Source: Bacteroidales bacterium (GTDB lineage: Bacteria; Bacteroidota; Bacteroidia; Bacteroidales; VadinHA17). Taken from it: a DNA stretch of 33,091 nucleotides. Location: the NCBI GenBank assembly GCA_003141415.1, contig PLLX01000242.1, forward strand, positions 1 to 33,091. The letters are read 5' to 3'. The position numbers and the translations under genes are program-made. Each line of letters starts with the position of its first letter. Positions within the stretch are counted from its first letter, which is position 1. The notes beneath the pieces were generated by a model that saw nothing but the letters and a program-made list of their open reading frames with translations, ran no database searches and was not told where the DNA came from. Below are positions 1 through 33,091 of the stretch, one piece after another.

Positions 1-165
1 AATGAGTATATTCGCACGTTTGAGAATAAACATTCTGATTTCTATATTATACTTACAGGCGGGGACTGTGAATACCTTAAAGACAAAATCGATTATCAAG
101 TCACATATATGCCTGATATTGTGATTGATGGTTTAAATTATATTCTGGAATACAATGCAAAATAA
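1..165 (+). CDS. coaX: Type III pantothenate kinase, C-terminal fragment
   Basis: The window opens inside this gene. Only the last 54 codons are present, in frame from base 1 and ending in TAA at 163-165. The visible end reads YIILTGGDCEYL, then MPDIVIDGLNYILEYNAK. This matches the C-terminus of type III pantothenate kinases, where a TGG(D) loop is followed by a P-[DN]-[LI]-V-x-x-G-L segment and a terminal asparagine. The enzyme phosphorylates pantothenate in the first committed step of coenzyme A synthesis, in the cytosol. Its stop overlaps the start of the next gene by 11 bp, so the two are probably cotranscribed and translationally coupled. The identification rests on a short tail plus the Bacteroidota gene order coaX - outer-membrane protein - lptC; the catalytic N-terminal ASKHA residues lie outside the window. 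Confidence 0.8.
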   Translation, partial: NEYIRTFENKHSDFYIILTGGDCEYLKDKIDYQVTYMPDIVIDGLNYILEYNAK

Positions 166-1441
166 ACAAATAATTGTCATTTTTATCTCTCTGTTCTCAT
201 TTGCCTACACGGCCACCGGTCAGAAGCTCATCGATTCCCCTTATTCAAGGTTCAATCTTGGTACACTCGAACCGCAAGGATCGTTCAGAAGCCTGGGTAT
301 GGGTAGCATCGGTACGGCGATGAGAGATAACAGCTCAATATATTTTACAAATCCGGCATCATACAGCAGCTTCGATACAATCTCGTTTGTTTTTGATTTT
401 GGTATTGATTACGGCAGAAACTTCATTTCTGATGGCAGTTCAAAATTTTCATCCAATGATATGGACTTTCATCATCTTATTATGGGCTTTCCACTTACGA
501 AAGGATGGGGTTTTGCAGCAGGTGTAGTACCAGTGAGTTCTGGCTATTATAAGATATTAAATACAGTTGCTTCAACTGATCCTGCGTATAATCCAAGTAT
601 AGGAGAGTACACTATAAATCATGAAGGTGACGGAGGAATTTCCAAGATTTTCGTTGGAACGGGTCTTCTGATTGGTAAACATTTATCTGTCGGAGCCAAT
701 CTGACTTTTCTTACAGGGCAAATAGCAAGAACCAATGAATTTATTTTTTCGGACTTCTATAATGTTTTTCATAATAATAGTACGGAAAATCTGGATATAA
801 ATGGTCTTAACTTTGATTATGGAATGCAATATACAACCACATTTAAAAATAATTACTTTCTTAATATCGGAGCATCAGTCACTTCCGGAAATCATTTTAA
901 TTCAAAATATAACCAGTTGTCGTTGAAGTATACTGCATACAGTGTAATTGATACGATCTCATATTCAGCTGATAACTCTACCAAAACTTATATTCCTCCT
1001 ACTATGAGAGTTGGTATTTCATTCGGAAAGAAAAACAAATTTACCACGGGTATAGACTACATAACCACCAGGTGGTCAGCTTCAAATATCCCGGGCTCTT
1101 CCGGCTATGCTGCAGATACAAAAGAATTCCTCTTCGGAGCTGAATACATTCCTGATAAATTTTCAAATTATAGTTATCTGAGCAGAGTAGAATATCGTAT
1201 TGGTGGTCATTTCGGTGATAATTATTTAATTATCAACGGAGAACAACTTAAAGAGTATGGAGCAAGCATAGGATTTGGTTTGCCATTGCCTATCATACAG
1301 GGAAATCCCTTCTCAAAGACGAATCTGTATATTGATTTTACCAGGAAAACCGGTATTAATCTTCACAGTGAAAGCTATCTTTCAATAGGAATCAGTTTGA
1401 ATCTGTACGATTTCTGGTTCAAAAAACGGAAATATGATTAG
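155..1441 (+). CDS. Outer-membrane beta-barrel protein of the coaX-lptC cluster
   Basis: This is a 428-aa protein with a signal peptide (hydrophobic stretch at about residues 6-20, likely cleavage near ATG-QKLID). A SPYSRFNLG motif starts near residue 28 and is followed by a RSLGMGSIGTA segment and NPASYSSF. Such N-termini occur in FadL/OMPP1-like barrels and related Bacteroidota outer-membrane proteins. The rest is alternating hydrophobic and aromatic beta-strand sequence. It ends with a typical last strand (LSIGISLNLYDFWF), although a short basic tail (KKRKYD) follows the final aromatic residue. It overlaps coaX by 11 bp and lies 55 bp before lptC, so it probably belongs to the same envelope operon. 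The substrate cannot be read from the sequence. Transport of a hydrophobic compound or a structural or assembly role in the outer membrane are both possible. Confidence 0.75.
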   Translation: MQNKQIIVIFISLFSFAYTATGQKLIDSPYSRFNLGTLEPQGSFRSLGMGSIGTAMRDNSSIYFTNPASYSSFDTISFVFDFGIDYGRNFISDGSSKFSSNDMDFHHLIMGFPLTKGWGFAAGVVPVSSGYYKILNTVASTDPAYNPSIGEYTINHEGDGGISKIFVGTGLLIGKHLSVGANLTFLTGQIARTNEFIFSDFYNVFHNNSTENLDINGLNFDYGMQYTTTFKNNYFLNIGASVTSGNHFNSKYNQLSLKYTAYSVIDTISYSADNSTKTYIPPTMRVGISFGKKNKFTTGIDYITTRWSASNIPGSSGYAADTKEFLFGAEYIPDKFSNYSYLSRVEYRIGGHFGDNYLIINGEQLKEYGASIGFGLPLPIIQGNPFSKTNLYIDFTRKTGINLHSESYLSIGISLNLYDFWFKKRKYD

Positions 1442-1496
1442 AAGTTTTGCAGGTTATTGTAATTAATCTGATAGTCAAGAATTTCACCTGCGTGTT

Positions 1497-2060
1497 ATGA
1501 TAAGTCCATCATCAAAGTTCAGAATGCATTCCGCTGTTATCGCGATCATTATTCTAAGCATGATGATTTTATCATGTGAAAACAAAATTCCTGTCATTTC
1601 GAAGTCAGACCTGCTGACACTTCCTTCTCTTACTGTACAGAATTTCAAAACTGTTCTGAATGATTCAGGACGGATACAGCTTATAATGTCTTCGCCCCTG
1701 CTTGAACAATATGATAAAGTTGATCCTCCGTATTCTGAATTCAAATCCGGAATACATGTCGTTCTTTTCAATAACAAAAATGATTCAGTACGGGTGACAT
1801 CAAAATACGCTAAATGCACTAATAATAATCTCTGGGAACTTCGGGATAGTGTTGTGGTGATTAATGAGAAGAACGAAAAGCTTGAAACTGAAGTGTTATT
1901 CTGGAATCAGGAAAAAGATCTTATTTATACTGACAGATTTGTGAAAATGACCAGTGAAGATGAAATAAGCCAGGGAATCGGCTTCGAATCAGATTCTCAT
2001 CTCACCAATAGAAGATTCTTTAAGGTAACAGCTACATTATATCTTAAGGATGAGAAATAG
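1497..2060 (+). CDS. lptC: LPS export ABC transporter periplasmic protein LptC
   Basis: The 187-aa protein has an N-terminal hydrophobic segment ending in a lipobox-like MMILSC (Cys27), followed by a beta-rich OstA/LptC-type domain at about residues 45-185. Short strands typical of the LptC jellyroll are visible, for example YSEFKSGIHVVLFN, SVRVTSKYAKC and LWELRDSVVVIN, then LETEVLFWNQEKDLIYTDRFVKM. The sequence LETExLxWNxxKxxIYTD is a strong family signature. LptC passes lipopolysaccharide from the LptBFG inner-membrane complex to LptA in the periplasm. The first ATG (1497) gives a ten-residue extension before a second ATG at 1524, which would begin a more standard lipoprotein signal (Cys18). 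Either start is possible. The 3' end overlaps the next small gene by 11 bp. Confidence 0.85.
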   Translation: MISPSSKFRMHSAVIAIIILSMMILSCENKIPVISKSDLLTLPSLTVQNFKTVLNDSGRIQLIMSSPLLEQYDKVDPPYSEFKSGIHVVLFNNKNDSVRVTSKYAKCTNNNLWELRDSVVVINEKNEKLETEVLFWNQEKDLIYTDRFVKMTSEDEISQGIGFESDSHLTNRRFFKVTATLYLKDEK

Positions 2061-2232
2061 TTCCCTGCTTGTACTTGAAATAATCTGGATTGCAACCGGT
2101 GTTCTATGTATAGCTGCAGCAATAAGGTTCGTGATAACAAGTGGCACAAGCAAAATCCCTATCTTTGCATTAATGGCACTTATCTGCTTTGTATTCGCAT
2201 GGTTAAGGCATAAACAGAGGAAAAAGAGCTAA
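2050..2232 (+). CDS. Small two-helix membrane protein between lptC and the CNNM gene
   Basis: This 60-aa product has two predicted membrane helices, at about residues 5-30 (LLVLEIIWIATGVLCIAAA and on) and 37-52 (KIPIFALMALICFVFAWL), and a basic tail (RHKQRKKS). The start overlaps the end of lptC by 11 bp and is immediately preceded by TTAAGG. The stop lies 9 bp before the next gene. This packing and the coherent membrane topology argue for a real gene rather than a shadow. I do not recognise a named family. A role linked to its envelope neighbours (LptC and the CNNM protein) is inference only. Confidence 0.65.
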   Translation: MRNSSLLVLEIIWIATGVLCIAAAIRFVITSGTSKIPIFALMALICFVFAWLRHKQRKKS

Positions 2233-2241
2233 CTTTGATGT

Positions 2242-3501
2242 ATGAATGTAATCCTGATAATACTATTCGCGATAATTCTGTCTGCGTTCTTTTCCGGTAT
2301 GGAAATTGCATTTGTTGCTTCAAACCGGCTCCGGATTGAACTTGACAGGAAACAGGGGGTATTCGGATCAAGAATAATTAAACTTTTTACAGATAACCCG
2401 GGTCAGTATATTGCCACAATGCTTATCGGCAATAATTTTTCACTGGTTATTTATGGTTTGGTTTTCTCCAAAATCCTGGGAACATTACTAACGCCAATAC
2501 TGGGTTCCGATCTCCTGGTCCTTATAATAAATACAATGCTCTCAACTGCAATTATCCTTCTTGTGGCTGAGTTTCTTCCAAAAACCTTTTTCATTATTTC
2601 TCCAAATTTCTTTCTTAAGTTTTTAAGTATCCCCACCCTGATTTTCTTTTTCCTTTTTTACCCGATAAGCAAATTTACCCTCGCAGCTTCAAATCTGTTC
2701 ATCAGGATCTTTTTCAAAATAAACCCGGGTGAGAAAAAGCAGGAGAATCTTGTTTTCAGCAAAGTTGATCTCGATCATTTTGTCAATATCAGCAATCAGA
2801 GCAAAGAAGAGTCGGAACCAGATCATCACAATATCAGGATTTTCCAGAATGCACTTGATTTTTCAAATGTAAAACTCAGGGAGTGCATGGTTCCAAGAAC
2901 TGAAATTGAAGCAGTTGAATCGGGCAGTTCAGTGGAGCATCTGAAAGAGAAATTCATTGAAACCCGACATTCCAGAATTCTTATATATGAAGAGACAATA
3001 GACAATATCATAGGCTATTTTGAATTGAAGGACATATTTAAAAACCCTTCAGAGATCAAATCAATGACACGGAAACTGGCAATAGTTCCGGAAACGATGC
3101 CGGCAAATAAACTCCTGAAGCTATTTGTTGAAGAGAAGAAGAATGTAGCTCTTGTTGTTGATGAGTTCGGTGGAACCTCCGGAATGGTTACAATCGAGGA
3201 TGTGCTTGAAGAGATTGTAGGAGACATTGAAGATGAACACGACACAACTGATCTCATAGAAAAGATTGTCGGATATAATGAATATATTCTATCGGGTCGT
3301 TTTGAAATTGACTACCTGAATGAGAAATATCATTTCAACCTGCCTGAAGAAGATGATTATGAAACACTGGCTGGCATGATTATGTTTTATCACGGCAGTA
3401 TCCCGGGGAATAACGATGTCATACGAATCGGTAATTTTGTTATCAAAGTTCTTAAAGCGACGACTACCCGGCTTGAGCTTGTGAATCTGAAGATAGAATA
3501 A
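2242..3501 (+). CDS. CNNM/CBS/CorC-HlyC domain membrane protein (GldE-like hemolysin family)
   Basis: The 419-aa protein has the standard order of the family. An N-terminal CNNM (DUF21) membrane domain with four hydrophobic segments covers about residues 1-160. A paired CBS domain covers about 200-330 and includes the signature MVPRTEIEAV and, later, VVDEFGGTSGMVTIEDVLEEIVGDIEDEHD. A C-terminal CorC/HlyC transporter-associated domain covers about 340-415, with the typical EEDDYETLAGMI. Family members are linked to Mg2+ or Co2+ efflux or resistance; in Bacteroidota a paralogue is called GldE because it supports gliding. No other gliding gene is visible here, so the general family name is safer. 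Older annotations call these proteins hemolysins, but no haemolytic function is implied. It is the last gene of the + strand operon. Confidence 0.85.
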   Translation: MNVILIILFAIILSAFFSGMEIAFVASNRLRIELDRKQGVFGSRIIKLFTDNPGQYIATMLIGNNFSLVIYGLVFSKILGTLLTPILGSDLLVLIINTMLSTAIILLVAEFLPKTFFIISPNFFLKFLSIPTLIFFFLFYPISKFTLAASNLFIRIFFKINPGEKKQENLVFSKVDLDHFVNISNQSKEESEPDHHNIRIFQNALDFSNVKLRECMVPRTEIEAVESGSSVEHLKEKFIETRHSRILIYEETIDNIIGYFELKDIFKNPSEIKSMTRKLAIVPETMPANKLLKLFVEEKKNVALVVDEFGGTSGMVTIEDVLEEIVGDIEDEHDTTDLIEKIVGYNEYILSGRFEIDYLNEKYHFNLPEEDDYETLAGMIMFYHGSIPGNNDVIRIGNFVIKVLKATTTRLELVNLKIE

Positions 3502-3817
3502 TCAGGCGCCAGGTGTCAGGCAACAGGCATCAGGTGTATGGCGACAAGCATCAGGCAGATACATTTCAATAAATCTTTACTTACAAATTGGAGATTCCTC
3601 ATTCCTCCCGCTATGCGGGATTCATTCCGAATTACAAATCAATTTGAGTCAATGGTTTGGTCTCCCTCACACATTACAAAAAAAAATACATCTGATACTA
3701 TGATAGCAGACTTCTTTTAAACAAGAGTGCTTTAGCTTCATTTTTGAACAAAAAAAAGCCGTCTCATAAAATTGAGACGGCTTCTATAAAAATTAACCTT
3801 AATTGTTTAGCAAAATT
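3502..3817. repeat. Intergenic spacer with short degenerate repeats between converging operons
   Basis: This 316-bp spacer has no convincing gene. At about 3503-3557 it carries a degenerate run of CAGG(T/C)-type units (CAGGCGCCAGGTGTCAGGC, CAGGCATCAGGTG, CATCAGGCAG). It then holds a small hairpin, TCCCGC-TAT-GCGGGA (3606-3620), flanked by two similar CTCATTCC/TTCATTCC segments and two TTACAAAT copies (about 3582 and 3631). The spacer ends in the intrinsic terminator listed separately. Short repeats of this kind are common between genes in Bacteroidota; no coding potential or mobility gene accompanies them here. Confidence 0.5.
3751..3783 (-). terminator. Rho-independent terminator of the SusCD operon
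   Basis: An 11-bp perfect stem, AAGCCGTCTCA (3756-3766) pairing with TGAGACGGCTT (3773-3783), surrounds a 6-nt loop. Read on the - strand the stem is followed by an uninterrupted run of T (opposite the A run ending at 3757). It lies 35 bp downstream of the last gene of the Sus operon. On the + strand the downstream sequence is only weakly T-rich, so it may also stop + strand transcription but less well. Confidence 0.88.
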
Positions 3818-5113
3818 TTATTTCAATTTAGGTTTAGCAATTATTAAATTGCTTCTTGCCTCTTTAGTTAAAAGTGATTTGGCTGACGGATCCAGAGTGA
3901 GAGTAGCTGTGAAACTTTTCACTCCAAAACCAGCTGAGGCAATTGATGTTCCACCCTGAATGAAGTCATAAGTCAGAGTCATTACAGGGAAAGCGCCGCT
4001 CAAATCAAATGTACCTGTTCCCTGGATATAGTAAGAAGGTTGAACGGCTCCAAGATACTTGGTAGTCATAAATTTCTGATTTGCAATAGTCACTGTTCCA
4101 GCACACAGGTTTACAACAACTTCTGCAGGTATAGTTGACTGAGGTACTTCTCCCCATCCTGCGGGGTCAGATATCCAGCCTGTTCCAACACCGTCGATAA
4201 GAAGGTTACCTCCTACAATTGATGTTACAATTGTGCTAGGATAACCAAAATCACTTCCGTGCCATACTCCAACAAGCGCAGCAGGTGGCGGTGGAACAAT
4301 ATATGAAACAGCCTGAGCTATTGTATAAGTATTTCCTGTTTTTGTAACCTTTGCAAGAATTGTTTTGTAAGCACTGCAATTAAATTTGTTGGTCATAACA
4401 GTTGGAAAAGGCAATTGATAACTCAAAGTACCCCTTTGTGCAAAGGATAAATTAATACTTATATCAAACACGTTGTTAAAATCGCCAGCATTTATGGTTG
4501 AAGCGATGTCTGTTGCTACATAATATACACCATCAGCCAAAGTATTGAATGCTGCAAACTCTTCAAAAGTATTCGTATTGACAATTGGGGCTGCCAGAGT
4601 TACCTGGTTAGCTTTAAGAATAACCAGCCTTAAATTTACCGCTGCATCTGGTGCAAGATCCAACCCGATAACAGTCTTAACATCTGTTGTCCAGGTCATT
4701 TTCAGGTCCAGAGGCGCAGTCGGATCAACAACTTCAAAACTCCATATAGGACTTCTCGAATGAATCCCGTGTGAATCCGTTCCAACAACTTTCCAGTTAT
4801 ATTTAGCTCCCGGAGTTACATTAACTGTTATACTCTCTTGTGTATAACCAGTCTGGATCAGAGCCGGGTCATCGCCGGGTCCAAAATAAACCTGCCAATT
4901 TTCCGCATCTCCGGCGGCATTAGTGGATGACCATTTCAGGTCAACTGTAGTTCCGGTAACATTAATAAAGCCATTAGCCGGAGCAACAAGAGTAGGAATA
5001 GTAAAGGCTTCCTCTTCGGTGAATGCTACTGGCGATTCCTTCTTACAACTTTGAATTACGAATAAGCCGGAAAAGACGAGCAACATTACAAAAATCAAAT
5101 TTCTCCTTTTCAT
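3818..5113 (-). CDS. SusE/SusF-like surface lipoprotein with an N-terminal FN3/Ig-like domain
   Basis: This 431-aa lipoprotein has a basic N-terminus, a hydrophobic segment and a lipobox ending in QSC (Cys23), followed by KKES. An acidic or serine-rich start to the mature protein is typical of surface export in Bacteroidota. Residues about 38-130 resemble a fibronectin type III or Ig-like fold (LVAPANGFINVTGTTVDLKW, then YNWKVVGTDSHG and WSFEV). Such domains open many SusE-type proteins. The remainder is beta-rich; a GVWHGSDFGYP segment near residue 282 may begin a C-terminal beta-sandwich. It is the fourth and last gene of the SusC/SusD operon, 89 bp after the DUF1735 gene. By analogy with SusE/F it probably binds ligand at the cell surface, but the ligand is unknown and the C-terminal half is not one I recognise. 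Confidence 0.65.
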   Translation of the reverse strand: MKRRNLIFVMLLVFSGLFVIQSCKKESPVAFTEEEAFTIPTLVAPANGFINVTGTTVDLKWSSTNAAGDAENWQVYFGPGDDPALIQTGYTQESITVNVTPGAKYNWKVVGTDSHGIHSRSPIWSFEVVDPTAPLDLKMTWTTDVKTVIGLDLAPDAAVNLRLVILKANQVTLAAPIVNTNTFEEFAAFNTLADGVYYVATDIASTINAGDFNNVFDISINLSFAQRGTLSYQLPFPTVMTNKFNCSAYKTILAKVTKTGNTYTIAQAVSYIVPPPPAALVGVWHGSDFGYPSTIVTSIVGGNLLIDGVGTGWISDPAGWGEVPQSTIPAEVVVNLCAGTVTIANQKFMTTKYLGAVQPSYYIQGTGTFDLSGAFPVMTLTYDFIQGGTSIASAGFGVKSFTATLTLDPSAKSLLTKEARSNLIIAKPKLK

Positions 5114-5202
5114 ATTTTATAATATTTTATTCAAGTTAAAGTTTCAAGCTGAATGTTTAATTCAGTCTCTTTTTATTATACAATATCGTTTAAACAGCAT
5201 TA

Positions 5203-6111
5203 TTAATAAGGTCCTGAATAAACTAGCGTATCTGTAGTTGCCCTGTTCGTTGGTCCGGTACCCCAGTATACAGACATATAGAATGTCTTTGTAGCAGGAT
5301 CATACCGGTTTGGATAAGCAGGATTAGCTGTTACAGCTGCATTGGTAGCGTCCGAAACAGTAATCGGATTTGGAGTTGTAGCTTCACTGATTGTAATCAC
5401 CCAGATGCTTATACCACCTGCATAATCTGTTTCACTGTCAGCCCATGCCATACCTTTATTGAGTTTAACACTATTAGGTCCGTTTGTGCCCAGCTTATAT
5501 GTCCGGCCTTTGTAATATCCGGAAAGGACATTATCACCAGCCCTTAAAATGGTGCCTTTCATTTTATAAGTTCCTTCCCATTTATTAGCAATTGGAAGCG
5601 AATACAAAACGGTTTTCATGTTCTCTGCAATTATTACTCCGCCAGTGGCTGTCGAAATTGTAATCGGAACCATGTATTTAGCCGTCAACCTGATAGTGTC
5701 CGCTCTGCTTACTTTCACATGAATATAAGCGTTCCTGGTCCCTGCCTTGATCGTCACTGTCTGATCAAGAATTGTAAAAGCCGGATATAACTCATAACTC
5801 CAGTGAATAGAGGTATCTGCAGCTTGTACCTGAGCAGTATAATCAGCCATAGCTGCCTGATCAACTGCCAGTGTCAGCGTAATGTCGCTTGTTGGTAGAG
5901 CATCTGTTGCTATATTTACTAAAAACTTAAAAACCTGATCGGTCGCAGAAGGAGCAATTGTAAAAGATTGTGCTCCGTTATTGGGAAACTGTGCATACAT
6001 TTTCCCTTTCAGGCTAGCTGTCCAGTCCTCTCCAACATTATCTTTCAGGCAAGCACTTACAAGAAGTATAGCTGCCAGAAAGGATATTATCATGAATATT
6101 TTGTTTCTCAT
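5203..6111 (-). CDS. DUF1735-type lipoprotein of the SusCD operon
   Basis: The 302-aa lipoprotein has a lipobox (LLVSAC, Cys21) followed by LKDN. The region at about residues 35-165 (IAPSATDQVFKFLVNIATDALP, then LAVDQAAMADYTAQV and VTIKAGTRNAYIHVKV) has the layout of the DUF1735 (BT_3987-like N-terminal) domain. That layout is a beta-sandwich that includes a LTLxVDxxxxxxYN-like phrase and a VTIpAGxxxaxipV strand. The C-terminal part (about 180-302) starts with ANKWEGTYKMKGTI, which resembles the partner domain often found after DUF1735. It is 21 bp downstream of susD, so it is part of the same transcript. Proteins of this type are SusE-position surface glycan- or ligand-binding lipoproteins; the ligand here cannot be inferred. 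Confidence 0.75.
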   Translation of the reverse strand: MRNKIFMIISFLAAILLVSACLKDNVGEDWTASLKGKMYAQFPNNGAQSFTIAPSATDQVFKFLVNIATDALPTSDITLTLAVDQAAMADYTAQVQAADTSIHWSYELYPAFTILDQTVTIKAGTRNAYIHVKVSRADTIRLTAKYMVPITISTATGGVIIAENMKTVLYSLPIANKWEGTYKMKGTILRAGDNVLSGYYKGRTYKLGTNGPNSVKLNKGMAWADSETDYAGGISIWVITISEATTPNPITVSDATNAAVTANPAYPNRYDPATKTFYMSVYWGTGPTNRATTDTLVYSGPY

Positions 6112-6132
6112 ATTCTTTTTTTTTATTGTTAA

Positions 6133-7632
6133 TTATTTTTGAAAGGGATCCCAAAATATATGTGATGTAAACAAACTGATAGAACCCTGAGCAACAACAT
6201 TGTCATTGTTAGTGCTTATTTCAGTCTGAGGATACAAAAGACGTACCGGAGGAGTAGCATTAAGTTTTGCAGCATCCTGTGAGAAGTGAATGAAACTTGG
6301 GAAATGAGTTCTCCTGTAGTCGGTCCATATTGGCATTGGATCAATACCATTTAATGCAATCCACTTCTGTGTAATGATAGTCTCCAACGGAGTAGTAGCT
6401 TCACTAAAATTTACAAGAGGTTTGCCAGCCTGGCTCAGATAAACAGCAGCTTGAGCAGCATTTCCACCCAGATAAATAATAGATTGTGTTACAGCGCTTT
6501 CGTAAAGTGATTTTACATCTCCGGTAATCAAGCCTTTCTGAACAGCCTCTGCCTGAAGGAAAAGACTTTCAAAGTCTGTTAATAATGGCGCAGACTGGTT
6601 ATATGCCTTTAACAAGCCCGGACCAAGCTGAGAAGTTGTAGGCACAGTACCAAGCAGCAGGGCTCCAAAATAATTACCTTTGATACTGGTACCTGAATAT
6701 GGGGCAAAAATTAACAATTTACGAGGGTCATTATTATCGTTGAGGAAATCACATGCATCCTGACCGGCCATAGTATAACCAAGACCATCAGCCTGTTGTG
6801 AACCATCCTGTTTGTAGAAGTTTTCCCAGAATGGATCCATCTTGTTGGCTGAATTCAGATAACCAGGATTTGCCATTGCACCTTCTCCGGCACCTATGTA
6901 ATCGGCAGTGGTATGAGGTGTTGTAGCAAGCGCACCTGTAATATAAGATGCTCTGGCTGCTATACCCGACTGATTAACCAGGATTCTAAGTTTCAGAGTA
7001 TTGGCAAATTTAAGCCACATGCTCATATCTCCATTATAAACGATATCATAGGCACCTACTTCAACAGCATCGGAGGGAGCTGTATTTATAAGATTCATTG
7101 CCTTATCTAGTTGAACAACCAAAGAGTCGTAAATGTCTTGCTGCTTATCATAAGTAGGCTTCAGTATTTGAGTTGCAGCAGAACCTTTAAGAGCTTGTGA
7201 ATAAGGCACATTCCCATAAGTGTCCACAAGGGTCTGGTAGATATAAGCCTTCATTATTTTGGATATAGCTTTGTAAGGTGTTGATTGAGCACTTGTGGAA
7301 TTTGTTTCGATATAATCATAATTTGCAAGGTTCATATAGAGATTATCCCAGTTGCCCTGATATGCACTGTTAAGCAAGTTATACTGTGTTAAGTTCGCCG
7401 GTTGTGAATAACCGCCGCTGATGCACCAGCAACCATACCAGAGATATATAAAGTTATAGTTATCCGGATTGGTTATTATACGTGCAGTAGTGTTGAGTGC
7501 TGCAGGCAAAACAAGGTTTGCCGGAACAGCAGATGCTGAATTGGGGTTAGTTTCGTCTATATTGAGAAAATCCTTTTTGCAAGCACTTCCCAAAACAAGC
7601 AATACAGTTAATAATATTAATAGTTTCTTCAT
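6133..7632 (-). CDS. susD-like: SusD/RagB-family outer-membrane lipoprotein
   Basis: The 499-aa lipoprotein has a lipobox (LGSAC, Cys18) followed by KKDFLNIDETNPNSA, the classic start of SusD-like proteins. The helical core shows family phrases such as YLWYGCWCISGGYSQPANL, YKAISKIMKAYIYQTLVDTYGNVPYSQAL, MWLKFANTLKLRILVN and FLQAEAVQKGLI. These correspond to the TPR-like SusD fold; the length and pattern fit the SusD-like_2 subgroup. SusD proteins form a hinged lid on the SusC channel and capture ligand at the surface. The gene starts 18 bp after susC, the standard SusC-SusD pair. The substrate may be a carbohydrate or a peptide, because RagB homologues import oligopeptides. Confidence 0.92.
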   Translation of the reverse strand: MKKLLILLTVLLVLGSACKKDFLNIDETNPNSASAVPANLVLPAALNTTARIITNPDNYNFIYLWYGCWCISGGYSQPANLTQYNLLNSAYQGNWDNLYMNLANYDYIETNSTSAQSTPYKAISKIMKAYIYQTLVDTYGNVPYSQALKGSAATQILKPTYDKQQDIYDSLVVQLDKAMNLINTAPSDAVEVGAYDIVYNGDMSMWLKFANTLKLRILVNQSGIAARASYITGALATTPHTTADYIGAGEGAMANPGYLNSANKMDPFWENFYKQDGSQQADGLGYTMAGQDACDFLNDNNDPRKLLIFAPYSGTSIKGNYFGALLLGTVPTTSQLGPGLLKAYNQSAPLLTDFESLFLQAEAVQKGLITGDVKSLYESAVTQSIIYLGGNAAQAAVYLSQAGKPLVNFSEATTPLETIITQKWIALNGIDPMPIWTDYRRTHFPSFIHFSQDAAKLNATPPVRLLYPQTEISTNNDNVVAQGSISLFTSHIFWDPFQK

Positions 7633-7650
7633 ATCTTATATTTTTTCTAC

Positions 7651-10600
7651 TTAGAAAGTAAGTTTAACACTAAACCCGTAAATTCTCGTAGGAGGTGTCT
7701 GATTATAATCTGTAAATCCGGCAGCATTGCTGGTTCCGTTTTCATTATTGAATTCCGGATCAGTCCACATATTTGTCTTTGGACGAAGCATTAGCAGGTT
7801 TCTTCCGACAATCCCTATCTGGGCGCCTTTAATTGCACCACCGAGGATATTCTTTACAGGAATATCGTAGCTAAGAGATACCTCTCTTAACTTCCAGAAT
7901 GCGGCACTGGTGAGGTAAGTACTCTGTACTGATTCATAATCAGAATTCGTCCAGAATAAGCGTCCTGCGTTTTGGATTATGACGTCTGTATTAGGAGTGA
8001 ATACTCCCGGCGATGTTTCAATCACAGAATTAGGAATGACAAAACCCTGGCGGCCGTTTTGAGCGGTGTGCCATGTATTACCTGTGAAATCAAGCTGATT
8101 TCCAACCCAGTTATCAATTACGTTGCCTGTTCTGTATTCAGCTACAATATTCAGGTTGAATCCTTTATAGGTAAATGTGTTGGTTAAACCCAGAAGATGA
8201 TTGGGGTAACCGTGTCCCATGTTTTTGAGAGACGGGTCTTTTATCGGGTAACCTGAAGAAGGATCGACAATTATATGTCCCTGAGGATCTCTCTCAACAT
8301 CTGTAACCTGAATAGAAGGGAACTGCTGGCCGACAATTGCATAAGAAACGTCGCTAATCAGTAATTGATTCAATCCCGGAAGGATAGACAAGACTTTACT
8401 GGTCTGGTATGTATAATTGACAGTTATGTTCCAGTCAAAATCACCAAAATTAAGGAACGGTGTAAGTTTGAAGTCAGTTTCAATACCCTGTGTCTGAAGT
8501 TCACCTGCATTGATGTATGCACTTTGGTAACCTGTTGCATAAGAAATTGTTGCAGGTATTGTCTGATCTTTTGTCTTTGATTGATAGCCACTCAAATTGA
8601 GATGAATCCTGCTTTTGATGAAACTCAATTCGAAACCTGCTTCAATCTCTTGTGTAATTTCAGGTTTCAAATTCGGGTTGCTTAATGTTCGATTGAGTTG
8701 ATATCCTCCCAGGCTTCCATAAGGAAATCCAACAGCACTAAAATCGCCGGGATCATTATTACCTGTTCCTGAGACAAAAGATGGCAAAGTTGCATACCAG
8801 TTAGCCAAAGATATCTGACCGGTTTTTGACCAGCCACCCCTGACCTTTGCAAAACTCAGAATTGCATTGTCCTTGAGTGCCGGAATTGCATCGGTAAGAA
8901 TCAAACTTGCATCAACACCAGGATAGAAGAAAGAGCGGTTTGCTTTTGACAATCTTGAATCCCAGTCATTTCTTGCTGAAGCATGAAGGAACACAAAGTC
9001 TTTATAACCCAGGGTCATATCACCAAACAAACCCATTGAATTGCGGTTAAGCACCTGTTCCCCAACTCCCGGTTCTCCAAGCCTGTTGGAGATATTATAT
9101 AATAATGGTATAACAAGTGAGTTGTTTGTAACACCAACTTGCCTGTATTTATTTGTATACATAGAATTACCCAGAATCAACTTACCTGTGAAGTCACCTA
9201 CTTTTTTATTCAATTGAACCAAAAGGTCGCCAGTAAGAATAAGACTGTTGTAAATCTGATCGGCTGAAACGCCTGCAAAGGGTGATCCAGTACCTATTGC
9301 TCCTGCCTGCCACGGGTCACCTTGCATATATGAATTATATGTAACCCCATCCCTGTAAGAGTTATTGGCTGTTGAGGAATATGTAAGACCGGCGCGATAC
9401 GAAATGTCGATCCATGGTGCCGGGTTGATAGATATTAACCCTGATCCGAGAAGGTCTTCCTTCCTGGATATATTTCTTGAGTAATTGAGCTGCCAGTAAG
9501 GATTAGGATAATATGCGTTGAAGTAGCCATTAGGATTGGCAAATTTATTATTTACAATATCCTTGTAATTGGTAAGATCAATTTCACCTGGTGTATTCAA
9601 CACGTTCCAGTAAACCGGCCTCTGCTGGAAATATTCACCGCCGGAAACATTAGTGTTTGTTTCCGTGAAACCCATTGAAAAATCTGCGTGGAATATCCCC
9701 GTTGTTCTTGAACCTGACATACGTACGCCGGATCTTCTGTTTTTATCCATTGGTATCGTACCGGTAGTGTTAACATCCTGAGCTGAGAGGTAGAAACTGT
9801 TCTTGTCGTCTCCGACCGAGTAAGAAATGTCATTCTGTGTTGATATTCCTGTATTAAAGAATTTTAATTTACCATCCGGCACATAGCTGTAAGGAATCAT
9901 CTGATAGGAACCATCAACCAATACACCACCCAGAGGCACCATCTGGCCGTTAAATTCAGGACCATAGCACTGGTTTTCATAGGCTGTGTAAGGATCGGTG
10001 TTACGATTGGGGCCAATCCAGAATGTATAATCAGGAAGATAATTGACTGTATCTTCACCTGAACCTGAACCGAAACGTTTCTGTAGTTTAGGAAGGTAGG
10101 AAACAGATTCGAATGTTGTGGTATTACTTACTTTAATAACTGGTCTACCAGCGGCGGAACCTCTTTTGGTTGTAATAACCAAAACTCCGTTTGAAGCATC
10201 ATTGCCATAAAGTGCTGCTGCACTTGCCCCTTTCAGAACATCAACATTGCCGATGTCGTTTGGGTTGATTGAATTCAGAAAACCTGCATCAACCGGAACA
10301 CCATCCAGAACTATCAGAGCCTGGTTGCTTGCCAGAAAGTGGCGGTTTCCTCTCAGAGTGATCCTTGTATCGGGGTTAACACCATTGTTAACCGTGTTAA
10401 TTTCCAAGCCGGATACTTTGGCGGTCAAACCATTAACAACGTTACTTACGCCAGACTGTGTAAGCTGTTTATCAGATACCTGAGCAGTAGCAACACCAAG
10501 TTCTTTAGCCTGCCTTTTAATACCAAAGGCCGTCACAACAACTTCACTCAAACCCAGAACGTCGGGTTCCATAATAGCATCAATTACTTTACGGCCTGCG

Positions 10601-10860
10601 ATTTCAACTTCCTGTTTTTTCATCCCTATGTAGGAGAAAACCAGGGTAGTTGCATTCTGTGGTGCTGTAAGTGAATATTTTCCATTCACATCCGTAAGGG
10701 TACCAACAGTTGTACCTTTAACAGTAATTGTAACACCAGGAATTGCTCCTTCCCCCTGAACTGAAGAGGTAACCGTACCTGTAATGACTATTGTCTGTGC
10801 CAATAAAGTGTAGCCACTTAGAAACACAAACAAAACAATCAGCAGAAATAGTTTCTTCAT
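7651..10860 (-). CDS. susC-like: SusC/RagA-family TonB-linked outer-membrane transporter
   Basis: The 1069-aa protein is of normal size for the family. It has a signal peptide (about 1-21), then a carboxypeptidase-D-like regulatory domain (about 24-100; GTVTSSVQGEGAIPGVTITV, GTLTDVNGKYSL, LVFSYIGM). A TonB box, EVVVTAFG, lies at about 106-113. The plug domain (about 115-233) ends in DVLKGASAAALYGNDASNGV, then LVITTKRG. The rest is a 22-strand barrel, ending in YGFSVKLTF. It imports ligand across the outer membrane using TonB energy together with the SusD lipoprotein downstream. A Bacteroidota promoter lies just upstream. No sigma/anti-sigma pair, hybrid two-component system or SusR-like regulator is adjacent, and the plug lacks the extra N-terminal signalling (STN) domain. 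Confidence 0.95.
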   Translation of the reverse strand: MKKLFLLIVLFVFLSGYTLLAQTIVITGTVTSSVQGEGAIPGVTITVKGTTVGTLTDVNGKYSLTAPQNATTLVFSYIGMKKQEVEIAGRKVIDAIMEPDVLGLSEVVVTAFGIKRQAKELGVATAQVSDKQLTQSGVSNVVNGLTAKVSGLEINTVNNGVNPDTRITLRGNRHFLASNQALIVLDGVPVDAGFLNSINPNDIGNVDVLKGASAAALYGNDASNGVLVITTKRGSAAGRPVIKVSNTTTFESVSYLPKLQKRFGSGSGEDTVNYLPDYTFWIGPNRNTDPYTAYENQCYGPEFNGQMVPLGGVLVDGSYQMIPYSYVPDGKLKFFNTGISTQNDISYSVGDDKNSFYLSAQDVNTTGTIPMDKNRRSGVRMSGSRTTGIFHADFSMGFTETNTNVSGGEYFQQRPVYWNVLNTPGEIDLTNYKDIVNNKFANPNGYFNAYYPNPYWQLNYSRNISRKEDLLGSGLISINPAPWIDISYRAGLTYSSTANNSYRDGVTYNSYMQGDPWQAGAIGTGSPFAGVSADQIYNSLILTGDLLVQLNKKVGDFTGKLILGNSMYTNKYRQVGVTNNSLVIPLLYNISNRLGEPGVGEQVLNRNSMGLFGDMTLGYKDFVFLHASARNDWDSRLSKANRSFFYPGVDASLILTDAIPALKDNAILSFAKVRGGWSKTGQISLANWYATLPSFVSGTGNNDPGDFSAVGFPYGSLGGYQLNRTLSNPNLKPEITQEIEAGFELSFIKSRIHLNLSGYQSKTKDQTIPATISYATGYQSAYINAGELQTQGIETDFKLTPFLNFGDFDWNITVNYTYQTSKVLSILPGLNQLLISDVSYAIVGQQFPSIQVTDVERDPQGHIIVDPSSGYPIKDPSLKNMGHGYPNHLLGLTNTFTYKGFNLNIVAEYRTGNVIDNWVGNQLDFTGNTWHTAQNGRQGFVIPNSVIETSPGVFTPNTDVIIQNAGRLFWTNSDYESVQSTYLTSAAFWKLREVSLSYDIPVKNILGGAIKGAQIGIVGRNLLMLRPKTNMWTDPEFNNENGTSNAAGFTDYNQTPPTRIYGFSVKLTF

Positions 10861-10892
10861 ACGAAATTAGTTTTAGGTTTTAATTCAACAGC

Positions 10893-10924
10893 CAAATATA
10901 TGGGAACTTTATTAAATCTCCAAA
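10893..10924 (-). promoter_or_regulatory. Bacteroidota-type promoter for the SusCD operon
   Basis: On the - strand, TTTG (10924-10921) is followed after 20 bases by TATATTTG (10900-10893). This fits the Bacteroidota primary sigma consensus TTTG / about 19-21 nt / TAnnTTTG. The expected start of transcription is near 10886, leaving a leader of about 25 nt before the susC ATG at 10860. Confidence 0.75.
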
Positions 10925-11286
10925 ATAAACAATTTTATTTTATATGAGTTCCAGGAATACTATATATAAATTCATTGATTTTCTTCGTTTACCACGGCCC
11001 CATGTGGAGCGAAGAAAATCAATTTACTCCCCTGAGGTTGGGGTAAATAAATTGATTTTCAAGCTATTTTGGGTCTCTGATACATTAATACATATTGTCA
11101 CATTAATTAAAAAAAATGTGAATTGCGATATGATAAATAAAGATACTCAAATTTGGCCATCTCTACTAAATTTTGATATTAATAATTTAATTACGGGTTC
11201 CTTTTTCAAAGATTTCAACAGCATAAAGCTTCTAACGCAGCTTAATGGAACGGAGTTTTTGTTGAATAATTTTTAAACATTATTTG
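10925..11286. repeat. Intergenic region with a strong inverted repeat and a third repeat copy
   Basis: No convincing gene lies between the SusC promoter and the DUF3109 gene. A perfect 14-bp inverted repeat, ATTGATTTTCTTCG (10974-10987) with its complement at 11010-11023, encloses a second short stem (CCAC 10992-10995 with GTGG 11004-11007) and forms a long hairpin. A second imperfect stem follows directly (TTTACTCCCC with GGGGTAAA, about 11024-11048). A third copy of the repeat core, ATTGATTTTC, lies at 11051-11060. The structure could be a repeat element or a folded RNA 3' of DUF3109. A 110-codon + strand frame runs across it (10944-11276), but its codons follow the palindrome and it is not supported. 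Confidence 0.6.
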
Positions 11287-11916
11287 TCACTTCTTCAAAG
11301 TACCGTTCTTTTTTAATTCAGAAGCAGCAATACATAATTCGTTATAAAGTTCTTTCCCCAGGGCCCTTGTCAACGGTTCTTTCAGAAACTTGTATACATA
11401 TATACTCTTGCTTTCCCCTTCAACACGTGCCGATGAACAAATTGCCAGCTCTTCATAATTTACAGCTCTGAAATCAGAATAATGTTTAATACGGACAGGA
11501 AAAAGGTGGCACGATAAAGGTTTTCTGAATGATATTTTACCATCCGACCATGCTTGTTCTATCCCGCATAAGAATATATTCCCATCTTTATTTGTATAGG
11601 CACATTCTTCATTACCAATAAGCGGAGTTACCTTTTCATTCTCAAAATCAGTGACACTTGTCCCTTTCTCATCAATTGCTGCTATACCTTCAGGTCTCAG
11701 GTAGGGTCTTACTTCATCCAGGATATCTTCGAGAAGTTGTGCCTCATCGGTGGTCAAAGGGGCTCCGGAATCACCATAGCGGCAACAATTGCCAAAACAT
11801 TTCGGCAGGTTGCATATGAACTTTTTTTCGAGGATATCGAAACTGAAGATGGTATCGTTGATTCGCAGCATAGGATTCTTAACTTTTGTTCCTTTTATTT
11901 TCCCCACTATAGCCAT
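11287..11916 (-). CDS. DUF3109 family cysteine-rich protein
   Basis: The 209-aa cytosolic protein has a conserved cysteine pattern: CNLPKCFGNCCRYGDSGAPL (Cys35, 40, 44, 45), then Cys105, Cys117 (NIFLCGIE), Cys136 (KPLSCHLFPVRI) and Cys160 (LAICSSA). This matches the DUF3109 family of Bacteroidota, which resembles YkgJ-type putative zinc- or iron-sulfur-binding proteins. The cysteines probably bind metal, but the function is unknown. The start ATG at 11916 opens MAIVGKIKGTKV, typical of the family. It lies 107 bp downstream of gpmI with G-rich palindromes between, so it may share gpmI transcription or be separated by those structures. Confidence 0.85.
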   Translation of the reverse strand: MAIVGKIKGTKVKNPMLRINDTIFSFDILEKKFICNLPKCFGNCCRYGDSGAPLTTDEAQLLEDILDEVRPYLRPEGIAAIDEKGTSVTDFENEKVTPLIGNEECAYTNKDGNIFLCGIEQAWSDGKISFRKPLSCHLFPVRIKHYSDFRAVNYEELAICSSARVEGESKSIYVYKFLKEPLTRALGKELYNELCIAASELKKNGTLKK

Positions 11917-11930
11917 TCATTTTTACTCCC

Positions 11931-12004
11931 CAACCCCCCAAATTGGGGGCTTTAAACACTCACTCTTGATATTGAACCCCCCAAATGGGGGGGGCAGGGG
12001 GTAG
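11931..12004. repeat. Two C/G-run palindromes between gpmI and DUF3109
   Basis: Two near-identical short palindromes occur 30 bp apart: CCCCCCAAATTGGGGG (11934-11949) and CCCCCCAAATGGGGGGGG (11977-11994), each followed on the + strand by a further G-rich stretch. This palindrome type is scattered through many Bacteroidota genomes. Either copy could act as a weak terminator or RNA-stabilising hairpin, but no clear T run follows on the - strand. Confidence 0.6.
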
Positions 12005-12023
12005 ACTATAAGGGGATTAGGGG

Positions 12024-13544
12024 TTAAACAAGCACTTTTCCTGTCATATCCTTTGGTATGGGAATGCCCATTATTGTCAGTAATGTTGGAGCTACATCTG
12101 CAAGGATTCCCTCATTGATCTTTTTATAGTCATCACTTATAAGTATGCAGGGGACGGGGTTAAGTGAATGAGCCGTATTCGGGGACCCGTCTTCATTTAA
12201 TGCCTTGTCGCAATTACCATGATCAGCAATCATCAGGACATCATAACCTGATTTTCGAGCGGCTTTAATGACGGCTCCTGCACACTTATCAACAGTTTCA
12301 ACAGCTTTTTCAATTGCTTCATAAACCCCGGTATGGCCTACCATATCGCCATTTGCAAAATTCAGGCAAATGAAATCGAACTTTTCTGTTTCAATTGCTT
12401 TAATAACGGCATCTGTTACCGCGTAAGCGCTCATTTCTGGTTGCAAATCGTATGTTGCAACTTTGGGGGAAGGAATCATAATCCTCTCTTCGTTATTGAA
12501 TTTCTCCTCACGTCCACCCGAGAAAAAGAATGTAACGTGGGCATATTTTTCTGTTTCCGCAATTCTTAGCTGATGCTTTCCTGCTGCTGCAAGTACTTCA
12601 CCTATAGTATTATCAGCATTATCTTTCGGATAAATAATATGCAGACCCTTAAAGGTGGCATCATAGGGAGTCATAGTGCAGTAGTACAATGGAATGGTCT
12701 TCATCCCATTCTCAGGCATATCTTTTTGAGTAAGTGCTATGGTAAGCTCCTTTGTCCTGTCATTCCTGAAATTGAAAAAAACGATCACATCACCTTCTTT
12801 CACGATCCCAACAGGATTACCGGAATTATCAGTAACAACAATTGGTTTCATGAATTCATCAGTAACTCCGGCATTATACGATTCCTGCATACCATCTATA
12901 ATATTAACGGTAGGAGCGCCTGTTCCTTTTACAATCAGGTCGTATGCCTCTTTAATTCTTTCCCATCTTTTATCTCTGTCCATTGCGTAAAATCTTCCAA
13001 TAAATGAAGCGACTTTTCCATTAGACTTTTTAAGATGATCCAAAAGATTCTTCATAAAGCCAATTCCACTACGGGGATCCGTATCCCGACCATCGCCAAA
13101 GGCATGAATGAACACATTATTCAATCCATGTTCCTTTGTCATATCGCACAGGGCATAAAGGTGTTTATCAAGGGAATGAACACCCCCATCGGACAACAAT
13201 CCCATAAAATGAACCTGTTTGTTATTATCACGGGCATAAGAGAATGCATCTGTCAGTACCTTGTTCTTCTTGATATCTCCTGTCTTGCATTCCTTGTTTA
13301 TTTTAACCAGATCCTGATAAATAATTCTTCCTGCTCCGATATTCAGATGGCCTACTTCAGAATTTCCCATCTGCCCATCGGGTAATCCGACATCTTCCCC
13401 TGACGCATGGAGCCTGGAATTCGGATAATTATCTTTATAATAAGTCAGGTTAGGTGTTGGCACCTGACTAATTACGTCTGCTTTAGAACCATCTCCGATT
13501 CCCCAGCCATCAAGTATCATCAGTAAAGTCTTCTTGTTCTTCAT
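12024..13544 (-). CDS. gpmI: 2,3-bisphosphoglycerate-independent phosphoglycerate mutase
   Basis: The 506-aa enzyme interconverts 3-phosphoglycerate and 2-phosphoglycerate in glycolysis and gluconeogenesis, using two Mn2+ ions and a phosphoserine intermediate. The N-terminus reads MILDGWG (metal-binding Asp12). The phosphorylated serine is Ser62 in [15 protein letters not shown]. Substrate-binding phrases follow: [32 protein letters not shown] and [13 protein letters not shown]. Metal-binding motifs near the C-terminus are [17 protein letters not shown] and TAHSLNPVP. Its length is normal for the family and it appears intact. A hairpin and a possible promoter lie upstream. The start ATG (13544) gives the usual [15 protein letters not shown] opening. 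Confidence 0.96.
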
Positions 13545-13565
13545 TATCTTAAATCTAAATAAACA

Positions 13566-13599
13566 TTAAACAAAAATAAAGTACCCTTGTTCAGGGTAC
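13566..13599 (-). terminator. Hairpin with T-rich tail in the gpmI leader
   Basis: A perfect 7-bp stem, GTACCCT-TGTTC-AGGGTAC (13581-13599), is followed on the - strand by TTTATTTTTGTTT. It looks like an intrinsic terminator. It may end the long transcript from the STAND gene, whose stop is about 320 bp upstream. If the promoter at 13611-13638 is used, it may instead work as an attenuator or leader hairpin of gpmI. Confidence 0.5.
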
Positions 13600-13610
13600 G
13601 AAATCGGGGA

Positions 13611-13638
13611 CAAATTTAGTCAAAATTCGGAAATCAAA
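13611..13638 (-). promoter_or_regulatory. Possible promoter for gpmI
   Basis: TAAATTTG (13618-13611, - strand) matches the Bacteroidota -7 element TAnnTTTG. A TTTTTG run (13640-13635) lies only 16 nt upstream, shorter than the usual spacing, so the match is partial. It sits about 65 bp before the gpmI start. Confidence 0.4.
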
Positions 13639-13921
13639 AACATAAGAATCCAGCAGGGTTCAAATATGGGTAGATAATTGATATTTAAGGTGTGGGTTGG
13701 TCCAGTATGGGATGAGATAGAAGTTCTTACATTATGCTTCTACCCGGATTTTGTGCCTATGCCACATTTTAACACAACTTCTTTAACCAAGCGAAGGAAT
13801 ACCCGGGGTCCTATGGGAATTTAGCCCAAAAATGTTTTGGACTAAAGTCCGGAAAATAGAAATTTCACTTAACCCGACAGTTAAAACCGACGGCAATTGA
13901 CTCTTCACTAAACTGATAAAA
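13639..13921. repeat. Spacer downstream of the STAND gene with a GGACTAAAGTCC palindrome
   Basis: This is the remainder of the 377-bp gap between gpmI and the STAND gene. No gene was found. It contains the palindrome GGACTAAAGTCC (13839-13850) preceded by ATTTAGCCCAAAAATG, a combination common as a dispersed intergenic repeat in Bacteroidota. A small ACTGAT-AAA-ATCAGT inverted repeat (13913-13927) overlaps the STAND gene stop codon. Confidence 0.45.
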
Positions 13922-16900
13922 TCAGTCTCTTTTGCTTATTGATTTTATCGGTTCTATTTTAATATTAATTTTATTATTAAGACAGGTCTTTTCAAGAGGA
14001 ATATCCTTTCCAACATATACGTTCCACTCCTCCTGAGTCATGTTCCTTGAGACCATATTGCAGATATCCTGAACCAGATAGTCAACATGCGACGGTCTGC
14101 TGATAAGGTTATTTTCTCCACCGGATTCCCCGGATATGATCATCTGACCATCGGGACTGAATTGCATTACCAGGACAAATCCTTCATTATCGGTTAATGT
14201 AACGGGTGGTTCTGTAAGGTCAGTCGGATCTTTAATATTAAATATTTTGAGTTTTTTATCATTACCGGAGGTTGCCATCTGTTTCAGAGTTGTATTAAAC
14301 TGAATATCATTAACCTGCCCGCTATGAGCCTTGACCTCTGAAAGTTTTTTATGAAGGTTAATGTCCCATAATTCGACCGTACCATCGGCATCACCTATTG
14401 CGAGAAGATTGTTTTCGGGATTGAATCTGACTGCTTTAATATTTTTCCCTGCTGTTTGAATTCTGAAATTATCAGAGTTTTTTTCGGGGTTCCAAATAAC
14501 AACATTACCATCGGTACTGATACCAGCAAGATAATTTCCTTTTGAAGAGATATCAAGGGATGTTATCTCCATTAATCCAGTAGATACATTAATGCTAGTC
14601 CTTGCCGCAATGTCCCACTTAAGCACTTTCCCGTCGAGAGCTGCTGAATAGAGATATTTCCCGTCGTATGAGAAGATAAGTGATTTAATTCCTCCTTTAT
14701 GACCGTTCATCTCATATCCTATATTGTTCCCTTTTAAGGGGATCATCCTTATCGATGAATTTGAGCTCCCACATGCAAGCCAGGAAGCATCGGGACTGAC
14801 AGCCAGAACATCTATGATGTCATTTCCTGAATAAATGACCTGAAGTGTCTGATCCTTCTTCTCAAGTGACCATTTTAGGACCTGACCATCATTTCCTGAT
14901 GTAAAGAATTCGTTTTTCCCCGGTACAAACGCGATGCTTTTAATTTCACCATTATGTCCCTTATAGGACCTATAATTAATACTTCCATTTTGGAGAGCAA
15001 CGTTATACAAACCGGCATATATATCAGCATCATTATCAGTACCGTTATTTTTTTTATTGAACAGATAAGCCTGATAAGCCAGAAGGGTCTGCAGGTCTTT
15101 TTGTCCCACCAGCTGCAACGACTTTAGCGACATTGACTTTCCAATTGAAAGCATCCTAAGACGCTGGACTCCATCTCTTTGTTCTTCGGCAAGATTTTTT
15201 TGATGCAGCGCCTCTTTAGCGTTTCTTTCGGCATAAGATTTCTGGATGTCTGCTGCATTTTTCTGCTCTTTCGCCACTTCAGCATCCTGAAGAGCAACAG
15301 CGGCATTTGAATCTGAAATAGTCTTTTGTTCTAATGCAATAATTACAGATGAATCAGCTTTTACTTTTTCGTTCACTGCCTGGATCCTTTGTTTTTCAGC
15401 AAGAATGGTCTGCCTTTCAGCAGTTAATTTCTGAACATATTCAAACAATATGAATCCCAGAGCAACAAAAACGATAATCCCAAGTATCCTCGTAATCAGC
15501 CTGGTCCTCTTTATTTTCCTTTTCTGCAGGGTGTTTTTATTTTGTTCTTCTTCAAGATATGCTTTTTCGCTGGTACGAAGGTAAACCATTGCCCGCTCAA
15601 AGGCAGGATTGTATTGAACTGCCCATGAGAGTGAAGGTTTATACTGGTCGCGCCAGTTAATTGCCGGCTGCAGGTCCGGGGGTCTTAATAAACTTGTCTT
15701 GCCTTGCTGATAAAGAGCAGATGCTTCTGATAGCCGTAAATACATCTGCATTGAAGAAGCTTCATTATCTATCCAATCCTTCAGCCGATCCCACGAGCGG
15801 ATAAGACACTCGTTCTGAAGATCGATTACCGAGTTATTGGTCAGAATGACATCCTCCAGGAGTGTGATAAAGTATCGTGATGGGCCCATGAACTTTTCAA
15901 CAACATCATATAATTCTTCATTTGAACATCTGGCAATTGACTTTATTGTTTCAATATCTGATGGGTGTCGTATACCTTTATTATCTGAACCTTTCCTTGT
16001 AATCGTTTTAAACATTATCGCGCAAATCTCTTTACCGCGCTGGCTCAGTTCCTCATACACCTCCTCTGCATGAAGCAAAACAGCATTATTAATTGTCCCT
16101 GATAAGTCATAGTCGGCCATGCTTATCGGCTTGTCAGGTTCATCAAGTTCCCGCCAGAGGTTCCATGTCCTCATCATAGTATGTTGTAAAACGGGAAGCT
16201 GATCAGTCCGGTCCCTGAGGTCATCAAGAAGTGTTTCGACAAGTTTCGGGTCAATTTTTGCTCCGGCAAAATTAACGGGCCCCTCAATTATTTCCCTCCA
16301 ATTTTCCGGTCCCATATCAGGAACAAGATAATTGCTGTTATTGATCAATCCGGTAAGACCCTTGTAATGTGAGCATTCTCCCAGGTATTCAGAACGCATC
16401 GTGGCAATAATAAACACGTTTACATCGGGCTTGTTAACTGAGTTTACAAGAAAGTCAACAAATTTCACTACTGTGGCATGGGAAATATCTGCTTTCCCGG
16501 GGGAAAAGTATCTGAAAAGTTCTTCAAGCTGATCAATAATAAGAAGTACATTGTCATCATGTTTTAATATGTATTTCCTGACAACGTCAGAAAAACTACC
16601 AGGGTTATCGAGAAGATCCGAAAGAATTATATCCCGCTCAATTCTTTTCTGCGCAGAGTCATTAATTCCATTCGATAATGCAACTGCAAGATTTCCGAAC
16701 GGATCGTTCCCAGGCCTGAAAGAAATTATTCTCCAGATTGAGGAGTCCCTGATTTTTAAATTCATGATTTTTGGCAGGACTCCGCCAAAGATCAGTGATG
16801 ATTTACCGTTTCCTGAAGCGCCAATAACAGTAATATACCTGTTTTTCAGTAACTTTAAGATTACCTCATCACTCTCAGCTTTTCTTCCGAAGAACAGTTC

Positions 16901-16963
16901 GCTATCTTCTGGAGCGAAGGGTCTTAGTCCGGGGAAGGGATTGAAATCTTTAATGTCTTTCAT
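13922..16963 (-). CDS. Membrane-anchored STAND ATPase with coiled coil and C-terminal WD40 repeats
   Basis: The 1013-aa protein begins with NPFPGLRPFAPEDSELFFGR, the hallmark of the nSTAND1 ATPase group. Visible elements are Walker A GASGNGKSS (48-56), Walker B VLLIIDQLEE (139-148), a sensor-like FIIATMRSEYLGEC (184-197), a DQLPVLQH proline motif (254-261) and a winged-helix-like ECLIRSWDRLKDWI (385-398). One transmembrane helix follows (about 489-510), then an alanine/lysine/glutamate-rich coiled coil (about 511-600). At least six WD40-like repeats lie at about 664-955, for example KGHNGEIKSIAF with DGQVLKW, NGHKGGIKSLIF with DGKVLKWD, and DGTVELWD. STAND proteins are ATP-dependent switches that assemble when a sensor domain meets a signal. 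Here the ATPase and the propeller should sit on opposite sides of the membrane if there is truly one helix. No enzymatic effector domain is visible. It lies 22 bp after the transporter-like gene. Ligand and output are unknown. Confidence 0.88.
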   Translation of the reverse strand: MKDIKDFNPFPGLRPFAPEDSELFFGRKAESDEVILKLLKNRYITVIGASGNGKSSLIFGGVLPKIMNLKIRDSSIWRIISFRPGNDPFGNLAVALSNGINDSAQKRIERDIILSDLLDNPGSFSDVVRKYILKHDDNVLLIIDQLEELFRYFSPGKADISHATVVKFVDFLVNSVNKPDVNVFIIATMRSEYLGECSHYKGLTGLINNSNYLVPDMGPENWREIIEGPVNFAGAKIDPKLVETLLDDLRDRTDQLPVLQHTMMRTWNLWRELDEPDKPISMADYDLSGTINNAVLLHAEEVYEELSQRGKEICAIMFKTITRKGSDNKGIRHPSDIETIKSIARCSNEELYDVVEKFMGPSRYFITLLEDVILTNNSVIDLQNECLIRSWDRLKDWIDNEASSMQMYLRLSEASALYQQGKTSLLRPPDLQPAINWRDQYKPSLSWAVQYNPAFERAMVYLRTSEKAYLEEEQNKNTLQKRKIKRTRLITRILGIIVFVALGFILFEYVQKLTAERQTILAEKQRIQAVNEKVKADSSVIIALEQKTISDSNAAVALQDAEVAKEQKNAADIQKSYAERNAKEALHQKNLAEEQRDGVQRLRMLSIGKSMSLKSLQLVGQKDLQTLLAYQAYLFNKKNNGTDNDADIYAGLYNVALQNGSINYRSYKGHNGEIKSIAFVPGKNEFFTSGNDGQVLKWSLEKKDQTLQVIYSGNDIIDVLAVSPDASWLACGSSNSSIRMIPLKGNNIGYEMNGHKGGIKSLIFSYDGKYLYSAALDGKVLKWDIAARTSINVSTGLMEITSLDISSKGNYLAGISTDGNVVIWNPEKNSDNFRIQTAGKNIKAVRFNPENNLLAIGDADGTVELWDINLHKKLSEVKAHSGQVNDIQFNTTLKQMATSGNDKKLKIFNIKDPTDLTEPPVTLTDNEGFVLVMQFSPDGQMIISGESGGENNLISRPSHVDYLVQDICNMVSRNMTQEEWNVYVGKDIPLEKTCLNNKINIKIEPIKSISKRD

Positions 16964-16985
16964 TCTTCAATCGTGTGAGTTCAGA

Positions 16986-19900
16986 TTATTCTTCGTTATT
17001 ATCTATATATTTCAAAATCTCAATTGAATTCTCGGGGAACTGAAAAAGATATTCTTCAACTGCAATTAAAGGCAAAAAGTAAAAAGAATAATAGTGGCCC
17101 TCCTGATACTTCCTGATCAGTCTGTCGATATTTCCATTGTAAACCACATGAACTTCTTTACTCTCATTGACATCGTCTAAGGTCCAGATGATGCAACCTT
17201 CTGAAGATGCAAGGGATTCTCTGTCAAGGTTTTTAATATGTCTCATTTCGAATGCCAGCGGTAACAGCTCATCTTCAATAATTCCTCCAAAATATTTTGA
17301 AAGGAATTGCACCTTTTCGAAAAGCAATTCTTTTTTATCTGTTGTTCCATTTATTATGTTATCCAGTCTTGTTTTTATTAAATCGGGAATTCTCCCGGAA
17401 GCAGAATTATAAAGTTCAGGCTTCGACCGTGCTATCAAATTTGCAGACTCTTCCTGAATTAACTCTTCCGGACTAAAAAGAAGCGCAGTCACCGATTCAG
17501 CCAGATCATCACATTCAATTTTTGTTATACTTCTAAGTATGCAGGCTTTCGTCCATAAGCTAATGAGATTATAATCGCGGTCTAAGATATCTTCAAGGAG
17601 CTTTATGCGCGCCGGGATTTCACCGGGAAAGAATTGAAATAGATTCATAAGCTTATCCTCATCGGGAACAGCATCAAAAAGAGAAATCAATTTTGGTTTT
17701 ATCGAATCAGAAACTACTACATCTGTCATTTCGAGTGCATAAATCACGCTCTCCATCGTTTCACTCTCTAAATTCTCCTTTATCATGGCGATAGAGCCTC
17801 TATTATAAGTGATTGACAGAATATTAAAAAGAAACTTGTTCCACCTGCTGATCTCCTGGTTAATTTTTTCGAGAAGGAAATTGTCATTGTCTCGTTCAAG
17901 AGAAATTTTTGCTGACAGATACCAGGTAATTGCGCCAATAACTTCAGAAGTTAATTGATGAAGTCGTTGTTTTTCATCTTCCGATGGCTTGAAATTACAG
18001 TCAATAAGACATTTAGCAGTGATTTCCTTCAACTGTCTTGAATTTGACCAGAGACGGGAAAACAGGAATCCTTTGGTCTCCATAGTGCATGTATTTCCTA
18101 AAAGCAGCAGGATTATTTTGCTTAATTTTGTATTTCCTGAGGTAACTAAATAAAATCTGACCAATTCGCCCTCTATACCCTGACCAAAGGTTTTTAGAAC
18201 TTCAAAAGCATCTTTTGCCAAACCGGTAATACTCAGACATTCACATATTTCTGATAATAAGTCAGTTAACTTGAATTTCCCAATCATGTAAATTGCCAGT
18301 CTCTTCGATTCAATCGAGTTATCTCTTAAAAGCCGGAGGATTTCTGTTGTCTGGGGCATCCTCGTGCCTGAAAGGAGTTTTATCGCTTCGTAAATCTTTT
18401 CATTATCAGGCTTAAGCGAAGATGAATTCTTATGTAGAAACTCTACTACTTCAGCTGAGTGCTGCCGCACTTCCTCATCAAGGCCGGCATTATTTGCAGT
18501 TTTGTTAAGAACAGGCAAAAGGTTGATATCCTTTTTTGAGTAGGCATAGTCAATTATCTCTTCAAAATACCATTTATTGCTGATTTTATTCAAAACTGAA
18601 AAATTACCCGAAATAAGACTAAAATGATCTTTTCTAAAGTTAATGTAAGCTGAAAATCTGTTTTTTAAAGTATCCTGATTAATTGAAATATCTCCTCGTG
18701 ATACTTCCTGAACCGCTGTTTCAGTTGCTTTAATTATGGCAGTTCTATGCTCTTTAAATAACCTGAAAGCAACAAACATCCAGATCAGGGCAAGAATTAA
18801 CTGAAATATTGAAAAGTGAATGAGTTTGATAAAGCTGAAAAGACCAAGACCAGTAAGGACAAGTCCCGAAAAGAATACCATAATTTCATTCACAATACCA
18901 ACCATTCCTGACTGGAGTTCAGGTCTTAATTTTTTATCAATTGATTGATAGATGACTTTAAATGAAGGAAATTCTATCTGGTCCTTCAGTGACTTTGAAA
19001 TGAGTCGGCTGAATGCAAGAAGAAGGAAGAATATCATAAACCCACTTGCTGCTTCAGGTGAATAACCCATTAACAGACCAATAACTATTACAATTGCCGT
19101 AAAAATCGCAATAAGTATCGGAGAAATGACAAGACAGGTTCGAAGACCGTAGTTATGAAGAAGATATGGAAAGACAACAATTTTAGTAATCAGAATTAAA
19201 ATCATCATGCTGCCTGTGAAGAGACCCAGAAAACGGGCCATATCGGCTGCAGCAGGATATTGTTCTCTCGTAACTGCCATGAATGAATATTGAATAGCAA
19301 ACAGAGTTATAACCGAAAGAGCTGCAAAGATGACCATAGTTCTGATGTAGGGGTTTTCACGAAAAACAACAAAAAGAGATTTCCTCATTTCAGATTTTTC
19401 ATGATATTGTTCCTCACCTGAGGCAGATTGACTTAACGGAATTGGAATCATGCTCTGGATAATGGTCGCAAGGATAACAGAAGAAGCACTTACCAGTAAA
19501 ATGTTGTGTAATTGAAATTTAAAAGTCAACAGGAGAGGTATAGTGAAAGAAATAATAATTATTCCAATTATCAGTCCGGTATCAGTGTGCCCGAACAATT
19601 TATTTCCTTGTCTCACGGTTAATAACCTGTCCGCTGTTCCCCAAAAACCGAGTAAAGCAAGAATATTCAAAGGTCCAAGCATTATAAATATAATGAATAT
19701 TATCCACTTTGCAGGTGAAAAAATCATTACGGACCAAAGGAATAATGTCAGGGAACTAATGACAATCAGGTTGATGATTGCGAAGTTTCTGAATTGCACT
19801 TTTGGCTGAAACCGTAAATAAAGTGATGAAAGGATAATGCCTGTAATACCGGAAACAATATATCCCCGTGCCATCATCTTTTCATCAAAAGTGGAGAGTA

Positions 19901-20027
19901 AAAGGGAATGGGCAGTTATATCAAATGCTCCGATAAAAATCCCGAGAAAGACCGATTGTGTCAGAAGCTTTGATTTCGATTCCTCTCCGGATTCAATTCC
20001 AAGGAGAGTTAGTAACTTATCTCTCAT
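16986..20027 (-). CDS. NTT/MFS-like transporter fused to a large HEAT-like helical-repeat region
   Basis: The 1013-aa protein has 10-12 hydrophobic helices in residues 1-423. The phrase FWGTADRLLTVRQGNKLFGH, then TDTGLIIG (128-155), resembles the conserved loop of ATP/ADP-translocase-like (NTT, Npt1/Npt2) carriers and related MFS proteins. The segment FPSFKVIYQSIDKKLRPELQ (353-372), then SGMVGIVNEI (373-382), fits the same group. From about residue 425 to the end the protein is soluble and alpha-helical, with irregular HEAT-like repeats (EEVRQHSAEVVEFL, ESKRLAIYMIGKF, SLWTKACILRSI, IQEESANLIARSKPEL). Classical NTT proteins are about 500 aa, so the second half is an added domain. Whether it transports nucleotides is not known; the charged residues that define transport specificity cannot be checked by eye. 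It is the first gene of a pair with the STAND ATPase and may be its sensor or partner. An imperfect -7-like TATAATTTG lies at 20050-20042. Confidence 0.75.
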   Translation of the reverse strand: MRDKLLTLLGIESGEESKSKLLTQSVFLGIFIGAFDITAHSLLLSTFDEKMMARGYIVSGITGIILSSLYLRFQPKVQFRNFAIINLIVISSLTLFLWSVMIFSPAKWIIFIIFIMLGPLNILALLGFWGTADRLLTVRQGNKLFGHTDTGLIIGIIIISFTIPLLLTFKFQLHNILLVSASSVILATIIQSMIPIPLSQSASGEEQYHEKSEMRKSLFVVFRENPYIRTMVIFAALSVITLFAIQYSFMAVTREQYPAAADMARFLGLFTGSMMILILITKIVVFPYLLHNYGLRTCLVISPILIAIFTAIVIVIGLLMGYSPEAASGFMIFFLLLAFSRLISKSLKDQIEFPSFKVIYQSIDKKLRPELQSGMVGIVNEIMVFFSGLVLTGLGLFSFIKLIHFSIFQLILALIWMFVAFRLFKEHRTAIIKATETAVQEVSRGDISINQDTLKNRFSAYINFRKDHFSLISGNFSVLNKISNKWYFEEIIDYAYSKKDINLLPVLNKTANNAGLDEEVRQHSAEVVEFLHKNSSSLKPDNEKIYEAIKLLSGTRMPQTTEILRLLRDNSIESKRLAIYMIGKFKLTDLLSEICECLSITGLAKDAFEVLKTFGQGIEGELVRFYLVTSGNTKLSKIILLLLGNTCTMETKGFLFSRLWSNSRQLKEITAKCLIDCNFKPSEDEKQRLHQLTSEVIGAITWYLSAKISLERDNDNFLLEKINQEISRWNKFLFNILSITYNRGSIAMIKENLESETMESVIYALEMTDVVVSDSIKPKLISLFDAVPDEDKLMNLFQFFPGEIPARIKLLEDILDRDYNLISLWTKACILRSITKIECDDLAESVTALLFSPEELIQEESANLIARSKPELYNSASGRIPDLIKTRLDNIINGTTDKKELLFEKVQFLSKYFGGIIEDELLPLAFEMRHIKNLDRESLASSEGCIIWTLDDVNESKEVHVVYNGNIDRLIRKYQEGHYYSFYFLPLIAVEEYLFQFPENSIEILKYIDNNEE

Positions 20028-20177
20028 AAATTGCCCCGTTACAAATTATAGCATACTAAATTAACAATTTAAATCAAAAGTTTAGTTTATCCTTTACTTT
20101 TTGATCTATAATTCATTGAATTTAATAAAGCATGATGCTGATCCATATTCCTGTTTTTGGATTGAGCCCGGTTAAAG

Positions 20178-20702
20178 TCATATGTTTAGTCTTGATTTAA
20201 CTAAAGAGAATAAAAGATTGATATCAGGATCAGTTCCCTCAACAATAAGATCAGAGCGGTCATAACATTTTTCGCGATCTGCAAGCTTTTTCTCAATAAA
20301 AGACTGCAATTTATCCTTATCTAAATCTTTTATTAAAGGCCTTTTGCCATTTGATTCAGAGAGCCGGTTTTTCAACTCACCAGGTGTTAGTTTCAGGTAA
20401 AGAGTCAGCCCGTTTTCTAGCATAAAATCCATGTTATCATTGTAGCATGGTGCTCCGCCACCGGTTGAAATTATAGTATTTGAATCAGATATTAGAGTTC
20501 TGAGAAGATGAGTTTCTACTTTACGGAAATATTTTTCGCCATTTTGTGAAAAGATTTCCGGAATAGTTTTCCCGGTATGTTCTTCAATCTTTTTATCGAG
20601 ATCGATAAATGACCAGTCAAGAAGTGAAGCGAGTTTTTTTCCTGCCGTTGTCTTACCGCTTCCCATGAAACCAATAATATAGATAATATGGCTTTTAAGC
20701 AT
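20178..20702 (-). CDS. aroK: Shikimate kinase
   Basis: The 174-aa enzyme phosphorylates shikimate at the 3-hydroxyl using ATP, the fifth step of chorismate synthesis. Walker A is GFMGSGKTT (11-19). FIDLDKKIEE supplies the Mg2+/shikimate-binding aspartates, STGGGAPCY is the shikimate-binding glycine loop, NGKRPLIKD is the lid with its arginine, and a C-terminal LADREKCYDRSDLIV carries the conserved arginine. I chose ATG at 20702, which overlaps the parC stop as TGATG; a GTG one codon upstream (20705) is a less likely alternative. The coupling shows that aroK is the last gene of the parE-parC-aroK operon. Confidence 0.95.
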   Translation of the reverse strand: MLKSHIIYIIGFMGSGKTTAGKKLASLLDWSFIDLDKKIEEHTGKTIPEIFSQNGEKYFRKVETHLLRTLISDSNTIISTGGGAPCYNDNMDFMLENGLTLYLKLTPGELKNRLSESNGKRPLIKDLDKDKLQSFIEKKLADREKCYDRSDLIVEGTDPDINLLFSLVKSRLNI

Positions 20703-23314
20703 CACAACTCAAGCTTCATCTGTGCAGGATCGTCATGGATAACAGGTTGCTGAGGTTCCTCATCTGATTTTTCTTCCTTTGTTAGCTCAACTTCCTTTTT
20801 AATAACGGGCTCAATTTCCTGGATATTTTCCACCATATAACTGGTCATCCTCTTACCTTTTGCTTTGTAGCTCTTAACGCCAATAAATTCAGCAACTTCA
20901 ATTATCTCATTATCCCTGCCCTTATGCTTGCCTCCGAAATAAATTTCAAAACGCGGATATTCTACCTCTGTGAGACTTATAAGTTTTGATTCAGCATCTT
21001 CATTTATAAAACACTGTGGTTTCTCGGACTCTTCAAGTATAAATCGTTTCACGTAGTAGAATTTTTGCTCAGCATCCCAGTAAATGACTGAATAGACCTT
21101 CCCTGGCCTGAACTTCTCAATTATAAGGATGTTATCTTCAAAATGGTTTGATAGATCAAAACCAACGATCCTGAAAAAGCCATTTTTGGTAATCACCAGT
21201 ATTTTATCATCAGCACTGAATTCACCGAGGAAAAGACCTCTGCAGTCGACATTAAGTCTGAATACTGCATCATCAAACCAAATCTTTCTTCCGCCCAGTG
21301 TTGAGAGACCTTTTTCTTTCAGACTAATTTTATTGACCGCATTCTTTGTGAGGATGTTACCCATCGATGATTTTCCCTTTATGTTCATCTGACCAAAATC
21401 GAATTCGAACATAAGTTTTTTAAGTCTTGCCTTGGGTTTATGATGGACTTTTATTACCTCTGCCTCACCATTCGGATTCACACTTAAATATACTATTTTA
21501 GAACCTGGAGTCCCCCTCGTCAGATTATACTCTTTATCGCGTGTTAGACCTGAAATGGCGCAACGTTTTGCAAGCAAGGGCCCATCCTTACCATCCTGAT
21601 AAACAATATTGTAAATAGTACGCCCATCATTTTTAAGAAAGATCTGGGCATAGAGAATATCATTTCCAACAAATACCTTATTGGCAACCTTTGTTATAAG
21701 ATATACTCCATCCTTTCTTATAACGATAACGTCATCAATATCAGAGCAATCGCAGATGAATTCATCTTTTTTCAGACCGGTACCGATAAATCCCTCCTTA
21801 TAATTTATATAGAGTTTCGCATTATTGGCCACTACTTTCGTAGCTTCAATTGTATCAAAACTTCTTAGTTCCGTTTTTCTTTCCTTGCCTTTACCGTACT
21901 TTTTCTTTATCTGCCTGAAATAGTTGATAGCGAATGGAATAATATTGCTAAGATGATTTTTGACCTCTTCAAGCTCTGTTTCGATTCCTTTTATATGTTC
22001 GTCGGCTTTTTTTACATCGAATTTTGAGATTCTCTTTATCTTTATTTCAGTAAGCTGGATAATATCCTCCCTGGTAACTTCCCTCAATAAAAGTTTCTTA
22101 AACGGATCAAGTCCTTTGTCAATTGCAATTATGACGGCTTCCCATGTTTCGCACTCTTCGATATCGTGATAAATTCTCTTCTCAATGAATATTTTCTCAA
22201 GAGACGACATATGCCATTCTTCCCGGAGCTCCCTGAGCCTGATCTCGAGTTCCTTTTTCAGAAGATCAACAGTTCTGTCAGCAGAATGCTTCAGTATGGA
22301 ACTAACCCCCATAAATGAGGGCTTATCATCGACAATAACGCAGGTATTTGGCGAGACTGAATATTCACAATCTGTAAGCGCATACAATGCATCGATCGTT
22401 TTATCGGGCGATACGCCAGGGACTAAATGAACGACGATTTCGACATTTGCCGATGTATTATCATCGATCTTTCTAATCTTGATTTTCCCTTTTTCGTTTG
22501 CCTTTATAATTGATTCAATGAGAGTGGAAGTCGTTTTCCCAAATGGAATCTCAGTTATAATGAGAGCTTTTTTATCAACCTTCTCGATCTTTGCTCTTAC
22601 CTTAATTACGCCTCCGCGTTGTCCTTCATTATACTTTGAAACATCCACCATTCCTCCTGTTGGAAAATCAGGATAAATAACAAATTCCTTCCCCAGCAGA
22701 TAATCTATTGTGGCATCAATAAGCTCATTAAAATTATGTGGCAGAATTTTTGAAGCCAGCCCCACGGCAATACCTTCACCACCAAGGGCAAGAAGCAAAG
22801 GAAACTTCACAGGAAGCGTAACAGGTTCGCTATTTCGCCCGTCATACGATAATTTCCACTCCGTTGTCTTATGGTTAAATATTACTTCCAGCGCAAATTT
22901 TGATAGTCTGGCTTCTATATATCTTGGAGCTGCAGCACCATCACCCGTAAGTAAATTTCCCCAGTTACCCTGAGCATCAACCAGGAGGTCTTTTTGTCCG
23001 AGCTGAACCAGTGCATCACCTATTGAAGCATCACCATGAGGATGGAATTGCATCGTATGCCCGATAATATTAGCCACTTTATTAAAACGTCCGTCATCCA
23101 TCTTCTTCATTGAATGGAGTATACGTCGCTGGACAGGCTTCAGTCCATCATGAAGGTGGGGGACAGCTCTTTCAAGAATAACATAAGATGCATAATCAAG
23201 AAACCAGTCCTGATACATGCCCGATAAAGCTGTTACGGAATGAAGAGCTATGGGTCCCGACGGAACTATTTCTGTTCTGTCTTTGTTGGTAATTTCAAGA
23301 TCCTCTTCTTCCAT
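20702..23314 (-). CDS. parC: DNA topoisomerase IV subunit A
   Basis: The 870-aa subunit cuts and rejoins DNA as part of the ParC2ParE2 complex that decatenates daughter chromosomes. The N-terminal breakage-reunion domain contains YASYVILERAVPHLHDGLKP, VQRRILHSM, HPHGDASIGD (about 91-100) and the catalytic tyrosine Tyr132 in APRYIEARL. A long coiled-coil arm (about 420-475) follows, then a C-terminal beta-pinwheel region with TKNGFFRIVGFDLSNHFED. An acidic/proline tail (about 840-870) ends in KLEL. The layout and partnership with parE point to topoisomerase IV rather than gyrase. At the position of the quinolone-contacting serine (next after HPHGD) this protein has alanine. The gene starts 32 bp after parE. 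Confidence 0.93.
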   Translation of the reverse strand: MEEEDLEITNKDRTEIVPSGPIALHSVTALSGMYQDWFLDYASYVILERAVPHLHDGLKPVQRRILHSMKKMDDGRFNKVANIIGHTMQFHPHGDASIGDALVQLGQKDLLVDAQGNWGNLLTGDGAAAPRYIEARLSKFALEVIFNHKTTEWKLSYDGRNSEPVTLPVKFPLLLALGGEGIAVGLASKILPHNFNELIDATIDYLLGKEFVIYPDFPTGGMVDVSKYNEGQRGGVIKVRAKIEKVDKKALIITEIPFGKTTSTLIESIIKANEKGKIKIRKIDDNTSANVEIVVHLVPGVSPDKTIDALYALTDCEYSVSPNTCVIVDDKPSFMGVSSILKHSADRTVDLLKKELEIRLRELREEWHMSSLEKIFIEKRIYHDIEECETWEAVIIAIDKGLDPFKKLLLREVTREDIIQLTEIKIKRISKFDVKKADEHIKGIETELEEVKNHLSNIIPFAINYFRQIKKKYGKGKERKTELRSFDTIEATKVVANNAKLYINYKEGFIGTGLKKDEFICDCSDIDDVIVIRKDGVYLITKVANKVFVGNDILYAQIFLKNDGRTIYNIVYQDGKDGPLLAKRCAISGLTRDKEYNLTRGTPGSKIVYLSVNPNGEAEVIKVHHKPKARLKKLMFEFDFGQMNIKGKSSMGNILTKNAVNKISLKEKGLSTLGGRKIWFDDAVFRLNVDCRGLFLGEFSADDKILVITKNGFFRIVGFDLSNHFEDNILIIEKFRPGKVYSVIYWDAEQKFYYVKRFILEESEKPQCFINEDAESKLISLTEVEYPRFEIYFGGKHKGRDNEIIEVAEFIGVKSYKAKGKRMTSYMVENIQEIEPVIKKEVELTKEEKSDEEPQQPVIHDDPAQMKLEL

Positions 23315-23346
23315 AAATAAATTTACGCTTCATTAAAATAGTTTTT

Positions 23347-25191
23347 CTATTTTTCCTCTTCTACTATATCTTCTTCAATTCTAAGGTTTTCAATTATGAA
23401 ATCCTGCCTGTCAGGTGTGTTCTTGCCCATAAAAAACTCAAGGAAACCATCGACTGAGTCGTTTTTCTTCATCCTTACCGGTTCGAGCCTCATATCCTTT
23501 CCGATAAATTTCGCGAACTCATCAGGAGAAATCTCCCCTAGTCCTTTAAATCGGGTGATTTCCGGAGTTGGTCCCAGAGCCTTAATAGCCTTGGCTTTCT
23601 CGTCGGGAGAATAACAATACCTTGTTTCTTTTTTATTCCTGACCCGGAAGAGAGGAGTCTGAAGAATATAAACGTGCCCTTTTCTTACCAGGTCGGGAAA
23701 GAACTGAAGAAAAAATGTCAGCAGAAGGAGTCTGATATGCATCCCATCGACATCGGCATCAGTAGCAACCACAACATTATTGTATCTCAGATTTTCGATT
23801 CCGTCTTCGATATTGAGGGCAGCCTGAAGCAGGTTGAACTCCTCATTCTCATATACAATCTTCTTCGTCAGGCCGAATGAGTTAAGAGGTTTCCCACGCA
23901 GACTGAAGACAGCTTGTGTCTCCACATTTCTCGATTTGGTTATCGATCCGCTTGCAGAGTCGCCTTCAGTTATAAATATTGTTGAATCAAGTTTATTTGA
24001 ATCATTCGTATTATAATGTGTCCGACAGTCCCTCAGTTTTTTATTATGCAGACTCACCTTCTTTGCCCTGTCCCTTGCAAGTTTCTGGATCGATGAAATA
24101 GCTTTTCTCTCTTTCTCTGAATCCTGTATTTTCTTAAGTAATACTCTTGCAGTTTCCGGATTTTTATGCAGGAAATCATCTAACTGTTTCTTTATGAATT
24201 CGCTGATAAAATTCCTGACAGATGGTCCCTCGGGTCCCATATCTTTCGATCCAAGTTTTGTCTTTGTCTGCGATTCAAAGATCGGCTCTTCAACTTTTAT
24301 GCTGATTGCTGCAATTATTGATGATCGTATGTCGGAAGGGTCATAATCCTTCTTATAAAAATCCCTGATAGTCTTAACTATCGCTTCCCTGAATGCAATA
24401 AGATGTGATCCTCCCTGTGTTGTATTCTGCCCATTGACAAAACTGTAATAGTCTTCACCGTATTGCAGTCCATGAGTGAATGCTATCTCAATATCCTCAC
24501 CGGTAAGGTGAATGATCGGATAGAGACCCTCCTTACCCATATTCTCATTAAGCAAATCAACAAGTCCGTTCCGGGAAAAGAACTTATTACCATTAAAATT
24601 GATTATCAGTCCGGAGTTAAGGTATACATTGTTTTTCAGCATGGCATCTACATACTCCGAAATGAAATAGTAGTTGCCGAACATTTCTTCATCAGGCTGG
24701 AATATCACTTCAACGCCATTTTCCTCGGTCGTTGGTTCAAGAGGACGGTCCTTAACAGTTCTTCCATGCTCAAATTCACTTACTTTAATCTGACCGTCAC
24801 GAATGGACCTTATTATAAATTTACTGGATAAGGCATTCACGGCTTTTACTCCGACTCCGTTAAGGCCCACAGATTTTTTGAAAGCTTTTGAATCGTATTT
24901 TGCCCCTGTGTTCATTTTGGAGACAGCATCCAGTACTTTTCCTAGAGGTATTCCCCGGCCATAATCACGAACTCTGACCTCTTTGCCGGTGATGGACACA
25001 TCTATTTTTTTACCATAGCCCGTCATATACTCGTCGAGAGCATTGTCCATAACCTCTTTGAGAAGTACATAAACGCCATCATCCTGTGAAGACCCATCGC
25101 CAAGTTTCCCGATGTACATACCGGGACGAAGGCGGATATGCTCTCTCCATTCGAGTGTTTTAATATGTTCTTCCGAATACCCAACTGACAT
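23347..25191 (-). CDS. parE: DNA topoisomerase IV subunit B
   Basis: The 614-aa subunit supplies the ATPase for topoisomerase IV. The GHKL ATP-binding fold includes [10 protein letters not shown] (Asn50), [12 protein letters not shown] (74-84) and [14 protein letters not shown] (109-122), with QTKTKLGS (308-315) as the transducer lysine motif. The TOPRIM domain has [10 protein letters not shown] (407-416) and [11 protein letters not shown] (476-486), which hold the Mg2+ ligands. The C-terminus includes [16 protein letters not shown]. Its length, without the gyrase-specific insert, fits ParE. It is the first gene of a parE-parC-aroK operon. A possible -7 element lies just upstream. Confidence 0.94.
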
Positions 25192-25208
25192 TTTGCAGAA
25201 ATTTTGCG

Positions 25209-25216
25209 CAAATATA
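25209..25216 (-). promoter_or_regulatory. Possible -7 promoter element of the parE operon
   Basis: TATATTTG on the - strand (25216-25209) matches the Bacteroidota -7 consensus exactly and lies 17 bp before the parE ATG. A TTG (25244-25242) is 25 nt upstream, longer than the usual spacing, and the leader would be very short, so support is only moderate. Confidence 0.35.
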
Positions 25217-25390
25217 ACTATTTACAACAGTCGTTTTTTGTCAATTTTTCAACAATCGAACTGATTTTTAACACTGAAAAAGTTGTAATCAGACAGTATC
25301 TAAAATATTTAGCTGATTAAATGATAATTACGAATGCAGGAAAAATGTTGATAAATGACGGAAGGGAGAAGAAATACTTCTTAACATGCA

Positions 25391-25576
25391 AGCCACGAAA
25401 GTGGCTTAATATGAATAACCCCCGGTTTTACCGGGGGTTGATATCTTCCTCCCAGGTCAAAAGCCCCGGAGGGGCGTAATATTGTTATATTCAGCTCCTT
25501 CAGAGCTGCAGTAAGTCAGGTGCAGCTTTACCCCCGGTTTCACCGGGGGTTATTCATGTGTCGTCACTTCGTGACG
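25391..25576. repeat. Cluster of palindromes in mirror arrangement (REP/BIME-like element)
   Basis: Six hairpins lie in 186 bp: AGCCAC-GAAA-GTGGCT (25391-25406), AACCCCCGG/CCGGGGGTT (25417-25439), GCCCC-GGA-GGGGC (25463-25475), CAGCTC-CTTCA-GAGCTG (25492-25508), ACCCCCGG/CCGGGGGT (25530-25550) and CGTCAC-TTC-GTGACG (25562-25576). The outer parts mirror one another: ATGAATAACCCCCGG at 25411-25425 recurs inverted at 25543-25557. It lies between the APC permease and parE. No gene is present in the 409-bp gap (25192-25600); the rest of it is AT-rich with no clear features beyond the parE -7 element. Confidence 0.75.
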
Positions 25577-25600
25577 ATAACTGTTTAATTCCTTTTCTTG

Positions 25601-26995
25601 TTATCGCAGCCCCGCATCTTTTCTTAAGTTATCCACCACTTTATCTTTCTTGTTATTCTGGAGCATCATGAACAAATAGACCGGAATACCTGCCAACATA
25701 AGTATAAATCCAAACATTACAACTTTTGCTCCTGTGCCATAAATTGCATATATAGAATATCCAAAGGCAAGTAATGCAAAGAAGGAATTCTTCAGGAAAC
25801 TAAAAAAATTAAAATCCGATGAATGGTTCTTAAGGAGCACGATATCCGCTGCCGCAGAAAAGGCATACGCGGGTAAAAATGCCAGAGTAGCGAGTAACAG
25901 CATAAAATTAAAAGCTGAACTTAATGTACCCATATAGTTAAGTATAAGAAGGACATTAGCTGCTAAACCACTTATAATCAGAGAAGTAACAGGGGTCAGA
26001 TATTTTGGATGTATTTTTGCGAACATTGCCGGAAAAAGCTTATCCTGAGATGCGCCAAACGCACTCCTTGCAGTAGTCAATATCCAACCGGAGGAAGCAC
26101 CAAGAGTAGATACTATTGCTCCAAGTGCAATAAAGTCACCACCCCATGTTCCACCTGTTGCTTTGTTAATAATATCTGCAAGAGGTGCATTGGAACCGGC
26201 TAAGGTGGACTGATCCAGGACACCCATGCCCACTATTGAAACAATTATATAAACTGCTGCTGCAATTAAAGTACCATAAATTGTGCTTTTTCTGATATTT
26301 TTTCCTGGATTCTTTATTTCCCCTGCAGGTATTGTTGCACTTTCGATTCCTACAAAAGCCCAGAGTGCGATTGCAATTGCTGCCGGCAATGTGCTCATTC
26401 CTGAAACCTTAACACTTGATACGGTATCAAGCATTGCAGGGTTAAAATGCAATGCTGCAATTATTACAAATACCACCAAAGCACCAACTTTTAATACTGT
26501 AGTTACTATACTGACCCTGCCGGCACCTTTAACACCCAGAATATTTATAATAGTGAAAAACCACAATACGCCTGAAGTAACTAAGAATGCCAATAAGGGT
26601 GTAGTTGCACCAGGAACAAAATAGGTGAAATAAAGCATAAATGCAGTAATGATTGCTGCGTTTCCAACCCAGGCCCCTATCCAGTATGTCCAGGCAATTA
26701 AGAACCCGGCAAAGTCACCAAAGGCAGCCCTTGTATAAACTATCGGACCACCAGTTCGTGGCATAGCCGTCCCAAGGCTTGCAAAACTTAATGCAATCAA
26801 CAAAGACCCTGCAGAAGTAATTATCCAGGCAATTATGGCGGTCTTAGGATTTGACGCAGCAGCCAAAGAGGCTGCAGAAGTAAAGATGCCCGAACCAATA
26901 CAATTACCAACAACAATAGCTACAGCTGCGGCGAGACCCAACTCTCTCTTTAATTCTATGTCATCTGAACTTTTAAATTCGCTAACGTTTCCCAT
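25601..26995 (-). CDS. APC-family amino acid permease
   Basis: The 464-aa inner-membrane protein has about 12 transmembrane helices. It begins after a short polar stretch with LKRELGLAAAVAIVVGNCIG, then SGIFTSAA, matching the helix 1 GxG(I/S)GSGIF substrate-binding loop of the APC superfamily. Further family phrases are MPRTGGPIVYTRAAFGDFAGFLIAW (written here as MPRTGGPIVY then TRAAFGDFAG) and ALWAFVGIESATIPAGEIKN (helix 6), then PGKNIRKST. Members exchange or import amino acids or polyamines across the inner membrane. It resembles the AdiC/PotE-like antiporter branch, but the substrate is not readable and no linked decarboxylase gene is present. It lies 71 bp after the MutS-like gene. Confidence 0.88.
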   Translation of the reverse strand: MGNVSEFKSSDDIELKRELGLAAAVAIVVGNCIGSGIFTSAASLAAASNPKTAIIAWIITSAGSLLIALSFASLGTAMPRTGGPIVYTRAAFGDFAGFLIAWTYWIGAWVGNAAIITAFMLYFTYFVPGATTPLLAFLVTSGVLWFFTIINILGVKGAGRVSIVTTVLKVGALVVFVIIAALHFNPAMLDTVSSVKVSGMSTLPAAIAIALWAFVGIESATIPAGEIKNPGKNIRKSTIYGTLIAAAVYIIVSIVGMGVLDQSTLAGSNAPLADIINKATGGTWGGDFIALGAIVSTLGASSGWILTTARSAFGASQDKLFPAMFAKIHPKYLTPVTSLIISGLAANVLLILNYMGTLSSAFNFMLLLATLAFLPAYAFSAAADIVLLKNHSSDFNFFSFLKNSFFALLAFGYSIYAIYGTGAKVVMFGFILMLAGIPVYLFMMLQNNKKDKVVDNLRKDAGLR

Positions 26996-27066
26996 AAATA
27001 CTCTTCTTATTATTGCTTATTAAATATTCTCTATGAGGTAGCCGGTCTTACCAGGATTTGTTCCCG

Positions 27067-28869
27067 TTAGTCCAAAATCCCCATCTGCTTCAAAAGAAAT
27101 ACTGCATTCATCTTTTGAGTGATACCATCCCGGATCTTATAATCAAATCTGATATTTTCACCGTCAATTTCAATTTCAAAACATTTGTTGATTACAACAC
27201 CAGGATGCTCAGCCTCTAATATTCCAAGTGAAGTATCATGAGTGGCCAAAAGACCCGTTCCCTTACTTGCAACTATCCTTTGAAGAAATAATTTTGAACC
27301 GGTGCTTTTGTCTATCGAATTGGTGCCTTTGAGGATCTCGTCGAGTATAAAAAATACCGGGTCTTCTTCTTCAATCCTTGATTTCAGTGTATTAAGTCTT
27401 CTGAGTTCAGCATAGAAATATGATTCATTGTCTGAGAGTGAGTCCATTGTACGCATACTTGTGAAAAGCTTAGCCGGGATGAAATTCATTTCAGCAGCAC
27501 AAACTGGTGCTCCAATCATTCCCAGAATAAAATTAACTGCTATAGTACGTAAAAAAGTGCTTTTCCCTGCCATGTTTGCACCGGAAATGATGCAAACTGT
27601 TCCCTTTTTCCCCAGAGAAAAATCATTACAAACCCTTTTACTTTCATCAATCAGCTGATGTCCAAGGTTTTTTGCCGAAAATACATTAGGATTATCAGAT
27701 ACAATCGGGTAGACAAAGTCAGGATTATTAAAAGAGTAGTTTCCCAGACTTATATATGCATCAACCTTTCCAATCATCTCGAGCCACCCCGGAAACAGGG
27801 TCCTATATTCAGATTTCCATTTTTCCAGCCTGCTGATGCTCTGATAATCCCATAAAAGTAATCCGTTCAGGATAGCACCTGCAAGCTGGTTGTTTCTCGT
27901 ATCGAATGCCTGAATAAGTCTGCCAAGCTTTCTCACTGAGACTGCTGCAGAAACTCCTTTCCCGGAAATATTCGCTTTGATGTCATCCAAGACATGCGAA
28001 GTAAAAGGCTCATTTTCAAATGCTTTAAGCAACCTGTTCATTGATGTCAGGAAGTTATACTTCTTTGATAAAGCGTTATGAATCTTATTTATTCTTATTA
28101 GTCCGGTTGCGATATAAAATAGATTAATCAGGAAGATGCATACAAATACAGGGTATGGTAATATTCCTCTAATCATAAGGGAAAGTGAAACAATTGCTGC
28201 AGCCGGAAGGGAAATAATAAGAAATTTTTTAAACGGTGAAGAATTTATAACAGCTCTTTCTTCAATCCATTCAAGCAGACCTGAAATTTCTTTCTTTTCC
28301 AGGTGTGTCTTCATTCCGGATGCCATAAACTCCTGTCTCCATCTATCTTTTGAAGCAAGCTCTTTAATAGCTTCCTGACGAGGACCTAATTCCTTAGATA
28401 GAATGAAAGGGTCCGATAACCAGTCGGCAAGTATTTCCCTGCCATAACCGGTTACGGTCCTGTTCAGATATTGAAAAAGTGATGAGGCTCCAAACAGATC
28501 AACATCAAAGGAAAAATCATGCTTAATATCAGTATATGAATTGCCTGCATCGAAAGCAGAAAGATTACCTGAAAGAGCTCCTGTTTCATTTTTATTTATC
28601 AGAACAAGGTTGCCCAGGAATTCTTTCTTTTCCGAATAATTTGAAAAAAGTTTTAACAGCCAGAGAAACAGAACTGTTATAATCAGGCTTAAAATAATCC
28701 CTGCAGGAATACTTTTTGTAAACCCTATCCATATCAGGATTAATCCGCCAATGAAGGTAAAGAACCTAAGAACTGAGAGAATTATCAGGAGTCTTTCTTG
28801 TTTTTTTTCAAGAAGCTTGTAGGAAGTTGCTGAACTGAGATATTTTTCTTTGATCTGGTCCTTTTTCAT
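27067..28869 (-). CDS. Membrane-anchored MutS-like ATPase
   Basis: The 600-aa protein has two pairs of hydrophobic helices (about 27-50 with 56-74, and 216-234 with 238-258) around a short MutS-core lever-like region that begins FDVDLFGASSLFQYLN. The C-terminal ABC-type ATPase is typical of MutS. Walker A is SGANMAGKST (429-438), the signature region is SLSDNESYFYAELRRL (477-492), Walker B is VFFILDEIL (505-513) and the H-loop is THD (543-545). It lacks the N-terminal mismatch-recognition and connector domains of MutS and the Smr nuclease of MutS2, so classical mismatch repair is unlikely. A DNA- or membrane-linked role is possible but unproven. It starts 4 bp after the unknown 258-aa gene and is probably in the same operon. 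Confidence 0.85.
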   Translation of the reverse strand: MKKDQIKEKYLSSATSYKLLEKKQERLLIILSVLRFFTFIGGLILIWIGFTKSIPAGIILSLIITVLFLWLLKLFSNYSEKKEFLGNLVLINKNETGALSGNLSAFDAGNSYTDIKHDFSFDVDLFGASSLFQYLNRTVTGYGREILADWLSDPFILSKELGPRQEAIKELASKDRWRQEFMASGMKTHLEKKEISGLLEWIEERAVINSSPFKKFLIISLPAAAIVSLSLMIRGILPYPVFVCIFLINLFYIATGLIRINKIHNALSKKYNFLTSMNRLLKAFENEPFTSHVLDDIKANISGKGVSAAVSVRKLGRLIQAFDTRNNQLAGAILNGLLLWDYQSISRLEKWKSEYRTLFPGWLEMIGKVDAYISLGNYSFNNPDFVYPIVSDNPNVFSAKNLGHQLIDESKRVCNDFSLGKKGTVCIISGANMAGKSTFLRTIAVNFILGMIGAPVCAAEMNFIPAKLFTSMRTMDSLSDNESYFYAELRRLNTLKSRIEEEDPVFFILDEILKGTNSIDKSTGSKLFLQRIVASKGTGLLATHDTSLGILEAEHPGVVINKCFEIEIDGENIRFDYKIRDGITQKMNAVFLLKQMGILD

Positions 28870-28873
28870 CTCA

Positions 28874-29650
28874 TCAGTTTATTAAGCCAACAATTTTGAA
28901 CTGGCTCCTGCTGTTATAAAAATCAGCTCCTGTCTGATCAAAATTCCATGTCCACTCTTCACTAAACTCACATTGTGGAAGATCAGTTAATAAAGTAGGA
29001 ATTGTCTTAATACTTCCCGATCTATTCGTTATTACTTCAGCATAATCTGTAATAAGAACTGACCTGTATCTCTTAAGAAAATCAATATGCTTTTTCTGTA
29101 TTTCAGTCCTGAAAAGGTTAAATTCTTCTTCTTTAATTTTGGACCTTTTTTTTAAAAAATCTATTATAAGAGATTCGAGCTGGGTAAGTATATTAATTGA
29201 AATTACCATTCCTGGATCATCCTCCGTTCTAAATTCTGGAATAATAATACTCTCAAGCGATTTCAACTTTTTAAAGAATGAATATTTTCTTGCTTTTTGC
29301 CATACCTCATCAATCAATCCTCCTGTGATATCCTGCTCTTTTAACTCAACATTCTTATAACCTCCAACCTGAGCGATCACATCAGGTGGATGAATGATAT
29401 CGATCAGGCATACTCTGCCGGTTCTTTCAATCAACTCTGCAAACGGAAGATCAAGCAGCCATCCGCTGCCGAGAACTGTGACTTTTTCAGGCTTGTATAA
29501 TTCCAAAGCTTTAAGAATAAAACTCCTGCAGTGCCCCTGGTGATTTTCCCATCCGCCTTTCTGGTTAACATGGTGATAAATCAATCCGTTCTGATAGTTA
29601 TAATAACCCATCCTCGTAAGCATCCTTCGATATGATATACTTAGTGTCAT
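28874..29650 (-). CDS. Unrecognised protein with a methyltransferase-like Rossmann signature
   Basis: I cannot name this 258-aa soluble protein. Residues 57-69 (VTVLGSGWLLDLP) look like the glycine-rich SAM-binding motif I of class I methyltransferases. VCLIDI (80-85) fits the acidic end of strand 2, QDITGG (106-111) the following loop, and MVISINILTQLESLIIDFL (148-166) the motif IV/V region. No metal-binding or catalytic motif is evident. The N-terminus has a YYNYQNGLIYHHVNQKGGW segment with several aromatic residues. It overlaps plsC by 4 bp (ATGA) and is followed 4 bp later by the MutS-like gene, so all three are likely cotranscribed. Methylation activity is an inference from fold only; a degenerate non-catalytic member is possible. 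Confidence 0.6.
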   Translation of the reverse strand: MTLSISYRRMLTRMGYYNYQNGLIYHHVNQKGGWENHQGHCRSFILKALELYKPEKVTVLGSGWLLDLPFAELIERTGRVCLIDIIHPPDVIAQVGGYKNVELKEQDITGGLIDEVWQKARKYSFFKKLKSLESIIIPEFRTEDDPGMVISINILTQLESLIIDFLKKRSKIKEEEFNLFRTEIQKKHIDFLKRYRSVLITDYAEVITNRSGSIKTIPTLLTDLPQCEFSEEWTWNFDQTGADFYNSRSQFKIVGLIN

Positions 29651-30393
29651 CGGGGACTGTTTTGGACTCTTAATTCGTTCAACCTGGATGTCATTAATAA
29701 ACTTAGTTTTAGCGCAAGATTCTCCGGAGTATCAGTACCAAATGCAGGAGGATAAATCGGATCCAAAACTCTTATCCTGATATGATGTCCGCTTCCGAAA
29801 ATCAGACCATGTTTTGGAAGAATCCCTCCCGTTCCGTCAATAAGCACAGGCAGGATAGGAACATGAGCCTGTAATGCAAGCTGAAATGCCCCTCTCTTAA
29901 AAAAACCTATCTCTTTGTCAGGAGAGCGTGTTCCTTCAGGATATATCATAATTGAAATTCCCTTTTTAAGACAATTATATGACTTCTCAAGCATTTCTGT
30001 TTTGCTTTCCTCATTTTGGCGGTCAACAACAATATAATCAGCCATTCTTAAGTACCAGCCAATAACAGGAACATTAAAATTTTCAATTTTCGATATCCAT
30101 TTGAATTTGTACCTGAGGCAGTTTATCAGCAGAATATCGAGTAGTGACTGATGGTTTGAAATGATAACATAAGCAGTACCTTTTACGGCTTTCTCTCTCC
30201 CTTCAATATGGCTTGTCCATATCGGAATTAAACATGAAAGCAACGAGCTCTGGTACATCAGGAACCAGTGGATTATTACTCTTTCCTTGTCGAAAGGAAG
30301 AGCCAGTAACCAGATTATAAATGTCAGAGGAAACGTCACAATGACGAAGCAAATGCCTATGTACCAAACGATTAATGATTTAAAAATATCCAT
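29647..30393 (-). CDS. plsC: 1-acyl-sn-glycerol-3-phosphate acyltransferase (PlsC family)
   Basis: The enzyme acylates lysophosphatidic acid in the inner membrane to make phosphatidic acid. It has two N-terminal hydrophobic helices, the catalytic NHQSLLD (HX4D, His81 and Asp86) and the YPEGTRS substrate motif (about 151-157). FFKRGAFQLALQ and VPILPV follow, as in the family. I start it at ATG 30393 (248 aa, MDIFKSLIVWY). A longer frame opens at a GTG at 30471, but its extra 26 codons run through a palindromic intergenic repeat, so they are unlikely to be translated. An A/G-rich ribosome-binding region precedes the 30393 start. The 3' end overlaps the next gene by 4 bp. Confidence 0.88.
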   Translation of the reverse strand: MDIFKSLIVWYIGICFVIVTFPLTFIIWLLALPFDKERVIIHWFLMYQSSLLSCLIPIWTSHIEGREKAVKGTAYVIISNHQSLLDILLINCLRYKFKWISKIENFNVPVIGWYLRMADYIVVDRQNEESKTEMLEKSYNCLKKGISIMIYPEGTRSPDKEIGFFKRGAFQLALQAHVPILPVLIDGTGGILPKHGLIFGSGHHIRIRVLDPIYPPAFGTDTPENLALKLSLLMTSRLNELRVQNSPR

Positions 30394-30408
30394 TAAATTT
30401 TTTTCTTC

Positions 30409-30497
30409 CTCTGTGTATCTCTGTGAATCCTCTGTGCAACTCCATGTGACTAATAATTTAAGAACTGACACAGAGAATTCACAGAGAAGACACAGAG
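30409..30497. repeat. Imperfect long palindrome built of CTCTGTG/CACAGAG units
   Basis: The left arm holds CTCTGTG units at 30409-30415, 30420ff and 30430ff. The right arm holds CACAGAG units at 30469-30475, 30480-30486 and 30491-30497. The two arms are complementary over about 30 bp with a few mismatches, separated by about 32 nt. It lies directly upstream of plsC. Repeats of this CACAGAG type are common between Bacteroidota genes; no mobility gene is linked to it here. Confidence 0.7.
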
Positions 30498-30543
30498 AGC
30501 CACATAGATCTAATAAATTAAACTTAGCGGGTAAAATAGCAAA

Positions 30544-31494
30544 TTAAAAGAAATTATAAATATCCTTTTCAGTTAAATATATATTTTCATTCCAGAAAAC
30601 TCCCGATAAATCGTTCACCATATGCCTGCAACCAATAAGTTTTTTTGAAATGCTCTTCATCTGATCACTTCCTTCAATTGAACTTTCCCGGATAATCCCT
30701 TCTTTAATAAACAGGTTACAGGAATGAAAAGAATTATTTATTTCAAAGCTATTTTCAAAAGTATATTCAGGGCCATATGCCCAATTCCATTCCCAGGTCC
30801 TATATTTTGAATCAGCAATAGATTCAGCCTGAAGTATTTCCTGTGGAGAAAGTTTATAAGGAACATTATCAGAAAAGTTTTTCAGGAAGTAGTTCATCAT
30901 TTCTGATCTGAATTCATTAATATCCTGAAAACAGCTCATCTTCTCATTAAGATTTATAACAGACGCCGGGTTTGATACAATGGCCCTGGAGGTATAGCAT
31001 GATGTATCTTTCCGAAGAGAATTCCTAAGCATTTCCAGAGAGGTGCTGAACAGAAGTGTCCCATGATGAAGGACCCTGTTACCATGAATATGTTCGGCAT
31101 TTCCTGAAATCTTTAAACCGTCAACCTTCAAGTCATTTTTCCCTTCAAATCTTGCTTCAACTCCCATGGATTTTAAAAAATCTATAACAGGTTGTGTGTA
31201 CTTCCGAAAGTCGACCTGTTTACCACTTTCACTTTGCCTGATAAAACTGAAATTAAGGTTTCCATTATCATGAAACACGGTTCCTCCTCCGGAAATCCTT
31301 CTTATGACAGGGATCTGATTTTCATTGACAAACTTTGTATTTATTTCCAAGTGGCCCGACTGATGCTTACCGATTATTACCGAAGGATTATTGACACATA
31401 GGATAAAATATTCTTCTTTATTGTTTTTAAGAAAATATTCTTCAATTGCAAGATTGAAAAATGGGTCATTAGTATTTAGATTTATGCATAACAT
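30544..31494 (-). CDS. lplA: Lipoate-protein ligase A
   Basis: The 316-aa cytosolic enzyme attaches lipoate to lipoyl domains of 2-oxoacid dehydrogenases and the glycine cleavage H protein. It shows NLAIEEYFL (14-22), PSVIIGKHQ (37-45), RRISGGGTVFHD (65-76) for lipoyl-AMP binding, and KISGNAEHIHGNRVLHHGTL (128-147) with the catalytic lysine (Lys128). A C-terminal lid domain follows (about 235-316), so it looks complete. It lies 46 bp after PAP2 and about 150 bp before plsC across a palindromic repeat. Confidence 0.93.
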   Translation of the reverse strand: MLCINLNTNDPFFNLAIEEYFLKNNKEEYFILCVNNPSVIIGKHQSGHLEINTKFVNENQIPVIRRISGGGTVFHDNGNLNFSFIRQSESGKQVDFRKYTQPVIDFLKSMGVEARFEGKNDLKVDGLKISGNAEHIHGNRVLHHGTLLFSTSLEMLRNSLRKDTSCYTSRAIVSNPASVINLNEKMSCFQDINEFRSEMMNYFLKNFSDNVPYKLSPQEILQAESIADSKYRTWEWNWAYGPEYTFENSFEINNSFHSCNLFIKEGIIRESSIEGSDQMKSISKKLIGCRHMVNDLSGVFWNENIYLTEKDIYNFF

Positions 31495-31540
31495 TTATGC
31501 TACTTATATTTTCAATTTCTTTTGGAAAACAGCATCTGAG

Positions 31541-32149
31541 TTAGCCCCCCATCAAGGGTGTTGGAGGGCGATTTTGTGACGAATTAAAAAAAGGATTATC
31601 CTTAAGTATCTTATTGTCAATAAGCACGTATAGACTATATATGCCCCACCCGATTAACGCCCCAAGGATGGAACCACAAAACACATCTCCTGGATAATGA
31701 ACACCCAGATAGATCCTGCTGTATCCAATCACCAGAGCCCAAGCTATTATACAAATTGAGTACCATCTCTTTTTTATGAGAAGCAGGCTAAGGAGGGCAA
31801 CATTAAATGAGTTTGCAGCGTGTGATGAGACAAAACTGAACCTGCCTCCGCATTCACCATTCACTAAGTGGACAAGACCTGCGAGGGCAGATTCATTGCA
31901 AGGCCGCAGCCTTTGAGTGATGTTTTTTAAAATAAAAGATGCCTGGTCGGAAAGTGTGATAGCAAGAATTATAAAAATGAGAATAATAAGGAGCTTTCTT
32001 TTGTATTTAATACCCAGGAAAATAAGTATGACAAGATAAAGCGGGGCCCAGATTAATCTCCCGCTGATAGCATGCATCACCTGGTCGAAGAATGGTGAAT
32101 TTGATGAATTAATAAATAAGAAAAGCTGTTGGTCAAATCGTTCAAGCAT
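31541..32149 (-). CDS. PAP2-family membrane phosphatase
   Basis: The 202-aa protein has about five membrane helices and the three phosphatase motifs: KNITQRLRP (75-83), FVSSHAANS (106-114, in place of the usual PSGH) and SRIYLGVHYPGDV (144-156). The family removes phosphate from lipid substrates such as undecaprenyl pyrophosphate, phosphatidic acid or lipid A. Which substrate applies is not clear. It lies 9 bp after obg. Its last residues, NRPPTPLMGG, are encoded by an intergenic palindrome rather than typical protein sequence, so the natural C-terminus was probably replaced or extended. Confidence 0.88.
   Translation of the reverse strand: MLERFDQQLFLFINSSNSPFFDQVMHAISGRLIWAPLYLVILIFLGIKYKRKLLIILIFIILAITLSDQASFILKNITQRLRPCNESALAGLVHLVNGECGGRFSFVSSHAANSFNVALLSLLLIKKRWYSICIIAWALVIGYSRIYLGVHYPGDVFCGSILGALIGWGIYSLYVLIDNKILKDNPFFNSSQNRPPTPLMGG
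31543..31570. repeat. Imperfect palindrome covering the 3' end of the PAP2 gene
   Basis: The sequence GCCCCCCATCAAGG followed by GTGTTGGAGGGC (31545-31570) is close to its own reverse complement. It resembles the G/C-run palindromes at 11934 and 11977 in style. It supplies the last codons and the stop context of the PAP2 gene. Confidence 0.55.
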
Positions 32150-32158
32150 TTATAAATA

Positions 32159-33091
32159 TCAGTCGTAGTTAAGTACTTTCCATATCATATCCTTTAACGT
32201 AGCAATGCCCTGACCCGTCACAGAAGAGATAAATACCCTTGGAATATCAGGCAGGTCATTTCTTATTTCGTTTATAAGTTCTTCATCGAGCATGTCGGTT
32301 TTTGAAATCGCGAGAACACGCTTTTTATCGAGCAGTTCAGGGTTGTACATTTTTAACTCATTGAGAAGAATCTCATATTCCTCTTTAATGTTTTTACTGT
32401 CAGCCGGTACCATGAACAGAAGCATCGAGTTTCTTTCAATATGCCTTAGGAACCTTATCCCCAAACCCTTGCCTTCATGGGCTCCTTCGATAATACCCGG
32501 AATATCTGCCATAACGAAAGACTTTTCGTCCCTGTAACTGACTATTCCAAGGTTGGGGACAAGAGTAGTAAATGCGTAATCAGCAATCTTAGGCTTAGCC
32601 GCAGAAACTACTGACAGCAGAGTTGATTTGCCTGCATTCGGAAACCCTACTAAACCGACGTCAGCAAGTATTTTAAGCTCAAGTATAAATTCTTCTTCAA
32701 TCCCGGCTTCTCCCGGCTGGGCATATCTAGGGGTCTGGTTGGTTGGTGATTTGAAATGGACATTTCCCTGACCTCCCCTGCCTCCTTTTGCCAGGATCTT
32801 TTCTTCACCATTCTTTGTTATTTCAAATATTGTCTCTCCCGATTCACTGTTTTTGGCTATAGTACCGAGAGGAACCTGAACAAAAACATCTTTCCCCTCC
32901 GCTCCGGTTGACTGTTGTCTGCTACCCCCGACACCATTCTCTGCAAATATATGACGCTGATATTTTAAGTGCAGCAGAGTCCACATCTGATCATTGCCTC
33001 TGAGTATTATGTGCCCTCCTCTTCCGCCATCACCCCCGTCAGGTCCGCCTTTGGGTTCAAATTTCTCCCTGCGGAAATGAGCTGATCCGGC
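32159..33091 (-). CDS. obg: Obg-family GTPase, N-terminus cut by the window edge
   Basis: The gene runs off the right edge; 310 codons are visible. The first visible part reads [20 protein letters not shown], then RGGHII, the glycine-rich Obg fold typical of this family. A second glycine-rich phrase is [18 protein letters not shown], then [11 protein letters not shown]. The GTPase domain shows G1 GFPNAGKST, a TT switch I in [12 protein letters not shown]3 DIPGIIEG and G4 SKTD. G5 is weaker (ISSVTGQG). Obg is an essential GTPase that binds the large ribosomal subunit and helps control growth and stress response. An internal ATG at 32986 is not the true start, because conserved Obg sequence continues upstream of it. 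Confidence 0.95.

What the first reader, a model, noticed from the sequence alone, without database searches (positions are those of the whole stretch)
13922..20027. Two-gene membrane module: NTT-like carrier fused to HEAT-like repeats, paired with a membrane STAND-WD40 ATPase
Seen directly: two 1013-codon genes separated by 22 bp. The first has about ten or more membrane helices with an NTT/MFS-like loop and a large helical cytosolic region. The second has a STAND ATPase core, one membrane helix, a coiled coil and a WD40 propeller. Known: STAND proteins act as signal-triggered switches and several defend against phage, and NTT-like proteins carry nucleotides. Inference: the carrier-like protein may sense or move a nucleotide or metabolite and control the STAND protein at the membrane. 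I know of no described two-component system with this exact composition.
Basis: partly seen in the sequence, partly recalled or inferred. Interest (0 to 1): 0.7.

Follow-up and report, generated by a model that had tools for sequence, protein, structure and literature searches.

The report
Pared-down envelope-spanning STAND ATPase pair
Two neighbouring genes look like what remains of a larger Bacteroidota operon that seems to link the cell surface to an ATPase inside the cell; relatives show other parts being lost repeatedly while this pair is kept.

Summary
In detail: two 1013-codon genes on the minus strand, 22 bp apart. Gene A (16986-20027) is an NTT-fold membrane domain, HEAT repeats and a small C-terminal domain. 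Gene B (13922-16963) is an nSTAND1 ATPase, one membrane helix, a coiled-coil stalk and a WD40 propeller. In the window's family all 73 pairs on one contig have A just upstream of B on the same strand. The pair is a reduced form: of 49 named loci with at least 9 kb downstream, 44 run A, SiaA-like phosphatase, (DUF4062 TIR-like protein in 35), B, outer-membrane barrel, propeller lipoprotein. Phosphatase and outer half were lost at least five times. Three parts then go separate ways. NTT signature residues are kept with the phosphatase (at least 88%) and decay without it (window 47/61). B's stalk is 147 residues in 44 of 52 full operons and 6 of 6 class relatives that keep the outer half, and usually shorter by whole heptads where it is lost. 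HEAT stays with the STAND gene even where the NTT domain is gone. I read the pair as the inner half of an envelope-spanning STAND relay; the carrier probably does not control the ATPase here. Function is untested.

The parts
16986..20027 (-). Gene A, 1013 aa: NTT-fold membrane domain + HEAT repeats + small C-terminal domain
18708..20027 (-). A residues 1-440: NTT/MFS-like membrane domain, eroding in this lineage (47 of 61 signature residues kept)
17283..18665 (-). A residues 455-915: HEAT-repeat solenoid, the part kept beside B when the NTT domain is lost
16989..17282 (-). A residues 916-1013: small alpha/beta domain, perhaps a degenerate cNMP-binding domain (2 of 16 relatives hit PF00027)
16964..16985 (-). 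22-bp gap between A and B
13922..16963 (-). Gene B, 1013 aa: nSTAND1 ATPase - membrane helix - coiled coil - WD40 propeller
15698..16939 (-). B residues 9-422: nSTAND1 ATPase, Walker A GASGNGKSS and Walker B-like LLIIDQLEE
15419..15505 (-). B residues 487-515: single membrane helix; 7 K/R in 15 residues before it, 3 after (ATPase side predicted cytoplasmic)
15152..15418 (-). B residues 516-604: alanine-heptad coiled-coil stalk
14093..14971 (-). B residues 665-957: about 7-bladed WD40 propeller, predicted periplasmic
20178..23314 (-). Upstream neighbours shikimate kinase and topoisomerase IV/gyrase A: chromosomal address, not part of the system
12024..13544 (-). Downstream neighbour phosphoglycerate mutase (iPGM): other edge of the address

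Best explanation
The pair is the inner-membrane remnant of an envelope-spanning signalling operon. In the complete operon B's propeller, on an alanine-heptad stalk of set length, is held in the periplasm near the outer membrane, where a barrel and a propeller lipoprotein (and a T9SS-secreted giant where seen) are encoded next door. A change there passes down the stalk and through the membrane to the cytosolic STAND ATPase. The HEAT arm of A docks the ATPase. A's carrier-like domain works with the SiaA-like phosphatase, and phosphatase and (often) the TIR-like DUF4062 protein are outputs or partners. In the window the phosphatase, DUF4062 and outer-half genes are gone from the locus; HEAT plus STAND is kept, with a shortened stalk and a carrier domain losing its signature. 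Shown: the genes, order, repeated loss, NTT decay, stalk lengths. Inferred: topology, contacts, direction of signalling, outputs.
For: Of 49 named loci with a complete A and at least 9 kb downstream, 44 have phosphatase, (DUF4062 in 35), B, barrel, lipoprotein in that order; median gaps 3-21 bp between these genes. A and B both in 77 of 85 A-bearing family genomes; the other 8 end at contig edges or have B cut off. Direct A-B neighbours have no lipoprotein within 8 kb in 53 of 53 cases; with a phosphatase-sized gap 15 of 20 do, and the other 5 are contig ends (4) or a truncated B. sprA in 116 of 117 family genomes, so T9SS was not lost. 6 full/reduced changes on a HEAT tree, 5 forced by supported branches; NTT decay goes with loss in 5 of 5 independent pairs. 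NTT signature at least 0.88 in 20 of 20 phosphatase-bearing rows, at most 0.81 in 16 of 16 reduced rows. dN NTT/HEAT 1.27-1.53 in 6 reduced pairs, 0.40-0.85 in 8 full pairs. Double dissociation: six class loci that keep barrel and lipoprotein but have no phosphatase at the locus have a 147-residue stalk in 6 of 6 and a decayed NTT (38-44 of 61). Stalk 147 in 44 of 52 full rows, 4 of 27 reduced rows.
Against: No contact between A and B, or B and outer-membrane proteins, was tested. Topology rests on charge bias and hydropathy. B's ATPase and stalk columns also drift in reduced loci (0.88 to 0.76; 0.92 to 0.75; propeller 0.94 to 0.86), so drift is not confined to the NTT domain. Phylogeny-aware tests are small: NTT 5 pairs, p 0.0625; stalk 4 pairs, median p 0.25. 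Two A+B loci, one HEAT-only and one B-only locus keep a 147 stalk. Class relatives carry B with barrels but without A. L167 and L209 have a well-kept NTT (60 of 61) with neither phosphatase nor B in the expected place. Only 10 HEAT columns served as comparison.
Confidence: 0.5

Rival explanations
1. One reading: A is a nucleotide or metabolite carrier or transceptor that moves or senses a substrate and switches B on or off.
For: NTT fold by structure search; A directly precedes B in 53 of 73 pairs; the NTT domain is more constrained than HEAT in full operons.
Against: NTT domain absent in 14 loci that keep HEAT+B and decaying in the window's lineage. NTT integrity tracks the phosphatase, not B: decayed in six loci with B but no phosphatase; kept in L198 and L207, which have the phosphatase but no B in view (those two rows were in the reference set). 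E245, E385 and K527 of AtNTT1 map to P, mostly Q or H, and A/V/I; 0 of 59 members keep the original residue at any of the three.
Confidence: 0.15
2. Anti-phage or self-killing defence: the STAND protein senses an invader and triggers an effector.
For: STAND and TIR-like DUF4062 proteins act in defence (PMC13174449, passages read); DUF4062 lies beside B in 35 of 44 named full operons.
Against: Only a WD40 match in PADLOC; the window genome (82% complete) gave no DUF4062 hit; a recurrent housekeeping address (shikimate kinase or parC in 35 of 40 fetched family stretches) and one pair in 71 of 72 family genomes with a pair on one contig (G049 has two), unlike mobile islands; association with outer-membrane genes.
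Confidence: 0.1
3. The operon drives assembly or mechanical work at the outer membrane (display of the T9SS-secreted giant), with the STAND ATPase as energy source rather than a signal switch.
For: Adjacent giant has a T9SS sorting tail in 4 of 5 checked; set stalk length.
Against: Phosphatase and DUF4062 genes point to signalling; in reduced loci the outer-half genes are gone from the locus while A-B persists.
Confidence: 0.15
4. The window pair is a non-functional leftover.
For: NTT decay and stalk shortening.
Against: HEAT dN/dS 0.15-0.22 in the window's clade; Walker A intact in 27 of 27 reduced B rows; pair kept in at least 5 reduced lineages.
Confidence: 0.08

Closest known systems
NTT-HEAT and NTT-HEAT-cNBD fusions (Major, Embley, Williams 2017, PMC5381601; outline and passages read)
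   Same: Gene A has the same order NTT-HEAT-(perhaps degenerate cNBD). That paper already reports the fusion as broadly conserved, includes 43 Bacteroidetes sequences in its NTT set, and calls the function unknown.
   Different: The paper's text has 0 occurrences of WD40. In the window's clade the NTT part is decaying, and in 14 related loci it is gone.
nSTAND1 NTPases (term from PMC8195603; passages read) with WD40 propellers
   Same: B has the nSTAND1 core and a WD40 propeller.
   Different: B has a membrane helix and a heptad stalk of set length between ATPase and propeller, and in relatives sits with outer-membrane genes rather than the conflict domains named in the passages I read.
SiaABCD pathway of Pseudomonas aeruginosa (search listing with abstract beginnings only)
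   Same: The operon phosphatase of relative L050 matches NCBIfam SiaA best, at 1.5e-73 but 248.5 bits against a cut-off of 700.
Swarozyc DUF4062 NADases (PMC13174449 preprint; abstract and passages read)
   Same: DUF4062 protein next to B in most full operons; the preprint describes NWD1/TEP1 with DUF4062, a STAND ATPase and WD40 in one chain.
   Different: Separate gene here; the Glu that I take for the catalytic one (my reading of the alignment) is missing in some of 10 rows; absent from the window locus.

Membership tests
NTT ATP/ADP translocase | MFS-type NTT fold | tested here: met
   Best Foldseek hits are AtNTT1 and Chlamydia NTT1 structures; profile hit 1.2e-12 to 9j3n
NTT ATP/ADP translocase | Pfam TLC (PF03219) match | tested here: not met
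   Window copy: none at 0.01; 1 of 16 members
NTT ATP/ADP translocase | Charged residues E245, E385, K527 (AtNTT1 numbering; listed in PMC4256464 and PMC10654386) | tested here: not met
   P119, Q246, V384 in window; 0 of 59 members have Glu, Glu or Lys there; mapping assumes a chain offset of 84, inferred from matching letters, and about 15% identity
NTT ATP/ADP translocase | Charged residue K155 | tested here: inconclusive
   Lies outside the aligned stretch
NTT ATP/ADP translocase | Nucleotide transport activity | not testable with these tools
   -
NTT-HEAT(-cNBD) fusion | NTT domain followed by HEAT repeats | tested here: met
   HEAT_2 in 12 of 16 members, though not the window copy itself; window model shows a helical solenoid
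NTT-HEAT(-cNBD) fusion | cNBD at the C-terminus or next gene | tested here: inconclusive
   2 of 16 members match PF00027; window copy has only a small alpha/beta domain
nSTAND1 STAND ATPase | nSTAND1 domain above gathering score with Walker motifs | tested here: met
   275.6 bits against a cut-off of 27.1; motifs
Known anti-phage defence system | Match to a PADLOC system model | tested here: not met
   A none; B only WD40 stretches, the best about 80 residues of a 1972-position HEAT-ARM model
Known anti-phage defence system | Protection against phage | not testable with these tools
   -

The most novel reading that the evidence does not exclude
A new class of envelope-spanning machine in which a cytosolic STAND ATPase reads the outer membrane directly through a set-length periplasmic stalk and propeller, with a transporter-derived HEAT scaffold as its partner; lineages repeatedly strip it to a HEAT-STAND core with its own function.
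Probability: 0.4. Interest if true: 0.88.

Novelty: new variant of a known kind. Interest (0 to 1): 0.7.

Why it matters
STAND ATPases are mostly thought of as cytosolic alarm switches (recalled). If the topology inferred here holds, Bacteroidota use one as a receptor reaching across the periplasm. The natural series of relatives (full operon, outer half without phosphatase, A+B only, half-NTT, HEAT-only, B only) gives ready-made mutants and suggests which part depends on which: NTT domain with phosphatase, stalk length with the outer half, HEAT with the ATPase. It also bears on the unknown role of NTT-HEAT fusions in free-living bacteria, suggesting signalling rather than ATP uptake.

Tried and rejected
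Phage defence as first choice: rejected for lack of a PADLOC match, a recurrent chromosomal address and nearly always one copy. Loss of the outer half caused by loss of T9SS: rejected, sprA is in 116 of 117 family genomes (0 of 14 control genomes). Missing parts elsewhere in the window genome: no DUF4062 hit and no lipoprotein hit with one relative's protein, though the lipoprotein profile gave one partial hit on contig C55 (model positions 103-256 of 397, E 3.9e-16), which I did not look at. SpoIIE hits in the window genome (8) cover only the C-terminal part of the query. I did not search it for the barrel or the giant. The genome is 82% complete, so absence is provisional.

A first selection script used mis-oriented sequences and was discarded; one search repeats it. 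A first operon count called 46 of 46 loci complete, but its criterion in effect selected loci where the lipoprotein was seen; one search recounts without that condition (44 of 49). On the mending I also dropped an 'all or none' statement: it holds in the window's family, not in six class loci that keep the outer half without the phosphatase.

Against my reading: in 295 class genomes 8 have B without A and 4 have A without B, one of these at a contig edge; of those 8 B loci, 6 have a barrel near B and 2 do not. Ten distant NTT-like loci that I viewed (L121-L130, one of them only 6.3 kb) have no STAND neighbour. B's ATPase and stalk columns also drift after loss. Of 80 named loci, 59 were decidable and 54 had B within 5 kb on the same strand; of the other 5, L195 has B further on behind an extra phosphatase gene, and L167, L198, L207 and L209 lack it there. 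Of the 49 long loci the 5 exceptions are L144 (B truncated), L167, L195 (cut by the locus end), L207 and L209. Rows dropped: L054's B (444 aa) from the tree; truncated rows and loci listed in the scripts from the reference sets. The 43 reference rows are distant rows, mostly but not all with a visible full operon. The named loci and the G-genomes overlap (for example L131 is G077), so they are not independent samples.
Full report
What is there. The two ORFs are at the stated coordinates on the minus strand, 1013 codons each, 22 bp apart. Gene A (16986-20027) comes first. Its N-terminal 440 residues fold like NTT carriers: the model's best solved match is AtNTT1. HEAT repeats follow, then a small alpha/beta domain; two of 16 relatives still score there as a cyclic-nucleotide-binding domain. 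Gene B (13922-16963) has the nSTAND1 ATPase, one membrane helix, an alanine-heptad coil and a propeller of about seven blades. Seven K/R residues precede the helix and three follow it, which suggests a cytoplasmic ATPase and a periplasmic propeller (inference). The B model has pTM 0.48, so I use it for secondary structure only.

The pair is real. In 117 genomes of the window's family, A is found in 85 and B in 82, both in 77 and neither in 27. All 73 pairs that lie on one contig (72 genomes) have A upstream of B on the same strand. The eight A-only genomes show no demonstrable absence of B: in G018, G026, G028 the contig ends first and in G110 a cut-off B follows (L231-L234); for G002, G043, G045 and G050 I judge from hit coordinates and contig ends. 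Shikimate kinase or parC is seen in 35 of the 40 family stretches L031-L070 and iPGM in 23; some of the others end before iPGM would be reached, and in five of these loci further stretches show it after the giant or directly after B.

It is a reduced form. Many relatives have more genes at the same place: a HAMP-SpoIIE phosphatase whose best NCBIfam match is SiaA (below cut-off), often a DUF4062 protein (a TIR-like NADase family according to PMC13174449), then B, an outer-membrane barrel (PF13568), a propeller protein with a Cys after its N-terminal hydrophobic stretch in 13 of 13 aligned (hence 'lipoprotein', an inference), and a giant protein. Four of five giants checked carry a T9SS sorting tail. 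Among 80 named genome loci (the best 80 of 163 matches), 49 have a complete A and at least 9 kb downstream; 44 of these have phosphatase, (DUF4062 in 35), B, barrel, lipoprotein in that order. Their records are named as Bacteroidales, Marinilabiliales, Salinivirgaceae, Flavobacteriales, Crocinitomicaceae and Cytophagales among others, all metagenome bins except Perlabentimonas gracilis (L186).

Loss is repeated. In the family, where A directly precedes B, the lipoprotein is within 8 kb in 0 of 53 cases. With a phosphatase-sized gap it is there in 15 of 20; four of the other five stop at contig ends (G019, G070, G076, G078) and G010 has a truncated B. A tree of HEAT parts needs 6 changes between full and reduced, 5 forced by supported branches. 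The tree cannot tell gain from loss; I read losses because the full form is spread so widely. A tree of B agrees in outline: the A+B-only label needs 5 changes, HEAT-only 2 and half-NTT 1. T9SS itself is kept (sprA in 116 of 117).

The carrier decays after the loss. I took 61 NTT columns at least 95% conserved in 43 distant rows, mostly from visible full operons. Phosphatase-bearing family rows keep at least 88% (20 of 20), reduced rows at most 81% (16 of 16; window 47 of 61). HEAT columns differ little (only 10 columns, p 0.06). The ratio of dN in NTT to dN in HEAT is 0.40-0.85 in 8 full pairs and 1.27-1.53 in 6 reduced pairs from three lineages. NTT dN/dS is still 0.21-0.31 in reduced pairs, so it is not free of selection. 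In 14 loci (13 genomes) the NTT domain is gone and a 575-594-residue HEAT protein sits next to B; in three loci examined from another genus about half of it remains. In five independent tree pairs decay always accompanies loss (sign test p 0.0625, the minimum for five).

Which partner matters to which part. Six class loci (three genomes, L111-L116) keep B, barrel and lipoprotein but have no phosphatase between A and B. Their NTT domains keep only 38-44 of 61 signature residues while their stalks are 147 residues in 6 of 6. Conversely L198 and L207 have A and phosphatase but no B in view and keep 61 and 60 of 61 (they were in the reference set, so they lean high). So NTT integrity goes with the phosphatase, and stalk length with the outer half. 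L167 and L209 do not fit: well-kept NTT (60 of 61) with neither phosphatase nor B in the expected place.

Even well-kept members are not canonical translocases. By the profile alignment to AtNTT1 (chain offset of 84 inferred from matching letters), E245, E385 and K527 correspond to P119 (59 of 59), Q246 (33 Q, 16 H, none Glu) and V384 (53 A, 5 V, 1 I). Their importance in AtNTT1 is stated in PMC4256464 and PMC10654386 (passages read).

The stalk behaves like a ruler. The stretch from window residue 480 to 605 is 126 residues in the window and 147 in 15 of 15 full-operon family rows and 29 of 37 other named rows. In reduced rows the median is 133 and 4 of 27 have 147. In 78 of these 79 rows the length differs from the window's by whole heptads; L051 is the exception. 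The Mann-Whitney p is 1e-12 but ignores relatedness; the tree-aware test has only four supported pairs (about three agree, none opposes). Eight B genes without A (class) have 142, 149 or 156, a different register.

How it probably works. I infer that in the full operon B reads an outer-membrane state through its stalk and propeller and passes it to the ATPase; the HEAT arm of A docks the ATPase, and the carrier-like domain works with the phosphatase. Distant relatives fit a signalling role: beside A, one locus has a sensor-propeller SpoIIE protein and two have sensor-propeller proteins ending in a histidine-kinase ATPase domain. The window keeps only the HEAT-STAND half. What that half does alone is unknown; that it is kept in at least five reduced lineages, with HEAT dN/dS 0.15-0.22 in the window's clade, says it does something.

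Limits. Outside the family the association loosens: in 295 class genomes A is found in 10 (E 1e-60) and B in 14 (E 1e-170), both in 6, the window's included. Of eight class loci with B and no A, six have a barrel near B, so the B-barrel link may be older than the A-B link. Ten distant NTT-like loci have no STAND neighbour. B's ATPase and stalk columns also drift in reduced loci.

Known or new. The NTT-HEAT fusion is known (PMC5381601), as is nSTAND1 (PMC8195603). I found no description of their pairing or of the operon in searches, which cover open-licence full texts only.

Noticed in passing
L067:8355-9779 and the DUF4062 genes of 35 of 44 named full operons: A DUF4062 (TIR-like) protein lies directly before a separate STAND-WD40 gene, the same set of domains that animal NWD1/TEP1 carry in one chain; the Glu I take for the catalytic one is missing in some rows.
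   Followed up: partly
L117, L119, L120: In distant relatives NTT-HEAT sits beside sensor-propeller proteins of about 1250 aa ending in SpoIIE or in a histidine-kinase ATPase domain; the end of a B-like WD40 gene lies at the other edge of each fetched stretch.
   Followed up: partly
L220, L222, L223, L224, L225, L226: STAND-WD40 genes of the B type near one or two outer-membrane barrels, in three of the six also near a lipoprotein-family gene, and no NTT-HEAT gene in the stretch.
   Followed up: partly
L111-L116: Three near-complete class-level genomes each carry two copies of A-B-barrel-lipoprotein, one with and one without the DUF4062 gene, neither with the phosphatase between A and B.
   Followed up: partly
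L219-L226: B genes without A have stalk stretches of 142, 149 or 156 residues, also in steps of seven but out of register with the 147 of the A-bearing operons.
   Followed up: no
L054:11702-13036: In G010 (one contig, 68% complete) the STAND gene after A, phosphatase and DUF4062 is only 444 aa long, a probable broken copy.
   Followed up: no
window 13581-13599: Terminator-like hairpin with a T-rich tail between B and iPGM; such sites are no commoner here than in shuffles.
   Followed up: no
G000 contigs C2, C132, C160, C248: Four SpoIIE matches in open frames of over 1000 aa elsewhere in the window genome, matching the operon phosphatase only over its C-terminal part.
   Followed up: no
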